Source: Portibacter marinus | GTDB taxonomy: Bacteria > Bacteroidota > Bacteroidia > Chitinophagales > Saprospiraceae | Direction: 5' to 3' | NCBI RefSeq assembly: GCF_021533195.1 | Contig: NZ_JAJNKB010000001.1 | Location: 620,001-684,000, forward strand | Length of the DNA: 64,000 nt | Shown: piece after piece, positions 1 to 64,000 of the stretch | Numbering within the stretch: the first letter of the stretch is position 1 | Layout of the letters: each line of letters opens with the position of its first letter | Notes under the pieces: generated by a model | Database searches by the model: none | What the model was told of the DNA's origin: nothing | What the model saw: only the letters and a program-made list of their open reading frames with translations | Made by a program: the position numbers and the translations under genes

Positions 1-1
1 A

Positions 2-370
2 ATCATTATGGAAATAGCCAAAATTTTCGACATCGATGTAGCTACACTAATCGAAATTAGATTAACACCAGATAGTGCCTACAAGCCTTTTAATACTACC
101 AACACACCTTCTGAAACTGAGTTAAATCTTGATATAAGGGAGAATGGGGAGTTGCAAGATTTTATAGAAAAATCCATTAAAATCAGAAAAGTTTTAGAGG
201 GCTTCAAAGCATTTTATAATTTTAGAAAAAATGGCATAGAGGCAGATAGCCCCGAGAAAGAGAAAATCATATTTGACATCGACAATTTCATTCAATTAAT
301 GGAGCATCTGCTCAACTATAATGAAAATGTGATTAAAGCCATGTCAAATTCAAGCACCACTATCGAGTAA
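2..370 (+). CDS. C-terminal part of an XRE-family HTH regulator (cut by window edge)
   Basis: The reading frame is open to the left edge (Ile-Ile before the first Met), so the visible Met is probably internal. The first visible residues, IMEIAKIFDIDVATLIEI, match the end of a cro/C1-type helix-turn-helix, where the last helix normally reads IAxxLxVxxxxLL. The rest, about 105 residues, is acidic and helical with no catalytic motif, and would be a dimerisation or effector region. No terminator is obvious after it. The regulator identity is inferred from this short motif only; the DNA-binding helices lie outside the window. Confidence 0.55.
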   Translation: MIMEIAKIFDIDVATLIEIRLTPDSAYKPFNTTNTPSETELNLDIRENGELQDFIEKSIKIRKVLEGFKAFYNFRKNGIEADSPEKEKIIFDIDNFIQLMEHLLNYNENVIKAMSNSSTTIE

Positions 371-607
371 CTGAAACACCATTTCTTAAATTTTGTAGCA
401 TTTTATCAGCATTTACTATCCAGGTAGGTGTTTTTTTTGTTATTAAAATTCCCTTTTTACATCTATCCCATCACATTCTATCTCATAAAAGTCGCTACTT
501 TTTAATCATATATTTATCATTTTATAAAAATTAACCGATATATGTCATTGACTATCAGCTAATTAAGACCATAATGTTATTATTTTTCACATTGTTTTGT
601 GAAAATA
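371..607. other. Intergenic stretch, no gene seen
   Basis: AT-rich spacer between the XRE-like gene and the ECF sigma factor. It contains a run of eight T near 431-438 but no convincing stem before it, and no small ORF worth calling. Confidence 0.5.
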
Positions 608-639
608 TTTGCTATTGTGCAATATATGCCTTATATTTG
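608..639 (+). promoter_or_regulatory. Bacteroidota-type promoter of the ECF sigma gene
   Basis: TTTG at 608-611, 20 bases, then TATATTTG at 632-639. This fits the TTTG-N19-TAnnTTTG consensus of the primary sigma factor of this phylum. The start codon at 683 would leave a leader of about 38 bases. Confidence 0.5.
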
Positions 640-682
640 TTGTTATAATTAACGAATTAACTAATCAATAAAAAGTATTAAC

Positions 683-1198
683 ATGACAGAGTCACAATTT
701 GTAGAAAAGTATAATGAGTATAATGATGCCTTACACAACTTTGCTAGAAAATTGACACGAAACAAGGTTGATTCTGAAGACTTAGTCCAGGAAACTGCAA
801 TTAAAGCATTTAGGGCCTTACACACTTTTAAAGATGGTACGAGCTTCAAAAGTTGGGCGTTTACCATTCTGAAAAATACTTTTATTAGTAAATACAATCG
901 TAAGAAAAGAAGGAATGTAGTTAACAACCCTATCGAAGATTTTACTTTTGCATTAGAAAACAAATATTCAGTGCGAAACGATGCTGTATCTAAAATGAGG
1001 TTTAAAGAGCTCGAAGCTTCTATTGAGGAATTAAGCTACAAGAGTAAACTTCCTTTCTTAATGTTTGTAGAGGGATATCAATACAATGAAATCTCCGAAA
1101 TTTTAAATATTCCAATTGGAACAGTGAAGTCTCGTATTAATTTTGCGCGGACAAAACTGAAGCAAAATATGTCAGTAGTTGAAAAATTAGCGGCATAG
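683..1198 (+). CDS. ECF-type RNA polymerase sigma factor
   Basis: This 171-residue protein has the two sigma-70 domains of an ECF factor and little else. Region 2 spans roughly residues 8-75 (DLVQETAIKAFRALHTF, then FKSWAFTILKNTFI). Region 4 spans about 110-160 and carries the helix-turn-helix YNEISEILNIPIGTVKSRI. Length is normal for the family. No anti-sigma factor follows; the next genes encode a YtxH-like protein, a holin-like membrane protein, CsbD and Dps, a set typical of envelope and osmotic stress responses. I infer that this sigma factor drives or belongs to that stress regulon. Membership of the ECF family is clear; its signal is not. Confidence 0.88.
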   Translation: MTESQFVEKYNEYNDALHNFARKLTRNKVDSEDLVQETAIKAFRALHTFKDGTSFKSWAFTILKNTFISKYNRKKRRNVVNNPIEDFTFALENKYSVRNDAVSKMRFKELEASIEELSYKSKLPFLMFVEGYQYNEISEILNIPIGTVKSRINFARTKLKQNMSVVEKLAA

Positions 1199-1275
1199 TC
1201 ACAATTTTCGAACATTTATGATGGTTCGAAGTAAGATTATTATCAGAATATTTGTAAATCTTAAAAATTAAAATT

Positions 1276-1695
1276 ATGAGCGACGACAGAAATAATAATA
1301 CGAATAAGTTTCTCTTTATTGCGGGAGTAATAACGGGAGCAGCGGCGACTATTTACTTTAATACACCACATGGGCGTAAAGTAAGAAATGCTATTGTAGA
1401 AAAAGCAGACGAAGTAAAAACCAATGTCTCTGAGAGAGCAAATGAATTTGCTAATACAGCAAAGGAAACAGGACAGTCAGTGTTACAAGGCGCCAATAGA
1501 ACGATTGAATCAGTAAAAGATTCAGCTCGATCCGCACTTGATTCTGCAAACAGCACAATTGATAGCGTAAAATCAAGATTTATTAACACTGTTGATGATA
1601 CGGCAGACCATATTGAAGATGTTGCAGAAACAAAGGCCTCTCAAGTGAAAAGTGGTGTTAAAAAAGCAAAAACGAAATTAAATAGCACAACATAA
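1276..1695 (+). CDS. YtxH-like general stress protein
   Basis: A 139-residue protein with one N-terminal membrane segment (FLFIAGVITGAAATIYF, residues 12-29) followed by a GRKVRNAIVEKADEVK motif and a long Ala/Ser/Asp-rich amphipathic helical tail of LEA-like, apolipoprotein-like character. The segment plus the GxxxR(K)xR stretch is the hallmark of YtxH-domain proteins, which are induced by general stress; their biochemical role is unknown. The tail probably faces the cytoplasm and may form a coiled coil. It ends just before a strong terminator, so it could be transcribed alone or with read-through into the holin-like gene. Confidence 0.75.
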   Translation: MSDDRNNNTNKFLFIAGVITGAAATIYFNTPHGRKVRNAIVEKADEVKTNVSERANEFANTAKETGQSVLQGANRTIESVKDSARSALDSANSTIDSVKSRFINTVDDTADHIEDVAETKASQVKSGVKKAKTKLNSTT

Positions 1696-1712
1696 ATATC
1701 GGCTAAAGAATA

Positions 1713-1749
1713 AATACCTATGTTACTTCTGTGACATAGGTATTTTTTT
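1713..1749 (+). terminator. Rho-independent terminator
   Basis: A near-perfect 14-bp stem (1713-1726 with 1731-1744, one G-T pair), a four-base loop and a T tract at 1743-1749. It lies 17 bases after the YtxH-like stop and 16 bases before the next GTG start, so it may act as a partial terminator within the stress cassette. Confidence 0.85.
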
Positions 1750-1765
1750 AACATGAAACATACAA

Positions 1766-2128
1766 GTGGAAAATAACGAAAGCATTCTGACAGAACTTGG
1801 TGAAAACTACGAATATGTACGTACGATCGTAAGTAATGAAATAGAGTTGGTTAAGATAAATGCTTCTGAAACAACAGCGAAGGTTCTGGGTTTTGTAGCA
1901 TTAGCTGTCTTAATTCTATTAGGTTCATTGCTAGTGCTTGTTGGTCTCTTGATAACATTGGCCATTTATCTTTCCAGTTTATTGAATTCGGCTGTATTAG
2001 GTGTTTTAATCACGACTTTAATTCTCGCGATCGCAGTGTTTCTAATTATAATATTTAGAAGAAAACTATTTTTTGAACCTATTGCATATGCCATGTTTAA
2101 TAGATACGAATCAAAAAGGAAAAAATGA
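1766..2128 (+). CDS. Phage holin-like (superfamily III holin-X type) membrane protein
   Basis: A 120-residue protein with a GTG start. It has a soluble N-terminal helix (about 1-38), a helical hairpin of two membrane segments (about 39-65 and 72-98), and a basic tail ending YESKRKK. This layout matches the Phage_holin_3_6 family, which in Bacteroidota is usually chromosomal and sits beside YtxH and CsbD genes, not in prophages. The upstream ATG at 1753 runs into a stop after seven codons, so GTG is the likely start. Its last codons overlap the next gene by four bases (ATGA), implying translational coupling. Function in the stress response is inferred from context. Confidence 0.65.
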   Translation: MENNESILTELGENYEYVRTIVSNEIELVKINASETTAKVLGFVALAVLILLGSLLVLVGLLITLAIYLSSLLNSAVLGVLITTLILAIAVFLIIIFRRKLFFEPIAYAMFNRYESKRKK

Positions 2129-2406
2129 CGTCATTGTACGATGAGAGAAGAAAAAAAATTAAATTGGAAAATCACGCTGCAAAAAAGTTGCTGATTAACA
2201 ATCTGGAAAATTTCAAATTGACAGATCTGATAACAGGTAGCGGGACATTACCAGGTTTCATGAAGGGTTTAACTGAAAATCCCGGGAAAGTAATTACTGG
2301 TGGTGATTTAGTAAGTAGAACTATTTTATCGCGTGGGAATATAGTGAGAAGAACATTCAGATACTTATCTTTTATAAAAAGAGCAATAAAATTACTAATT
2401 AAATAA
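2125..2406 (+). CDS. Small basic protein of unknown function, stress cassette
   Basis: A 93-residue, strongly basic protein whose start overlaps the preceding holin-like gene by four bases. The N-terminus (LYDERRKKIKLENHAAKK) is charged; the middle holds a Gly-rich stretch (LITGSGTLPGFMKGLTENPGK); the C-terminus is an amphipathic basic helix (FRYLSFIKRAIKLLIK). There is no clear membrane segment or known motif. Position between a holin-like protein and CsbD suggests a peripheral membrane partner of the holin-like protein, which is inference only. Confidence 0.6.
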   Translation: MTSLYDERRKKIKLENHAAKKLLINNLENFKLTDLITGSGTLPGFMKGLTENPGKVITGGDLVSRTILSRGNIVRRTFRYLSFIKRAIKLLIK

Positions 2407-2415
2407 ATAATAATT

Positions 2416-2607
2416 ATGAGCGCATTACAAGACAAGTTGAAAGGGAACTGGAACATTGTTAAAGGTGAACTTAAGCAACAATATGGAGAATTAACAGATG
2501 ATGATTTAACTTACGAAGAAGGTAAGGAAGATGAATTATTAGGAAAAATTCAGAAAAAAACTGGTAAAACAAAAGCTGAGGTAAAAGACTTTATTGACAG
2601 CATTTAA
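2416..2607 (+). CDS. CsbD family stress protein
   Basis: A 63-residue protein matching the whole CsbD family: it begins [20 protein letters not shown], continues with the acidic region [18 protein letters not shown], and ends [13 protein letters not shown]. CsbD-like proteins are short, predicted helical and induced by general stress in many bacteria; no enzymatic activity is known. It lies nine bases after the previous gene and is followed by a good terminator, so it is probably the last gene of the YtxH, holin-like and CsbD unit. Confidence 0.9.
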
Positions 2608-2630
2608 AAAATACACCATTCATCGAACAG

Positions 2631-2669
2631 AGTCAACAACTTTTATATAAGGAAGTTGTTGACTTTTTT
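2631..2669 (+). terminator. Rho-independent terminator after the CsbD gene
   Basis: A perfect 12-bp stem (2631-2642 with 2653-2664), a ten-base loop and a T tract to 2669. It closes the stress operon just before the Dps-like gene. Confidence 0.88.
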
Positions 2670-2689
2670 ATTTCAAACAATCAGAATTA

Positions 2690-3154
2690 ATGAACTACTT
2701 AGGATTTAAGCCGGAAACGGTAAATAGTACGAGCGAGCAATTAAATAAGCTTTTGTGCAATTATCAGATTTACTATCAAAATTTAAGAAATTATCATTGG
2801 AATATATCCGGGGAGCATTTCTTTGATCTTCATGTTAAATTTGAAGAATTGTATAATGAAGCCAAAATTAATATTGACGAGGTTGCTGAGCGAATTTTAA
2901 CTTTACGCAAAAAACCCATTTCCACTTTAAAGGAATACCTCGAACAAGCTGATGTAAAGGAGCGGTCAACAGACGATCCGAAGAAAATGGTGGCCAATAT
3001 ATTAGACGACCATAAAAAAATTATTGCTAATTTAAGAGCCGTAATTGAAAAAGCTGCTAAGGCTGAGGATGAAGGTACTATAGATATGACAGCTGGATTC
3101 TTAGCATCGATAGAGAAGAATAGCTGGATGCTAGATGCTTGGTTAAACAGATAA
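2690..3154 (+). CDS. dps: Dps/ferritin-like DNA-protection protein
   Basis: A 154-residue four-helix protein of normal Dps length. The ferroxidase-site residues of the family are visible: NYHWN (His, residues 35-39), then FFDLHVKFEELYNEAKINIDEVAERI with the conserved Asp/Glu ligands. Dps proteins assemble into dodecamers that oxidise and store iron with peroxide, protecting DNA; they act in the cytoplasm. The C-terminal part (SIEKNSWMLDAWL) is the usual last helix. It follows the stress cassette and is close to the DUF4199-like gene, fitting a stress locus. Whether it binds DNA directly cannot be told from the sequence. Confidence 0.9.
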   Translation: MNYLGFKPETVNSTSEQLNKLLCNYQIYYQNLRNYHWNISGEHFFDLHVKFEELYNEAKINIDEVAERILTLRKKPISTLKEYLEQADVKERSTDDPKKMVANILDDHKKIIANLRAVIEKAAKAEDEGTIDMTAGFLASIEKNSWMLDAWLNR

Positions 3155-3159
3155 ACGAT

Positions 3160-3618
3160 ATGAAAGAACAAGAAAACAATGAAATCATTGACTCCAAAAA
3201 TATCTCTACAAGATATGGAGTGATTGCTGGTGTTAGTATCAGTATTATTTTATTATTATTCCAATTGGCAGGAAGTGATTTTGAACCAGTTTTGAAAATA
3301 AGTGCTATGATTCCATTGGCAGTATGCATCGCCTTAGCATTTAATAAGATTAAATCGTTAGGAAAAAGTGTTTTTCCTTCTGGTGTTTCGACCGGTTTAA
3401 AACTCAGTTTGATTGCTGCGATTAGTGTTTTGATTTTTAATTTGATACTGTTTTTAATATCTAAGGATTTGTCCTTTAGCAAATATGCGATCATACCAGA
3501 GACTGGTGCAAACTTTTTGACCGTATCCGTCATTCTGCTTTTCGAAATTTTTGTATTTGGAGGCGTTATGAGCTTCATACTCATGCAGTCCATGAAAAGA
3601 TCTAGCAAGACCAGATGA
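3160..3618 (+). CDS. DUF4199-like four-helix membrane protein
   Basis: I chose the ATG at 3160 (MKEQENNEIIDSKN) because the more upstream ATG at 3139 would overlap the Dps gene by 16 bases and adds no conserved sequence. The 152-residue product has four predicted membrane segments with a charged N-terminus containing a RYGVIAGV motif, as in the DUF4199 family of Bacteroidota. No function is known for the family. It overlaps the next gene by four bases (ATGA), so it is likely co-translated with the AI-2E-type transporter. Confidence 0.6.
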   Translation: MKEQENNEIIDSKNISTRYGVIAGVSISIILLLFQLAGSDFEPVLKISAMIPLAVCIALAFNKIKSLGKSVFPSGVSTGLKLSLIAAISVLIFNLILFLISKDLSFSKYAIIPETGANFLTVSVILLFEIFVFGGVMSFILMQSMKRSSKTR

Positions 3619-4754
3619 TAAATAGATCAACCCTCCGCAATATGACCTATTGGACCATCATTATCATAGGTTGCGGATGGTTGCTTTACATAGGTAAGTC
3701 ATTAATCTTACCCCTACTATTTTCCTGCCTGTTTGCTATTTTTTTGATGCCTCTGACTAAATTTTATAAGAAGAGAATCAAGTTCTTGTGGGTCAGTATC
3801 CTATTGGCTTTTCTAACAATACTAATACCTCTTTCTGGGATTCTGTTACTCTTCTCTTTTCAATTGGTCGAGATGATAGAAAATTTACCTTCAATTGCTA
3901 ATCAGGTAGAAGCTGGGGTAGCGAAGATTATAGTTACGTTAGAGTCATTGAATCCTTTTAAGCAATTTAAAGCCTCGGAACTGATTAATGAAAATATCGA
4001 CAATATTGCGAAAGGACCCATACAAAGTATAGGTTCCGGACTTCTAACGTCTTCAGAGCTAATCCTATCGATGTCACTCACTTTTCTGTATACTTACTTT
4101 CTGCTGTATTATAAAAACAGTTTTAAGAACTTTATCATATATCAGTTTAAGAGATACAAAAGGAATGACATAAAGGATACACTGCTTCAGATTAAAAAAA
4201 CAGTACAAGGATATATAACAGGTCTTGGAATCGTCATACTAATTTTGACTGTTCTGAATAGCATTGGATTATATTTTATAGGAATCAAATATCCCATTTT
4301 CTGGGGTGCTTTAGGAGGTATGCTTGCCATCATACCTTACATCGGTTCTATTTTAGGTGGCTTATTGCCCTTTTTATATGCGCTATCTACTACAGACACC
4401 ACCTGGCAGCCTGTTGCCATTTTGATTTATTACACTTCTATCCAACAGATTGAAGGAAACTTTATCACACCAAATGTGATTGGTAGCAAGATCAATATTA
4501 ATCCATTGGTTGCTATCTTGTCTTTGGTGTTCTTTGGCTCCTTCTGGGGTATTGGTGGCATTATTCTATCATTACCATTGATATCAGTAGCCCGTATAAT
4601 ATTGGAGCAATTTGACGAAACCAGAGCTATTTCCATGCTTCTAAGTGCTGACATAAGAGAAAATCAAAGTAAATTTAGCAACCTCTTGCCCGGTCAAAAC
4701 GAACAGCATTTTTTACTACCTGAAGACGAAGGTTATACCGAAGAGGTTAAGTGA
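3615..4754 (+). CDS. AI-2E/PerM family transporter
   Basis: A 379-residue polytopic membrane protein of usual family length. It has two early membrane hairpins (residues 10-75), a soluble region (about 80-135), then five or six segments including ALGGMLAIIPYIGSILGG and the conserved tail element EGNFITPNVIGSKININPL. PerM/AI-2E exporters move small molecules, in some species autoinducer-2 or sodium/lithium by exchange; the substrate here is unknown. The start overlaps the DUF4199-like gene, and the 3' end overlaps the oppositely oriented phosphatase gene by 22 bases. Confidence 0.85.
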   Translation: MINRSTLRNMTYWTIIIIGCGWLLYIGKSLILPLLFSCLFAIFLMPLTKFYKKRIKFLWVSILLAFLTILIPLSGILLLFSFQLVEMIENLPSIANQVEAGVAKIIVTLESLNPFKQFKASELINENIDNIAKGPIQSIGSGLLTSSELILSMSLTFLYTYFLLYYKNSFKNFIIYQFKRYKRNDIKDTLLQIKKTVQGYITGLGIVILILTVLNSIGLYFIGIKYPIFWGALGGMLAIIPYIGSILGGLLPFLYALSTTDTTWQPVAILIYYTSIQQIEGNFITPNVIGSKININPLVAILSLVFFGSFWGIGGIILSLPLISVARIILEQFDETRAISMLLSADIRENQSKFSNLLPGQNEQHFLLPEDEGYTEEVK

Positions 4755-5350
4755 TCTGTGTTGTTGAGCTCATCGATCATAAACTTAGAACCTATCTGCC
4801 TGGCTATAAATAATCCCGTATTAGCGTGCTCATATTTTTCCATTTCTTTCAATGGTTCATTCTGCATGATGCATAATAGAGCACGAATGGTTCTGCCATG
4901 GCTACAAATCAGAACCTTGTCATAATTCAGGTTTTTGAGAAAAACACAAAACTTCCTAATTCTTTCAGCCAGTTCTTGTGCACTTTCACCACCTGTAAAT
5001 CCTACGTGATAATTTTCAATAGCCCACTCACCTGTTACTTTTTTATACTCTGCCAAACTGCTTTCTGTATGCGGTTTACCTTCATAAACTCCCCAGGATA
5101 TTTCATTTAATTCAGGGACTTCCAAACTGTCAATCCCCTGTTCTATAAACTTTTGAATCGTTTGCTTAGACCTTTGCAAAGTGGAGTGAATGATGAGGTC
5201 AAAACCAAAATTCTGATAGTTTTTATAGAAGAGCTGAGCTTGATGAAGGCCAACTGAGTCCAGAACAGAATCCACTCCACTTCCTTGCCAAATTCCCAGT
5301 TTATTATATTCAGTTCTACCATGTCTGATGATGAAGATTTCTTTATTCAT
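4733..5350 (-). CDS. Histidine phosphatase family protein (phosphoglycerate mutase-like)
   Basis: The catalytic RHG motif is at residues 9-11 and the second catalytic histidine is in SHGRTIR; the acid residue lies in the LNEISWGVYEG region. These define a branch 1 histidine phosphatase of GpmB/CobC type, acting on a small phosphorylated metabolite in the cytoplasm. I start it at 5350 (MNKEIFIIRHG); the longer frame would begin at 5383 inside a strong terminator hairpin and add 11 residues before the first strand. Its tail overlaps the AI-2E-type gene convergently. The substrate cannot be assigned. Confidence 0.82.
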   Translation of the reverse strand: MNKEIFIIRHGRTEYNKLGIWQGSGVDSVLDSVGLHQAQLFYKNYQNFGFDLIIHSTLQRSKQTIQKFIEQGIDSLEVPELNEISWGVYEGKPHTESSLAEYKKVTGEWAIENYHVGFTGGESAQELAERIRKFCVFLKNLNYDKVLICSHGRTIRALLCIMQNEPLKEMEKYEHANTGLFIARQIGSKFMIDELNNTDHLTSSV

Positions 5351-5363
5351 AGGCACAATATAT

Positions 5364-5397
5364 AAAAAAGCAATATCCATCATTATGGATATTGCTT
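5364..5397 (-). terminator. Rho-independent terminator, minus strand
   Basis: A perfect 13-bp stem (5368-5380 with 5385-5397) and a four-base loop, followed on the minus strand by a T tract (A run 5364-5369 on plus). A second, weaker 8-bp hairpin lies at 5404-5429. They stand between the small gene at 5446-5640 and the phosphatase, so they would end a transcript coming from the former. Confidence 0.82.
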
Positions 5398-5445
5398 ATT
5401 GTCATGGTGTACTATTCCTTTTACACCATTGCGAAACTTAATTGA

Positions 5446-5640
5446 TTACAACCTATTGTTTAATCTATTCATTAGCTCCAGAAACATTTCCAATTTTGCT
5501 GTAACCTTTTCTTCATCTATCATGTAAATTATATACTGATCGTCAATTAAAACTTTTCTAACGAGATTAGAATATCTATGCATTAAATTTTCAGGATCAT
5601 CAGGTATGGTGAGAGAATGGGAGGAGACATGATGTATCAT
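5446..5640 (-). CDS. Small protein of unknown function
   Basis: A 64-residue ORF taken from the ATG at 5640; an upstream ATG at 5685 adds 15 residues that overlap an inverted repeat. The C-terminal half (VRKVLIDDQYIIYMIDEEKVTAKLEMFLELMNRLNNRL) alternates short strands with an amphipathic helix and reads like a genuine folded peptide. It is followed by two hairpins, the second a strong terminator, which supports its being transcribed. No family is recognised. It could be a small regulator or toxin-antitoxin-like peptide, but nothing shows that. Confidence 0.4.
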   Translation of the reverse strand: MIHHVSSHSLTIPDDPENLMHRYSNLVRKVLIDDQYIIYMIDEEKVTAKLEMFLELMNRLNNRL

Positions 5641-5672
5641 AGTATAAGTTAGTAGTGTAAGCGAATAAAAAG

Positions 5673-5734
5673 AAGCGTGAAGCAACTAAGGTGTAAAGGA
5701 GTTGACTTCACGCTTTACGGTATACCAAGTATAC
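5673..5734. repeat. Two adjacent inverted repeats
   Basis: A 10-bp perfect inverted repeat (5673-5682 with 5706-5715) and, five bases further on, GTATAC-CAA-GTATAC (5720-5734). They lie upstream of the small minus-strand gene and could be operator sites for it; no consensus is recognised. Confidence 0.5.
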
Positions 5735-6076
5735 TTTTAAAAAGGTGTAATTTATTCTTTATTCCATGGCATTTCTTGATAGAAACATCTGTTCCTTACC
5801 GGGGGTTAATTACTATTATGCCAAAAGCAAGCCAATTTATACATGATTGGTTATCAATCGTTTATGAAAGATGTCTATTCATACAATTATTTTATTTAAT
5901 AATTTTCTCTATATTTAATAATATTTGCCAAGAAGTTTTATCCTGATAGGAATTAATACAGACCATTAATTGTACTTTTTTCTGAATTAGAATTCTACGC
6001 TGTTTGAAATTGAATGAAATAAACCCCCATTTCTTGAATTTTTATTAAATTTAATAAATATTTACATACAGTTTAT
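5735..6076. other. Intergenic stretch upstream of the sigma54 activator
   Basis: AT-rich sequence with no convincing gene. An 89-codon plus-strand frame crosses it, but its composition (Cys/Phe/Leu-rich with no pattern) is like noncoding DNA. No clear TAnnTTTG or GG-N10-GC promoter was found for the downstream gene. Confidence 0.45.
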
Positions 6077-8164
6077 ATGCTTACTCAAATCAATATGAAA
6101 TCAATATCCGGCCTACTCTTTGAATCCCCGGTAGTCTGTATTGACATTGATGGAAATGTGGTATCTTATAATGAATCCTTTAAGAATTCCTATAATTTGG
6201 AGCTTCAAAAGATTGGCAAACTCAACTGGTTAGAGATAGATGTAAGCTTAAACAAACCCATTCTTCAAAAAATACGACAAAATGTCTTAAATAAAGGTCA
6301 AATTAAATGGAACACTTACATCTACCTTGATAGTGTTGAATATAAAGTCAATATTACTGCCAAAGCTACAGAAAAATACAACTCCTACTTATTTCTACAG
6401 ATACTCCCATGGCAAAATTCAAAGTTTGCTAGATTTTTAGAGAAGTCCAATGATTCCGCGTATTGGTACTGGAATTTTATTAATGGTCAATTGATTATTT
6501 CTAAAAACTTCGCTACAATTCTATCAATACCCACCAATAGTTCAGATACATTTCCGGCAAATATTTCACAAGCCTTAAGTCCAATTTTAAGTACAACTGA
6601 AATTTTATCTCTTCAAAATAGTATTAGTAAGGCAAAAAGAAATAAAAGTCCTTTGCAATTCACCTGGCAATTTAAGGGGCAACAATATAAGTTAAATGCC
6701 GCGCCTACGCTTCTTGGTGAAAAAGTATCAGGCTTCGAAGGCATTATTAAAAAATTCAAAAATGCTCCTGAAAAACCTCAATCTGTAATTCGAAACGCAA
6801 TTGAAAAAACCCAAGATTTAGTGTTGATTTTAAATGAAGAGCTCAACATTAGCTATGCAAATTTAGCAGCCGTATCCAAACTAGGTTTCTCAAAGTCAGA
6901 ATTTGCAGAAGGAATGAACATCATGGATTTTGACATTGAACATACCAGGCAATTTTACGATCAGCAAATGACTCAAGATGATGAATTGACTAGATCAAAC
7001 TTTACAACTATTTTTATCAGAAAAAATCATAAGATATTGCCTTTGGAGATTGAAGTGATTTTACATGAAGAATCGGATGCAAAATCATTGTATCTGCGGG
7101 CTCGGGACATTTCAAGTGAAAGAATTCAACAAAGTCAATTAAATGCTTCCTTAGCACACAAAGAATTGACATCGAGAAGACTCTTACAGGATAAGTCGTA
7201 TTTGTTAGAAGAGGCCACACACTCGAAGGCATTTAAAGATATAATCAGTGTGAGTAAAAGTTATAAGCCAATCTTACACCAAATTGATCAAGTTTCTAAT
7301 ACTGATGCCACAGTGTTAATTGAAGGTGAGACAGGCACCGGAAAGGAATTAATTGCAAGGGCAATTCATAACCGCAGTCAAAGATCTAAAAATCCCCTCA
7401 TAGTTGTTAATTGTGGCAGTCTTCCACGCGATTTGATTGAGAGCGAATTATTCGGACACACAAAGGGTGCTTTTACAGGTGCCCTACAGAGTAAAAAAGG
7501 AAAATTTGAATTAGCGGATAATAGCACCATTTTCCTTGATGAAATAGGAGAACTACCATTAGATCTGCAGACCAGATTATTAAGAGTGCTTCAAGAGGGG
7601 GAAGTTGAAAAAATTGGTAGCGAGAAAACCATCAAAATAAATACTCGGATCATAGCAGCCACCAATCAAAGTCTATTCGAAATGGTGGAAGAGAAAAAAT
7701 TTAGAAAAGACCTATATTACAGGCTCAATGTTTTTCCTATCATTAATATCCCACTTAGGGAAAGAAAAGAGGATATCGAAATACTGGCTAATCATTTTAT
7801 AAAGAAATATAGTATAAAGCTGAAGAAAACCATCACAACACTTAAACCTGATGATCTAAATCGACTTCGATCTTATCACTTTCCTGGAAATATTAGAGAA
7901 TTAGAGAATATTATTGAGCGTTCGGTCATATTAACTCAAGGTCGTGAGTTAAATTTAGATTTTTGGAGTCCAAATTTAGCTAATGGTGATAAGGAAGATC
8001 ATGATATAATGACATTAGATGAGATACAGAAAGTTCACATAATTGATGCCCTGGAGAAAACGAAGTGGAGAATTAGTGGAGATCATGGAGCTGCTCGTTT
8101 GTTAGGGTTAAAAGATCAAACACTATTCAGTAAAATGAGAAAATTTGAAATCACCAGAAATTAA
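6077..8164 (+). CDS. PAS-domain sigma54-dependent transcriptional activator
   Basis: A 695-residue soluble protein. Residues about 10-110 and 235-355 are PAS-like sensor domains, with another weak one between. A short linker is followed by the AAA+ domain (about 390-620) with Walker A GETGTGKE (near 416), the sigma54-contacting loop GAFTGA (near 464), Walker B IFLDEIGELP and sensor/R-finger elements. A Fis-type helix-turn-helix closes the protein (ISGDHGAARLLGLKDQTLFS). All elements needed to open a sigma54 promoter are intact. No receiver domain is present, so it senses a ligand or redox state directly or through partner PAS proteins. It converges, with a four-base overlap, on the PAS protein and the CheB-CheR fusion. 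Confidence 0.93.
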   Translation: MLTQINMKSISGLLFESPVVCIDIDGNVVSYNESFKNSYNLELQKIGKLNWLEIDVSLNKPILQKIRQNVLNKGQIKWNTYIYLDSVEYKVNITAKATEKYNSYLFLQILPWQNSKFARFLEKSNDSAYWYWNFINGQLIISKNFATILSIPTNSSDTFPANISQALSPILSTTEILSLQNSISKAKRNKSPLQFTWQFKGQQYKLNAAPTLLGEKVSGFEGIIKKFKNAPEKPQSVIRNAIEKTQDLVLILNEELNISYANLAAVSKLGFSKSEFAEGMNIMDFDIEHTRQFYDQQMTQDDELTRSNFTTIFIRKNHKILPLEIEVILHEESDAKSLYLRARDISSERIQQSQLNASLAHKELTSRRLLQDKSYLLEEATHSKAFKDIISVSKSYKPILHQIDQVSNTDATVLIEGETGTGKELIARAIHNRSQRSKNPLIVVNCGSLPRDLIESELFGHTKGAFTGALQSKKGKFELADNSTIFLDEIGELPLDLQTRLLRVLQEGEVEKIGSEKTIKINTRIIAATNQSLFEMVEEKKFRKDLYYRLNVFPIINIPLRERKEDIEILANHFIKKYSIKLKKTITTLKPDDLNRLRSYHFPGNIRELENIIERSVILTQGRELNLDFWSPNLANGDKEDHDIMTLDEIQKVHIIDALEKTKWRISGDHGAARLLGLKDQTLFSKMRKFEITRN

Positions 8165-9882
8165 ATAGGATTACCTACAAGGGCAACGTATGCTATTTGA
8201 TCTCCTACTAGCACGGGTGAAGCGATAACGGTAGCTTCAACCTCTATTTGATCTACCCCCACATATTTGAAGCTAATTTTACTTTGTGACCCACCCTTAA
8301 AAATTTTTTCAATATTACTTTTATATTGTTTCACTTCAGAAGGTGGTAATTGGTCATATATCACAGTGCCTATTAGTTCATCCCTGGTATAAGGGGAATT
8401 TCTCGTGTTATTAATATTTATGATGATTCCATTTTTATCAAGCAAAACCATTTGATGTTGAGCATTTTCCATGAAGCTCATATAGGTTTCCTTAGTTCGC
8501 TCAAGAGATTCTAGGTAAGCAACTTGTTTGGTATTCTCCAAAGCTATGACACATGCCGAGCCCACTCTACTTTCATTCTTAGTATCTTGAATTGGGATTA
8601 AAATAAGTTGGTAATTAGCTTTACCTTGATCAATTTTAACATTTATCATCTGTGGCTCATAGTCACCAAATAAAACATCTAACTTTGCAGTAAGTAAATG
8701 CTGATACTCTTCATCAACTAATTGAGTTAACTTAGTTCCAATCAATTCTTGCTTACTAGTTTTACCCCATTTTCGATTCGCATCCGTAACGATATATGAT
8801 GGGGATATAAATAATAGTGGATTTCTAGAGTTTTCATATATAGCGTTTAATCTATGAGCTGTCTGCTGTATGGACTCGTCAAATTCTTGTAGCATAGACT
8901 TCGTCCTACTTAAATCTACAAATGTAATGACTACTCCTTCAACTCTTTTGTCACTTGTTCTATAAGGTGAAATCCTCATCATGAACTCCTCACCATCCAA
9001 ATTCTTTATAAGTTTTCTAACAGGCTTTTCTGTCTGTAGTACTTCTTCGCAACTATCCTCTATTTTTTCTTCATTAAATTGATTAGCGAAAGCCGAGATT
9101 AATCTTCCTTCATCAGCTTTGATCAGGTCAAATTGTCTTTTAATCGCAGGTGTAAATCTTCTGATTCTCAAGTCCTTATCTAAAAAGATGGTGCCTATAT
9201 CCGTCGACTTCAATAGATTGTTAATATCGTTATTTGCTATAGTTAATTCTTTGTTTTTATATTGTAATTCTGAATTAACAGTGTGTAATTCTTCATTGAC
9301 AGATTGTAATTCTTCATTCGTACTCTGTAATTCTTCATTATTAGTCATCATTTCCCTATTCTGTGCATTGATCTCATCCACTCTCATTTTCTGATCTTTC
9401 TGCAACTTACGTAGAGACACTTTATATTTTGCTAGTTCTGTTTCTAACATGGCTATTCTTTCATCAGCGCTTATTACACTCAGGTCCTCAGTTTCCTTGA
9501 CATTAACCCCTAGTTTGAAGGGTCTAACTTCATTAAAGAATACTCGGCATTCAATTACTCCATTTTGTATGCTAGCAATATCAACTTTTTCAAATGTCAT
9601 ATCAACAAATGCGCTTTTACGTTCATTTTTAAAAACGACATTAGAATAGCGAAAAATCTTGTCCTCTTTAAATGCTTTAGCGATAGCTTCCCTAAAAAAA
9701 CTTACCTGAGAAGACTCCAACATTTTCTCTAAGTTAAAATTTGCTAAAGATGAAGGTAAACTTAGTATGGTATCTAATTCTCCAACCATATATAACACAT
9801 CTAGTTCAGCGTTTACAAAGAAGCTGGTAGGATATCTATTAATAATATAATTACTGAATGGATCTTTAGAATATTCCGACAT
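8161..9882 (-). CDS. PAS-only shortened paralogue of the adjacent CheB-CheR-PAS protein
   Basis: This 573-residue protein aligns with the C-terminal half of the next protein upstream. It has a PAS-like domain (about 15-115), a heptad coiled coil built on NEELQSTNEELQSVNEELHT (about 143-220), then three PAS domains (about 220-330, 345-450, 470-573). It lacks the CheB methylesterase, the CheR methyltransferase and any histidine kinase core, so it has no output domain. It may form mixed coiled coils with its neighbour and lend it extra sensing. It is 60 bases downstream of the neighbour on the same strand and probably co-transcribed. The last four bases overlap the sigma54 activator gene. Confidence 0.8.
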   Translation of the reverse strand: MSEYSKDPFSNYIINRYPTSFFVNAELDVLYMVGELDTILSLPSSLANFNLEKMLESSQVSFFREAIAKAFKEDKIFRYSNVVFKNERKSAFVDMTFEKVDIASIQNGVIECRVFFNEVRPFKLGVNVKETEDLSVISADERIAMLETELAKYKVSLRKLQKDQKMRVDEINAQNREMMTNNEELQSTNEELQSVNEELHTVNSELQYKNKELTIANNDINNLLKSTDIGTIFLDKDLRIRRFTPAIKRQFDLIKADEGRLISAFANQFNEEKIEDSCEEVLQTEKPVRKLIKNLDGEEFMMRISPYRTSDKRVEGVVITFVDLSRTKSMLQEFDESIQQTAHRLNAIYENSRNPLLFISPSYIVTDANRKWGKTSKQELIGTKLTQLVDEEYQHLLTAKLDVLFGDYEPQMINVKIDQGKANYQLILIPIQDTKNESRVGSACVIALENTKQVAYLESLERTKETYMSFMENAQHQMVLLDKNGIIININNTRNSPYTRDELIGTVIYDQLPPSEVKQYKSNIEKIFKGGSQSKISFKYVGVDQIEVEATVIASPVLVGDQIAYVALVGNPI

Positions 9883-9913
9883 AATTAATAATTACTGTTG
9901 ATTTGATTTTTGC

Positions 9914-9955
9914 TTTATGGTTTATGGTTTATGGTTTATGGTTTATAGTTTATGG
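9914..9955. repeat. Six-unit 7-bp tandem repeat
   Basis: Six head-to-tail copies of TTTATGG (the fifth is TTTATAG). The array covers the last codons and stop of the CheB-CheR-PAS gene on the minus strand and much of the spacer to the PAS-only gene. It is a microsatellite that could change length by slippage. Confidence 0.9.
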
Positions 9956-12810
9956 AAGGATAAGAGGATTAATTTTAACTTATTTAAATCATCTTCAAAC
10001 AAGGGTTCGAGATGCAAGTTGAAGGTCTCGTGTTGGTCCTGTATATTAATTTCAACATTCTTAAGTATTTTTGATTTTTTACTTTTCTTTATGCCTTGAA
10101 TAGCATTCTCAATTTTTTCAATAGATGGCTCGTCGAAAATTCGAATAATATTCTCATTACTTTCCAATGATGCCAGATTATTTTCAAAAGCAGAATTAGA
10201 AAATATAATCCTTCCAGAATCTTTAATAAGTAAATAGGGCAAGACTTGCATGTCTAAATATTTCTTAAAGAACACACCTAATTCATTAGCCTCATTTTTT
10301 GCTTTCACGATTTTGTCCACATCAACAAGAGTTACCACTACACCGTCGACAATATCAATATCCTTAATATAAGGGATAACCTTCAAAATAAAACTGGTGC
10401 CACTATCGTCTAAGATCTCTTGTTCATACTCCTTTTCAGTTCGCATAACTTGCTTCGACACTTCCATAATATCAACCCCTACCAATTTTGAAGAAAATGT
10501 AGAAATAGGCCTATTAATATCGGTTTTCTCTATTTGAAATTGTTTTGTAATTGCAGGCGTGAACTTCCTAATTCTACAATCACTATCTAAAAAAATAGTG
10601 GCAATCTGAGTACTCGTAAGCAGATTGTTCATGTCGTTGTTTGAATTCGAAAGTTCCTTATTCTTATATTGCAATTCTTGATTTACAGTGTGCAGTTCCT
10701 CATTCAATGATTGAAGCTCTTCATTGGAGCTTTGTAATTCTTCATTACTGGCCAAAAGCTCTTGATTAGAGCTGTGAAGTTTTTCTGCTAAATCTTCTAA
10801 TTTGAGTTTTAATTCTTTTAACTCTTGTTTTTTTTCATCGATAACCTTCTCAGACCGAATCAATCTCTCAGATATATAGTTGGCTTCATCAATTTCAATA
10901 ATGATGCTTTTGCCCGAATCAATTTCATCAAAATTCTCATCCTTAAAAGTCATCCTAACGACTGGATCTTTGAGCTCTTTAAACTCAAATTTTTGAAAAG
11001 TAATATCGGTGCGTATTTTCTGATCTGATCTTTTAAAAATCACATCCTTGAATACCTGTTTAATCCCAGATTCAATTGCAAGCCTTACACCATCTCTAAT
11101 AAGAAGCGCCTGCGATGGTGGCAACATACTATGTAATGTTATCTCGCTGGTATTTCTGGGTAAACTAAATATATCCTGAAAAGAGCCTTTTAGATAGAGA
11201 ATCGTAAGATCCTCATCTAGAAAGACAGTTCTAGGAGAATATTCTTCTATTAAATTCTTAGAAAATGGTTCAACGACATCTTCTACAAGCTGATCAGTTG
11301 TAGCAGAGTAATTTTGACGTGAATGCAAGCTTCGATTTACAACCCTTTTCCAAGTTGATTTTCCTTTTATAATCTCCCTACTAGAACTCTTAAAATTTAC
11401 ATTTTGCTTAACAAAAATGTTTAGGTCGCTATCTTCAGGATGGAATACCGTATCGAATTCGCCTAAAGATTCACTTGGCCCTAAGACTAAAAATCGCTCA
11501 GATTTCAGTGAAAAATAAAATGTTTTGAGAATCTTTTGCTGTGTAACGGATTCAAGATAAATCAGGAAGTTTCTACAAGTGATCAAGTCCATATTGATAA
11601 ATGGTGGGTCAACTATTGCATCATGAATAGCAAATATCACCTTCTCCCTAAGTATGGGTTTGACATAAAAATTTCCTTCGTCCTCAATGAAATACTTATT
11701 CAAGTATTTCGCCGGGACATCTGAGGAAATACTTGAATTGTAGCATCCCACAGTGGCAAAATCAATTCCTTTACTATTGACATCTGAAGCGAAAATTTTA
11801 AAATCATTCTTAATGTTGTTCGCTTCAATAAACTCTAAAATTAAGATCGCAAGTGAATATGCTTCTTCTCCCGTAGAACACGCAACCACCCAAACTCTAC
11901 AAATTTCATCTGGTTGAAGGTTGTCAAAAATTTTCTTTAGAACGTCAGATGCAATCGTGTCGAAAACTTCTGAGTCTCTAAAAAACTTAGTGACATTGAT
12001 TAAAAATTCTCTAGCCAAAAGTTCTAGTTGGTCATCATTATCAAGCAAAAATTCATGATAGGCTTCAAGATTGTCCATTTCATGAAAAACTCTTTGCTTT
12101 TCAATTCTTCGGTACAATGTTGGCCTTTTGTAAGATTTAAAGGGAATGTCAGACTTTATACTAGCTAATTGTACAATTCTTTCATATTGTTCATCTTTGG
12201 TTTTCTCTCCACTAGTGTAATCTTGGGTATTTTGATCATCAAATTTACTTAACTCCAGTACGTTCTTAAGTTTTTTAGCTAGGTCTCCTGGAGCCATTTG
12301 TATATCTACAATTCCAAGATTTAAGAGGGCTTTTGGCATACCATCAAATTCACTAGTTTCAGGTGACTGGACCATTACTACTCCGTCATTCTCTTTTACG
12401 GTGCGTGCACCTCGACTTCCGTCAGTTCCAGAACCGGAAAGAATAATCGCGACTGCATTCTTTTTCAATCCACGACCAAGTGAATGAAAGAATTTATCAA
12501 TAGGCAAATTGAGTTTCTCAGTCTCGTCGCGATCATGTAATTTTAATAAGCCATATTGATAGGTTAGCGTTTTATTGGGAGGCATCAAATAAACATGATT
12601 TGGCTCAATAAATTGATCTTCCTGAATTTGATGTATTGGCATTGAAGTGTGGTTTCGAAGAAGATCTTCCATCACACTTTTATAATTAGGCGATAGATGT
12701 TGTATAATAACATATGCCGCTCCCAGATCAGGTTCTAAATGGTCGAGAAATTTTTTTAAAGCATCTACTCCACCTGCAGAAGCTCCAATACCAACTACCT
12801 TCATAGACAT
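9943..12810 (-). CDS. CheB-CheR fusion with PAS domains and coiled coil
   Basis: A 955-residue soluble hybrid. Residues 1-190 are a CheB methylesterase with the catalytic triad visible: Ser11 in GIGASAGG, His38 in IIQHLSP, and Asp130 in SGSGTDGS; there is no receiver domain. Residues about 205-480 form a CheR methyltransferase with the SAM-binding ACSTGEEAYS loop (near 309) and DLITCRNFLIYL. Next come a PAS-like domain (about 530-640), a coiled coil (650-735) with repeated NEELQSxNEEL units, and two PAS domains to the end. Such CheB/CheR hybrids usually feed a histidine kinase, which is missing here. No chemoreceptor gene is nearby, so the target glutamates are unknown. The PAS-only paralogue follows. 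Confidence 0.92.
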   Translation of the reverse strand: MSMKVVGIGASAGGVDALKKFLDHLEPDLGAAYVIIQHLSPNYKSVMEDLLRNHTSMPIHQIQEDQFIEPNHVYLMPPNKTLTYQYGLLKLHDRDETEKLNLPIDKFFHSLGRGLKKNAVAIILSGSGTDGSRGARTVKENDGVVMVQSPETSEFDGMPKALLNLGIVDIQMAPGDLAKKLKNVLELSKFDDQNTQDYTSGEKTKDEQYERIVQLASIKSDIPFKSYKRPTLYRRIEKQRVFHEMDNLEAYHEFLLDNDDQLELLAREFLINVTKFFRDSEVFDTIASDVLKKIFDNLQPDEICRVWVVACSTGEEAYSLAILILEFIEANNIKNDFKIFASDVNSKGIDFATVGCYNSSISSDVPAKYLNKYFIEDEGNFYVKPILREKVIFAIHDAIVDPPFINMDLITCRNFLIYLESVTQQKILKTFYFSLKSERFLVLGPSESLGEFDTVFHPEDSDLNIFVKQNVNFKSSSREIIKGKSTWKRVVNRSLHSRQNYSATTDQLVEDVVEPFSKNLIEEYSPRTVFLDEDLTILYLKGSFQDIFSLPRNTSEITLHSMLPPSQALLIRDGVRLAIESGIKQVFKDVIFKRSDQKIRTDITFQKFEFKELKDPVVRMTFKDENFDEIDSGKSIIIEIDEANYISERLIRSEKVIDEKKQELKELKLKLEDLAEKLHSSNQELLASNEELQSSNEELQSLNEELHTVNQELQYKNKELSNSNNDMNNLLTSTQIATIFLDSDCRIRKFTPAITKQFQIEKTDINRPISTFSSKLVGVDIMEVSKQVMRTEKEYEQEILDDSGTSFILKVIPYIKDIDIVDGVVVTLVDVDKIVKAKNEANELGVFFKKYLDMQVLPYLLIKDSGRIIFSNSAFENNLASLESNENIIRIFDEPSIEKIENAIQGIKKSKKSKILKNVEINIQDQHETFNLHLEPLFEDDLNKLKLILLSFHKL

Positions 12811-13005
12811 ACCAGTCTTTTATGCGATATAATTTGACTTAAATAAGGTGCTAACAAATAAAATGGAATAGTTTTGTAAAAGTAATATTTTATTTGAAAA
12901 TCTTATTAGAGCACTAGTCGTATTTTCAAAACTATCTTCATCATAGAATATTGCGTGGATTTTTAGGCTAGAAAATGAAAAGTACCGGAAAGTTATTAGA
13001 GAGTT

Positions 13006-13908
13006 ATGCTATCGATTTTAATTCCCACTTATAATTTTGTTGTAGTTGATCTAGTTCGACAGCTAAACAACCAGTGCCAGGAAGCAAATATCCCGTACGA
13101 GATTGTCTGTTATGATGATTTTTCAGTTGAGGAATTCAGGTTAAAAAATCGCAAACTCGACGCAGAATTCGGTGTTTCATACATCGAGCTCGGAGAGAAT
13201 AAAGGTAGATCCAAAATCAGAAACATGTTGGCGCAGAATGCAAGGTATGAGCAATTACTTTTCATAGATTGCGACAGCGAAATAGATAATGCCTTATTTA
13301 TTAGGAAGTACATTGAGTCCATTGAGTTAAGGAAGGTTATTGCTGGTGGTAGGAAATATGCACAGGAGAAACCATCTGAAAAATCCAAAATGCTCCATTG
13401 GTACTACGGCACTCGTAGAGAATCACTTTCGGTTAAAAAAAGAAGTGAAAATCCATATAGATATTTCCACTCTAATAACTTTATGATTTCACGAGATTTA
13501 ATGATGAAGTTTCCTTTTGAGGAAAAGATTTCCACTTATGGTTATGAAGATTCTCTGTTTGCAGCAACCTTAGAAAATGAGGGAATAAACATTAAGCACA
13601 TTGAAAATCCCCTCATTCATAAAGGTGTGGAGGATACTCAAGACTTTCTGCGCAAGTCTAAACTTGCTGCTGAAAACCTGGCAATTCTCTATCATTCAGA
13701 AGCATTAAATAATACCCGGATGATAGCCTTCCACGAAAACATAAAAAAAATTGGTTTTAACAGCCTCTTAAAAATAATCATAAGAAGTAGAAAAGATCAA
13801 ATGCTCAAGAATCTTCATTCTGAAAATCCGAATCTCTTCTACTTCGATTTGTTTCGCTATGATGTATTTATCAATAAACTCAGTTTCTTAAAAGCATCAT
13901 CTTCTTAG
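13006..13908 (+). CDS. Family 2 glycosyltransferase
   Basis: A 300-residue GT-A enzyme starting directly with the nucleotide-sugar fold (MLSILIPTYNF). The metal-binding DxD-type motif is FIDCDSEID near residue 87, and the acceptor-side GYEDSLFA motif near 180 resembles the galactosyltransferase-type C-terminal domain. It probably adds a sugar from a nucleotide donor to a surface polysaccharide or glycan in the cytoplasm; donor and acceptor are unknown. There is no glycan cluster around it. The 3' end overlaps the convergent T9SS protein gene by 29 bases. Confidence 0.88.
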   Translation: MLSILIPTYNFVVVDLVRQLNNQCQEANIPYEIVCYDDFSVEEFRLKNRKLDAEFGVSYIELGENKGRSKIRNMLAQNARYEQLLFIDCDSEIDNALFIRKYIESIELRKVIAGGRKYAQEKPSEKSKMLHWYYGTRRESLSVKKRSENPYRYFHSNNFMISRDLMMKFPFEEKISTYGYEDSLFAATLENEGINIKHIENPLIHKGVEDTQDFLRKSKLAAENLAILYHSEALNNTRMIAFHENIKKIGFNSLLKIIIRSRKDQMLKNLHSENPNLFYFDLFRYDVFINKLSFLKASSS

Positions 13909-16900
13909 CAAATACTCCAAGTGATGTACTTACTTCGTAAATGTACATACCTCCTATCACTGGCAGTTGGCGATTCTCGATTTCCACTTTGTTAAGTCCC
14001 GAGCTCAGATCTAATGTCCTCTGGTGCACCACCTTGCCTGAAAGATCCATAATTCGCAAATAAGCTTTTTCTGGGTCAGGAACCGAAATATCGAAAATGG
14101 TCATATTGCTCCAGGGATTGGGAACATTTTGACCAATGGTTACTACAGGTTCCCTTTCTTCATTTCTGATCTCTATGCTAAGGGTCTCTCCATTTTCTCG
14201 AGCCACCTCTGCACTTTCAGTATTAAAACTTAATTGCTCTAACACTTTGTCAGACAAGAATCCATCGAACTCCAATGTGAAAATGGTTTGACCTTCTTCA
14301 AATGACTCGTCAAATGCATCCGTAAATAGAATTCTTAATTTTCCTTGATGGTCCAAATGATGATTTTCAACCAAGTTCGAAGTATGATTTTCAATCTGCA
14401 GTAATTTAAGGTCCATATTATTCAGGCTCAATTCAGTGAATAAACCAGCAAATTGAAGAACTTGATCAGCTTTGATGATTAACTTATTTTCTTTAACCTC
14501 AACGGCTAAAAGTGCAGCTTCTCGTAATCTTACACTTTCATTAACATCACCTAATTTAATACCAATAAAATTGGTTTCAGGTTGGCCACTCAAATAGTAG
14601 ATATCGTGGGTCTCAGGGATAGGAGTCGCCCAAGGATCACTTGGATCCAAAAATATGTGGTTATCAGGAACAAATGACCAGGATTTTCCTCCTGGAAACT
14701 CATTGGTAATTCCAAGCAGCAATTTTCTAATCGTAATGATATCAGATGCAGACACATTGGCTGATCGGTTGACATCAGCTGCTAAAAGCTTATAAGGTGA
14801 TTCAAATGTTTCTATACCTAGAATATGCCGTTGGATAAGCACCAGGTCAGTAGTTGAAACTCCATTAGTCGCACGATCTTGCTTGGTGGGCCTCACTTTA
14901 TAATGTCCTCCGGTGACCATTTCAGGAAAAGAGAAAAATCCATTCTCATCCGTCATGGTTTGTAGACCGGCCCCTTCTAATACCACATTGACATCCTTCA
15001 CATAATCGACCTGATTGCCAAAAACCACCCCTTTTACAAGTCCCATACCGCAAACCATGATCGACGTAGTATCACTCACTGTAAAAGAAGCAACACAAAA
15101 ATCAAAGAGTCCGTCTTCATCTATGGCATACAGTTCTAATTGTTGGTTGCCAAGACCATCGCAGTCAAAATAACGTAAGGTATCGTTGATGTCTTCTGAA
15201 AATGCAACATTTACTGCCTTTCCACAAAATGCTTTGCTGTCAGCATCCAGCATTGAGGCTGTAACCCTGGCGACAAAAACTGCATCATCATCATCGTTAT
15301 CCGAAGTATCTATACTTTCTATAAAGAATTCCTGACCCAGGAGGCAGATAGGTTGAGGAGTCACACAGTTATTAATCGTTATAATATACGAACAATCATC
15401 TGTATTACCACAGCCATCATCCAATGTCCAGGTGATCTGATTGTCTCCTGGCGGTAAAAATCCATTGAAGTTATTTCCATTTCCTATAGAATCAGGTCTT
15501 TCGTCAGCATAATCAATGATGTACGTCCATTCTAGACTATCTATCGAAGTACAATTGTCTACACCTTCAGCGCTAAGCATCACCTGAACAGAGCCACAAT
15601 CAGAATCATAAGAGCATATGGTTGAATCCATACAGGCTGATGTAATCACAGGAGCCTCATTATCATTGACCGCTATTCTTTGTGTATCAATGTAAGTCGC
15701 AAAAGTAGAACCATCTGTTCTATTACACCAGTCCGCTACATACCAGACTCTTTCCAATGTAAAACAGCCCTCAGAAAAATAAGCAGTGGTATCATCTTCG
15801 TGCGTATAAGCTACCATTGAATTAAAACTTTCATCATATTGAGGGAATGAACCCAGACTATCCGGATCAAGATTTGTATTGCATTCAGTGATCGTTGTAT
15901 CATTTGGAAATGTAATGTCTTCTCTGGTAAAAACTCTCTGTGCAATGACTGTAATTTGCTGCGAAATGGTATCTGCAGTTCCAAAGTCGTCGGATACAAT
16001 GAAAGTTCTTATGATTGAACCAGTTTGGCACATATTGATGTCTGCTTGTTTTAGCTCAATGATAGTATTTACACTACAATTATCCATGACGACCGCATTG
16101 ACATTATTGCCACTAAAAGCTAAAGAATCTGCATCGATGATTATTTCCATAGGGAAGTCCACATTTTGTTCTACAAATCCGAATGGAGAGAGGTCTGAGG
16201 TATCGACAGGAAAGTCGTTGCTTACAGTAATGTCCGGTAAGTCCGTTAAAAAAGAAGGTTGGACATTATCTATAACCTGTATGGAAGTCATGCAACTATT
16301 TGCATTTCCTGCATCATCAGTCACCTGCAGTACGATCATCAAATCGTTCCCAATGTCAGCACAGCAAAGCGTTACCGATGGTCCAAATAGGGTATCCATA
16401 TCTACTCCACAGGCTGACTCCATTCTGCGAATTTCCAACAAAGCCTCTGAACAAGCATCCAAACTGCCATTATCAAAAGCCTCTGCTGTCAGTATGGCCA
16501 TACCGTTGCCATCCAAACTAAAGCTCATACCTGATTCACAAATAGCAACCGGCTCAATATTATCTTTTACTATAACGGTGTAACTTTCCATAGTTGTGTT
16601 TCCACATCGGTCACTCAACATATATTGTATGACGTTTTCACCCAGCGGTAATTCTATCTCAATTGAATTGGTATCGAATTCAACTCCTCCGGGATAGAAA
16701 ATATCTAGTTGAAGATCTGATTGACAATTATCATTCATCTCCGGTTCCGGGACGGTATAGCTTGTTTCGCAACTGGAAGAAGCGCTTGAAATGGTCACAT
16801 CTTCCGGAACGATTAATACGGGACCAGTCGTGTCGATAACAGTGATGGATTGTTTGAATGTAGCCATACCATCTTCAGCGCAATACCAGTTAACCACTGT

Positions 16901-18484
16901 CCATGTTCTTAATAGCGTTCTTCCACAATTATTGCCTCCAGTGAAAACCATGTCGTCATAGCTTATGGCCACATTGCAAAATAAGTCAGATGGTGGATAA
17001 AGATCAATTCCATTCAAGGATGGGGCTCCAGTCAGAGAAGGATCCGGATTTCCGTTTTCATCTACGGGATAGTCGCTTCCGCAGTCCACCATTACTGTGA
17101 GTTCAGGACCTTCTACTTCTTCGATATCAAATTTTTCAATAAGCACTCGCTGATCACAACTTTCCATGATATTGCCATCTTCATCCTCTATTCCATATGT
17201 TCTGGTGATAATTTTATCTATGGTAGCACTGTCACAAGATACATCCGTCAATTTCTGATTGAGCAATACTACTTCAAAGGTGGAGCAATTATCACTTATT
17301 TCAGGGAGCGGAAACTCTATAAACTCACTACAACTGATGACCGTATCCCTACAATTCATCATAGGAGGAATCTTATCCTCTACGTTAAACCTCAATGAAC
17401 AACTGTTATCAAAACATTCATAGAATGCTCGAGCGGTGACCACAGTACCCAAATATTCTCCAGTAATGGTATCGCTAGGAAGCTGGTTGCCTTGCTGATC
17501 AAATAAAAGAATGCGGTAACTATTAATGTCGCAGTTCGCTTCTTTTATAACCATTGAGGGGGTGATTTCAGCCTCGCAATTTTGATCTAATGAGATATTC
17601 TGATCTGTCTTGCAAGCAATCGATCCCGGATCACCAGAATTTATGCGGATTTGTAGGTTGCAAGAACTGGTATTCCCACCAGTATCCTCAGCTTGAAAAG
17701 TTAAGATCGTCAAGCCCGCGGGAAACAAATCTCCAGAATTCAATCCAGTAGTATCTGTTCTTGTGACCGTTACCATACAGTTATCACTAGCTGTTGCATC
17801 TTCAAATTCAACCGGAGCTTCACAAACACACGGGTCTGTTTCAATTAGAATGTTTGAAGGACAAGTTATAACTGGACTTTGTTCATCTCTTACAGTAACG
17901 AAAAAGGTACAGCTAATTTCTTCGTTACATTCTGTAACTGCTGTCAACTGATTGGATATAGGAGATTCCAATATATTATTACATGCAAAATCTGCTTGAT
18001 CAATTCCTGATATTGTGATATCGCCTGGGCACTGTAAAACGGGTGTAATAGGAACGTCCTCTGGTGACAGGGTAGCATTTCCACCACTGTCAAGAGTAAC
18101 CGTTACATCATCGCAAATAATGCTATCCACATTTTCCTCCTGAACTACTGTATATCTTATATTACACATAATGGGTTCAGAATCACTCTCATCTGTAAAA
18201 GTAAATGACCTGATGACTCTTTGAGAATTGCCCGGGCAGCCTCTGTTCGGATCTCTGAAATCAGAGTATTCTATCATCAAATTCCCTGTTACATTTTCAA
18301 TGGCCGCACCCTCGTATGAGAGAAATCCGAGTGAGTCTCCAGCTTGCGGTGGAACATCTTCGATACATGTGACGGGACGCTCTTCTGAACTTGGACATGT
18401 GATTTGCAGCGTTTGTGCTGATAGTCTTGTAATGCTTAGAATCATGCACACGGCAATGCTAAGCTGAAGGCTGAAAGCTTTCAT
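13880..18484 (-). CDS. Large secreted HYR-repeat protein with dockerin-like region and T9SS sorting domain
   Basis: A 1534-residue secreted protein. A signal peptide (about 1-23) is followed by a long Cys- and Asp-rich array of HYR-type immunoglobulin-like domains (clear ones near 200-285 and 548-640, each with PxIxCPxxI or DTTGPVL starts, DNC, and DxxGNxxxC). Near 1145-1190 is a carboxypeptidase-regulatory-like domain (GVVFGN...DENGFFSF), then two dockerin-like calcium loops (NGVSTTDLVLIQRHILG and ADVNRSANVSASDIITIRKLLLG, about 1200-1245). The last 80 residues are a type A T9SS sorting domain (QNVPNPWSNMTIFDI, then KMMLLRN). It would cross the outer membrane by T9SS and be anchored or released at the surface, probably as an adhesin. 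Ligand unknown. Confidence 0.9.
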   Translation of the reverse strand: MKAFSLQLSIAVCMILSITRLSAQTLQITCPSSEERPVTCIEDVPPQAGDSLGFLSYEGAAIENVTGNLMIEYSDFRDPNRGCPGNSQRVIRSFTFTDESDSEPIMCNIRYTVVQEENVDSIICDDVTVTLDSGGNATLSPEDVPITPVLQCPGDITISGIDQADFACNNILESPISNQLTAVTECNEEISCTFFVTVRDEQSPVITCPSNILIETDPCVCEAPVEFEDATASDNCMVTVTRTDTTGLNSGDLFPAGLTILTFQAEDTGGNTSSCNLQIRINSGDPGSIACKTDQNISLDQNCEAEITPSMVIKEANCDINSYRILLFDQQGNQLPSDTITGEYLGTVVTARAFYECFDNSCSLRFNVEDKIPPMMNCRDTVISCSEFIEFPLPEISDNCSTFEVVLLNQKLTDVSCDSATIDKIITRTYGIEDEDGNIMESCDQRVLIEKFDIEEVEGPELTVMVDCGSDYPVDENGNPDPSLTGAPSLNGIDLYPPSDLFCNVAISYDDMVFTGGNNCGRTLLRTWTVVNWYCAEDGMATFKQSITVIDTTGPVLIVPEDVTISSASSSCETSYTVPEPEMNDNCQSDLQLDIFYPGGVEFDTNSIEIELPLGENVIQYMLSDRCGNTTMESYTVIVKDNIEPVAICESGMSFSLDGNGMAILTAEAFDNGSLDACSEALLEIRRMESACGVDMDTLFGPSVTLCCADIGNDLMIVLQVTDDAGNANSCMTSIQVIDNVQPSFLTDLPDITVSNDFPVDTSDLSPFGFVEQNVDFPMEIIIDADSLAFSGNNVNAVVMDNCSVNTIIELKQADINMCQTGSIIRTFIVSDDFGTADTISQQITVIAQRVFTREDITFPNDTTITECNTNLDPDSLGSFPQYDESFNSMVAYTHEDDTTAYFSEGCFTLERVWYVADWCNRTDGSTFATYIDTQRIAVNDNEAPVITSACMDSTICSYDSDCGSVQVMLSAEGVDNCTSIDSLEWTYIIDYADERPDSIGNGNNFNGFLPPGDNQITWTLDDGCGNTDDCSYIITINNCVTPQPICLLGQEFFIESIDTSDNDDDDAVFVARVTASMLDADSKAFCGKAVNVAFSEDINDTLRYFDCDGLGNQQLELYAIDEDGLFDFCVASFTVSDTTSIMVCGMGLVKGVVFGNQVDYVKDVNVVLEGAGLQTMTDENGFFSFPEMVTGGHYKVRPTKQDRATNGVSTTDLVLIQRHILGIETFESPYKLLAADVNRSANVSASDIITIRKLLLGITNEFPGGKSWSFVPDNHIFLDPSDPWATPIPETHDIYYLSGQPETNFIGIKLGDVNESVRLREAALLAVEVKENKLIIKADQVLQFAGLFTELSLNNMDLKLLQIENHTSNLVENHHLDHQGKLRILFTDAFDESFEEGQTIFTLEFDGFLSDKVLEQLSFNTESAEVARENGETLSIEIRNEEREPVVTIGQNVPNPWSNMTIFDISVPDPEKAYLRIMDLSGKVVHQRTLDLSSGLNKVEIENRQLPVIGGMYIYEVSTSLGVFAKKMMLLRN

Positions 18485-18651
18485 CTTTAAATCTGTTTTT
18501 GGAATGAAAATAAATCAGTTTTAAATATTTATCTTCTCAGGAGGATTGTAATCTATTGGGATATAGAAGTGTAAATATAGTAAATAGTTTTAATATGTAA
18601 AATCCTTTACCGTTAATTATGTCTTTCTGACGATATCATTACATTTGATTT

Positions 18652-19398
18652 ATGAAGAGGATCGTTGATTATGTATTGAGTATATTTTATCTCATCTATT
18701 TTTTCACGGTATTGCTGATTTTCGAAGTCCTTCAGAGGGTTAGCTTTACATTATTTGGAAGAGAGGCTCATCAAAAAGTAGTAAATGTGCTTAATTTCTT
18801 TTTGTGCTATGGCTGGTATCTGACGGGTTCAACTATAAACTTTGAGATCGAGGAGCAACTACCGACTGATCGTTCCATCATTTTTGTAGCCAACCATCAA
18901 AGCATGTTTGACATACCCGCCATCATATGGTTTCTGAGAAAGCACCGGCCACTCTTTGTGTCCAAAGTAGAGTTATCGAAAGGCATACCCAGTATTTCTT
19001 ACAATTTGCGAAAAGGTGGTGCTGCCTTAATAGATCGCAAAGATAAAGTGCAGGCGGTCAAAGAAATCAGACGCTTGGGTGAATACATTTGTGAGCATCA
19101 TTTTTCTGTTGCCATTTTTCCGGAAGGCACCAGATCCCGAACCGGAGGTCTAAAAACGTTTGCGAGTGGAGGTGTGGGTACAATTTTGAGTAAGTGCCCG
19201 GAAGCAATAGTGGTGCCTATCTGTATACAAAACCTACATCATTTTAATCCTAAAGGTTTCTTTCCGCTAAGAAGTTTTACTACCTTAAAATGGACCGTTC
19301 TTTCACCTATTGATAAAGAAGGCAAGACCGTAAATGAAATGGTCCAGGAAGCTAGAGATATGATACAAAAAAAGGGTAGCTTCGAAAAGCTACCCTAA
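18652..19398 (+). CDS. plsC: 1-acyl-sn-glycerol-3-phosphate acyltransferase
   Basis: A 248-residue acyltransferase with both diagnostic blocks: NHQSMFD (NHx4D, near residue 81) and FPEGTRSR (near 160). One N-terminal membrane segment (about 8-30) anchors it at the inner membrane. The enzyme transfers the second acyl chain to lysophosphatidic acid, giving phosphatidic acid for phospholipid synthesis; ornithine-lipid acyltransferases look similar and cannot be excluded. The last codons (KGSFEKLP and stop) lie inside a palindrome that works as a terminator on the opposite strand. A TACATTTG sequence sits five bases before the ATG, so a near-leaderless transcript is possible. Confidence 0.88.
   Translation: MKRIVDYVLSIFYLIYFFTVLLIFEVLQRVSFTLFGREAHQKVVNVLNFFLCYGWYLTGSTINFEIEEQLPTDRSIIFVANHQSMFDIPAIIWFLRKHRPLFVSKVELSKGIPSISYNLRKGGAALIDRKDKVQAVKEIRRLGEYICEHHFSVAIFPEGTRSRTGGLKTFASGGVGTILSKCPEAIVVPICIQNLHHFNPKGFFPLRSFTTLKWTVLSPIDKEGKTVNEMVQEARDMIQKKGSFEKLP
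19367..19396 (-). terminator. Minus-strand terminator embedded in the plsC 3' end
   Basis: A perfect 10-bp stem (19373-19382 with 19387-19396) around a CGAA loop. The T tract is on the minus strand only (A run 19367-19373 on plus), so it serves a minus-strand transcript. The only candidate is the small ORF at 19414-19494. Confidence 0.75.
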
Positions 19399-19413
19399 GG
19401 CTTAGAACAATTA

Positions 19414-19494
19414 CTATTGAAATATTGACCTTGCTTTCTGAAGTAAGACTGATATTAAAACAGCGACTTGAATAAAGCCAAACAAATATTTCAT
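19414..19494 (-). CDS. Candidate 26-residue single-span membrane peptide
   Basis: A short ORF beginning MKYLFGFIQVAVLISVLLQK and ending with a small basic tail. It is the size and character of a bacterial small membrane protein. Support comes from a strong rho-independent terminator 18 bases after its stop on the same strand, which no other gene explains. The upstream GATGAGA is a weak ribosome site, and no clear promoter was found. It lies in the 259-base gap between plsC and the sigma gene, which otherwise holds nothing I recognise. A noncoding RNA is the alternative. Confidence 0.35.
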   Translation of the reverse strand: MKYLFGFIQVAVLISVLLQKARSIFQ

Positions 19495-19657
19495 TCTCAT
19501 CACTCATCAGAATACCAGAAGCTCCAGTAAGCTTATCATTATTCCATGAACACCTATAACTACGTGACCACAAGCAAATCTGGTTTTCAATTCAAGTTTG
19601 TTCAGGTAGGATGATGGACTTCGAACAAATATTGTATCTTCAAACTTCAATTGAAAG

Positions 19658-20254
19658 ATGAGCGTAACAAAACAAATCGTTGAACTGATTAAGTCGAAAA
19701 ATGAAAAAGGCCTAGAGTTGTTATATGATAATTACTCAAGAGCACTTTATGGAATCGCCTATCGGGTATTGAACAACCAGGAATATGCGGAAGAAGCTTT
19801 GCAAAATAGTTATTTGAAGGTTTGGAAAAACATCAATCAATACGATGAGCAGAAAGCAACCTTGTACACCTGGATGGCCCAAATTGTAAGGTATTCTTCA
19901 TTGGACATAAGGAGACTCAAGTCATTTGAGCGTCAGGAAAAAACCGAATCTTTAGAGCCTCGCGTACATAAAGGCAAATCAGTTACAATAACAAGTGCTG
20001 ATTCAATAGATGCTAAAAAACTTCTTCAAGGCTTAGAAGAAAAGTATAGTATTGTTCTAGAGTATTTGTATTTGAAAGGTTACACTCAACAGGAAATGTC
20101 GGATGAATTAGACATCCCTATAGGGACGATTAAAACAAGACTCAGAAAGGCTATCTCAATTATTAGAACAAATTTGAAGGATGAGAAGAAACTCTTTATG
20201 GGCGTGCTCTTCTTATTGGTTATACTAATAATTGTTAAAATATTTATATTTTGA
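19658..20254 (+). CDS. ECF sigma factor with a C-terminal membrane segment
   Basis: A 198-residue sigma factor. Region 2 is at about 15-85 (EYAEEALQNSYLKVWKNI, TLYTWMAQIVRYSSLD), and region 4 at about 120-170 with YTQQEMSDELDIPIGTIKTR. Unusually, after region 4 the protein continues KLFMGVLFLLVILIIVKIFIF, a 20-residue hydrophobic segment that should insert in the inner membrane. The stop overlaps the TTG start of the RskA-like anti-sigma factor (TTGA), so the two are translated together. The sigma factor may thus be tethered next to its membrane-bound inhibitor. The sigma identity is certain; the tether is read from the sequence but untested. Confidence 0.9.
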   Translation: MSVTKQIVELIKSKNEKGLELLYDNYSRALYGIAYRVLNNQEYAEEALQNSYLKVWKNINQYDEQKATLYTWMAQIVRYSSLDIRRLKSFERQEKTESLEPRVHKGKSVTITSADSIDAKKLLQGLEEKYSIVLEYLYLKGYTQQEMSDELDIPIGTIKTRLRKAISIIRTNLKDEKKLFMGVLFLLVILIIVKIFIF

Positions 20255-21042
20255 ATTTAGAAGAAATAAGAAATTCTGGATTACTGGAATCCTACGTGAT
20301 AGGATTGCTGTCAGGACGACAACTTGCAGAAGTTGAGTCGCATCTGAAAGAGTATCCGGAACTAAATTCAGATCTAAGCGAAATTCAAAGAGCTTTTCGT
20401 GCTTATGCTGAGTCTAATGGTGTTGAACCGAGAGCTGCTTTTCGTTCAGAACTTATAAGAGAAATTACAGGGAAAAATCCTAGCAGTCCACGAACCAACC
20501 AAAAAGGTGGAGGTCGAGGTCCCTATTTTTTACCTTTTTTAATCTTTGCAGCATTAGCTATTGGGGGAATTTGGTGGGGTTATAATAATCTGGATGATTT
20601 TGAGACTCTTGAAGGACAATATACTGCGCTCAATGATGAATACACTGATTATCAAAGTGTTTGTGACTCAATCTCTGCTGATAATGCAGAATTAAGAGCC
20701 ATGATGAATACCATTACCAATCCAGGCAACAGAATCATTCAGCTAACGCCCACTGGTAATTTTGCAGCCACTAATTTGTACCTGCATACTAATGCTGAGC
20801 TTCAACTAAACTATATTCAGGCACTGGCTTTGCCTTCTATTGCAGCCAATCAGGCTTTCCAGTTATGGTCGTTGAAAGAAGAGCAAGATCCTATTCCATT
20901 AACGGTATTTGCCAACGCTGAAAATCAGATTATTCCTGTAGATTTCGAAGAAGGAACAGCTACATATGCCATTACCATTGAAGATGCGGCAGGTGCTCAA
21001 GTGCCAAATCTAAATCAGTTGATTGGGACCATAGGAGTATAA
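20251..21042 (+). CDS. RskA-type anti-sigma factor
   Basis: A 263-residue single-pass membrane protein with a TTG start overlapping the sigma factor stop. The cytoplasmic N-terminal part (SGLLESYVIGLLSGRQLAEVESHLKEYPEL, residues 6-37) is the anti-sigma helix bundle of the RskA/ChrR-like type, without the His-Cys zinc motif. A Pro/Gly-rich linker leads to one membrane span (about 93-112), a short coiled coil (about 120-155), and the RskA C-terminal beta domain with AFQLWSLKEEQDPIPLTVF. Family members hold their sigma factor until regulated proteolysis or ligand binding. The pairing with the adjacent gene is strong. Confidence 0.88.
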   Translation: MNLEEIRNSGLLESYVIGLLSGRQLAEVESHLKEYPELNSDLSEIQRAFRAYAESNGVEPRAAFRSELIREITGKNPSSPRTNQKGGGRGPYFLPFLIFAALAIGGIWWGYNNLDDFETLEGQYTALNDEYTDYQSVCDSISADNAELRAMMNTITNPGNRIIQLTPTGNFAATNLYLHTNAELQLNYIQALALPSIAANQAFQLWSLKEEQDPIPLTVFANAENQIIPVDFEEGTATYAITIEDAAGAQVPNLNQLIGTIGV

Positions 21043-21044
21043 GA

Positions 21045-22937
21045 CTAGATCTTTCCTTTGATCACTTCTTCAACGACTTCTGGATTTAATAGCGTGCTGG
21101 TATCACCCAAATTAGAAGTATCATCTGATGCAATTTTTCTTAATATCCTTCTCATGATCTTGCCTGATCTTGTTTTGGGTAGCCCTGACACTATCTGTAT
21201 TTTATCCGGTTTTGCAATGGGTCCGATTTCTTTGCGAACGACATTCCTGATTTCATTTTCAATGTCTTCAGAATGATTTTCACTTACAATGACATAGGCG
21301 TAAATTCCTTGCCCTTTGATATCGTGCGGATAGCCCACCACTGCGGATTCTATTACTTCCTCATGTTCATTAATTGCATTCTCGACCTCAGCAGTACCCA
21401 TTCTGTGTCCAGAAACATTGATGACATCATCCACCCGACCAATTACCCTGATACGGCCATCCTGATCTCTTCTGGCACCATCACCTGTGAAATAATAGCC
21501 TGGAAAGGTGGAGAAATAGGTCTGCCTGCAGCGTTCATGATCCCCATACGTTGTCCGTAAAATAGAAGGCCATGGAAATTTTACACAAAGAAGTCCTTCC
21601 ACGTCATTGCCTTCAATAATCTGTCCTTCAGTATTTAAAAGAACGGTCTGAATCCCAGGCATAGGATAAGAAGCGTAAGTCGGTTTGGTATCTGTAATTC
21701 CTGGAAGAGGAGTAATCATAATACCACCTGTTTCAGTCTGCCACCAGGTATCTACAATAGGAGCTTTATTTTTGCCAATGTGCTCATCGTACCAATGCCA
21801 GGCTTCTTCATTAATAGGTTCACCTACAGATCCAAGCATCTTAAGAGATGACAAATCGTACTTTGCAGGCCATTGGTCTCCCATTGCCATTAAAGCTCGG
21901 ATAGCGGTAGGCGCAGTGTAAAACTGATTCACTTTATGTTTTTCACATATATCCCAAAATCTTCCAGGATCAGGATAGGTGGGAACCCCTTCAAACATCA
22001 TGGTTGTAGCGCCGGCTAGCAGTGGACCATATACAATGTAAGAATGACCTGTGATCCATCCGATATCCGCGGTACACCAATAAATATCACCTTCCTGGTA
22101 TTGAAAGACATTCCTAAATGTATAGCAAGTATAGACCATGTAACCACCGCAAGTATGAACCACCCCTTTGGGCTTACCTGTTGACCCGGAAGTGTATAAA
22201 ATAAAAAGCATATCCTCCGCATCCATCACTTCCGCCGGACATTCTTCTGACTGATTCTCGATCTGTTCGTGCCACCATAAGTCAGTATCGTCACTCCAGT
22301 TTACGTCATCACCGGTATTTTGATGCACCAGGACATGCTCTACACTATTACAACCAATGTCCATTGCATTATCGACGACGGATTTAACAGGAATGTGCTT
22401 TTCCCCTCTATTATTGAAGTCTGAACAAATAATCATTTTTGCTTGAGCATCATCTACCCTATCAGCTAAAGCTTGTGCTGAAAAACCTGCAAAAACAACA
22501 GAATGTACCGCGCCTATACGGGCACATGCCAGTATGCCAATCGCCAGTTCGGGAACCATGGGCATGTAGAAAACGATACGGTCTCCTTTTTCAACTCCTA
22601 AGTCTTTAAGAGCGTTTGCACATTGACAAACACTTGCTAGCAACTCCCTGTAAGTAAAATGTTTTGATTCCTTTTCAGGATCATTGGCTTCCCAGAGTAT
22701 CGCAGTTTGATCTCCTCTCTCAGTGATATGCCTATCTAGACAATTCTCTGTTATATTCAATTTTCCACCCTTGAACCACTCGACTTTAGGTTCTTTAAAA
22801 TTCCAATCTAATGTCCTGTCCCACTTTTTATGCCAATGAAAGGTCTCTGCTTGTTTTGACCAAAACTTCTCCGGATCATTCGTACTTCTTTCATAAGCGT
22901 CCTTATAGTCATTTAAATCTTTGATCTGATGAGTCAT
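21045..22937 (-). CDS. acs: Acetyl-CoA synthetase (AMP-forming)
   Basis: At 630 residues this is full length for the family. The phosphate-loop motif YTSGSTGKPKG is near residue 250, WWQTETGG near 395, and the C-terminal acetylation-site motif PKTRSGKIMRRIL near 590, where a protein acetyltransferase would inactivate the enzyme. It makes acetyl-CoA from acetate, ATP and CoA in the cytoplasm. It lies ten bases after the acetate-type symporter gene on the same strand, so uptake and activation are coupled. Its stop is two bases from that of the convergent anti-sigma gene, leaving no room for separate terminators. Confidence 0.97.
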   Translation of the reverse strand: MTHQIKDLNDYKDAYERSTNDPEKFWSKQAETFHWHKKWDRTLDWNFKEPKVEWFKGGKLNITENCLDRHITERGDQTAILWEANDPEKESKHFTYRELLASVCQCANALKDLGVEKGDRIVFYMPMVPELAIGILACARIGAVHSVVFAGFSAQALADRVDDAQAKMIICSDFNNRGEKHIPVKSVVDNAMDIGCNSVEHVLVHQNTGDDVNWSDDTDLWWHEQIENQSEECPAEVMDAEDMLFILYTSGSTGKPKGVVHTCGGYMVYTCYTFRNVFQYQEGDIYWCTADIGWITGHSYIVYGPLLAGATTMMFEGVPTYPDPGRFWDICEKHKVNQFYTAPTAIRALMAMGDQWPAKYDLSSLKMLGSVGEPINEEAWHWYDEHIGKNKAPIVDTWWQTETGGIMITPLPGITDTKPTYASYPMPGIQTVLLNTEGQIIEGNDVEGLLCVKFPWPSILRTTYGDHERCRQTYFSTFPGYYFTGDGARRDQDGRIRVIGRVDDVINVSGHRMGTAEVENAINEHEEVIESAVVGYPHDIKGQGIYAYVIVSENHSEDIENEIRNVVRKEIGPIAKPDKIQIVSGLPKTRSGKIMRRILRKIASDDTSNLGDTSTLLNPEVVEEVIKGKI

Positions 22938-22947
22938 AACTTACATT

Positions 22948-24672
22948 TTAATGATTTACTGCTTTCCCTGCACCTCTGGGAATTCTAATGTTTTCAACGA
23001 GTTCCTGAACAGTATCAGGAGGAGCGGGTGTTAATCTACTGACTATTAAAGAAATCACCAAATTTACCAGCATCCCAATGGTTCCAATACCTTCTGGAGA
23101 AATTTCAAACCAATATTGATCTGGTGTCCCGCCGCCAAACTTGAAATAGATAATGTAGCTCGCCGTGAAGACCAGACCCACTATCATTCCAGTCACTGCG
23201 CCTTGCATGTTCATTCTTTTATCAAAAATACCTAAAATGATAGCCGGAAAGAATGATGAAGCTGCGAGGCCAAAGGCAAAAGCAACGATGGCTGCCACAT
23301 AATCAGGCGGGTTATATCCAGCATAGCCGGCCACTAGGACTGCAACTGCAATAGCTATTCGCGCAGCTCTCAATTCTCCTTTTTCACTGATTTTAGGCAT
23401 CAACCACTTTTTTAACAAGTCATGGGAAATGGAACTTGATATCACAAGTAACAAGCCCGCAGCCGTTGAAAGGGCAGCTGCAAGTCCACCGGCCACCATC
23501 AAAGCGATTACCCAAGCTGGTAGTTTTGCAATCTCAGGGCTGGCTAATACAATAATGTCCCTATCAAATGTCACTAGCTCATTCCCTTCCCAGCCGCGTT
23601 CGTTGGCAACACCGTTTACAAAAGCTTCATTTTGATCATTATAATATTGAATCTTGCCATCTCCGTTCTTATCTTCAAATTTGAGAAGTCCGGTTTCTTC
23701 CCAACTATTAAACCATTTAGGTACCTGTTCATAATCGACATTGTCAATACTGGTGATTACATTGGTTCGAGCAAATGCAGCCACTGCCGGAGCTGTTGTA
23801 TAAAGAATAGCGATAAATAGCAAGGCCCACCCTGCTGACATTCGGGCATCTTTTACCTTAGGAACTGTGAAGAACCTCACTATAACATGAGGCAACCCAG
23901 CAGTACCCAGCATGAGAGCTGCGGTGACGCAAAAGAGATCTATTCGGGGTTTGTTGGGCTTGGTGTACTCATGAAACCCCAGGTCTACTGATAGTTGATT
24001 TAACTTGGCTAACAAGGCTGTTCCATCGGACATATTTCCACCCATACCAATTTGTGGAACAGGATGATCAACCATTTGTAATGAAACGAAGATAGCCGGT
24101 ACTGTAAAGGCAAAAATGAGTACACAGAATTGCGCAACCTGTGTATACGTTATTCCTTTCATACCTCCAAGTACCGCGTAGAAAAAAACGATGGCAGATC
24201 CGATCAGCACACCAGTACCAAATTCTACACCTAAAAATCTGCTAAAGGCGACCCCTACCCCTTTCATTTGTCCTACCACATAAGTAAAACTAACAAAGAG
24301 GGCACAGATTACTGCGACCAATCTGGCAGTTTGAGTATAATATCTTTCCCCAATGAAGTCCGGGACTGTAAACTGACCAAATTTTCTAAGATAAGGCGCT
24401 AATAGTAAGGCAAGCAGTACGTAGCCGCCTGTCCAGCCCATCAAATATTGGGCACCATCATATCCCATAAAAGAAATGAGACCCGCCATGGACAAAAAAG
24501 ACGCAGCAGACATCCAGTCTGCGGCAGTAGCCATGCCGTTCATTACCGGATGAACCCCTCCACCAGCTACATAAAAATCATTGGTTGATCCAGCTCGAGC
24601 CCAAATGGCAACACCAATGTACAATGCGAAGGTAAATCCAACGATTAAATAAGACCAAATCTGTATGCTCAT
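22948..24672 (-). CDS. Sodium:solute symporter, ActP-like (acetate or other monocarboxylate)
   Basis: A 574-residue SSS-family protein with about 13 membrane segments. The conserved sodium-site region MATAADWMSAASFLSMAGL is near residue 50, and GVLIGSAIVFFYAVLGGMKGITYTQVAQ near 155. Between two segments, near residues 325-375, is a hydrophilic insert containing an EF-hand-like loop DKNGDGKIQY. The start overlaps the DUF4212 small subunit by four bases (ATGA), a pairing typical of two-component SSS transporters. Followed by acs, so acetate is the probable substrate; the name is by context. Confidence 0.92.
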   Translation of the reverse strand: MSIQIWSYLIVGFTFALYIGVAIWARAGSTNDFYVAGGGVHPVMNGMATAADWMSAASFLSMAGLISFMGYDGAQYLMGWTGGYVLLALLLAPYLRKFGQFTVPDFIGERYYTQTARLVAVICALFVSFTYVVGQMKGVGVAFSRFLGVEFGTGVLIGSAIVFFYAVLGGMKGITYTQVAQFCVLIFAFTVPAIFVSLQMVDHPVPQIGMGGNMSDGTALLAKLNQLSVDLGFHEYTKPNKPRIDLFCVTAALMLGTAGLPHVIVRFFTVPKVKDARMSAGWALLFIAILYTTAPAVAAFARTNVITSIDNVDYEQVPKWFNSWEETGLLKFEDKNGDGKIQYYNDQNEAFVNGVANERGWEGNELVTFDRDIIVLASPEIAKLPAWVIALMVAGGLAAALSTAAGLLLVISSSISHDLLKKWLMPKISEKGELRAARIAIAVAVLVAGYAGYNPPDYVAAIVAFAFGLAASSFFPAIILGIFDKRMNMQGAVTGMIVGLVFTASYIIYFKFGGGTPDQYWFEISPEGIGTIGMLVNLVISLIVSRLTPAPPDTVQELVENIRIPRGAGKAVNH

Positions 24673-24935
24673 ATTTCGTCCACTTCAAATTTTCGGTCTA
24701 GTCTGTTCATCAACCACACGTAAATGAAAATTAAAATCACAAAAACATAGATTGCTCCTTGTTGAGCAAACCAAAAACCAAGCGGAAAGCCGCCAATTTT
24801 AAATTGATTCAAGTAATCTGCCAGTAGAATCCCGCATCCATAGGATACAAGAAACCATATACTGAGTAAGCATGACAAATACATGAGGTTCTTACGCCAG
24901 TAGGCTGTTCGAAGGTTTTGATCCATAAGGATCAA
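24669..24935 (-). CDS. DUF4212 small subunit of the SSS symporter
   Basis: An 88-residue protein with two membrane segments, beginning with the family pattern TAYWRKNLMYLSCLLSIWF and containing FPLGFWFAQQGAIYVFVILIF. DUF4212 proteins are encoded directly before sodium:solute symporters and are thought to be their small subunit. It is the first gene of the DUF4212, symporter and acs operon; the spacer upstream holds TTTG and TAATTTG sequences that could be a weak promoter, with imperfect match. Confidence 0.9.
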   Translation of the reverse strand: MILMDQNLRTAYWRKNLMYLSCLLSIWFLVSYGCGILLADYLNQFKIGGFPLGFWFAQQGAIYVFVILIFIYVWLMNRLDRKFEVDEI

Positions 24936-25082
24936 ATTAGTGATAAGTACTGAGAATGCACAAACCTTTCAAGAAAAAATAGATAGTAGTAGCTTTACGA
25001 TGCTTAATTTATCTGTATTCATGGGACTTGCACGATTTATCAGCAAGAAGAGAAACGTTTACCAAACCTCACAAATCAAATT

Positions 25083-25138
25083 TGCCAGTCCCAAAGCAGC
25101 ACTGAAGTGAATGATCAGTTATGCAAATGGGACTGGCA
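25083..25138. other. Long-loop inverted repeat downstream of the BNR protein gene
   Basis: An 11-bp perfect inverted repeat (25083-25093 with 25128-25138) with a 34-base loop. There is no T tract on either side, so it is not a standard intrinsic terminator. It may still mark the 3' end of the minus-strand gene that stops at 25187. Confidence 0.5.
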
Positions 25139-25186
25139 GATTGTCCTTCAAAATTGTTTATCAAATAAAAGTGTCGAACCTACGGA

Positions 25187-28100
25187 CTAAAAACCTTCAA
25201 TCCAAGGTGCACCACTTTCTTCCATTTTATCAGCAATGGTCTTAAGCGTTTCATGGAAATCCTCCACTTTCTCGGCAATCTCCTCAAGCTGCCCTTCAGC
25301 ACCTTTTACCACATCAATTTGACTCTGTGTAGGGCCATAAGTGCTATTGAGTGCACCATAGCCTTGCCACATTGCTGATCTTGGTGTCGGTGCATACCTC
25401 TCTCCGATTTCGTCTTTCACTGGATCACCATTCATCGCTCTGTCTAATGCTCTGAATGTAATCGCAGCATCGTAAACCATCTTTGACAATTCAGCATAGT
25501 TTTTGTCAACTCTTGACAAAGCAGTTTCCAAGGCACCATGTTTTCGCTCTGCATTCTGTAAAGAAGTGGTAACCTCCGTCATTCTTTCCTGGAAGTCCTC
25601 AAATTCTTTTCTAAAGGCAATGACTTCTGATTTTGGTTTGCTTGGCAAAGCACCATCTCTTAATGGCACCAGCTCAAATTCTTGCATTTCACCAAAATCT
25701 GTAATCACTCCATCTTCTTTTTTACCCATACTTACAGAATACTTACCCGGCTGAGCATTAAATCCTCTACCTCCGAAGCCTCTCCCTCTGCCTGTCGGAA
25801 GGGTAACTGGACTCTTAGACATCCTCGTCATATCCCATGTGACTCGTTGGACACCTTTTTTAGGTTTGGTTTCCATTACATTGACCACATTTCCAGACGC
25901 ATCCTTTACCGTGAAAACAAGCATTACCTCTTCTTCATCTTTTTCATCTGCTAGCGCTTCCCAACCTGGAAAAGGGATGTCTTTTGATTCTTTCATCAAT
26001 TCCTTTTCTGCCTTCTTACGTTCAGAGGCCATCGTTGGATAATCATCCTTCAGATAATAGGTAAATGTTGCTCCATGCTCTGGATTAGAAGCAGTGTAAT
26101 AAGAAGCACCCATTGTTCCAACGACCGACTTTGGTTCGTACCACAAGGCATCTTTAACTGGGAATAAATGAGCCTCTTTTTTAAGTACCTCATCGTCTAA
26201 TTGACGAAGTGGCGTATAATTATCCAGAATATAGAAACCCCGACCAAAAGATGCTGCGACTAAATCATTCTCTCTCCGTTGAATCGTAATATCCCTGATC
26301 GGGATGGTAGGCATACCTGAAGAAAGTTTAGTCCAATTCGCACCATTATTCTTTGTATAAAATACTCCAAACTCTGTCGCTGCAAATAATAGGTTAGGAT
26401 CTTCATGATCTTGAACTACCCTCCAAACCAAATGTCGATCGGGTAAATCCCCTACCATAGATTTCCAGCTTTTACCTTTATCTGTGCTTTTGAATAAGTA
26501 AGGTTTAAAGTCACCATATTTATGATTGTCGGCGGCAAGATAAACCACATTGCTATCATGTAAATCAGCATAAACATTGTTCACAAATGCCGTTGCAGGC
26601 ATACCTGATATAGATCCAAGTTCCACTTTCATCCACGATTGACCATCATTTTCAGAAACCTGAAAAATACCATCATCCGTACCTACGTAAAGCAATCCTG
26701 CCTGTATCGGTGATTCTGCCAAAGATGAGATGGTATTATAGTTCGACATTGCATTGACATCCCAAGGATTGTCCCAACTTTGGACTTTTCCCATAATAGG
26801 AAGGCTGATTCTTTCCTGATCTTTGGTCAAATCTCCAGAAATAGCAGTCCATGAGTCTCCGCGATCATCAGACTTCCATACTCTATAGGAAGCGAAATAT
26901 AATCTGGACGGTTGGTGCGGACTCACTACTATAGGTGCATCCCAATTGAATCGTTCAAATTTTTCTCCTGGTCTAGCTTTGGGCTGAATATTAACCTGTT
27001 CACCGGTAATGCGATCGACTCTGTGAAGTCCCCCCTGCTGGGTTTCAGCATACATAATATTGGGATTGCCTGGTTCAGTAGCGGATTGATGTCCATCAGC
27101 ACCCAAAGTTTTAAACCAGTCAGCATTACGAATTCCATGTCTGTTATCAGTCCTCGAAGGACCACCATGTGAACCATTGTCCTGTGTACCTCCATATACC
27201 ATATAAAAAGGTTCCGAATCATCAACTGCTACTTTATAATATTGGGTAATGGGTAAATTATCAATAAATCTCCAATTTTCAGCATTGTCATGTGATTCGT
27301 AAATACCTGCATCCGTACCCACTAGTAAATAACCAGGCTCATCTTTTCTAAATCCTATATAGTGATTATCAGAATGCTTGTCGGATTCCTTCAATCTATC
27401 AAAGGTTTTACCATGGTCATGAGACACTTGGATTCTTACATCCATCAGATAAATCGTACCTTCATAATGAGGAGAAGCATATAATTCCTGATAATAATGC
27501 GGACCTGTTGCTCCAGAAACGGCATCAGACATTTTTTTCCATGAAGCGCCCATATTTTCAGACATAAAGAGCCCTCCTTTAGTGCGATCTAGCTCTATGG
27601 CGGCATAGATCGTCTCATTGTCAAACGGTGAAATTGCCAGACCGATTTTACCTAAGTTGGAACCTGGAATTCCGTTAGTTAAGGCAGTCCATGTTTCTCC
27701 TCCGTCCATACTTCGATGAATTCCAGATCCAGGCCCTCCTCCCATATAAGCGGCGACAGTTCGATGTCTATCCCAAGTGGCCGCATAAATAATATCAGAG
27801 TTTGTAGGATCCATTACGATATCCGTAACACCTGTCCATTCATCGTCACCAAGCGTTTTATTCCAGGTCTCTCCTCCATCGGTAGATTTATAAAATCCGC
27901 GCTCTCCACCTTTGCTCCAAAGTGGTCCCTGAGCAGCAACAAATATAACCTCTGAATCATCAGGATGTACGATGATCTTAGAAATGTGCTCCGAGTCCTT
28001 CAGCCCCATATTTTTCCATGTACTTCCGTCATCGGTACTTTTGTAGATGCCGTCTCCAAATCCTACATGCCTTCCACCGACATTCTCGCCTGTACCGACC

Positions 28101-28441
28101 CAGATCGTAGAATTAATGCTTGGATCAATAGTTACGCAACCAGTAGAATAGGTCGATTGTCCATCAAAAATCGGTTTCCAGGTGGTTCCAGAATTCTCTG
28201 TTTTCCAGACACCCCCGGACCCTACAGCTACATACCACACGTTTTCATTCTGTGGATGCATGGCAATGTCAGCTATTCTTCCAGAAGCGAAGGCTGGTCC
28301 GATGTTTCGCCATTCCAGGCCTTTTAGATTAACTTTTTCTTCTTTCTCTTTCTTGTCTTCTTGTTTTTCTGCTCTCTTTTGCCCTGACATAGGCATTGCA
28401 AAAAAACAAATAGTAAATAGTAGTAATATAAATGATCTCAT
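25187..28441 (-). CDS. Secreted BNR/sortilin-like beta-propeller protein
   Basis: A 1084-residue protein with a signal peptide (about 1-20) and a highly charged Lys/Glu linker. Many BNR or sortilin-type blades follow (SxDGGxTW-like: STDDGSTWKNMG, STDGGETWNKTL, SMDGGETWTALT, STDKGKSWKSMV), filling about residues 40-750 as one or two large propellers. The C-terminal third is a helical and beta region with a Gly-rich patch (GRGRGFGGRGF) and no T9SS sorting domain. Databases often call such proteins glycosyl hydrolases, but no catalytic residues of a known family are visible. It is probably periplasmic or exported and binds a polymer or protein. No function is assigned. Confidence 0.85.
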   Translation of the reverse strand: MRSFILLLFTICFFAMPMSGQKRAEKQEDKKEKEEKVNLKGLEWRNIGPAFASGRIADIAMHPQNENVWYVAVGSGGVWKTENSGTTWKPIFDGQSTYSTGCVTIDPSINSTIWVGTGENVGGRHVGFGDGIYKSTDDGSTWKNMGLKDSEHISKIIVHPDDSEVIFVAAQGPLWSKGGERGFYKSTDGGETWNKTLGDDEWTGVTDIVMDPTNSDIIYAATWDRHRTVAAYMGGGPGSGIHRSMDGGETWTALTNGIPGSNLGKIGLAISPFDNETIYAAIELDRTKGGLFMSENMGASWKKMSDAVSGATGPHYYQELYASPHYEGTIYLMDVRIQVSHDHGKTFDRLKESDKHSDNHYIGFRKDEPGYLLVGTDAGIYESHDNAENWRFIDNLPITQYYKVAVDDSEPFYMVYGGTQDNGSHGGPSRTDNRHGIRNADWFKTLGADGHQSATEPGNPNIMYAETQQGGLHRVDRITGEQVNIQPKARPGEKFERFNWDAPIVVSPHQPSRLYFASYRVWKSDDRGDSWTAISGDLTKDQERISLPIMGKVQSWDNPWDVNAMSNYNTISSLAESPIQAGLLYVGTDDGIFQVSENDGQSWMKVELGSISGMPATAFVNNVYADLHDSNVVYLAADNHKYGDFKPYLFKSTDKGKSWKSMVGDLPDRHLVWRVVQDHEDPNLLFAATEFGVFYTKNNGANWTKLSSGMPTIPIRDITIQRRENDLVAASFGRGFYILDNYTPLRQLDDEVLKKEAHLFPVKDALWYEPKSVVGTMGASYYTASNPEHGATFTYYLKDDYPTMASERKKAEKELMKESKDIPFPGWEALADEKDEEEVMLVFTVKDASGNVVNVMETKPKKGVQRVTWDMTRMSKSPVTLPTGRGRGFGGRGFNAQPGKYSVSMGKKEDGVITDFGEMQEFELVPLRDGALPSKPKSEVIAFRKEFEDFQERMTEVTTSLQNAERKHGALETALSRVDKNYAELSKMVYDAAITFRALDRAMNGDPVKDEIGERYAPTPRSAMWQGYGALNSTYGPTQSQIDVVKGAEGQLEEIAEKVEDFHETLKTIADKMEESGAPWIEGF

Positions 28442-28602
28442 AAAATTTGTTAGATTTAAATTCAGCTCAAAAGATAATTAAAATCTGGTGTCTTCTACTA
28501 ATATGCGGGATTTATAGACTAACTTAATCCCGGATTGGAACCACTTTGTAACCAATATGCATTATAGTTATATAATTTAAGATTTTCTTAACATTCTTTC
28601 CA

Positions 28603-29136
28603 ATGGAGTCGATCATTCAAATCTTTTACTATATCTCCATTATTTCTGGAGGCTTACTTTTCATTCTTCTTCTATTATCAATTCTGGGAGGGATGGATTT
28701 AGATTTAGACTTAGGAGTAGACACGGAGGTTGATGCTGGAGGATTAGGAATAGTAAAGTCAGGCTTGACCTTTATTGCCATAGGTAGTTATACTGCTAAA
28801 TTATTGCTGGGTGCATCCACAAACCCTATCTTGACTATTTTACTGTCACTTATTTCCGGAGTGGCAGCTGTCTTTATTCTCAGCTATTTTCTGAGACTTT
28901 TGCTGAGCTTGCAATCAAACGTAAATTGGGATTATCACCAGGCAGAAGGTAAAAATGCCGAAGTTTATCTTAGAATACCTGAAGAAGGAACTGGATTGAT
29001 AAAGGTCAATATCAATGGAGTAAATCGGGAATTAAAAGCAAAGGCTTCAGAAGAAATCGCTACCGGAAGTGAGGTTTTAATTTTGCAAGTCGACCAGGAA
29101 GTAGCTGAAGTCATTCTTTACAAGGAAACTAAATAA
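28603..29136 (+). CDS. NfeD-like membrane protein, flotillin partner
   Basis: A 177-residue protein with an N-terminal membrane segment (about 8-30), an Asp-rich loop (DLDLDLGVDTEVDAGG), two more segments (about 50-105), and a C-terminal OB-fold-like beta domain (about 115-175, EGKNAEVYLRIPEEG to VAEVILYKE). This is the layout of short NfeD-family proteins, which are encoded beside SPFH-domain proteins. Its stop and the ATG of the flotillin gene share a base (TAATG), so the two are translationally coupled and probably form a membrane complex. Confidence 0.75.
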   Translation: MESIIQIFYYISIISGGLLFILLLLSILGGMDLDLDLGVDTEVDAGGLGIVKSGLTFIAIGSYTAKLLLGASTNPILTILLSLISGVAAVFILSYFLRLLLSLQSNVNWDYHQAEGKNAEVYLRIPEEGTGLIKVNINGVNRELKAKASEEIATGSEVLILQVDQEVAEVILYKETK

Positions 29137-30599
29137 TGTGGCTTGAAGAAGCCCTTCATTCACAATTAAATAAATTAACTATGAACTTAGAAATTTTTGC
29201 TCTACCCGCAGCCATTCTGGTATTGCTTTTTCTACTCCTATTGTTCTTTATCAGTCGTTACAAAAGATGTCCATCGGATAAGATCCTTGTGGTCTACGGT
29301 AAAACGGGTGGAGGAGCAAGTGCAAAATGTTATGCAGGTGGTGCCGCATTTGTCTGGCCGGTTATCCAGGATTACCAATATCTGGATTTAACACCGCTTT
29401 CTATTGATGTCAATCTCAAAGACGCTTTATCCAATCAGAATATCAGAGTGTCCGTACCTGCTCAATTCACAGTGGGCATAAGCAACAAGTCCAATCTTAT
29501 GATTTCAGCTGCTGAGAGACTCTTGGGCCTTGATCGTAAGAATATTGCTGCGCTGGCTCAGGATATCATCATGGGTCAAATGAGATTGGTCATTGCCAAT
29601 ATGCGGATTGAAGAACTCAATTCCGACCGAGATAAATTTGTGGAATCTGTCTATGGTCACGTTGGCAATGAGCTCAATAAGATAGGTCTAGAACTCATCA
29701 ATGTGAATGTCACTGATATTCACGATGAATCAGGATATATTTCTGCCCTTGGAAAAGAGGCTGCAGCCAAAGCAATCAATGATGCCAAAGTGAAAGTCGC
29801 CAATGAGCTAAGAACAGGTTCCATTGGTGAAGCTGAGGCTCAAAGAGAACAGAGAATTAAAGTATCAGATGCAAATTCAAAGGCGGAAATTGGAGAGGCG
29901 GACGCGGAAGCTCAGGCCAAAGCAGGTAAGAATGAAGCTGCCATCAGAATCGCTACATCCGATGCAGAAAGGGATGTACAGATAGCAGAGGCTGAGCGAA
30001 GAGCAACTGCAGCTCGAAAAGTGGCATCGGCTAAAGCTCTACAAGAAGCATACCTGGCCGAAAAAGAATCAGAAGAAGCAAGATTCGCTATGGAGAAAGC
30101 CAGAAAGCAAGCTGATGAAGTGGTAGAAGCCGACATTGAAAAAGAGAAAGCGATCATAGATGCACAAGCACAGGCCGCTACTAAAATTGAACTAGCCAAT
30201 GGTCAAGCTGCAGCCACTCTTGCGAATTACAAAGCTCAGGCTGAAGGAATTGAGGAGTTACTAAGTAAGCAAGCTGAAGGTTTTAGAAAACTTGTGCATG
30301 CTGCAGGTGGAGATGCCCAGAGTGCCATTGGATATCTGATGTTGGATAAATTAACTGATATTGCTAAAATACAGGTGGAAGCGATCAAAGACCTAAAGAT
30401 AGACAAGGTGGTAGTGTATGACAATGGAAGCGGTGATGGAATGGGTAATTTTGTAGAGGGCCTCTATGGAATGCTTCCTAAATTAAATGATTTTCTTGAG
30501 CAGTCAGGCATGAGCTTACCTGAAGCACTTGTTAAATCAAAAGAAGTCCTTGCATCTAAAAACGGAAAACCAGAAACTCCTGAAGTGACCGAAGAATAG
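29136..30599 (+). CDS. Flotillin-like SPFH-domain protein
   Basis: A 487-residue membrane scaffold of the YqiK/flotillin type. One N-terminal span (about 20-42) precedes the KRCPSDKILVVYGK entry to the SPFH domain (about 50-235), then a long Ala/Glu/Lys/Arg-rich coiled coil (about 235-400) and a Gly/Asp tail. Flotillins organise membrane microdomains and multimerise through the coiled coil. The ATG chosen overlaps the NfeD-like stop; an alternative start at 29181 (MNLEIFAL) would match many family members better, so the first 15 residues are uncertain. Confidence 0.9.
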   Translation: MWLEEALHSQLNKLTMNLEIFALPAAILVLLFLLLLFFISRYKRCPSDKILVVYGKTGGGASAKCYAGGAAFVWPVIQDYQYLDLTPLSIDVNLKDALSNQNIRVSVPAQFTVGISNKSNLMISAAERLLGLDRKNIAALAQDIIMGQMRLVIANMRIEELNSDRDKFVESVYGHVGNELNKIGLELINVNVTDIHDESGYISALGKEAAAKAINDAKVKVANELRTGSIGEAEAQREQRIKVSDANSKAEIGEADAEAQAKAGKNEAAIRIATSDAERDVQIAEAERRATAARKVASAKALQEAYLAEKESEEARFAMEKARKQADEVVEADIEKEKAIIDAQAQAATKIELANGQAAATLANYKAQAEGIEELLSKQAEGFRKLVHAAGGDAQSAIGYLMLDKLTDIAKIQVEAIKDLKIDKVVVYDNGSGDGMGNFVEGLYGMLPKLNDFLEQSGMSLPEALVKSKEVLASKNGKPETPEVTEE

Positions 30600-30607
30600 A
30601 TTTTGGC

Positions 30608-30615
30608 TATCTTTG
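30608..30615 (+). promoter_or_regulatory. Possible -7 element of the CUB/T9SS protein gene
   Basis: TATCTTTG matches TAnnTTTG and lies 24 bases before the ATG at 30639, in the short gap after the flotillin gene. The -33 region shows no TTTG, so support is partial. Confidence 0.35.
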
Positions 30616-30638
30616 TAGTTCAATTGCTAACTAACTAG

Positions 30639-33233
30639 ATGCTTCGACATATCATTATCACATTGGCCTGCTTTTATAGTGGGCTGATTTATTCTCAGCC
30701 ACCTTCTAATGATGATTGTGTAAATGCAATTTTTATTGACAATCTACCATTTGTTGACACCGTGGATGCAACACAAGCGACCAATAATTTAGGTTCGATA
30801 GATTTACCGGGATGTGGTGACATGAACGACGGTGTTTGGTTTAGTTTTTTAGGAACAGGAAGCACTACCCATATTGGAATTCAGACTGATGAATTTGATG
30901 TGGAAATCGGGGTGTATACCGGCTCATGTGATGGGCTTCGCTGTGTGAAAAGCATTGATGAATCATTTAGCAATGGGGGTGAACAAGGAAGGATCAAAAC
31001 CATCCTGGGCTTAAAGTATTTTGTCAATGTCGGCTATTGGGATGAATCAGAAGGTCCAGAAGGAAATTTTACTATTGAAATTACATCGGAAAGTTCTCAA
31101 AATGATTTTTGCGGATTGAATGAGATGAGCAATCAGTTCGAAGCAGTGGAACTGATCAACAATGGTACTCAATCTGTTGCTGCCGATTTCATGGTCTCTG
31201 CTAACACTTCTGTTTTCACTTTAAATTCAATAAAAGTGAACCTGTTATCCAATACTGAAATTGATTCATTAGATATTGTCTTTTTTAACGACTTCAATGG
31301 CTTACCGGGTGATCAATATGGAGAAATTCTACGTAACATGATTCCAGCAGAACAACCGGTCATAGGCCAAAATTTAGACTTCAATTTTCGCGAAGTGACC
31401 ATTAATTTAAATAATCCGATCAGATTTACTGGTAATGAGAATAGAGAGCAAAGATATTGGATCCAAATAACCGCCAAAAATGAAGACCCTTTAGAACCTA
31501 TTGGTTGGGAAACCCTCTCTACCGGTGTGACCGGACTGCCATTGGCTAAAAAGCAAAGTGATCCAGGCTCATTGTGGCAATTGACAGAAAGTGAAGGTGT
31601 CTTACAATTGATCGGTGACTGTCTTGACCTTGATGGCTGCGCCACCGCCAATAGCTTGCAAGTCCAATTTGAAGATAAGGATAGCTTATTGGTTACCTGG
31701 AATGCTTCCAATGTATCCAATATTGGCTTTTCCGTCTTTGTATTTGAAGATGAAACCTTACAGGATACCATTATAGAATTGCAAGTTGACTCTACTCGAA
31801 ATTTCACATGGATTTCAGGACTTCAAACCGGAACCCCATATATAATCGGATTAAAAACCTTATGTAATCAGGATGATTCAAGCATAATTTTCATTAATTA
31901 TATGACAAGGAACACGCCTGCTAATGATAATCTATGCAACGCGAATTTTCTCGAAGTTAATGGTGGCTGTGCGGAAGCCTCTTTTACCAACATAAATGCA
32001 ACTACTGAAGTTTCCGAACCCGGAGCCAACTGCTATGATGGAGGAGCCAATAGCACTGTTTGGTTTTCCTTTGTTGCTCCTCAAAATGGTACTGTGACGA
32101 TTACCACAGATTTGCTGCCGGCCACTTTGTTGGATACTGAGATTGCTTTATTTGCAAGTCCAGGTGACTGCAATGATCTTTCAACATTATCCCAACCTAT
32201 TGCCTGTGATCAGGATAGTGGTGAAGACATTGACTTCAATTCTATTTTATTTTTGGATTCGCTCACGCCAGAAGAAATATATTTTATCCAGGTAAGCGGA
32301 TTCAATGGATTAACCGGCAACTTTTGTATTGAAGTTCAGAGTAATTCAGAGTGTGCTGCGGTGGGTGGCTTGTCCATTGATCAAATTGGCACCGATAAAG
32401 TAGAACTGAGTTGGAATAAGGTGGTAAGTGCTACAGGTGGTTTTACCTTATTTGGATATGAAGCTGGAACTGATGTGATGAACGAAAGTCCTCTATTTCA
32501 GATTGAGACTGCAGTAGATGAATCTTTTGCCACTATAGAGAATTTGGTCCCTGGCTTTGCATATGAAGTGTATGTTACGGCTAATTGTGAAGATCGTGGT
32601 ATTTCTATCCTTTCTGATCCCTTAAACTTTCGTATGGGGCCAGCTACCCCAGAATGTGGCGACCTTTTTTATGATAGTGGGGGCATAGATTCCACCTATC
32701 AAGACAATGAAAAATATGGCTTGTTGATCGAATCACCTGGTGACCATACACTTTTATCCATTGATTTCAGTTTTGTAGACATAGAAACAGGTTTTGATTT
32801 TCTTAGGATCTATGATGGTTCTTCAGCTGAAGCCATAGAGTTATCCAATTCAGAGGATGGCATATTGGAGCCTGGATCCTACGAAGCATCACAAATGGGA
32901 GGAGACTTATATCTTACTTTTGAATCGGATGATCAGCTTAATTTTGAAGGCTGGGAGGCCACTTTATCTTGCATGAGTGTTTCAATAGATGATGATATGA
33001 AAAAAAGTGAAGTGAAAATCTTTCCGAACCCGGTTAAAGATGATATCACTATCACAGCCCGAGACCAAATACTTAAATTAGAACTAAGTAACTTCAACGG
33101 TGAACTGATCACAACCGTTGAACCATTTACCAAGCAATACCATATGAATATCGCTTCTTTGCTGCCAGGAGTATACCTGTTTGAAATCCATATGGAGCAC
33201 TCTTTAGAGATTGCAAAATTTCTAAAGGAATAA
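30639..33233 (+). CDS. Secreted protein with FN3-like and CUB domains and T9SS sorting domain
   Basis: An 864-residue exported protein. It has a signal peptide (about 1-20, ending LIYSQ), then a DDC/DGVWFSF domain (about 22-150) that recurs at about 430-565 (NDNLCNANF, STVWFSF). Fibronectin type III-like domains lie near 345-425 and 575-670. A CUB-like domain (about 675-785) contains DFLRIYDG and ends WEATLSC. The last 75 residues are a T9SS sorting domain (VKIFPNPVKDDITI to KFLKE). It would be displayed or released by T9SS. The ligand is unknown. The stop is five bases from that of the convergent beta-lactamase-like gene. Confidence 0.88.
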   Translation: MLRHIIITLACFYSGLIYSQPPSNDDCVNAIFIDNLPFVDTVDATQATNNLGSIDLPGCGDMNDGVWFSFLGTGSTTHIGIQTDEFDVEIGVYTGSCDGLRCVKSIDESFSNGGEQGRIKTILGLKYFVNVGYWDESEGPEGNFTIEITSESSQNDFCGLNEMSNQFEAVELINNGTQSVAADFMVSANTSVFTLNSIKVNLLSNTEIDSLDIVFFNDFNGLPGDQYGEILRNMIPAEQPVIGQNLDFNFREVTINLNNPIRFTGNENREQRYWIQITAKNEDPLEPIGWETLSTGVTGLPLAKKQSDPGSLWQLTESEGVLQLIGDCLDLDGCATANSLQVQFEDKDSLLVTWNASNVSNIGFSVFVFEDETLQDTIIELQVDSTRNFTWISGLQTGTPYIIGLKTLCNQDDSSIIFINYMTRNTPANDNLCNANFLEVNGGCAEASFTNINATTEVSEPGANCYDGGANSTVWFSFVAPQNGTVTITTDLLPATLLDTEIALFASPGDCNDLSTLSQPIACDQDSGEDIDFNSILFLDSLTPEEIYFIQVSGFNGLTGNFCIEVQSNSECAAVGGLSIDQIGTDKVELSWNKVVSATGGFTLFGYEAGTDVMNESPLFQIETAVDESFATIENLVPGFAYEVYVTANCEDRGISILSDPLNFRMGPATPECGDLFYDSGGIDSTYQDNEKYGLLIESPGDHTLLSIDFSFVDIETGFDFLRIYDGSSAEAIELSNSEDGILEPGSYEASQMGGDLYLTFESDDQLNFEGWEATLSCMSVSIDDDMKKSEVKIFPNPVKDDITITARDQILKLELSNFNGELITTVEPFTKQYHMNIASLLPGVYLFEIHMEHSLEIAKFLKE

Positions 33234-33238
33234 CTTGA

Positions 33239-34060
33239 CTATGACTTGATGTAAGGTAAACCAGCAATGATATGAAGTGCTTGTTTTGTCGCATGAATTC
33301 TAACCCCTAAATCCATTCCTACTCTATGATCCAGATTGGTCGCGAAAAAGTATGCCTCATCTCCCATTTCGAGATATCCCACATACCACAAAATACCATT
33401 GGAACTCCACCCTGTCTTACTAATCATAGAATAATGATCTCCTGCTTCTGACACCATCATTCGCTTTGCAATTTCCTCTGTCCTTTTGCTGATAGGTAAC
33501 TCACCGCTATACAATCGTTTCAAAAAAGCTATTTGCTCTAAAGAACTAATTTCAGAATCACCCATTAACCAAAATGTGGTCAGCGACTCCTGAGTCACCT
33601 CCATCTGTCCAAATTTTAACGATTCTACATATTTTTGCATTCGTTCAGCACCGACTTGATCTGCTATTCTTTGAAAACACGGAACGCAGGAATAATGAAA
33701 AGCTTGTTTAAAGGTTAGGTCCTGATTCCAATTTTCGACTGAACGTTCGATCCCATCCCATTCAAATATAAAATATTCGTCCTTTATTACTTCTGTTTCC
33801 AAAGCGATGAGTGAATTAGGTATCTTGAATGTAGATGCCGGTATAAATGCGGTTTCAGCTCTCTCAAAATCATTAGAATGATAAATGTCCCGTTTCAAGT
33901 CATAGATTAAAATTGATCCTCTTACTTGTGCAGAATCCAAAATAGCCTGAAAAACAGGTGCCGCACGTCTTTCATGAGTAATGTCAATGGGCTTTTGTGT
34001 AATCTGTGTTGAGAAATCGTAAAACCAAACAGAGAGAAACAATAAACTTGGTATCTTCAT
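33239..34060 (-). CDS. Class D (OXA-type) beta-lactamase-like protein
   Basis: A 273-residue periplasmic enzyme with a short signal peptide. Catalytic STFK is at residues 76-79 (Ser76 nucleophile, Lys79 the residue carbamylated in class D), SCV at 124-126, FWLMGD at about 162-167, and KTG at 215-217 followed by the usual WYVGY. The third class D motif, normally YGN, is FGQ here (150-152), and the SxV motif is flanked by an extra Cys (SCVPC). Class D enzymes hydrolyse beta-lactams; some relatives are peptidoglycan-related or sensor domains. The active-site triad is intact, so activity is likely but its spectrum is not readable. Confidence 0.85.
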   Translation of the reverse strand: MKIPSLLFLSVWFYDFSTQITQKPIDITHERRAAPVFQAILDSAQVRGSILIYDLKRDIYHSNDFERAETAFIPASTFKIPNSLIALETEVIKDEYFIFEWDGIERSVENWNQDLTFKQAFHYSCVPCFQRIADQVGAERMQKYVESLKFGQMEVTQESLTTFWLMGDSEISSLEQIAFLKRLYSGELPISKRTEEIAKRMMVSEAGDHYSMISKTGWSSNGILWYVGYLEMGDEAYFFATNLDHRVGMDLGVRIHATKQALHIIAGLPYIKS

Positions 34061-34072
34061 ATCAATGAAATG

Positions 34073-34103
34073 AAAAAGTGAGCCATAATATTATAGCTCA
34101 CTT
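34073..34103 (-). terminator. Rho-independent terminator of the outer membrane barrel gene
   Basis: An 8-bp perfect outer stem (34076-34083 with 34096-34103) plus a five-pair AT inner stem, followed on the minus strand by a T tract (A run 34073-34077). It is 32 bases after the stop of the barrel gene. Confidence 0.75.
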
Positions 34104-34135
34104 CGAAATTATTTATGTAGTCGTCACAGAGACGG

Positions 34136-34753
34136 TTATTGTCCAAATTCGTATCCAACCCCTACCTGGAGAAATCTATTCTTAACGGATACATCGTCTA
34201 TATTATTCCCATCTTGATCGGTGATATCGACCTTATTTAGGTTTCTAAATCCATAATTATACTTGATAGAAAAATTCAGCCCACTAAAATTTGCATTAGC
34301 CCCAAGTAAGAGACCATAATCAGATCTTTCAAATTGCTCCACACGGTCATTTGATGTAATCAAGACTCCATCCTGCCTGATGGTTTGCGCGGCAGCATAT
34401 CCGATGTTTAAACCACCCAAAAGACTGATGGGTCCAGCAATTCTCAGATCGATTCCCGGGATAAATCGAACGTAGTGTTGTCTGATCTTGAAATCCTCGT
34501 CGGTACCATTCTGAATGTTTGCACCTTCACGAGAATACTGAAATTCTGCAACTGCTTTTATATTATTTGTTAGGGCAAACTTGGGAATAACACCCATATA
34601 ATAGCTGAGAATATTGTCATGTTCCAATATGTTGGTTTCAAAAACAGAAGCTTTTCCATAATTTCCACCTCCTTCTACTAAAAGTGAAAACTGAGCATAG
34701 CTTGTGCCAATGAATAAAATGAACAACCAAATTGATAAAACAAAGCGTTTCAT
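34136..34753 (-). CDS. Outer membrane beta-barrel protein
   Basis: A 205-residue protein with a signal peptide (about 1-20, ending TSYAQ) and alternating amphipathic strands of a small barrel. The C-terminus FLQVGVGYEFGQ is barrel-like (aromatic at the last strand, then Gln). It resembles the OmpA/porin-like beta-barrel family of Bacteroidota, without an OmpA peptidoglycan-binding domain. Function unknown. It has its own terminator and so is probably a single-gene unit, next to the beta-lactamase-like gene. Confidence 0.75.
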   Translation of the reverse strand: MKRFVLSIWLFILFIGTSYAQFSLLVEGGGNYGKASVFETNILEHDNILSYYMGVIPKFALTNNIKAVAEFQYSREGANIQNGTDEDFKIRQHYVRFIPGIDLRIAGPISLLGGLNIGYAAAQTIRQDGVLITSNDRVEQFERSDYGLLLGANANFSGLNFSIKYNYGFRNLNKVDITDQDGNNIDDVSVKNRFLQVGVGYEFGQ

Positions 34754-35003
34754 AGAATTTTATTTTTGTATGTTATAAAACTATTGATCTTACCTTTCGG
34801 TGTACTTAAATGTTCAAAAGAGATATACTTGATGCCTCCTGCAGGACAATCTTAACATGATGAGTAAATGGATTAAATTCTAAGCTCCTAATCTATCTCG
34901 ATTTACAGAAAACCTACAATTGCCAAGACATTTCATTCGCTTTATTTCCAGCCTCATTTCTGATCATTGTAGCTTAGCTGTGATAGTACTAAATCCATTT
35001 AAG

Positions 35004-37739
35004 ATGTCCCATTTTTATAAATCTCTTGTCATTCTTTTGTTCTATTTTTTATGCGACATCGTGAGCGCAAATGATTGTAATTGTACCATCGATGATGTAT
35101 TTCACAATTCAGTTGAATCATGCACCATTACATACGGTGCGACAATTACAGTTGGCAGTCCGGCAGAATTCAGAAATGCCATCACCCACGCCAACAGTAC
35201 GGGTGGCGATTTGACCATATTAGTCGAAAACGGAACATATCAGATTGCATCCCCATCCTGGTATCCCTACATTACTGCAAGCAATGTGGTCATCAGAAGT
35301 CTTTCCGGCATCAGAGATAGCGTTATACTGACAGGAACAGGGATGAGAGCAATATCTGATACAGAGAATGTGATTTTCGCAGTGGGAGACAGCATTGTCA
35401 TTGCAGATCTGACCATTAGAGATTGTGGGAATCATGGCATTGCAGTTAGCGGTGATGCTCTGTTGGTACACAATATCAGGATTCAGAACACTTACGAACA
35501 AATGCTGAAAGGTGTGTCATCGGATGGTGGCTCTGATGGAAGCAAAGTGCAATGTAGTTTATTTGAATATACAGCAGGTGTAGGTCCTAATTGGTACATA
35601 GGAGGAATTGACGTTCATGACGGAGACGATTGGATGGTCAGGGATAATATTTTCAGGTCTATAGCGAGTCCTGCAGATCGTCTGGCCGAGCATGCCATAC
35701 ATTTTTGGAATCATTCTTCAAACGTGATCGCAGAAAGAAACTGGATCATCAATTGTGATCGGGGAATAGGTTATGGGCTGGGGACGAGCCCGGCATCTGG
35801 TGGTATCATCCGAAACAACATGATCTACAATGATGGCACAGGCTTGTTCGTAGATGTGGGAATAGGTCTGGAGAGTTGCCCAGATACAAAAATTTACAAC
35901 AATTCGATATTTTCTTCATATACAAATGCCATTGAATATCGTTTCGAATCTACTACAAATGTTGATATTAGAAATAATCTGACCAACGGGCTCATCCGGT
36001 CTCGAAATGGAGGTACAGCGACACTTGGCTCTAACTTCACTAATGCTATTCCGTCAATGTTCAAGTTACTGGCTGAAGGCAATCTCCGCTTGGTATCAGA
36101 TGAAATAGTGGGTGTTATTGATTCTGCAGATCCACTTGATGAAGTATCAGTTGACATTGACCAAATCCTGCGACCCAATAATAATGAAAATGATATAGGC
36201 GCTCATGAATATAGCAAAACTTCAATAGCATTGCCATTGATTCAAATTTCAGACCTTGAATTTTTAGGGGGATTTCGTATTCCTGGTAATGAGCAAGGTG
36301 AATCCAATGCCAATTACGCATCCGGTGCGATTGCCTATAATTCTTTAAATCATTCGATATTCTTAGTAGGACACAATCATGAAGATGCCATTGCAGAATT
36401 TGCAATCCCAGAATTAAAGCAGACAGAAATTATTGACGATTTAAACCTTGCTACCTTCCTTCAGGATTTCAAGCAAATCCTTGGAAGTACAACGAACGGA
36501 AACGCACAAAATCTTGATCAAATTACCGGAATGCATTTGATAGATGGTCGTCTCATGGTCAATGTCATTGAATATTACGATGCTCCAGGGGACAACAGTC
36601 AAACAACGCTTTTTGTAGAGTCACCTTCCAATCTCGCTTCATCCCTGGTTACGGGATATTATCATCTGGCTGATAAGGCTCATGCCGCTGGTTGGATATC
36701 AGAAATACCTGAAAGCTGGACTGCAGAATTAGGAGGTCAATACCTGGTGGGCAGTTCAAGTAAATATCCCATTGCAAGCAGGCATAGCATTGGCCCATCT
36801 GCCTTTGTTTTTGATCCCAGCTCTATGACTATCAACACTACTCAAGTGATTTCTACCATAAGCTTATTGGACTTTAGTTTAGCTACACCATTGCATGCAA
36901 ATTTCTCGCATTATGACAATGCTTTTTATAATCTTATAGAAGTCAATGGCGAAACACCAAGTGGACACACCTTTCAAGATGCAGATGCAACGGTAGGCAA
37001 CAATCACATTTGGACCAGTGAATCTCAGGCTAGTTATGGGTTCATTGTTCCTGGAACAAGCTCATATCTCACCCTCGGATCTTCCGGAGGTCATCAATCC
37101 GGAATAGGTTATAAAGCGACTCAAAATGATGGCTACTTATGCGGTGGTCCATGTCCCTACCACGCTGAAGATTACTACAACTATTATTGGCTCTGGGATG
37201 TAAATGACTTAGCAAAAGTTAAAAGTGGTATAATGAATCCTCATGATGTCCGACCTTACACTTATGGTCAGTTTACTGTACCATATCAAATTGATGCAAA
37301 CAAAGGAAGTGTGGAATTTCATGAGATAAGCGGAGGAAGCTTTGATCCTTCCTCAGGCATTTTATACTTATCAATATCTGATGGAGGAACTCCTTCTAAC
37401 AGTGTTTATGGACGAGTTCCAGCTATTGCAGCTTACAGAATTAATACCATCCTGGGAGAAGAAGTCAGAGATGGAATTGACAATAATGGCGACGGAAGAA
37501 TAGATGAGACTTTGGTCAACAAATGGGTTGGTCCTCTTAATGGCAATTGGAATGAAAATGCACAAAACTGGAGCAGCAAACATTTTCCTAACAGCAATAA
37601 TATAGTAGTCATAGGGTCTGGCAGTTCAGTGACCATTCCTATTGGTTTCACTGCAGAAGCTTTTTCAATCATTGTATCATCCAACGGAAAGCTTGATATA
37701 CCTCCCGGAGCTGAATTGATCCTTAACGCAAGCGAATAG
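35004..37739 (+). CDS. Secreted right-handed parallel beta-helix protein
   Basis: I start at the ATG at 35004, which gives a good signal peptide (MSHFYKSLVILLFYFLCDIVSA); the longer frame from a TTG at 34920 has none at its N-terminus. The 911-residue product has a pectate-lyase-like parallel beta-helix (about 30-400, with repeated N-x-I/V turns and DVDIRNN-type rungs). A second region (about 400-850) of unknown fold carries several Gly/His/Asp patches, then a short Asn-rich repeat and an end LDIPPGAELILNASE. No T9SS sorting domain is present. The helix suggests binding or cleavage of an extracellular polysaccharide, but no catalytic residues of a known lyase family are certain. Confidence 0.75.
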   Translation: MSHFYKSLVILLFYFLCDIVSANDCNCTIDDVFHNSVESCTITYGATITVGSPAEFRNAITHANSTGGDLTILVENGTYQIASPSWYPYITASNVVIRSLSGIRDSVILTGTGMRAISDTENVIFAVGDSIVIADLTIRDCGNHGIAVSGDALLVHNIRIQNTYEQMLKGVSSDGGSDGSKVQCSLFEYTAGVGPNWYIGGIDVHDGDDWMVRDNIFRSIASPADRLAEHAIHFWNHSSNVIAERNWIINCDRGIGYGLGTSPASGGIIRNNMIYNDGTGLFVDVGIGLESCPDTKIYNNSIFSSYTNAIEYRFESTTNVDIRNNLTNGLIRSRNGGTATLGSNFTNAIPSMFKLLAEGNLRLVSDEIVGVIDSADPLDEVSVDIDQILRPNNNENDIGAHEYSKTSIALPLIQISDLEFLGGFRIPGNEQGESNANYASGAIAYNSLNHSIFLVGHNHEDAIAEFAIPELKQTEIIDDLNLATFLQDFKQILGSTTNGNAQNLDQITGMHLIDGRLMVNVIEYYDAPGDNSQTTLFVESPSNLASSLVTGYYHLADKAHAAGWISEIPESWTAELGGQYLVGSSSKYPIASRHSIGPSAFVFDPSSMTINTTQVISTISLLDFSLATPLHANFSHYDNAFYNLIEVNGETPSGHTFQDADATVGNNHIWTSESQASYGFIVPGTSSYLTLGSSGGHQSGIGYKATQNDGYLCGGPCPYHAEDYYNYYWLWDVNDLAKVKSGIMNPHDVRPYTYGQFTVPYQIDANKGSVEFHEISGGSFDPSSGILYLSISDGGTPSNSVYGRVPAIAAYRINTILGEEVRDGIDNNGDGRIDETLVNKWVGPLNGNWNENAQNWSSKHFPNSNNIVVIGSGSSVTIPIGFTAEAFSIIVSSNGKLDIPPGAELILNASE

Positions 37740-37896
37740 GATACTGCCTAATCATACAAAAACAATATTTTATGCTGCTTAATTATAAATTTCACAATTA
37801 ATGGTGTAAATACATATAATTTATCAATGGTATTGCATTAATACATTGAAAATATTACTTTTATCTTTAGACCTTCGAAAAGCTTTAGTGCATTAA

Positions 37897-38481
37897 ATGG
37901 AAACGACTTTTAAAACGATTTATAAAGATGTGATTAATAAGCTAGATTCTTATCTACCTTCACATCTCACCTACCACAGTACAGAACACACCAAATATGT
38001 AGTGAAACTATCTGAATACATTGGTAATAAAGTAGGACTAAATGAACGAGAGTTATTTCTGGTAAAGGTAGCAGCACTTTATCACGATCTAGGATTTATT
38101 ATAGGCCCTGAAGACCACGAAGAAAAAAGCTGTACGCTAGCTATAAAAGATCTTCCTGATTACAATATTGACCAGGAAGAAATCGAAAAAATTTGCGGCA
38201 TGATCATGGCCACAAAAATACCACAGGTTCCTACGAATATTTATGAAAAGGTGCTGGCAGATGCCGATCTTGAATATCTAAGTACGGATTCTTTTGAACG
38301 AATCAGTAACCTGCTTTACAAAGAATTGCAGCACTTTAATGACGATCTCACCCTCGATAAATGGAATGAAATACAAATTGCATTTATAGCAAATCATGAA
38401 TACCATACACGATATTGCAAACAAAACAGAGAAAATAAAAAGCAGGAAAACTTGCAGAATTTAATTAATCTGTCTAAGTAA
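37897..38481 (+). CDS. HD-domain phosphohydrolase
   Basis: A 194-residue protein that is almost entirely one HD domain. Metal-binding residues are visible in order: His in YHSTEHTKYV, the HD pair in ALYHDLGF, a His/Glu in DHEEKSC, and Asp in LADADLEYL. It is closely similar to the N-terminal 190 residues of the HD-YitT fusion at 46685-48145. The YHxxEHT entry resembles the HNxxHxxxV motif of cyclic nucleotide phosphodiesterases, but many HD enzymes act on other nucleotides. Substrate unknown. It stands two bases from the convergent S53 protease gene. Confidence 0.82.
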   Translation: METTFKTIYKDVINKLDSYLPSHLTYHSTEHTKYVVKLSEYIGNKVGLNERELFLVKVAALYHDLGFIIGPEDHEEKSCTLAIKDLPDYNIDQEEIEKICGMIMATKIPQVPTNIYEKVLADADLEYLSTDSFERISNLLYKELQHFNDDLTLDKWNEIQIAFIANHEYHTRYCKQNRENKKQENLQNLINLSK

Positions 38482-38482
38482 A

Positions 38483-40117
38483 CTAAGCCTTAGCATTTTC
38501 TAATCTTTTCATGACCGATTTCACTGCGGCCAACAAGACAGTTCCGTTAGGACTGCCCAGACCGGTACAGGGGTCCCAACCACTACCTGCTTTATACGCA
38601 CCATTCCCACCGTCATCTATTTCATTGAATGCCACTTTCACATCCTTATGATAGAAAATAGGGTTAGCAAAACCCATATTTCGAAATCCTTTCTCATTCA
38701 ATGCTTGGTTTATTCTGGCAATTAAAGCAGCCCACAGAGGCGTCGCTGCGCTCGTACCCATTGCAATCTGTTGCGAATCTCCTACGTAAACCAATATGCC
38801 CGGAAAGGTTGAAGCATTGGCAGCGACATCGGGAATACCTCTTTTGTGACCATGATGTAAATGAGGAGGCATGTGACTTTTTTGATAGACTGGTAAATCC
38901 CATATTGTTGAAAAACCACCACCAGACTTAAAATGTACATCCTGTCCCATCAATTGCTGCTTTTCCTCCCAGCTATGTTCGTCGACTATGACACTGCCCT
39001 GAATATGAACCTGACTGCCTCCGACCGCTAATACCAGTGGATGTGAGGCTGGTAGCTGGATATTCTTTTCTTGCGTGGTTACGCCCAATACACCGGAAGA
39101 ACCCAGGTCTCCTGAAGAAGTGATCACCGTAACATTTAAGGATGCTGCTTCGCGTAAAACCTGATCAAGAGTCAACTTATCATCTTCCGAAAACTCCTTT
39201 TCCAAACTTCCCCAACTCATCGAAACAATGGATGGTCGAAACTTACGGTCATGAATGGCTTTTTTAATAGCCTTGGCGATTTCAGCTCGTTTATTCCTGG
39301 CAAAATACACAACGATCCTTGCTCCTGGGGCCAGCGATGCAGCAATCTGTACATCCATATAAACCTCGTAGTCATATTGAATATTTTTCCCTGGCTCGTT
39401 CTTACCTCCGTTAACGCTTCTCCACGTAATTTTTGGCATAGAAATCTTCATATCCTTGAAATATTTCTCTAGAACACTTTTCTTGTAACCCCCGCCTAAG
39501 GAGATGATGGCTATGGTCTGCCCTGTTCCGTCCTGTTGGTTAGGGAAATTATACAATTTTTCAAAAGTGCTGGGGTTGACCGCTTTGCCTGCCAACATTG
39601 CACCTGGAATCCCTATTTCCTTCGGAAATATTTTCTTCGCCTTGACAGGTAGCGTATTGAGGCCGGAAATGCTTTCGACAATTGCCCCTAATTCTGCTGG
39701 TAGTTTGATATCATTCTGATAAAAATAGTATTGCTTACCATCAAGTACGGTAGATTTTATATCAATTTTTAAAGCTTTCTCTATGTCAAAAATCTTTCCC
39801 CTAACCACAGCCCATCGCTCTATGGCATTTTTAATTTTAATTTGAAGCTTGTTGGGTTTTAGAAAATCTTCTAATATCCTGAATGCATCTGCGGCTGGCA
39901 AATGGTGCTTATTATACTTTCTTCTTGAAATCAGTGCATTAAATTTTTGCTCTACATCTTGAATCAACTCCAGCGGCTTTAGCAATGAACTGCTTTCAGG
40001 TTTAAAAAAGATGGTAAAGTCTATGGTCTTCTGACCATCAGCTTTGAACCTCTTTTTTAAAAATTCATTTGCTGGAATGACTTCATTTTTGAAAACTTTG
40101 GTTTTAGCGGTTGTCAT
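38483..40117 (-). CDS. Kumamolisin-like S53 (sedolisin) peptidase
   Basis: A 544-residue serine-carboxyl peptidase. Residues about 1-165 are the pro-kumamolisin activation domain, and 180-540 the catalytic domain. The catalytic set is complete: Glu251 and Asp255 in YDYEVYMDV, Asp337 (oxyanion) in SSGDLGSSG, and Ser456 in MGTSAATP. The calcium site EIDDGGNGAYKAGSGWDP follows. No signal peptide is present, which is unusual, since characterised family members are mostly exported acid proteases. It is divergent from the tandem unknown pair at 40220-42231 across about 100 bases. A processing role in that locus is inference. Confidence 0.92.
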   Translation of the reverse strand: MTTAKTKVFKNEVIPANEFLKKRFKADGQKTIDFTIFFKPESSSLLKPLELIQDVEQKFNALISRRKYNKHHLPAADAFRILEDFLKPNKLQIKIKNAIERWAVVRGKIFDIEKALKIDIKSTVLDGKQYYFYQNDIKLPAELGAIVESISGLNTLPVKAKKIFPKEIGIPGAMLAGKAVNPSTFEKLYNFPNQQDGTGQTIAIISLGGGYKKSVLEKYFKDMKISMPKITWRSVNGGKNEPGKNIQYDYEVYMDVQIAASLAPGARIVVYFARNKRAEIAKAIKKAIHDRKFRPSIVSMSWGSLEKEFSEDDKLTLDQVLREAASLNVTVITSSGDLGSSGVLGVTTQEKNIQLPASHPLVLAVGGSQVHIQGSVIVDEHSWEEKQQLMGQDVHFKSGGGFSTIWDLPVYQKSHMPPHLHHGHKRGIPDVAANASTFPGILVYVGDSQQIAMGTSAATPLWAALIARINQALNEKGFRNMGFANPIFYHKDVKVAFNEIDDGGNGAYKAGSGWDPCTGLGSPNGTVLLAAVKSVMKRLENAKA

Positions 40118-40219
40118 CGGGGTACATGTTTAAAGGTGGAGAAAAGGATGTTGAATCTTCATCTATTTTTTACTAAAGTTAGGAATTTGATTTGTATTTT
40201 CAATTTAATTAAAACTCAG

Positions 40220-41263
40220 ATGCCCAAACCGAAAAACCCTAATCTTAATAGTCCGGAAAGTCTCTTTTTATTATACGATGACATCCGTACATATCTAAAA
40301 GATCCCCTCCTATCTCCAACTTACGATGAAAAATTGGAGAAACTATATCACCAAATTCCCTTTTCCGATCTAGTCAATCTGGAGATTAGACTGGATGGAA
40401 ACCAACAGGTGGATGTCAATGTCATCTATAGAGAGGCCGATATAAAACCTCTCTTGGATTGGTATTCTAAACAAATGGATAATGATGGTATCAATCTCAT
40501 CAGACTTGTTCAAGAGTGGAAGGACCATGGAAGTTTTATTCATAATGTGATGAATAATATTTGGCTCATGTATGATTTCGGAATAGAGCATAAGCTCCCG
40601 GTCACGCCCTGGATTATACTTACATTGGCGACTAAAGGATTTCCAGCTGATTTAATCAGAGACCTTTACGAGAAAACTGCTCGGCAGCTGACGCATGAAA
40701 TAGGTCATGAGGAGTGGGACAGCTTTGAGAATTTACTATTGAAAATGCCAGAACATCTAAGTATACCCGCCGTAGGTCTGCTTAGTAGAGGTCATTTAAA
40801 ATTACGCTTCGGATTACATGCGTTCCATTCTATGGAAGAGGTAATCGAAACGCTCTCTACGCTGGGCTGGGAGGGAAAGTCTGATTTTTTAAAATTCCAT
40901 TATACATGGCCTGTCGATAATGCTTATTATACTGATATCGGTCTGACTATCGACAATGGCCAACTCGTCAAAAATATAGGTCTAGAGTGTTTTCTTGATA
41001 AAACAGATAATTACAGACATACTGAACTGTATCTTGATTTTTTGATCGATCAAGGTTGGTGCCTACCAGGGTATATGAAGGCTTTGCTTGACTTCATAGG
41101 AGAACATAAGGTATCTGCGGATTTGCTTCCTATGACTAAAAAACACCTTGTCAATAATGGTTCAGTTGTAGTAGAAAGATGGGTTTCTCACTTTAAGATG
41201 GTATATAAAGCAGACGGCCCTCCTGCTGCTAAGGCTTATCTGATTTATAACCTGAAATTTTAA
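40220..41263 (+). CDS. Unknown protein, first member of a tandem paralogous pair
   Basis: I start at the ATG at 40220 (MPKPKNPN); the longer frame from 40136 adds 28 residues unlike the rest of the protein and lies close to the S53 gene. The 347-residue soluble protein shares five blocks with the next gene: a motif around NNIWLMYDF, PWIILTLA, LSTLGWEGKSDFLK, IGLECFLDKTDNYRHTELYL, and a C-terminal WVSHFKMVYKADG ending KAYLIY. I recognise no family. The conserved C-terminal Trp-x-x-His-x-Lys motif suggests a binding or active site. It could be an enzyme or a scaffold acting with the protease or the VioB-like protein. Confidence 0.72.
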   Translation: MPKPKNPNLNSPESLFLLYDDIRTYLKDPLLSPTYDEKLEKLYHQIPFSDLVNLEIRLDGNQQVDVNVIYREADIKPLLDWYSKQMDNDGINLIRLVQEWKDHGSFIHNVMNNIWLMYDFGIEHKLPVTPWIILTLATKGFPADLIRDLYEKTARQLTHEIGHEEWDSFENLLLKMPEHLSIPAVGLLSRGHLKLRFGLHAFHSMEEVIETLSTLGWEGKSDFLKFHYTWPVDNAYYTDIGLTIDNGQLVKNIGLECFLDKTDNYRHTELYLDFLIDQGWCLPGYMKALLDFIGEHKVSADLLPMTKKHLVNNGSVVVERWVSHFKMVYKADGPPAAKAYLIYNLKF

Positions 41264-41265
41264 CG

Positions 41266-42231
41266 ATGGATAAGCATTTGTCCATATTAAGACCCTTACT
41301 AGATGATTTACCGGATCATATTTTTCCTAAAATATATCAATCTAAAATTGCGGAGATTGCGTCTTTGCTTCCTCCATTAGAGCATGGGATCATTGAATTT
41401 ACCGAGCGCCCGTATTCTCAAAGGGTAGACCTCATGATTTGTTGGTTTTATTCTGAGGCTAAGTCCAAAGGTTTTGTGCCAATGCTAGATCCATTTCCTG
41501 AATTCAAGGGCCTCGTGGAGTTCCTAGCTCATTGGAAAGATGAAGCGAAGTTTTTGAGCTCGATGATAGAAAATATTTACCTTGTTTTTGACCTTGTGGA
41601 CATAGAGGCACCATTTGTTGAACCTTGGATGTATTTAGCATTTAAGAGATTGTATTTGCCGCCTGATATTATTCTCGACCTCTTTATCAAAAGTGCTTCC
41701 TTTCTTCCACATCAAATCCCTGGACCATCTATACCCATTCTATTGAACATTCTTGAGAGAACCAGAGACCCATACTGGGTTTTTGGTTTTGGTCTTTTGC
41801 ATCAAAGGGGTGAGCAACTTTTACGTATAGGCATTGCCGACTTTCAAAACATAGAGTCCATTGCCCATTTTCTAGCAGAATGCGACTGGCAAGGTAATTC
41901 CGACAAGCTAAAAGCACACCTTATCTTCATTGAGTCTTTTACCAATAACTTTGTCTTGTCTCTTAAAATTTCAGATCATATTGAAACAGAAATTGGCATC
42001 GAATGTATTCTTTCAAAAATGAATAATTACAGCGCAGCAAGGATTCTGATTGATTATTTGGTAAAGCATAAGTTCTTTAACCACCATAGGGCTCAGGCCA
42101 TCTTAAAGATATTGATTCCGGATCAATTAGTCCCTAAAGTGCCATTTAGATGGTTAAACCACATTAAGTTTAATTTTGATGGAGAAAAGATGGTAGCTGT
42201 TAAACCATATCTATATTATGAGAAACACTAA
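41266..42231 (+). CDS. Unknown protein, second member of the tandem paralogous pair
   Basis: A 321-residue soluble protein starting two bases after its paralogue. The shared blocks are visible (ENIYLVFDL, PWMYLAF, LAECDWQGNSDKLK, IGIECILSKMNNY, and C-terminal RWLNHIKFNFDG with KPYLYY), but overall identity is low, so the duplication is old and the two have probably specialised. It lacks about 25 N-terminal residues relative to the first copy. Its stop overlaps that of the convergent VioB-like gene by four bases. Function unknown; the pair may act as a heterodimer. Confidence 0.72.
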   Translation: MDKHLSILRPLLDDLPDHIFPKIYQSKIAEIASLLPPLEHGIIEFTERPYSQRVDLMICWFYSEAKSKGFVPMLDPFPEFKGLVEFLAHWKDEAKFLSSMIENIYLVFDLVDIEAPFVEPWMYLAFKRLYLPPDIILDLFIKSASFLPHQIPGPSIPILLNILERTRDPYWVFGFGLLHQRGEQLLRIGIADFQNIESIAHFLAECDWQGNSDKLKAHLIFIESFTNNFVLSLKISDHIETEIGIECILSKMNNYSAARILIDYLVKHKFFNHHRAQAILKILIPDQLVPKVPFRWLNHIKFNFDGEKMVAVKPYLYYEKH

Positions 42232-44210
42232 TTTGAGGATTTCAATTTTTGATCTAAATATTTGAACAGAAGTTTCCGTTTGCCATCTGGCATGTCCCTG
42301 GAAGAAGGCATGTAGAGGTATTTTCCCCAGGCTTCTCTTACCATGATTTTTTTGAGAAAAGAATGAATCTTTTCAAAATGTTGGCTATTAAAAGGTGTGA
42401 TGATTCCTGACGCTGGATAGATCAGATCATAATCTTTTAATAATTCTTCATAGATGATTTCAAATGTAAGTTCTTCTCCCCTTTCAACCATTTGATAGTC
42501 ACAAAGTACTCTTACATTTATATAGGAAGAAGTGTGGAGCATATAGTTGATTAAATCTATCGGTATGACATTGTTTTCGAATGGAAAAAATACATAAAAG
42601 AAATTTCCATATCCCCTGTTAGCCAATCGGAAGGCAGATTGACCTGTAATCGAAATAGAGTCCAATATCTCTACGTCCATGCCTTTACTGTAACTTTTTG
42701 GCTGCAAGATGTGAACCGATATATCCGCTGGCTTCTCTGCTGGGCGTCCTCGATCAATTACTCTCAGTATGCACTTTTCAGGCGTACCGTCATTATTGAG
42801 GAAGTAATCACTATTATCCTTTTCTTCTCGATATAAGCCTGTTTGATCACTGATCAATCTGACGGGTAATTCCTTTAAAACTTGTGTATCCTTCCCTTTT
42901 AATGTTATGACAATAGAAATATCAAATAGCGCTTCAAGATCGACATCAGCGGGAATTACAAACTCGTAAATACCACCCTTCGACATGAAAGATTCCATTG
43001 ACAAACAAGATGATTCAATCTCAATATGTTTAGATGGGAGATGGGGTTCAAAATAGTTGAAAACAATACGGCATTCATCGAATGCAAAGGGTTTATAATT
43101 TCCATTCACCAACTGTAAAGGCCATGCACCGATAAAATCCAACATGGTTTTCCGTTGAGCTTTGTCGATTTTGACATACGTCGCACCAAACTTTAATTTT
43201 TCCTTGAATGCTTTTCCGGGGACGAGTAGTCGATCCATACTAGCAGATCGCAATTCATTCTTTAACAGCGGATAGAAAGTACCCAGTATGCGTGTGCAAG
43301 CTGGATTAGAACGAGGACCCAGTTTTTCATAATCAGGTTGCTGATTTTCCTCTAACCCATATAAATCATATCGTACACCGATACCGAGTAGGTCTTCGGG
43401 ACGATCAACATTCTCCTCAAAAAAGCTCTGTATATCGCCTTTGGCGCCTGGACTTTCAAATAAGATAGAGGTATAAAAAGTACCCGAACTGGCATAAATT
43501 TCAGATGAATCAACCATTCGGCTGGCATTGATCTGTCTTAAAGCCATCTTGTAACAGTTGTGCTTAAGCAATGTCGTTCCATTCTTTGATACCACTAAAT
43601 GATCAGAAAAAACCTGGGTGAAAATGGACATGGCAGGAGAAACATCAATCATCACGGCATTTCGTTTTCCGAGATCATTCACAAAATAAACTTCTGACCC
43701 TAGCAATTCGTGGACCATTGATTGCTCAATAATTTCATCATCGTGCCTAAAAGTTTTTTCTTCAGTTTCAATACTATGGATCAAGACTTGTTCGAAAGAG
43801 AAATTCATAGTCCCATAGTAATTCCAATATCCCGGATGCAATCCTTGCAACAATTTTCCCTCTTTCTCCGTCTTAATAACCTGATAAAGAATGTGGAAAT
43901 CAACATCTTCCCGATCCTCTCCCAGGGGTATGGTCATCCACCTTTTGAACTTCTCTGGAGTATTGATAGCACTGATAGAAATGTAAGTGTCACCTTCAGA
44001 ATCATACTGAATGATTTTTTCAAACTCTCTGATTACCTTAAGGGTATCTTCTTCAATGATGTGGTGGATATAAATCCTTGGTGGAAGGACCACCCGAGCA
44101 GTGTTGGGTTCATAGCAAACCAGAGGGTAGTGATAATTATTGTTTCCAGTAGCAGGATCTATAACTGTTTCTCCGGAAAAATGTAGTCTGGGGTAATGAA
44201 ATTGACTCAT
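42228..44210 (-). CDS. VioB N-terminal-like protein lacking the ferritin-like domain
   Basis: A 660-residue protein. Its start [20 protein letters not shown] and its end [11 protein letters not shown] to [21 protein letters not shown] resemble, from memory, the first part of VioB (FPRIHFRG near the start; YYMPSTREL and FLKYL before the second half). VioB makes the iminophenylpyruvate/indole dimer in violacein synthesis with a ferritin-like di-iron domain in its C-terminal half; that half is absent here. The biochemical role of the N-terminal part is not established. Its ATG overlaps the stop of the adenylate cyclase gene by four bases, so the two are coupled. Similarity should be checked by profile search. 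Confidence 0.6.
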
Positions 44211-46177
44211 ACCAAATCTACCTCTCGACGCTCTATGGGTTCATTGGCAAAATACATGTTTACTTCACCCATATTCTTGACTGGGAATTTGCCACGGAAA
44301 GTGCAATTAAATTTACCCTTAATAGCATAGTAGGTCGATTCTGAAATATTGATTCTACCTGGCTCACCGCCTGATTCCATCCTACTCGCTAAATTCACAG
44401 CATCTCCCCAAATATCGAATTGAAATTTCTTTTTGCCTACCACTCCTGCAGTCACAGCTCCGGTATGAATGCCTGCTCTCAGATTGATCCCTTCTACAGC
44501 CACGTCTATTTTTTCCCTTGCCCACTTTTGCGTAATTTCTATCATTTCGTAAGCTGCAAGGGCCGCATCCAGTGGATGACTTTCATTTTTGACAGGCATG
44601 CCTCCCACACACATGTAAGCATCACCAATAGTCTTTATCTTTTCCAGCCTATATTTAGATGTTACATCATCAAATTTGGAAAAAAGATAATCTAATCCTT
44701 CTACCAATTGGTCAGGATTCAATTCCTTTACCATGCTAGAAAATTTGGTGATATCTAAAAATAAGATCGTCACATTATCATAATAGCGAGGTGTTGCTGT
44801 ACCCGTACTCTTTAATTCATCTGCCACTTCCTTAGGCAAAATGTTCTGAAGCAAAGATTCAATTTCCTGGGTTTGCTTAGATATTTCCAGCGTTCTTTCC
44901 CTCACTTTATCTTCCAATTCCCTATTTACTTTATCCTGAAGATCTGCATTGACCTGTAAATGTCTGATGATTCGGAGTTGTTTTTCTTTATTTTCTTTCA
45001 TTAAGTAATTAATGGTATTGGCCAATGCCAAGGCGAAGAGGAGCATTTCAATTGTAGCGCCAACGAATAAGGCATGATTAGAAAAGAACTCCATTTCGCG
45101 AAAAGTAGGATGTACTTGACCTAGCATTGCAGCAATCCCGAAGATGAACCAGAAGATGTGGGCCGTGATTACATATATCGCACCTGGAAATTCATCTCGA
45201 TAACTCTTGATCCCTACTGTAAAGACAATGATCATGAACGGTATGACCGAAACTACCATGAGATTAACCGCTAAATCGAATGAGAAGGGAAGTAAGCAAA
45301 GAACCAATACTAAAAAGATGCTGAGGTAATCTATAGATTTCCCCCATTTCGGATAACGTTCTGAAACTCTATAGAAATCTTTGACAAAGTAAAGCACGCA
45401 TAAGGTTAGAATCACAGGTTGGACACTTTTAAATACAATTCTTATTTGCGGTGCATAGTCGAAGTTAGGAAACATTTCATTGAAAATGCCGGATACCTCT
45501 AGAACAGTGAGAAAAAGCACTACTAGTGATGCCAGGTAAAATCGGTAGGCTGTGTTTTTTGTAGAAATAGAGATAAAGAGATTGTACAGGAGCATCACCA
45601 GAAAAATACCGACATACATAAATGCTATCGCATACGAGATATTCTTACGCTTAAGTATTTTGACTTTCTCTGAAATGGTAAAACCCAGATTGGTCGGTTT
45701 AATAGATCCATTAAATCTCGGACTTAACTTGACTACAATCTCTCTTGAGGCATTGGCATCAACTGGAACTTCTAGCAGATTATTAATGCCTAATGGCAAG
45801 TCTATCATATAATGTGGGAGTAAATGACCAGTCCTTTTGACCACCATTAGTCCATCTTCCTTATAGGCCAATTCTATTAAACCCCAGTTTTTAAACTCTA
45901 AAATATAAGACTCATCAGAAGTGCTTTTATTAACCAATTCGTATTTTATCCAATAAGCATCATAGTCCAGATTGATTTCCTCAAGGCTGTTTCCATCTAG
46001 CATCTCGATCTCATTCGAAAAAAAACTCTGAAATTCTAAAACACCTTCTGGATCTAAAACGTAATGAGGAGTTGTGATTCTCTCACTATAACTTTCATTG
46101 GACAGCGTAATGCTCTGTGAATAAGCAAGACTTGTAGATATGAAGGTTAAAAGGGTGATTAAACTTGTTAGTTTCAT
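44207..46177 (-). CDS. 7TM-DISM class III adenylate cyclase
   Basis: A 656-residue membrane protein. A signal peptide (about 1-19) is followed by a DISMED2-like extracellular sensory domain (about 25-155), seven membrane segments (about 180-385), a coiled coil (about 395-450) and a class III cyclase domain (about 465-640). Metal-binding Asp is in [10 protein letters not shown] and GDAYMCVGG; the Lys of [11 protein letters not shown] and the Asp of [15 protein letters not shown] are the residues that select adenine, and the Arg of SRME is the transition-state residue. So cAMP is the expected product. DISM domains usually bind carbohydrates or other ligands. The stop overlaps the VioB-like start. 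Confidence 0.9.
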
Positions 46178-46284
46178 TTTGTTTTATGGGCATTTCTCTA
46201 AAGCCTATCTTTTAATACAAGGAAAATAGTAATTTTTTACTAATTTGAGCCTGATAGCTTATTATTAATACAACATTCAATATA

Positions 46285-46539
46285 ATGTCAACTAACCAAA
46301 CCCTAGGTCAAGCGCTTGAAAAAGAAGGAAGCGAAGATCAAAAATCAATTTGTACTGAAGCAGCCTTAAATTTAACCAAAAGTGAATGTGTAGACATTCT
46401 TGAAAATCACGACGTCGGATTGCGACGTGCAGACAAAGAATCGCTCATGCGACTAGTGCGATTTAGAGTGAATAAAGTGATGCCGATACTTCCTTGGAAA
46501 GATGTAAAGATTGGCGAAGAAGTGAATCCTAATTGGTAA
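46285..46539 (+). CDS. Small protein of unknown function
   Basis: An 84-residue acidic protein with mainly helical character: ALEKEGSEDQKSICTEAALN, then SECVDILENHDVGLRRADKESLMRLVRFRVNK, ending KDVKIGEEVNPNW. It has two Cys residues and no signal peptide or membrane segment. It is a single-gene unit with its own strong hairpin terminator. No family is recognised. Confidence 0.55.
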   Translation: MSTNQTLGQALEKEGSEDQKSICTEAALNLTKSECVDILENHDVGLRRADKESLMRLVRFRVNKVMPILPWKDVKIGEEVNPNW

Positions 46540-46600
46540 CAGTATTACTTTCAGAAATTAAATGGTGCTACTGATAGCGAATTTATTCTGATGATTGAGA

Positions 46601-46638
46601 ATAATGTCTTTTCAAGATAATATGAAAAGACATTATTT
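46601..46638 (+). terminator. Strong hairpin terminator after the small ORF
   Basis: A perfect 14-bp stem (46601-46614 with 46623-46636) and an eight-base loop, followed by TT and an AT-rich stretch, not a full T tract. It lies 61 bases after the stop at 46539. Confidence 0.65.
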
Positions 46639-46684
46639 AATTTAAGCGGCTATCAGCCTTGAACCCTGGATAAAATATGTAATA

Positions 46685-48145
46685 ATGGATTTTAATTCAC
46701 TATATGATTTTGTGATATCGAAATTAGACAGCGAATTGCCGGACCATATTACCTATCATAATACGGAGCACACTAAATACGTCCTTGAATCTGCCATTCT
46801 GATTGCCAGGAAAGAGGGAGTAGGTGGAAATGATTTAGTTTTACTCAAAACCGCAGCACTTCTTCACGATGTAGGTTTCACTATTAGTCATAAAGAGCAT
46901 GAGGCCTTATCCTGTGATATTGCCCAGAAAATTCTGCCGGATTACAACTATTTACCGGATCAGATCGATCATATATGCGAAATGATCATGGCAACCAAAT
47001 TACCACAGAAGCCTAGGGATAAACTCGCTAAAATATTATGTGATGCCGACCTTTACTACTTAGGTGGAAATAGCTATGACGCTTACGCCAGTAGATTGTA
47101 CAATGAGTTCAAGGCCAATCAAATTGTAAAAAATGAAAAGGAATGGTTGGCCTTGCAAATTGATTTTTTAAAATCTCATCAATTTTTCACTCAGACCGCC
47201 AGAAACAATAGAAATAAAAATAAAAGAAAAACATTAAAAGTACTTCGCAAAGAAGCAAAAGGCCAGATAAAGGGAAACCAGATCCAGTCTATCAAAGACA
47301 ACATCATTGACTTCTTTTTGATGGTTATCGGTGTTTCGATCACGGCTTTTGCACTTCAAGGTTTTTTGGTTCCCAATAAATTTTTCGACGGTGGAATATC
47401 CGGAATTTCTCTGCTGATCTCACAAATTTTCGATATTGACCTTAGTATCATCATCGTTTTACTCAATCTACCTTTGATTATCATCAGCAACTATACGGTA
47501 GGTAGAAAATTTGCCATCAGAACCTTTATTTCCATCGCACTTCTATCTGTCGCACTTTGGTATATGCCTGATATCACTGTCACCAATGACAAGCTCTTAA
47601 TAGCCGTATTTGGAGGTATCTTTTTAGGGCTGGGAATCGGCCTTGCGATGAGAGGAGGAACTGCACTGGATGGAATAGATGTGTTGGCCTTATACACTTT
47701 TAAAAAGACTTCCTTTAGTATGACAGAAATCATTCTAGCCCTCAATATTGTCATTTTTGCCATTGCGGGTTTGAAGTTTGGAATCGAAAGTGCATTTTAC
47801 TCCATATTGACCTATTTCGCAGCCACGATCAGCCTGGGCTATGTAGTAGATGGTCTTCAGGCACAAACTGGAGTGACCATTATTTCCAATCAAAGTGAAG
47901 AGATAAAGTACAAGCTGGTCAACGAATTAGAGCGTGGAATTACTGTTTACAAGGGTGAAAGAGGCTTTTTACCCGGTCAGTACGAAGTCAGTTCGGAATG
48001 TGATATCATTTTTACAGTGATAAGGCGGTTAGAAATGAGAAAATTAAAAATACTGGTATACAGTGTTGATCCCAATGCATTTGTATTTGCCAGCACCATT
48101 AAGGAAGCGACCGGCGGTGTTCTAAGAAAGAAAGCAGGTTATTAA
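46685..48145 (+). CDS. HD domain fused to a YitT-family membrane protein
   Basis: A 486-residue fusion. Residues about 1-190 are an HD phosphohydrolase with all metal ligands (YHNTEHTKYV, LLHDVGF, HKEHEALSC, CDADLYYL), closely related to the stand-alone protein at 37897-38481. A basic linker (RNNRNKNKRKTLKVLRKEAK) leads to about six membrane segments (about 215-390) typical of YitT/DUF161 (VPNKFFDGGISGISLLI, GLGIGLAMRGGTALDGIDV) and the C-terminal DUF2179 domain (about 400-486, VYKGERGFLPGQYE). YitT proteins alone are common; the HD fusion is unusual. An enzyme releasing a nucleotide product next to a transporter or membrane sensor is one possible reading. Confidence 0.88.
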   Translation: MDFNSLYDFVISKLDSELPDHITYHNTEHTKYVLESAILIARKEGVGGNDLVLLKTAALLHDVGFTISHKEHEALSCDIAQKILPDYNYLPDQIDHICEMIMATKLPQKPRDKLAKILCDADLYYLGGNSYDAYASRLYNEFKANQIVKNEKEWLALQIDFLKSHQFFTQTARNNRNKNKRKTLKVLRKEAKGQIKGNQIQSIKDNIIDFFLMVIGVSITAFALQGFLVPNKFFDGGISGISLLISQIFDIDLSIIIVLLNLPLIIISNYTVGRKFAIRTFISIALLSVALWYMPDITVTNDKLLIAVFGGIFLGLGIGLAMRGGTALDGIDVLALYTFKKTSFSMTEIILALNIVIFAIAGLKFGIESAFYSILTYFAATISLGYVVDGLQAQTGVTIISNQSEEIKYKLVNELERGITVYKGERGFLPGQYEVSSECDIIFTVIRRLEMRKLKILVYSVDPNAFVFASTIKEATGGVLRKKAGY

Positions 48146-48148
48146 AAT

Positions 48149-48175
48149 AAAAATGCCCGGGCGGGGACCCGGGCA
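48149..48175 (-). terminator. ftsZ terminator
   Basis: A GC-rich 8-bp stem (48154-48161 with 48168-48175), a six-base loop and, on the minus strand, a T tract (A run 48149-48153). It closes the division cluster and lies between the convergent HD-YitT gene and ftsZ. Confidence 0.85.
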
Positions 48176-48234
48176 AACAATAAACCAATCTCATAAAAAG
48201 ATAAGACTATATAAAAAAGACGAAAATTCTTTTT

Positions 48235-49686
48235 TTAATCCACATTGTCATGGATGTAACTATTTCCTGATCTGAGCCCACCCTCATCATCTATGCTCAC
48301 TGTATACCTACCACCCGGATGTGCAGAAGAATGTTCCACATCTTCTAATTCTACATTTCTTCTTGCATATGCCGGCACCTTAGTATACTCATTTACAGTC
48401 TTGGGATCATCTAAATTCTTGTGATTGTTTGCTCTCAAAGACTGTCTTCTAGACTCTTCTAATTCTCTCATTTTTCTTTCGTACTCCATTTCCTTCTGCG
48501 ATTTTTCATCGTTCTTCTGCAAATCATAAAGGTCGAATGCCCTCTCTGCATGAACCTGACTAATGTTTCTTCGTGGAGCAGGATTGTCAAATTCTATGGT
48601 TTCAGCTGCTGGAGGCTCGATATGTGTAGAAAAGATATCATCTTCCTCTTCTTGCTGCACCATAGCTGTTTCTGGTTCCAATGGAACGACTATTCGCTCA
48701 ACTTCTTTCTTGGTATTTGCTCTTCCTTTTTCTTCAAAACCCGTAGCAATTAATGTAATGCTCAACTTATCATCTAATTCTTCATCGTTGCAATGACCCC
48801 AGATTAGATTGGTTCCATATCCAGCTTCTTCTTGCATATACTCCGTAATCTCGCCCAATTCTGACATGGTCACCTCATGCTCAACAGAGGTTGTGATATT
48901 TAAAAGAATATGTTGTGCTCCACGGATATCGTTATCTTTTAATAGTGGTGAACTCAAAGCTTGCTCAATAGCAAGGCGAGCCCGATTTTCTCCCCCTATC
49001 AATGCATTTCCCATGATTGCTACTCCGGAATTTCTCATAACAGTATTCACATCTTCGAAATCGACGTTGATTTTGCCCGGTACAGTAATGATTTCAGCGA
49101 TCCCCTTGGCAGCCGTAGATAAAATATTATCCGCATTGGCAAAGGCTGTGGTCAATTTTAAGTCGCCGTAAATCTCTCCCAACCGGTCATTGGAAATGAC
49201 CAATATGGCATCAACATGTGCTTTCAATTCTTCCATCCCCTCTAGGGCCTGACGAGATCTCGTTAAGCCTTCAAACTTGAAAGGTAATGTGACGATTCCC
49301 ACAGTAAGAATGTCCAGATCTCTTGAGACCTTCGCAATGATAGGCGCTGCACCTGTCCCCGTACCACCACCCATACCGGCAGTGATGAATAACATCTTCG
49401 TTCCGTCGTCTAAAAACCTGCGGACCTCTTCTACAGATTCAATGCAAGCCTGCTTGCCCACTTCCGGCTTCGAACCAGCTCCCCTACCCTCTGTAAGATT
49501 AGGTCCGAGATGAATTTTTACTGGAATAGGACTGGCTTCCAAAGCCTGATTATCCGTATTACAAATGGCAAAATCTACTCCCTTAATTCCATTAGAGTAC
49601 ATGTGATTTACCGCATTGCTACCGCCGCCCCCGACACCGATAACTTTGATGATGCTTCTGTTGTCTTTTACTAAATCGAATAACAT
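48235..49686 (-). CDS. ftsZ: Cell division protein FtsZ
   Basis: A 483-residue tubulin-like GTPase. The N-terminal GVGGGGSNAVNHM starts the nucleotide-binding fold, and the tubulin signature GMGGGTGTGAAP is near residue 105. After about 325 residues comes a long linker, then the Bacteroidota tail VPAYARRNVELEDVEHSS with a final SYIHDNVD. The tail replaces the compact C-terminal peptide of model bacteria and must bind FtsA or other anchors. FtsZ forms the cytoplasmic Z ring. It is last in the dcw cluster, 21 bases after ftsA, and has its own terminator. Confidence 0.97.
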   Translation of the reverse strand: MLFDLVKDNRSIIKVIGVGGGGSNAVNHMYSNGIKGVDFAICNTDNQALEASPIPVKIHLGPNLTEGRGAGSKPEVGKQACIESVEEVRRFLDDGTKMLFITAGMGGGTGTGAAPIIAKVSRDLDILTVGIVTLPFKFEGLTRSRQALEGMEELKAHVDAILVISNDRLGEIYGDLKLTTAFANADNILSTAAKGIAEIITVPGKINVDFEDVNTVMRNSGVAIMGNALIGGENRARLAIEQALSSPLLKDNDIRGAQHILLNITTSVEHEVTMSELGEITEYMQEEAGYGTNLIWGHCNDEELDDKLSITLIATGFEEKGRANTKKEVERIVVPLEPETAMVQQEEEDDIFSTHIEPPAAETIEFDNPAPRRNISQVHAERAFDLYDLQKNDEKSQKEMEYERKMRELEESRRQSLRANNHKNLDDPKTVNEYTKVPAYARRNVELEDVEHSSAHPGGRYTVSIDDEGGLRSGNSYIHDNVD

Positions 49687-49707
49687 AATGTTGAGTTATA
49701 TAGTTAT

Positions 49708-51057
49708 CTAAAATTCTGAGTCAGGACTTGCTTCAAAGAACTCTTTCGCATAGGTGAAAAGATTCTCATACCATTTTCCTGATTGCTTTTGGTTTAAATT
49801 AAATTCATCGTCTCCTACCATGACTTCCTCCTCTTTGCGAGGCTGATTATCCTTTGGCTTGTTAATATCCTCTGTATGTCCAGTGACTTTTCCATGTTCA
49901 ATGGCATTGATTAAAAGGCCAACACCTGTAGAGTATATAGGGCTATCGACCATACCATCATACTTATGCGCCAGGTGTTCCGTAGGAATACCAATTCTGG
50001 TATTCATCCCTGTATGAAATTCACTCAGCAGATTGATATTTTTCAACAAAGAACCACCTCCTGTGATCACGATGCCTCCGAAAAGCTTACCTTCAAAACC
50101 GGATCTTCTGACCTCCCATAAAACATAGTCAAAAATCTCTTCCACTCTCGCCTGTATGATTCTTGCTAGATTTTTCTCACTGATTTCCTTTGGCTCCCTT
50201 CCTCTGAATCCACTGATCGTTATGATTCGATTGTCCTTGATTTCTTCTGCAAGAGCAGAACCAAATCTAATCTTTAGTTTCTCAGCATATTCTTTCATGA
50301 CCGTACAGCCTTCCTTAATGTCATTGGTAATCACATTTCCACCAAAAGGAATAACCGCGGTGTGTCTGATGATCCCATCTTTAAATATGGTAATATCAGT
50401 CGTTCCGCCTCCAATGTCTACGAGTGCAATTCCTGCTTCTTTTTCCTGCTCGGATAAAACAGCTGCGGCCGATGCAATGGGTTCTAATGTAATGTCTGCA
50501 ACTTCAAGACCCACTTTTTCCACACATCTCAGGATATTACGAGAGGCCGTGACCTGTCCCGTGATGATATGGAAATTAGCTTCCAGTCTTACCCCTGACA
50601 TGCCTACAGGATCCTGAATATCCTGCTCATCGTCAACCGTAAATTCCTGAGGAATAACGTGAAGGATTTTATCTCCCGGAGGCAGTACCAAACGATACAT
50701 GTCGTTGATCAGTTTTTCCACATCGGCATTACTGATCTCCTCCAGACCTTCTTCTCTCATTAGAATGCCATGATGATGAATGCTCTTGATGTGTTGACCT
50801 GCGATCCCTACATGGACTTTCTTAAATCTTACATTTGCGCTTTTCTCGGCAATCTCTACCGCATCCTTAATGGCTTTCACCGTTTTGTCAATATTGGAAA
50901 CGACCCCCCGATTCACTCCCTCAGACTTCACTTTACCTATACCGAGAATCTCGATCTTTCCGTATTGGTTCCTGCGCCCTGCTATCGCGCAAACCTTCGT
51001 CGTGCCAATGTCTACAGCAACAACGATTTCGGATGTACTTGTTTTGAATTCATTCAT
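49708..51057 (-). CDS. ftsA: Cell division protein FtsA
   Basis: A 449-residue actin-like ATPase that anchors the Z ring. It begins VAVDIGTTKVCAIAG; the second phosphate motif is VDIGGGTTDITIF (near 208) and the adenosine motif VITGGGSLL (near 335). The C-terminus ends in an amphipathic helix with YENLFTYAKEFFEA, the usual membrane-targeting element. It lies between ftsQ and ftsZ on the minus strand, the standard order. Confidence 0.96.
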   Translation of the reverse strand: MNEFKTSTSEIVVAVDIGTTKVCAIAGRRNQYGKIEILGIGKVKSEGVNRGVVSNIDKTVKAIKDAVEIAEKSANVRFKKVHVGIAGQHIKSIHHHGILMREEGLEEISNADVEKLINDMYRLVLPPGDKILHVIPQEFTVDDEQDIQDPVGMSGVRLEANFHIITGQVTASRNILRCVEKVGLEVADITLEPIASAAAVLSEQEKEAGIALVDIGGGTTDITIFKDGIIRHTAVIPFGGNVITNDIKEGCTVMKEYAEKLKIRFGSALAEEIKDNRIITISGFRGREPKEISEKNLARIIQARVEEIFDYVLWEVRRSGFEGKLFGGIVITGGGSLLKNINLLSEFHTGMNTRIGIPTEHLAHKYDGMVDSPIYSTGVGLLINAIEHGKVTGHTEDINKPKDNQPRKEEEVMVGDDEFNLNQKQSGKWYENLFTYAKEFFEASPDSEF

Positions 51058-51089
51058 AACGAACGTCTTTTTAGTCTTTTTAAAGTCTT

Positions 51090-51881
51090 TTAATTCCTGA
51101 CAGTTCTGACGATCTCGTCATACTGAAAGTCAAGTAAGGCATACTTTCCCCAGCCTTCCCTGGTTAATCCTTCTTTATAAAATTGTTTGAGTTTAAATAC
51201 TTTCTCATCCAGGTCGTCAACAGATCCCAGCAGTATCTTTTCATTTCCCAATTTCGGAACCAATAAATAGCTGCCATCCTTTTTAACATGGATCTGCTCA
51301 GTTAAAGCCTCTAAAAACTCGTCTTCATTCACCCTCCTGGCTAATTTGAAAATGGCATTAAACTGATGGTTTTCATCTTTTTTGTAATCATGGCTGTACT
51401 TGTTTACATTTCCGGTAATAACAGGAACTCTGACCGTTGCAATAGGACTTAAAGGCACAAAATCTCCATCTTCATCAAGGTAGTATCCTTCTTTACCATC
51501 ACTGATTCGCACGATCGGATTCTTTTGCTTCAGAACCGTTCTCAGAATATTTCTGCCATCCATAAAAACATCGACTTCACCAATAAAATGATTGTTTTTA
51601 AGAATGCGCTCAATTTCAGCAACATCCAGTTGTTCAATATTCACCCGTTCTACATTGTATCCGATTGATTTTCGTACTTCATTCTTCACATACTCGCTAT
51701 TGATCAGCTTCTTGGTTTTATCCTTATATGCAATGCTCACATGAAATGCACGCACACCCATTTGCTTCTTTTCCTGAATAGCAAGTCTGGATACTACAAC
51801 AAAGCTCACAATGCTGAATAGAATGAGGCTCACCTTCAAAAACCTGTTTTCACTGATATATTTCTTTATATTTTTAATCAT
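51090..51881 (-). CDS. ftsQ: Cell division protein FtsQ/DivIB
   Basis: A 263-residue bitopic protein: a short basic cytoplasmic end, one membrane span (about 14-34), then a POTRA-like domain (about 45-115, YNVERVNIEQLDVAEIERIL) and a beta domain (about 120-235). Sequence conservation is low in this family; position between murC and ftsA supports the call. It overlaps murC by eight bases. Confidence 0.82.
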   Translation of the reverse strand: MIKNIKKYISENRFLKVSLILFSIVSFVVVSRLAIQEKKQMGVRAFHVSIAYKDKTKKLINSEYVKNEVRKSIGYNVERVNIEQLDVAEIERILKNNHFIGEVDVFMDGRNILRTVLKQKNPIVRISDGKEGYYLDEDGDFVPLSPIATVRVPVITGNVNKYSHDYKKDENHQFNAIFKLARRVNEDEFLEALTEQIHVKKDGSYLLVPKLGNEKILLGSVDDLDEKVFKLKQFYKEGLTREGWGKYALLDFQYDEIVRTVRN

Positions 51882-53238
51882 TTTCTTTTATCCATGACCT
51901 GATTTCAGGTGCAAACACATCTATATCTCCTGCTCCAAGTGTCATTATTAATTTTCTTTTTTTTCCTTTTATAATCTTCATAAGGTCTTCTCTCTTTACC
52001 ACTTTTTTTTCTTTTAGGTCAATGGTTTCCAGTAACCTTTCAGAATTAATCCCAGGAATCGGCTTTTCTCTTGCTGGATAAATATCCATTAAGAGAAGCT
52101 CATCCACCTTACTTAGTTCGTCACCAAACTCACTCAAGAAGTCTCGAGTACGGCTGAATAAGTGCGGCTGAAATATGACCGTCATTTCTCGGTCAGGCCA
52201 CAGACTTCTCGCAGAGCCAATGGCTGCTCTTAGCTCACTGGGATGATGCGCATAGTCATCAACGTACACCATACTTCCACCTTCGAATATTTCAAATCTT
52301 CTTTTAATACCACTGAAAGTCTTTACTCCAGCTTTTATCTGCTCCTTTTCAATCTCTAATATCCTGGCCACTGCCATTGCTGCACACATGTTTAATGTAT
52401 TGTGCAATCCAGGCATCATTAAACTCACATCTTTTAAATCACCCTGATCGAAAACTTGTCTTCCTTCTTCAAATCTTAAGTTGCTAATCTTAAAGTCAGC
52501 TTCTTCGCCACCATAGGTGAAGACATCCACTCTTTTGTCCTTAAGCTTTTTCAAAAATCCATCGTCCAGCAATTCTATCAGGTCCTGCTGTATGATGACT
52601 TTTCCTCCTTCATTGACCTTCAACAAGAAAATCTCAAAACTCTCCTGCATCTTATTCTTCTCACCATAAATATCCAGGTGATCAGGGTCCATGGAAATCA
52701 AAACTGCAATTTCAGGTGATAATCTGTGAAATGACCGGTCAAATTCATCAGCCTCTATCACCGTCCATTCACTTTCCCCATAGCAATAATTAGATTCGAA
52801 ATTATTGGCAATGCCTCCCAGGAAACAAGAAATATCCATGCCTGAGTGTTTCAGCAAGTGGGCAGTCATGGAACTGGTCGTTGTTTTACCATGCGTCCCC
52901 GCAACTGCAATGCACTTCTTCGCTCTACTGATCACACCCAGCATTTCAGACCGTTTCATGACCGGAATATCCGATGCCATCAAATGGTTAAGCTCCTGGT
53001 GATCTCCTGGAATGGCCGGAGTGTAAACTACAGCATCCAGTTGTTCCGGAATTTTTGCTATGTCATCTTCAAAATGGATTTTCATCCCTTCGCTTACCAA
53101 CTTTTTAGTAAGCGCGGTTTCGGTTTTATCGTAGCCATGGATTTCAGCCCCCCTTTGATTAAAATATCTCGCCAGAGCACTCATCCCTATTCCTCCGATA
53201 CCGATAAAATATAGTCGTTTCAAAGCATCTAGTTTCAT
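51874..53238 (-). CDS. murC: UDP-N-acetylmuramate-L-alanine ligase
   Basis: A 454-residue Mur ligase. The N-terminal Rossmann motif is FIGIGGIGMSALA; the ATP loop is VAGTHGKTTTSSM (near 111); DDYAHHPSELRA (near 325) and FQPHLFSRTRDF lie in the C-terminal domain. It adds the first residue, L-alanine, to UDP-MurNAc in the cytoplasm. It starts three bases after the murG stop. Confidence 0.97.
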   Translation of the reverse strand: MKLDALKRLYFIGIGGIGMSALARYFNQRGAEIHGYDKTETALTKKLVSEGMKIHFEDDIAKIPEQLDAVVYTPAIPGDHQELNHLMASDIPVMKRSEMLGVISRAKKCIAVAGTHGKTTTSSMTAHLLKHSGMDISCFLGGIANNFESNYCYGESEWTVIEADEFDRSFHRLSPEIAVLISMDPDHLDIYGEKNKMQESFEIFLLKVNEGGKVIIQQDLIELLDDGFLKKLKDKRVDVFTYGGEEADFKISNLRFEEGRQVFDQGDLKDVSLMMPGLHNTLNMCAAMAVARILEIEKEQIKAGVKTFSGIKRRFEIFEGGSMVYVDDYAHHPSELRAAIGSARSLWPDREMTVIFQPHLFSRTRDFLSEFGDELSKVDELLLMDIYPAREKPIPGINSERLLETIDLKEKKVVKREDLMKIIKGKKRKLIMTLGAGDIDVFAPEIRSWIKEND

Positions 53239-53241
53239 AGA

Positions 53242-54345
53242 TTACTTTTTTGCTATTTCAATAATTTCAAGTGCAATGTCTTTAGCTGCATTTACCTTTG
53301 CCAATGTTTTTATGTTTTGAGACAATTTACTCATCTCGTTTTCATTGTTAAGAAGCTCAGTAACTTGCTCTACCAATTGGCCTCTGGCATCTTCATCTTT
53401 CAGTAACACTGCTGCATTTTTATTGACCAATGCCATTGCATTTTTAGTTTGATGGTCTTCCGCCACATTTGGGCTTGGAACCAATATCGCCGGCTTTCCT
53501 ACGATACACAACTCAGAAACTGTCAGTGCACCTGCTCTGGAAACGACCACATCAGCAGCCGCATAAGCAAGGTCCATTCTTTCCAAAAAGGCCAAAGCCT
53601 TTACATTGGGAAGTTTCGCAGTTTCACTTTGCACAAAATCTTCATAGTAGATCGATCCCATTTGCCAAATCCATTGCAAATAGGGATGATCTGCTATGAG
53701 TTTTGTGTTCAGTTGCATGGCCTCATTCAACGTTTTTGCACCGAGGCTTCCTCCGAATAAAAGTGTAGTTTTCTTATTTGGATCCAGTCCGTAGTGCACC
53801 ATTGCTTCTTTATACTTATCCCCCAGGTCAACTATGTCTTTTCTCACGGGATTGCCCGTGAAAACGATTTTCTCTGAGGGGAAAAATTGTTCCATATTTG
53901 GATAAGCTACACAGATCTTTTTCACTTTTGCTGCTAATAGTTTGTTGGTTACTCCAGCATAAGAATTTTGCTCTTGAATAAGAGCAGGTATTTTTCTGGA
54001 AGTCGCCATCTGAAGCAGAGGTCCGGAGGCATAACCACCTACACCAACTACTACATCGGGTTTAAACTTTCTCACTATGTTGCCCGCTTTGAATAAACTG
54101 CTGAATAGTTTTATCGGAAACATCAAATTTCGTAATGTCAATTTTCTATGGAACCCACTGATCCAAAGACCTTCTATGGGAAATCCCGCTTTCGGAACTT
54201 TTTCCATTTCCAGTTTACCTTTCGCACCTACGAATAGGATCTCGGCATCTGGCTGTATTTTTTTAATCGCGTTTGCAATGGCAATGGCAGGGTATATATG
54301 ACCGCCGGTGCCACCTCCGCTAATGATTAATCTCATCTTCTTCAA
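53242..54345 (-). CDS. murG: UDP-GlcNAc:lipid I N-acetylglucosamine transferase
   Basis: A 367-residue GT-B glycosyltransferase of normal length. It begins with ISGGGTGGHIYPAIAIA, contains GVGGYASGPLL (near 100) and the donor site LLFGGSLGAKTLNE (near 185), then AADVVVSRAGALTVSE (near 270). It makes lipid II from lipid I on the inner leaflet of the membrane. The start overlaps the end of ftsW by 26 bases; a start at the fourth residue would shorten this to 17. Confidence 0.97.
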   Translation of the reverse strand: MKKMRLIISGGGTGGHIYPAIAIANAIKKIQPDAEILFVGAKGKLEMEKVPKAGFPIEGLWISGFHRKLTLRNLMFPIKLFSSLFKAGNIVRKFKPDVVVGVGGYASGPLLQMATSRKIPALIQEQNSYAGVTNKLLAAKVKKICVAYPNMEQFFPSEKIVFTGNPVRKDIVDLGDKYKEAMVHYGLDPNKKTTLLFGGSLGAKTLNEAMQLNTKLIADHPYLQWIWQMGSIYYEDFVQSETAKLPNVKALAFLERMDLAYAAADVVVSRAGALTVSELCIVGKPAILVPSPNVAEDHQTKNAMALVNKNAAVLLKDEDARGQLVEQVTELLNNENEMSKLSQNIKTLAKVNAAKDIALEIIEIAKK

Positions 54346-55507
54346 TTTCTGTAAGCTCCACTTCTTGCAGCTTAGCTGTTTCTACATATCTGCTCACACT
54401 CAATATCACTCCCAGTGAAATACAAGTCATGATCAAGGAAGTACCTCCCATAGAAACAAGGGGGAGTGTCAATCCTGTCACTGGCACCAGGTTTACGGAT
54501 ACCGCTATATTGGCAAATGCCTGAACGACGATATTAAGACAAAGTCCCATCGCAAGTATGGCACCAAAAGTTTTAGGACATTGCGTCACCATTCGCGTAC
54601 ATCTGATCAATAATAAAAGATATAGCGCCAGTATCAGTAAGCCACCTATCAAGCCATACTCCTCGCAAATGATGGCATAGATAAAATCCGCGTATGGATA
54701 TGGCAAGTAATTCCTCTGAATACTATTGCCTGGCATGACGCCAAACCATCCACCTTCGGCAATCGCAATCTTTGCTTGGTTAACTTGCCACATTTCATCA
54801 GTATTACCGCCATAAAAGAATATAGTAATTCTCGAAACCCAAGTTTCTACTCGGGTATATTCTGGAAAAGCATGTCCTAAAATGACCACTAATGACGCCA
54901 CAGCTATACCCACAAAAAAGAGTAGGAAAATATATTTTAACTGAACCCTTCCGATGATCATCATCAGTAAGCAGGTGAAAAAGAGTAATGCAGCAGTCGA
55001 TAAGTCTGCAGGCATGATCAAACCGCAGACGATCATTACTGGAATGATTAAAGGCAAAAAAGAACTCTTCAGATCTTTAATGACCTCTTGCTTTCTGGAA
55101 ATCGATCTTGCAAGAAAAATGATTAATGCCAACTTGGCAAAATCCGATGTTTGGAACCTTTGGTCTAAAAAAGGTATGGTTAACCAGCGTCGTGCTTCAT
55201 TAATTTCCGGTCCGAAGAATATGGTATAGCCCAAAAGTGGTATCGCGATCAATAGCAGAAGCGGCGCCCACCTGGAGTAAAACATATAGTCGAACTTGTA
55301 AGCGATATACATTGAAAAAAGACCTACACCTAGAAAAACAATTTGTTTCAATAATAGTAGTTCTGTGTTTCCTCCATGCGTTTTATATGCCATAGATCCT
55401 ACTGCACTGTAAACAGCGAGTGTGGAGAATATAGCCAGAATGGTGACTATCAGCCAGATCAGCTTATCTCCTTTTAATCTATTATATGCATGTGTTATAC
55501 TAGTCAC
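54320..55507 (-). CDS. ftsW: Division-specific peptidoglycan polymerase FtsW
   Basis: A 395-residue SEDS-family protein with about ten membrane segments. The conserved loop GWFGVMPGNSIQRNYLPYPYADFIYAII (near 252-280) and the segment VNLVPVTGLTLPLVSMGGTS (near 335) are the family signatures. It polymerises lipid II in partnership with FtsI. The dcw position makes FtsW more likely than RodA. A tandem duplication lies between it and murD. Confidence 0.94.
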   Translation of the reverse strand: MTSITHAYNRLKGDKLIWLIVTILAIFSTLAVYSAVGSMAYKTHGGNTELLLLKQIVFLGVGLFSMYIAYKFDYMFYSRWAPLLLLIAIPLLGYTIFFGPEINEARRWLTIPFLDQRFQTSDFAKLALIIFLARSISRKQEVIKDLKSSFLPLIIPVMIVCGLIMPADLSTAALLFFTCLLMMIIGRVQLKYIFLLFFVGIAVASLVVILGHAFPEYTRVETWVSRITIFFYGGNTDEMWQVNQAKIAIAEGGWFGVMPGNSIQRNYLPYPYADFIYAIICEEYGLIGGLLILALYLLLLIRCTRMVTQCPKTFGAILAMGLCLNIVVQAFANIAVSVNLVPVTGLTLPLVSMGGTSLIMTCISLGVILSVSRYVETAKLQEVELTEIEEDEINH

Positions 55508-55543
55508 TTACTTAATTGTTATTATTTCGGTTTTTGCTTTATC

Positions 55544-55688
55544 ATCTCTTAAAGAGCAGGCTTTGCACTTTAGCCGCGCGCAGCTCTTAAGGAATATTTA
55601 CTTTGGCCATCTCTTAAAGAGCAGGCTTTGCACTATAGCCACGCACAGCTCTTAAAGAGAATACTTATTACGTAGCTCTTAAAGAGCA
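55544..55688. repeat. 65-bp tandem duplication with palindromic cores, murD-ftsW spacer
   Basis: Two adjacent 65-base units (55544-55608 and 55609-55673) share their first 47 bases with three mismatches and then diverge. A partial third copy (55674-55688) contains the murD stop. Each starts with a near-palindrome CTCTTAAAGAG and carries a second one near its middle. No ORF fits; the copies are in a region where dcw genes otherwise overlap. Confidence 0.85.
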
Positions 55689-56962
55689 TATACGGCCTCT
55701 TTAAACTGCGCTCCCCTATCCTCGTAGTTCTTAAACAAATCAAAACTTGCACATGCCGGACTCAGCAACACCACATCACCCTCCTTCGCGCACATTGCTG
55801 CTTTTTTCACGGCTTCCTCCATCGACCTGCACTCCACTCCTTCCCCAAAAAAAGCAATCAACTTAGCATTGTCCTTTCCCAGATAGATGCGATGCTTGAC
55901 CTTTTCTTCTACCAGTTCCCTGATGGGCTCATAGTCATTGCCTTTGTCTGTACCTCCCACGATCCATATAACCGGAGACTCCATCGCATCAAGGGCATAG
56001 TAAACTGCATCCACATTAGTAGCTTTACTATCATTAATAAAAGTAATGCTATTAAAAACCTTTACCACTTCCAGCCGATGAGGAACATTCTTGAATGAAA
56101 CCAATCCCTTTTCCACGGATTGCCGATCAACACCCATTTCCAGCGCCACTTCTATAGCACAAAGGGCATTAAATCGATTGTGCCTTCCTTTCAAGCTTGA
56201 TTTTGTTATGTCAAATTTTTGCCCACTCTTCGTTAAGAGTGAGTACTCACTATAATTTTTTTCTTCAATTGCAATTTGCCGACCGACATCTCTCATCACT
56301 TCCAGATCAGCATTGTATATTAGAAGGTCTTCACTCCGCTGATTCATGACTATCCTCCACTTGGCTCTTTTATACTTTTCAAAATCATGATCGTATCGAT
56401 CCAAATGATCCGGAGTAATATTCAGCAACACAGCGATATCGGGCCTGAAGGTCTCAATTCCATCTAACTGGAAGCTGCTTAATTCGAGCACATAAACCTC
56501 AGTGCTTTCCTTTTCTTCGGCGACCAACCTGGCAAAACTATCTCCGATGTTGCCACCTACTTGTGATTTCACCCCACCCGCTTTCAGCAAATGATCAATA
56601 AGTCCGGTTGTAGTAGTCTTTCCGTTACTTCCAGTGATGCCTATTATGCGTTTCTCTGTGAAGTAAAAACCAAACTCTATTTCTGAGATGATCTTTTTTC
56701 CGTAATAGCTCAACCCTTTTATTACATCAGTATGATCTCCTACTCCCGGACTTTTGACAACTAAATCGTAATTCTTAAGTTTGTCGAGGGTATGTCCATT
56801 CTCTTCAAAAGGAATCTTCAATTTATTCAAAGACTGTTGATGCTCGATACTTATCTTTCCGTAGTCTGACAAAAGCACTTTTAAACCCTTCTTCTGTGCC
56901 AATAATGCCGCTCCTATTCCACTTTCACCTCCGCCAACTATAGCTACAGATTGAAAATCCAT
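55679..56962 (-). CDS. murD: UDP-N-acetylmuramoyl-L-alanine-D-glutamate ligase
   Basis: I start at the ATG at 56962, whose first base is the last base of the mraY stop (TAATG); the longer frame from 57019 would overlap mraY by 58 bases and add a His-rich piece unlike MurD. The 427-residue enzyme begins VAIVGGGESGIGAALLA, has the ATP motif GITGSNGKTTTTG, and the C-terminal motif INDSKATNVDAV. It adds D-glutamate. Its last codons lie in the repeat described separately. Confidence 0.96.
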   Translation of the reverse strand: MDFQSVAIVGGGESGIGAALLAQKKGLKVLLSDYGKISIEHQQSLNKLKIPFEENGHTLDKLKNYDLVVKSPGVGDHTDVIKGLSYYGKKIISEIEFGFYFTEKRIIGITGSNGKTTTTGLIDHLLKAGGVKSQVGGNIGDSFARLVAEEKESTEVYVLELSSFQLDGIETFRPDIAVLLNITPDHLDRYDHDFEKYKRAKWRIVMNQRSEDLLIYNADLEVMRDVGRQIAIEEKNYSEYSLLTKSGQKFDITKSSLKGRHNRFNALCAIEVALEMGVDRQSVEKGLVSFKNVPHRLEVVKVFNSITFINDSKATNVDAVYYALDAMESPVIWIVGGTDKGNDYEPIRELVEEKVKHRIYLGKDNAKLIAFFGEGVECRSMEEAVKKAAMCAKEGDVVLLSPACASFDLFKNYEDRGAQFKEAVYAL

Positions 56963-58227
56963 TACCTCATTTTCAGTGTGATGATGGTCAATATGGCCAG
57001 CATGATCCCTACGATCCAAAATCTGGTTACGATCCTCGCCTCATGCATCCCTAGCTTCTGAAAGTGATGGTGAAGTGGCGACATCTTAAAAATTCTTCGT
57101 CCTTCACCATATTTTCTCTTGGTGTACTTAAAGTAACTTACCTGCAGTATTACGCTCGCGGTCTCAGCTAAAAAAATCCCACAGAGAATGGGTATTAACA
57201 ATTCCTTCCTGATCAATATGGCGAAAACAGCGATGATTCCACCTATGGCCAGCGAGCCCGTATCACCCATGAATACTTTGGCCGGGTATGAATTAAACCA
57301 TAGAAATCCGACACATGCTCCTAAAAAGCCGGCTGCAAAAATGACCAGCTCTTCAGATCCTGGAATATAAAGAATATTGAGATAGTCAGCAATGATCGTA
57401 TTACCAGAAACATATGCCAGCACTCCCAAAGTTGCACCGATTATGGCTGAAACTCCTGTGGCCAATCCATCTAAACCGTCAGTAAGGTTAGCTCCATTGG
57501 AAACCGCAGTGACGATGAAAATAATGATGGGTACAAAAAGCAAAAAGATAAACTTAGAAGCATGATCTCCTAACCATCTGAGCAAAGCTGCATAATCAAA
57601 TTTATTTCCTTTTATAAAAGGAACATTGGTCAGCGTTGTCTTCACATAAGCCATTTGAACCCGTTCGTCTGTCTGGTTGACTTGCGGATACCTAACGGTA
57701 AATTCCTCCATGATCTCATAGTTATTCTCAATGGCCTCTTGCTGCGTTACCCTTACGGTTATGTCCGGATGATATAACATGGTCAGACCAACAATTAACC
57801 CTATACCTACTTGACCAATCACCTTGTATTTTCCGGCAAGACCAGCTTTGTTTTTCTTAACGACTTTAATGTAATCATCAATAAAACCGATCGTCCCCAA
57901 CCATATGGTTACGGCCAACATTAAAAGAATGTAGACACTTCCCAATCTGCACAGTAATAAAACTGGCACAAGAGTTGCCATAATAATGATGACACCACCC
58001 ATGGTAGGAGTTCCTGCCTTTTCAAGCTGGCCTTTGAGTCCGAGATCCCTGACGGTTTCTCCTAATTGCAATTTTTTCAAAGAACTTATGATCCTGTTTC
58101 CGAATAACATACTGATCAATAAAGACAGTAAAATCGCTAGTCCGGAACGAAAGGATATATATGTAAACAAACCTGCACCCGGCAGATTAAAGTTATCTTG
58201 TAAGTATTCGAATAAGTAGTAAAACAT
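56962..58227 (-). CDS. mraY: Phospho-N-acetylmuramoyl-pentapeptide transferase
   Basis: A 421-residue membrane enzyme with ten segments. Motifs: [15 protein letters not shown] (near 73), [16 protein letters not shown] (near 115), [12 protein letters not shown] (near 250), [13 protein letters not shown] (near 325) and PLHHHFQ near the end. An insert of about 60 residues after the fourth segment (near 160-210) makes it longer than the E. coli enzyme, as is usual in Bacteroidota. It makes lipid I. A terminator and small ORF separate it from murE. Confidence 0.97.
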
Positions 58228-58228
58228 G

Positions 58229-58378
58229 TCAGCTTTTCGCGATTCGCTTATCGCGGCTCGCTATTTTACAATCGTGTAATTCGTTAATGGAACAACTTGT
58301 AGCCTTAACTCCAAGTTTTTCAGTTGCTGTTCCTCCTACCTCATCTTTTGAAAGTAAAGGTCTGGGCTTCTTTTTCAT
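58229..58378 (-). CDS. Candidate 49-codon ORF in the murE-mraY gap
   Basis: It begins [16 protein letters not shown] and stops one base before the mraY ATG, on the same strand and after the murE-side terminator. It has two Cys residues, no membrane segment and a basic C-terminus. Its last third overlaps a small CGCGAT/ATCGCG hairpin (58238-58255). A leader peptide for mraY or chance are both possible. No family is recognised. Confidence 0.3.
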
Positions 58379-58492
58379 CATCTAAGTTCTGTCATTCTCA
58401 GCCATTTCACTTCACTGTCTACTATTCGTCATGGTTTGATCTTGTATTCGATCTTCTGATGCCAAAAAGTGCAGATTGAATGGCAGCATTTT
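58379..58492. other. Rest of the murE-mraY gap, nothing recognised
   Basis: Non-coding sequence between the terminator (58493-58535) and the candidate ORF. If transcription ends at the terminator, a promoter for mraY and downstream genes should be here, but no clear TAnnTTTG element was found. Confidence 0.45.
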
Positions 58493-58535
58493 AAAAAACA
58501 GCAGGATCCAAAACTTTTTTTGGATAACCTGCTGT
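58493..58535 (-). terminator. Strong minus-strand terminator between murE and mraY
   Basis: A 16-bp stem (58498-58513 with 58518-58535, two-base bulge) around a short loop, followed on the minus strand by a T tract (A run 58493-58498). It lies 43 bases after the murE stop inside the dcw cluster. Confidence 0.85.
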
Positions 58536-58577
58536 AACTGTTAAAACCAACCTGAGAATGATAATAGAACCTAAATT

Positions 58578-60041
58578 CTAATTCTTTTGCCCGAGAAAAT
58601 CCCGGACTATTTCTTTATCGTCAAATGGCCACTTTTCGCCTTTGACTTCTTGATATTTCTCATGTCCTTTACCAGCGATCAACACGATGTCTCCATCCTT
58701 TGCCATACTTAGAGCAGCTATGATCGCCGATCTTCGTTCACTGATACGTATCATTTTTTGAATCTTTCCCTGAGGTATTCCTGGCATCATGTCATCGATA
58801 ATGGCTTCCGGGTCTTCATCACGAGGATTATCACTCGTCAGAATTAGTCGGTCACTACGCTCGCTCGCCACTCTAGCCATTTCCGGTCTTTTTTTCTTAT
58901 CTCGATTTCCACCACAACCCACCACAGTAATAACAGAAGTGCTTTTACCTTTGAGCTTTTGAATGGTATCCAATACTTTTTCCAAAGCATCAGGAGTATG
59001 GGCATAATCGACAATTGCATTAATAGCACTTCCCGTCACGCTGACCAGATCAAATCTCCCTTCTGCACTTTTTAACGAACTAAGCACTTTCAAGACTTCG
59101 AACTTATCTTGCTCAAGCTCCATTGCCACACCGAAGACTGCAGTCGCATTATATGCATTAAAGGCTCCGACCAACTTCAGATGAACATCGATATCATTCA
59201 TCTCCAGTAAGAGTCCGGCGATACTGCTTTCCATAATCCGAGATTTGTAATCTGCGATCTTTCTCAAACTGTATCTACGCTTGAATGCCTTCGTATTCTG
59301 AATCATAACTTCTCCATTACGATCGTCTACATTGGTCAAAGCAAATGCCTCAGGTTTCAACTCATCAAAGAACTTTTTCTTAGCGCTGATATACGCCTTG
59401 AACGTTTTATGGTAATCCAGATGATCATGCGAGATATTGGTAAATACCCCACCCCGAAATTCCAATCCGGAGATGCGATTTTGATCAATCGCATGACTAC
59501 TCACTTCCATAAATACATACTCACAATTTTCCTTATTCATTTGCGCCATCAGCTCATTGAGTGAGACTGAATCAGGAGTTGTCAGTTTTGCTGGAATCGT
59601 TTTTCCAGCAACTTTATTTTCTACAGTAGAGATTAGCCCTGTTCTATAGCCAAGCTTTGTAAATAGCTTGTAAAGTAGGGTCGCCACTGTCGTTTTCCCA
59701 TTGGTACCTGTGATTCCAACCAATTCAAAGCCCTTAGACGGATAATCATAAAAGGCTGAGGCCACTTGTCCTGTTACTTCGGAGGAATGATCTACTTTCA
59801 CGTAGGTAATTCCTTCTTTGATGGTTTCAGGCCAATGTTCCAGCAAGATCACTTTGGCTCCTTTGCTAATGGCCTGATTGATAAATTCATGTCCATCTGT
59901 TTGGTAACCTTTGATAGCAGCGAACATCCATCCCTCTTCTACTTTTCTGGAATCCAATGTGATTCCAAAGACCTCTGTCTCCTCACTGCCGTTGATCTCA
60001 AAGCTTGTTCCCGCAGGTAATATATCTGTCAATATTTTCAT
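58578..60041 (-). CDS. murE: UDP-MurNAc-tripeptide ligase
   Basis: A 487-residue Mur ligase with the ATP motif VGITGTNGKTTVATLLY (near 110), NISHDHLDYHKT (near 207) and the DNPR motif (404-407), which marks enzymes that add meso-diaminopimelate. It makes UDP-MurNAc-tripeptide in the cytoplasm. It is 19 bases after ftsI and is followed by a strong terminator. Confidence 0.97.
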   Translation of the reverse strand: MKILTDILPAGTSFEINGSEETEVFGITLDSRKVEEGWMFAAIKGYQTDGHEFINQAISKGAKVILLEHWPETIKEGITYVKVDHSSEVTGQVASAFYDYPSKGFELVGITGTNGKTTVATLLYKLFTKLGYRTGLISTVENKVAGKTIPAKLTTPDSVSLNELMAQMNKENCEYVFMEVSSHAIDQNRISGLEFRGGVFTNISHDHLDYHKTFKAYISAKKKFFDELKPEAFALTNVDDRNGEVMIQNTKAFKRRYSLRKIADYKSRIMESSIAGLLLEMNDIDVHLKLVGAFNAYNATAVFGVAMELEQDKFEVLKVLSSLKSAEGRFDLVSVTGSAINAIVDYAHTPDALEKVLDTIQKLKGKSTSVITVVGCGGNRDKKKRPEMARVASERSDRLILTSDNPRDEDPEAIIDDMMPGIPQGKIQKMIRISERRSAIIAALSMAKDGDIVLIAGKGHEKYQEVKGEKWPFDDKEIVRDFLGQKN

Positions 60042-60060
60042 TTATCTCTTTTGATAAATG

Positions 60061-62184
60061 TTAGTTTAATGTTATTTCAATGGTCTGATCTTCTATTTTC
60101 AATCCAGGCCTCAGCGATTGCGCAATTACTTTTCCGTAACCTTCACTGATCACTTTTAATCCCAAATTTTCCAGGATGAATGTAGCGTCCCGGAGACCCA
60201 TGCCTTCAACGCTGGGCACTTCCTTCTTCTTCACTTTGTTGGGCTTCAATTCCAATGAATACTCCCCCGGAGAAATCACTGCCCAGGGATATTTGGAAGA
60301 CGAATGCTCTAATCCAACGTAATCTAAAAGATCTTCCAGGTCTTGAGAAAAACCAGCACTATAGTTTGGCTTTTGAAAATTGGCCAATTTAGGCTTCTCA
60401 TCATCTGTCATAGAAGCAATCAGGTTCTTCTTACTTGCAAAGCACTGCTCGGCAATCTCCTTGAATACCGGACCGGCTACAGTTCCTCCGTAGAAGCCAT
60501 CTACTTTAGGTTCGTAGATCACTACGATGCAAGAGTATTTAGGATCATTGGCTGGAAAGTAACCAGCAAAGGATCCGTTATACCTTTTTACTTCCTGATC
60601 TTTGTCTGCATAATCAAACCTCGCAGTACCCGTTTTACCGGCAAAATCAAAAAAATCAGATTTCAAACTGGTAGCGGTTCCTGTTTTCACCACTTCCTGA
60701 AGCAGCTCCTGTGCAACTTTTATGGTGTAATCACTCGCTATTTTATCCTTCACCACTTTTGGCTGAAAGGGTATATTATTTCCATTTTCATCATAGATTT
60801 CAGAAACCAAATAAGGCTTCATCAGCTTACCATCGTTCGCAATGGTATTATATAGATTCAAGACTTGAAGTGGCGTCAACTCCAATTCATATCCATGGGA
60901 CATCCAGGGTATGGTGGTTCCATACCAATTCTTGTCATTTGGATCTTTAATATACGGCGTCTTCTCCCCCACTATTTCAATTCCTGCGACCTGATCCAGT
61001 CCAAATTGCCTCAGCAATCCGACGAACTGCATTCTGGTCTCAGTACTCTGATTGAAATACCGGTCTGCAAGTTTTGCAATCCCTACATTAGAGGATTTTG
61101 CAAATGCCGTTCTAAGATCTACTTCTCTGAGCCCGTGTCGATGCGAGTCTCTCATCCATAGATCATGAAATTTCTTTATACCTCCCTCTAAATCCACTTT
61201 CGTATCAGGGTTAGCATGTCCCGCCTCTACCAAAGCCAGCAAACTGGCCAGCTTGAAAGTAGACCCTGGTTCGCTACGCTCACCTATAGCATGATTGTAT
61301 AGCTCAGCGTAGCTCCCATTCGAATTGAGTTTAAAGTTAGATATAGCTCTTATTTTGCCCGTCTCCACCTCCATTACGATGGCAGTTCCGGCTCGTGCCT
61401 GGTGTTTTTGAACAGCTTTTAACAGTTCGTTGTGAACGATATCCTGAATCCCAACATCGATGGTGGTGATGACGTTTGCACCTTTTTTAGGTTCATATTC
61501 CATCGGATCATAGACCGGAACCCATATTCCGGGTCCGATTTGCTTCATTAGCTTTTGATCCTTAACACCAGCGAGTTGCTTATCAAAATATCCTTCGATA
61601 CCAATTTTAGAAGCGTTTTCGCGATCTTCACCAATCGTTCTTTCAGCTAAAGAACCGAATGGTTTGGTACGCTTGGTCTTATCTTTTACAATAAAACCAC
61701 CTCCGAATTGGCCTCTTCGAAACAAAGGAAACTGCTTAAATTTCTGTAGTTGAAGAAAATTAAGGTTTTTGGCAATGGTAAAATATTTAGTTCCTGGTTT
61801 ACCCCAGGACAATCCCGCTTGCCGCTCCTTTGTTAAAAGTTGCTTCCACTGAGCACTTGACCTGTTCACCTTCGTATATCGCGATAGATAATACGCAAGC
61901 GAATCAATCTCTTTATTCCAGACGTCATTTTTTGCCTGGGTCAAATCCATATAAATATCAAAGAACGTTGAAGAAGTGGACAACAATTTGCCCTCTTCAG
62001 TATAAATATCTCCTCTCGTGGCGTGAACATCTACCCATTTCAGGTTTTGTTCCGCTTTTGCCCGCCACTTATCTCCTTCAATCACATTTATCTTCACAAT
62101 TTTAAAAGCAATGACCAGAGCAAAAAGAATAAACATCAGCAATACCACATAAACTCTCAGCAGCAACTCATTCTTCTTATCCAT
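60061..62184 (-). CDS. ftsI: Division transpeptidase FtsI (class B PBP) with PASTA domain
   Basis: A 707-residue bitopic enzyme. One membrane span (about 8-30) precedes the pedestal domain (about 45-235) and transpeptidase domain (about 250-600), with the three active-site motifs: STFK at Ser308, SSN at 364-366 and KTG at 517-519. A PASTA domain fills about 640-707 (PSVEGMGLRDATFILENLGL). It crosslinks septal peptidoglycan in the periplasm with FtsW. It is seven bases after the ftsL-like gene. Confidence 0.95.
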   Translation of the reverse strand: MDKKNELLLRVYVVLLMFILFALVIAFKIVKINVIEGDKWRAKAEQNLKWVDVHATRGDIYTEEGKLLSTSSTFFDIYMDLTQAKNDVWNKEIDSLAYYLSRYTKVNRSSAQWKQLLTKERQAGLSWGKPGTKYFTIAKNLNFLQLQKFKQFPLFRRGQFGGGFIVKDKTKRTKPFGSLAERTIGEDRENASKIGIEGYFDKQLAGVKDQKLMKQIGPGIWVPVYDPMEYEPKKGANVITTIDVGIQDIVHNELLKAVQKHQARAGTAIVMEVETGKIRAISNFKLNSNGSYAELYNHAIGERSEPGSTFKLASLLALVEAGHANPDTKVDLEGGIKKFHDLWMRDSHRHGLREVDLRTAFAKSSNVGIAKLADRYFNQSTETRMQFVGLLRQFGLDQVAGIEIVGEKTPYIKDPNDKNWYGTTIPWMSHGYELELTPLQVLNLYNTIANDGKLMKPYLVSEIYDENGNNIPFQPKVVKDKIASDYTIKVAQELLQEVVKTGTATSLKSDFFDFAGKTGTARFDYADKDQEVKRYNGSFAGYFPANDPKYSCIVVIYEPKVDGFYGGTVAGPVFKEIAEQCFASKKNLIASMTDDEKPKLANFQKPNYSAGFSQDLEDLLDYVGLEHSSSKYPWAVISPGEYSLELKPNKVKKKEVPSVEGMGLRDATFILENLGLKVISEGYGKVIAQSLRPGLKIEDQTIEITLN

Positions 62185-62191
62185 AGTCGCT

Positions 62192-62512
62192 CTAACTTTT
62201 AGAAGCTTCTATTTTCCTGGGAAGATTTTTACTTTCCAAACCTTCATAACCATCCAGCTTTCTAATAATTTCAGACCGGGTACTTTTCTGCATGATGTCC
62301 GACTTGATAGACATATACTCCCATTTCGCCTCCCTGATCTTATTTTCCAACTTTTTGGTCTTTCTTAAATTCCCTTCTGCATAGTGCGAGTTAAAAATGT
62401 AAACCAATCCCAGCAAACCAATGAACATTACATAGCTCATATTCTTTGCAATCGAAGGCAAGCCAAACAGCTTTCTTCGCTTATGCTTTGATTTCGGTTT
62501 TTTCTCACTCAT
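62192..62512 (-). CDS. ftsL: FtsL-like division protein
   Basis: A 106-residue bitopic protein: a very basic cytoplasmic end (SEKKPKSKHKRRK), one membrane span (about 25-43), then a heptad coiled coil (about 50-95, LRKTKKLENKIREAKWEYMS). Sequence is not conserved in the family; size, topology and position between rsmH and ftsI give the call. It would bridge FtsB/FtsQ and FtsWI in the divisome. Confidence 0.8.
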   Translation of the reverse strand: MSEKKPKSKHKRRKLFGLPSIAKNMSYVMFIGLLGLVYIFNSHYAEGNLRKTKKLENKIREAKWEYMSIKSDIMQKSTRSEIIRKLDGYEGLESKNLPRKIEASKS

Positions 62513-62515
62513 AAC

Positions 62516-63418
62516 CTAAACTTTTACTGCGGCCCGTAGCTTCGCGCTACGGGCACGGTTGTTTTTTCTTATTTCCACACCAGTCGGCACTATTACTTTT
62601 TTTGTCACACTCTTTAAGGGCTTTAAGATCTTTCCAAAGTCATCTTTGATCAATTCACCTTCAGCATTTCCCGATTTCATAAAATTCTTCACCATTCGAT
62701 CCTCGAGAGAATGATAGGATATGATCACCAAACGACCATTGATCCTTAGTACCCTCACGCTTTGATTCAACAAAGACTCGAGCGTACCCATCTCATCATT
62801 CAGAGCTATTCTAATGGCCTGAAAAACCTGAGCCAGATAGCGGTTGCGATTACCTCTGATAACGGGCTCAACCACTGAAAGCAAGTCTCCTACCATAATG
62901 ATATCTCTGGAATTTCTGGCGCTTACAATTTCCGCTGCAAGCGTTTTAGAATTTCTGATTTCACCGTACTTGCTAAAGATGGCTACCAATTCCTCTTCAG
63001 AATAATTTCTGATCAGATCGATGGCCGTGTCTTCATACAAAGGATTCATCCTCATATCCAGCTTTACATCAGGATAGCGAAAAGAAAATCCTCGTTCGGG
63101 TGCATTCAAGTGAAAGGATGAAACTCCCAAGTCACCTAGAATTCCGTGAACATCATTAACCTTCAATAATTTTAGAAACCTTTCCAGGAAACAAAAATTA
63201 GAGTGTACCATTTCAATTCGATCATCTTCGATGCGATTGTTATGCGCATCCAGATCTTGATCGAAGGCTATTAAGCGACCTTTATCGCTGAGCCTTTTCA
63301 AAATTTCACGACTATGACCACCACCACCAAAGGTTACATCAACGTAAACTCCGTCGGGGTCAGTGACCAACTCATCGACACTCTCCTTAAGTAAAACTGG
63401 ATTATGATACTCCATCAT
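62516..63418 (-). CDS. rsmH: 16S rRNA (cytosine-1402-N4)-methyltransferase
   Basis: A 300-residue SAM-dependent methyltransferase. It opens YHNPVLLKESVDEL, with the SAM loop VDVTFGGGGHSREIL (near 28), GDLGVSSFHL (near 97) and GFSFR, and the conserved end NNRARSAKLRAA. It methylates C1402 in the ribosomal P site. The mraZ stop and this ATG share a base (TAATG). A palindrome (62533-62553) falls within the last codons. Confidence 0.97.
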   Translation of the reverse strand: MMEYHNPVLLKESVDELVTDPDGVYVDVTFGGGGHSREILKRLSDKGRLIAFDQDLDAHNNRIEDDRIEMVHSNFCFLERFLKLLKVNDVHGILGDLGVSSFHLNAPERGFSFRYPDVKLDMRMNPLYEDTAIDLIRNYSEEELVAIFSKYGEIRNSKTLAAEIVSARNSRDIIMVGDLLSVVEPVIRGNRNRYLAQVFQAIRIALNDEMGTLESLLNQSVRVLRINGRLVIISYHSLEDRMVKNFMKSGNAEGELIKDDFGKILKPLKSVTKKVIVPTGVEIRKNNRARSAKLRAAVKV

Positions 63419-63882
63419 TATACTTGATCATCAGCGTTGTTGTCATTGCCAAATATTTCATCTGCGATTTCCGCAAAGTTATCTGGTTCTGAATTCAACA
63501 TCTCGTCATATGCGTCCTTCGACCATATTTCGATCTGCTCATGATAAGCAAACAAAACAGCTTCTTTCTCTATGCCCGCATATTCCACCAAGCTTTTTGG
63601 CAACAATATTCTCTCAGCACTGTCCGTCGAAATCTTGGTTGCTCCTCTGTAGAAGTACCGCATCGCTCGACGCTGTTTTGTATTATAGATGTTGAGTTGG
63701 TTTATTTCTGTCGTCTTTTTTTCCCAAACATCGGAGGGATACATCATCAGATGCTTTTCAAATCCCCTATTCACCACAAAGTTTAAAGCTCCTTCCCCAA
63801 TTTGCTTCAATAGTGCTGACGGGAGACGAACTCTCCCTTTGGCATCTATTTTAACTTCGTACTCTCCAGTGAATGTGTACAT
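63418..63882 (-). CDS. mraZ: Transcriptional regulator MraZ
   Basis: A 154-residue protein with two AbrB/SpoVT-type domains (about 7-55 and 80-130), each with the DAKGRVRLPSALL or DSAERILLPKSLV motif. MraZ forms ring oligomers and represses the dcw operon by binding direct repeats near its own promoter. Such repeats are present 40-65 bases upstream (63922-63947). The start is preceded by GGAGATAAA, a reasonable ribosome site. First gene of the cluster. Confidence 0.96.
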   Translation of the reverse strand: MYTFTGEYEVKIDAKGRVRLPSALLKQIGEGALNFVVNRGFEKHLMMYPSDVWEKKTTEINQLNIYNTKQRRAMRYFYRGATKISTDSAERILLPKSLVEYAGIEKEAVLFAYHEQIEIWSKDAYDEMLNSEPDNFAEIADEIFGNDNNADDQV

Positions 63883-63904
63883 TTTATCTCCGCGGTTGAT
63901 AATT

Positions 63905-63912
63905 CAAATATA
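63905..63912 (-). promoter_or_regulatory. -7 element of the dcw promoter
   Basis: On the minus strand this reads TATATTTG, matching TAnnTTTG exactly, 23 bases before the mraZ ATG. The leader would be about 15 bases. The expected -33 position falls inside the MraZ boxes. Confidence 0.6.
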
Positions 63913-63921
63913 GAATCACTT

Positions 63922-63947
63922 TCCCACTTTTTACCACTTTTTACCAC
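63922..63947 (-). promoter_or_regulatory. MraZ operator with three boxes
   Basis: On the minus strand three boxes, TGGTA, TGGTA and TGGGA, each preceded by G, are spaced exactly ten bases apart (one helix turn). This is the TGGGN-N5 repeat architecture known for MraZ operators in other phyla. It overlaps the -33 region, so binding would block RNA polymerase. Confidence 0.75.
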
Positions 63948-64000
63948 ATTATTCATCAAAACATATGAAAAAAATGATAATCTGTAAGTGTGTATAATTA

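Follow-up and report, generated by a model that had tools for sequence, protein, structure and literature searches.

What is the N-terminal half of VioB doing in a gene that overlaps that of a membrane adenylate cyclase? The question was raised by a stretch of 64,000 nucleotides from Portibacter marinus (hereafter the window), in which a preliminary description had recognized a 660-residue protein resembling the first half of VioB, devoid of the ferritin-like half and translationally coupled to a cyclase of the DISM type. Both open reading frames were found where they had been placed, and the ATGA shared by the end of one gene and the start of the other can be read directly in the sequence (Table 1). 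This pair is only part of a larger cassette, whose remaining members tell more, and the whole cassette looks like an undescribed system that makes and senses a modified peptide. No compositional anomaly marks it as an island, GC staying at 0.37-0.41 across 30-54 kb.

Table 1. Features of the cassette (window positions).
Feature	Position	Strand	Remarks
Cassette of six genes	38483-46539		RiPP-like peptide-signal cassette, proposed reading
S53-type (sedolisin/kumamolisin-like) peptidase with pro-domain	38483..40117	-	Pfam and motifs
X375, paralogue of X321	40136..41263	+	Longest ORF; real start possibly downstream
X321, predicted ABBA fold (DMATS-like)	41266..42231	+	Convergent with VioB-N, 4-bp overlap of ends
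VioB N-terminal-half homologue (VioB-N), stand-alone, 660 aa	42228..44210	-	TIGR04492, family matches, hhalign
ATGA shared by the cyclase stop and the VioB-N start	44207..44210	-	Direct sequence reading
DISM 7TM receptor of 656 aa, its output domain a class III adenylate cyclase	44207..46177	-	Pfam
Candidate precursor, 84 aa, ending in NPNW	46285..46539	+	Divergent from cyclase gene, 107 bp between

The proposed homology to VioB was borne out. Taken alone, the 660-residue protein matched the NCBIfam model TIGR04492 (VioB) at 1e-8, with 33.5 bits against a curated cut-off of 1250 bits; the same model was matched singly by 15 of the 16 members of the VioB-N family (alignment A3; best 3.9e-15), and when the family was compared by hhalign with a RebD/VioB-like Nocardiopsis protein, which opens with MSxFxxPRLHFxG as VioB-N does, the alignment extended over 473 columns (98.8%, E 1.3e-16). 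Two further weak VioB-like matches lie on plasmids. As described, the protein lacks the ferritin-like half (PF12902, by Pfam), and no match to it was obtained in the whole 5.19-Mb genome. Relatives have this half as a separate neighbouring gene, and it was not simply lost across the family. Besides TIGR04492, none of the NCBIfam models for the violacein pathway matched the seven genes scanned. The structure prediction of VioB-N, made from five sequences, reached a pLDDT of 44, and the role given to this protein below is for that reason a guess; sequence searches of the PDB gave one chance match at 0.74 in one case and none in another. The passages of PMC9705886 used here present VioB as an enzyme of imine dimerisation with heme b, and state that no structure of its N-terminal half was known in 2021.

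Genomes with VioB-N numbered 2 of 100, 9 of 395, 11 of 298, 4 of 395, 19 of 180 and 2 of 38 in samples that overlap and that include the genome of the window or the centre genome; the X proteins were found in 4 of 395, 1 of 10 and 3 of 180. Neighbourhoods were mapped at 18 places in one set and 14 in another, those of 14 of the 19 positive genomes in the sample of 180 being inspected; gene labels in the maps rest on phmmer similarity to chosen queries and, for part of the genes, on Pfam. Regions L082, L039 and L040 are on the contigs of L004, L003 and L002, respectively. The tree was built without L082, the full-length RebD-like L018, the fused L038 (911 aa), the partial L044 and the weak L048. 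Among the matches listed in a literature search of titles and abstract openings, with subscription journals mostly outside it, no report brought VioB-N together with a DISM sensor, X or the precursors considered here.

The pairing of sensor and VioB-N is conserved in other Bacteroidota. The two genes are separated by -1, -1, +2, +8, +10 and +14 bp in six relatives and by 72, 91 and 121 bp in three more, the pairing is retained at VioB-N identities to the window protein as low as 22%, and a cyclase also adjoins a VioB-N-like gene at L048, outside the tree. Since the Portibacter marinus genome holds just four DISM proteins above the Pfam cut-off and the link survives deep divergence, the pairing goes beyond chance. 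That the partner is a membrane adenylate cyclase, as first described, is true of the window but not in general: a histidine kinase lies behind a related DISM input half in 7 of 17 sensor-linked loci (L031, L033 and L078 by Pfam; L076, L077, L079 and L080 by similarity), and a GAF-cyclase with a FIST protein replaces the DISM sensor in L034 (Pfam) and L035 (similarity). The window's own receptor matched Guanylate_cyc (2e-53, 181.2 bits) and 7TMR-DISM_7TM (5e-27, 95.5 bits), both over the Pfam cut-offs, and the model of the extracellular domain, 7TMR-DISMED2, scored 21.9 bits, slightly below its cut-off of 22. Its metal, Lys/Asp and Asn/Arg positions appear intact and adenylate-type in an alignment judged by eye. 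The input half of this receptor is akin to the DISM sensors of other VioB-N loci and has no match among the remaining DISM proteins of the genome. Across the DISM-linked loci, the input half stays with VioB-N and the output half is swapped.

The small protein encoded divergently from the cyclase has no Pfam or NCBIfam match. A similar short protein, a candidate precursor, occurs in all ten group-A loci, each time with a C-terminal Trp, and in all three group-B loci a short candidate carries WY repeats; in L032, the links of the protein to the rest are its position and a single weak match to its L031 counterpart (E 0.0014). It is under purifying selection, as dN/dS, computable for six of the ten pairs, was 0.04-0.30, and its conservation spans much of the 80-90 residues, beyond the tail. 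No leader or cleavage site was recognized in it, save GGTW/GGGTW in the histidine-kinase group.

X375 and X321 are homologous and have invariant strand residues in common, and the predicted structure of X is a ten-stranded alpha-beta-beta-alpha (ABBA) barrel. A scan of eight members against named sequence families (E up to 10) gave no prenyltransferase family, and the single PDB chain listed for the X profile (limit E 10) was a chance match at 0.5; the predicted fold alone would not establish a function. X is intact in L079 and L080. The candidate precursors of L095, a lasso-like X locus, include none with a C-terminal Trp, so that X is not always accompanied by a Trp tail. Conversely, the sensor is present without X in VioB-N groups B and C, where no protein with a Trp tail was found; VioB-N and the receptor therefore do not need X.

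The peptidase matched Pro-kuma_activ (4e-9) and Peptidase_S8 (2e-10) in Pfam, contains the S53 motifs YEVYMD, SSGD and GTS, and has comparable genes in L032, L039 and L040; no signal peptide was obvious by eye. Inspection of the gene maps revealed no conserved exporter, and no named RiPP enzyme emerged when the seven genes between 37.9 and 48.1 kb were searched with Pfam and NCBIfam. YcaO-TfuA was detected by Pfam only in the relative L041. Two labels on the flavoprotein genes of L004/L005 were abandoned: a PqqD-like domain (matched at E 0.21 in L004 and not at all in L005) and "tryptophan halogenase" (PF04820 strong in L005; in NCBIfam, weak matches to CmlS, LodB, QhpG and others).

We propose that the six genes form a RiPP-like peptide-signal cassette working as follows, a reading to which we give about even chances. 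The 84-residue protein would be the precursor, with its last residue, Trp, as the core. Both X proteins would bind the Trp tail and at least one would prenylate its indole, and the stand-alone VioB half may process or hold the Trp-derived group, as VioB does with indole-pyruvate imine. The S53 peptidase would then release the C-terminal product, which the DISM receptor would detect extracellularly, leading to cAMP here and to a phosphorelay in relatives. Every chemical step, the export and the part of the product as receptor ligand are what we infer from the genes.

A peptide or small molecule with a modified Trp could also be made under the control of a DISM receptor that senses an environmental cue, and not the product, and induces synthesis by way of cAMP or a kinase. 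We see this as possible, though the minority option. The diversity of outputs (cyclase, histidine kinase, GAF-cyclase with FIST) would fit local regulators, and the DISM-less GAF-cyclase of L034, beside its FIST protein, would sense something else; however, in DISM-linked loci the part kept with VioB-N is the input half rather than the output, and this co-inheritance favours a cluster-specific ligand. To our knowledge, the signals of DISM receptors are mostly unknown.

It is less probable, indeed unlikely, that the Trp-tailed protein acts on the S53 or C39 peptidase as its regulator, chaperone or inhibitor, the Trp tail being a docking or degradation signal. The conservation along most of its length would suit such a role, as would the position of the small gene 5' of a C39-like peptidase gene, on the same strand, in six loci, but similar small proteins accompany two unrelated peptidase types (S53 and C39-like), and the predicted fold of X is one known for Trp modification. 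As for a merely historical neighbourhood, in which VioB-N and cyclase are co-transcribed and have no common pathway, the pairing has a single origin and the 17 loci are not independent gains. Yet the pair was kept down to the lowest VioB-N identity and despite rearrangements and swaps of the output; in seven loci, the two genes overlap or lie no more than 14 bp apart. The receptor's input half was inherited with VioB-N as well, and we regard this explanation as highly improbable.

If the peptide-signal reading is true, the N-terminal half of VioB gets a setting where the ferritin half is not needed, a family of ABBA fold associated with C-terminal Trp peptides is added, and a testable ligand is offered for DISM receptors. 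Related receptors whose output is a kinase in some loci and a cyclase in others amount to a natural experiment in signalling.

With VioB, RebD and StaD (iminophenyl-pyruvate dimer or chromopyrrolate synthases, TIGR04492), the window protein shares the N-terminal half, the start motif and YMPxSRxL, and differs from them in its missing ferritin-like half and its score far below the model cut-off. Compared with the DMATS/ABBA indole prenyltransferases (6-DMATS, CymD, PriB, FgaPT2, and the RiPP members PagF and PatF), X has no sequence-family match, and its activity is a prediction.

The Bacillus ComQ-ComX-ComP system, of which ComP is the membrane kinase, uses a prenylated-Trp pheromone and resembles the cassette in its candidate Trp precursor, its Trp-prenyltransferase-like protein and its membrane receptor, which carries a kinase in the six f88 loci. 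It differs in that X is ABBA-like by prediction, the window receptor is a DISM protein with cyclase output, and VioB-N and the peptidase are extra. In the passages of PMC10853753 cited here, ComQ is an isoprene-synthase-type enzyme that modifies an internal Trp of ComX; none of the remaining genes scanned between 37.9 and 48.1 kb matched this family. The same passages describe PalX-PalQ of Paenibacillus, a precursor with a conserved C-terminal Trp and an isoprene-synthase-type Trp prenyltransferase, and mention no receptor for it; the X-linked NHLP-like precursors of L102 and L103 resemble PalX. The crocagin precursor CgnA, according to the part of PMC10070186 used, ends in Ile-Tyr-Trp and is accompanied by CgnB and CgnE, a homologous pair similar in size to the X proteins. 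CgnB and CgnE resemble M29 aminopeptidases, whereas the X profile gave the chance PDB match above; kinship of X with these peptide-binding proteins, considered for the homologous pair and the C-terminal Trp, was dropped, X being modelled as an ABBA barrel. Tentatively, and with less confidence than in the cassette itself, we suggest that it may be a Gram-negative, independently evolved counterpart of ComQXP, in which a prenylated and VioB-N-modified C-terminal Trp pheromone would address its own co-inherited DISM receptor, with output swapped between cyclase and kinase, and cell density would be read as cAMP.

In the window, the two minus-strand ORFs lie where the preliminary description had placed them, and the sequence confirms their ATGA overlap. 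The 660-aa product, which had been likened to the first half of VioB, has no match in Pfam, and its homology to VioB is borne out by a match at 1e-8 to the VioB model TIGR04492, which 15 of the 16 proteins of the family alignment also match singly. Moreover, the profile of this family (VioB-N) aligned with a RebD/VioB-like protein (hhalign 98.8%, 473 columns), and the motifs noticed at the start and the end of the 660-aa protein are both common to the latter. The ferritin-like half is indeed missing from the protein, and no PF12902 ferritin-like protein was found in the genome of this organism. An alignment of VioB-N-linked cyclases, inspected by eye, shows that the cyclase has the positions which we take to be catalytic in adenylate cyclases (metal, Lys/Asp and Asn/Arg).

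Features of the window cassette and of two clusters containing X in a relative (G047); coordinates refer to the locus named
Feature	Locus	Coordinates	Strand or orientation	Content or basis
DISM adenylate cyclase gene	window	46177-44207	-	DISM_7TM and Guanylate_cyc domains (Pfam)
VioB-N gene, 660 aa	window	44210-42228	-	TIGR04492 match
X321	window	41266-42231	convergent with VioB-N	homologue of X375
X375	window	40136-41263	convergent with VioB-N	homologue of X321
S53-type peptidase	window	38483-40117	beyond the X pair	Pfam
84-aa protein, C-terminus NPNW	window	46285-46539	divergent from the cyclase	similarity to group-A small proteins
L102 cluster	L102	1267-10063		DUF4135 (LanM-type), NHLP-like precursors, X
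L103 cluster	L103	1-8688		DUF4135 (LanM-type), NHLP-like precursors, X

A Trp-tailed small protein, a DISM sensor, VioB-N, a member of the X321/X375 family (X) and a peptidase form a full set in 10/10 loci of group A (the window, L031, L032, L039, L040 and L076-L080), which span 5 genera and 3 families. X321 and X375 matched no family in Pfam or NCBIfam scans; X is predicted to have an ABBA fold; the window, L039 and L040 carry two X copies. The peptidase is S53-like in the window, L032, L039 and L040, and C39-like in the six other loci (Pfam on L031 and L078, similarity for the rest). Four loci have a cyclase as sensor output (Pfam for the window, similarity and alignment for the rest), and the other six have a histidine kinase (Pfam for L031 and L078, similarity for the rest). 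HD-domain homologues lie on both sides of the window cassette (37897-38481 and 46685-48145), the latter as a fusion with a YitT/DUF2179 membrane protein. L039 likewise has HD and YitT near its cassette, as separate genes.

All 10 small proteins of group A end in Trp (tails NPNW, DPNW, DHNW, GGTW and GGGTW). Between subgroups their similarity drops as low as E 0.001-0.003; for the L032 protein, the sole match is its L031 counterpart. Over 21 loci, W-terminal ORFs amounted to 17/698 at 60-140 aa, five small-protein members included, and to 1/240 at >=200 aa. Ten pairs of small proteins were tried for dN/dS; four were saturated at synonymous sites and the others gave 0.04, 0.06, 0.10, 0.10, 0.11 and 0.30.

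A phylogeny of 33 VioB-N proteins, where L033 is one of the long branches, places all 17 sensor-linked proteins in one clade (99/98), and the DISM-cyclase and DISM-kinase labels require two changes each. The sensor is directly upstream of VioB-N on the same strand in 10 of these 17 loci; X stands between them in 6, and two genes intervene in L042. In the 16 loci outside the clade, mapping by similarity to a chosen set of queries placed neither a DISM nor a cyclase gene next to VioB-N. Inspection by eye showed two-component-like genes within some kb of VioB-N in L037 and L084, and annotation showed such genes in L017; a protein about 4 kb from VioB-N in L087 has a weak kinase match (E 1e-7), and in L048, outside the tree, a kinase-AAA-GAF-cyclase protein adjoins a weak VioB-N relative. 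The input halves of VioB-N-linked DISM proteins match each other regardless of output type: that of the window matches the L076 kinase at 146 bits, the L004 cyclase at 129, the L033 kinase at 36 and L042 at 22, and has no match at E 10 to the other DISM proteins of its genome (L050-L053), one of which the L039 and L040 input halves touch at 14 and 9 bits. Thus, in this sample of genomes, it is the receiver and not cAMP that stays with VioB-N. The pairing of VioB-N with a cyclase reported previously is kept in some relatives.

Group B (L004, L005, L041) combines a DISM cyclase, VioB-N, a separate ferritin-like gene (PF12902 at 8.2e-46, 4.5e-49 and 4e-52, respectively), an FAD_binding_4 ("BBE-type") oxidase and a small SpoIIAA-like protein, with a Trp_halogenase-family flavoprotein in L005 and L004 and a YcaO-TfuA pair in L041. 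In each locus, an ORF of 55-65 aa that carries [GA]WY two or three times lies immediately before the BBE-type or YcaO gene; the repeats vary at synonymous codon positions. Scanning the fetched loci for at least two WY gave further ORFs, none with two [GA]WY, and scanning L076-L089 gave only the L004 ORF again. In L041 (14577-16632), YcaO-TfuA directly follows the multicore AWY precursor-like ORF within the VioB-N/ferritin cluster, its best NCBIfam matches being McrA-glycine thioamidation proteins with scores below cut-offs. The L041 cyclase (7490-9478) reads WGATVN where the other aligned VioB-N-linked cyclases read WGD[AT]VN, so its activity may differ. Two ORFs of L004 (9903-13810) with YRFGFNG... 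segments, which we take to be RHS-repeat-like, adjoin its group-B cluster.

Group C (L033, L034, L035, L042) comprises a lipoprotein-like protein of about 460-490 aa, VioB-N and a sensor. The sensor of L033 is a DISM kinase; L034 has a GAF-cyclase accompanied by FIST, as L035 does by similarity; and in L042 the contig end truncates a DISM protein located two genes from VioB-N. A lipoprotein-like family of about 460-530 aa is conserved beside VioB-N in L033-L037, L042, L043, L045, L048 and L081, with a weak Kelch match in L033. No such sensor was seen in similarity-based maps of group D (L036, L037, L043, L045, L081, partial L044). More distant VioB-N genes have a separate ferritin-like gene alongside (L046, L047, L083-L089) or nearby (L017), and L038 encodes a fused 911-aa protein. 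A VTT membrane protein adjoins the distant pair in L046 and L047, and several further VioB-N loci also have VTT proteins. In fungi, PF12902 genes lie near lodA/lodB (PMC4417212).

The X profile matched 4/395 genomes of the class, namely the three in this sample that have group-A loci and G223, none of the 10 genomes searched in the family of G223 showing X beyond G223 itself. At L095 (G223), a P450 precedes a fusion of X with a squalene-hopene-cyclase-like domain. The cluster also holds Asn_synthase, PqqD and Transglut_core3, a set known from lasso-peptide clusters; no Trp-ending candidate precursor was found there. X occurs in 3/180 genomes of the window's family. Among them, G047, the only one that lacks group A, has three copies and no VioB-N match. 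Two lie at L102 and L103 (cut by a contig end) in strings with DUF4135 dehydratases, whose NHLP-like precursors (NHase_alpha match, GG motif) end in Trp in 3/3 cases; no precursor was seen on the 4-kb contig of the third (L101). According to Pfam, L102 additionally encodes JmjC and cNMP-binding proteins and a fusion of an FAD oxidase with a squalene-cyclase-like domain. The products are possibly prenylated or terpene-decorated lanthipeptides. These contexts indicate that X goes with canonical RiPP machinery, that the Trp tails accompanying it belong to two unrelated precursor families and are not invariable, and that it also accompanies terpene-type domains, which suits prenyl chemistry.

On the simplest reading, the small protein would be a precursor ending in Trp, X would prenylate this Trp, VioB-N would handle the prenylated precursor further and a peptidase would release the product, which, we infer, the DISM receptor would sense. 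PalQ acts on an NHLP precursor, prenylating its C-terminal Trp, and the quorum-sensing RiPP ComX likewise carries a prenylated Trp (PMC10853753 for both); C-terminal Trp peptides are scaffolds in ammosamide-type pathways (PMC11117183 and PMC9850906) and likewise for crocagin (PMC10070186). Finally, VioB dimerises an indole-pyruvate imine (PMC9705886), which suggests Trp as the common thread.
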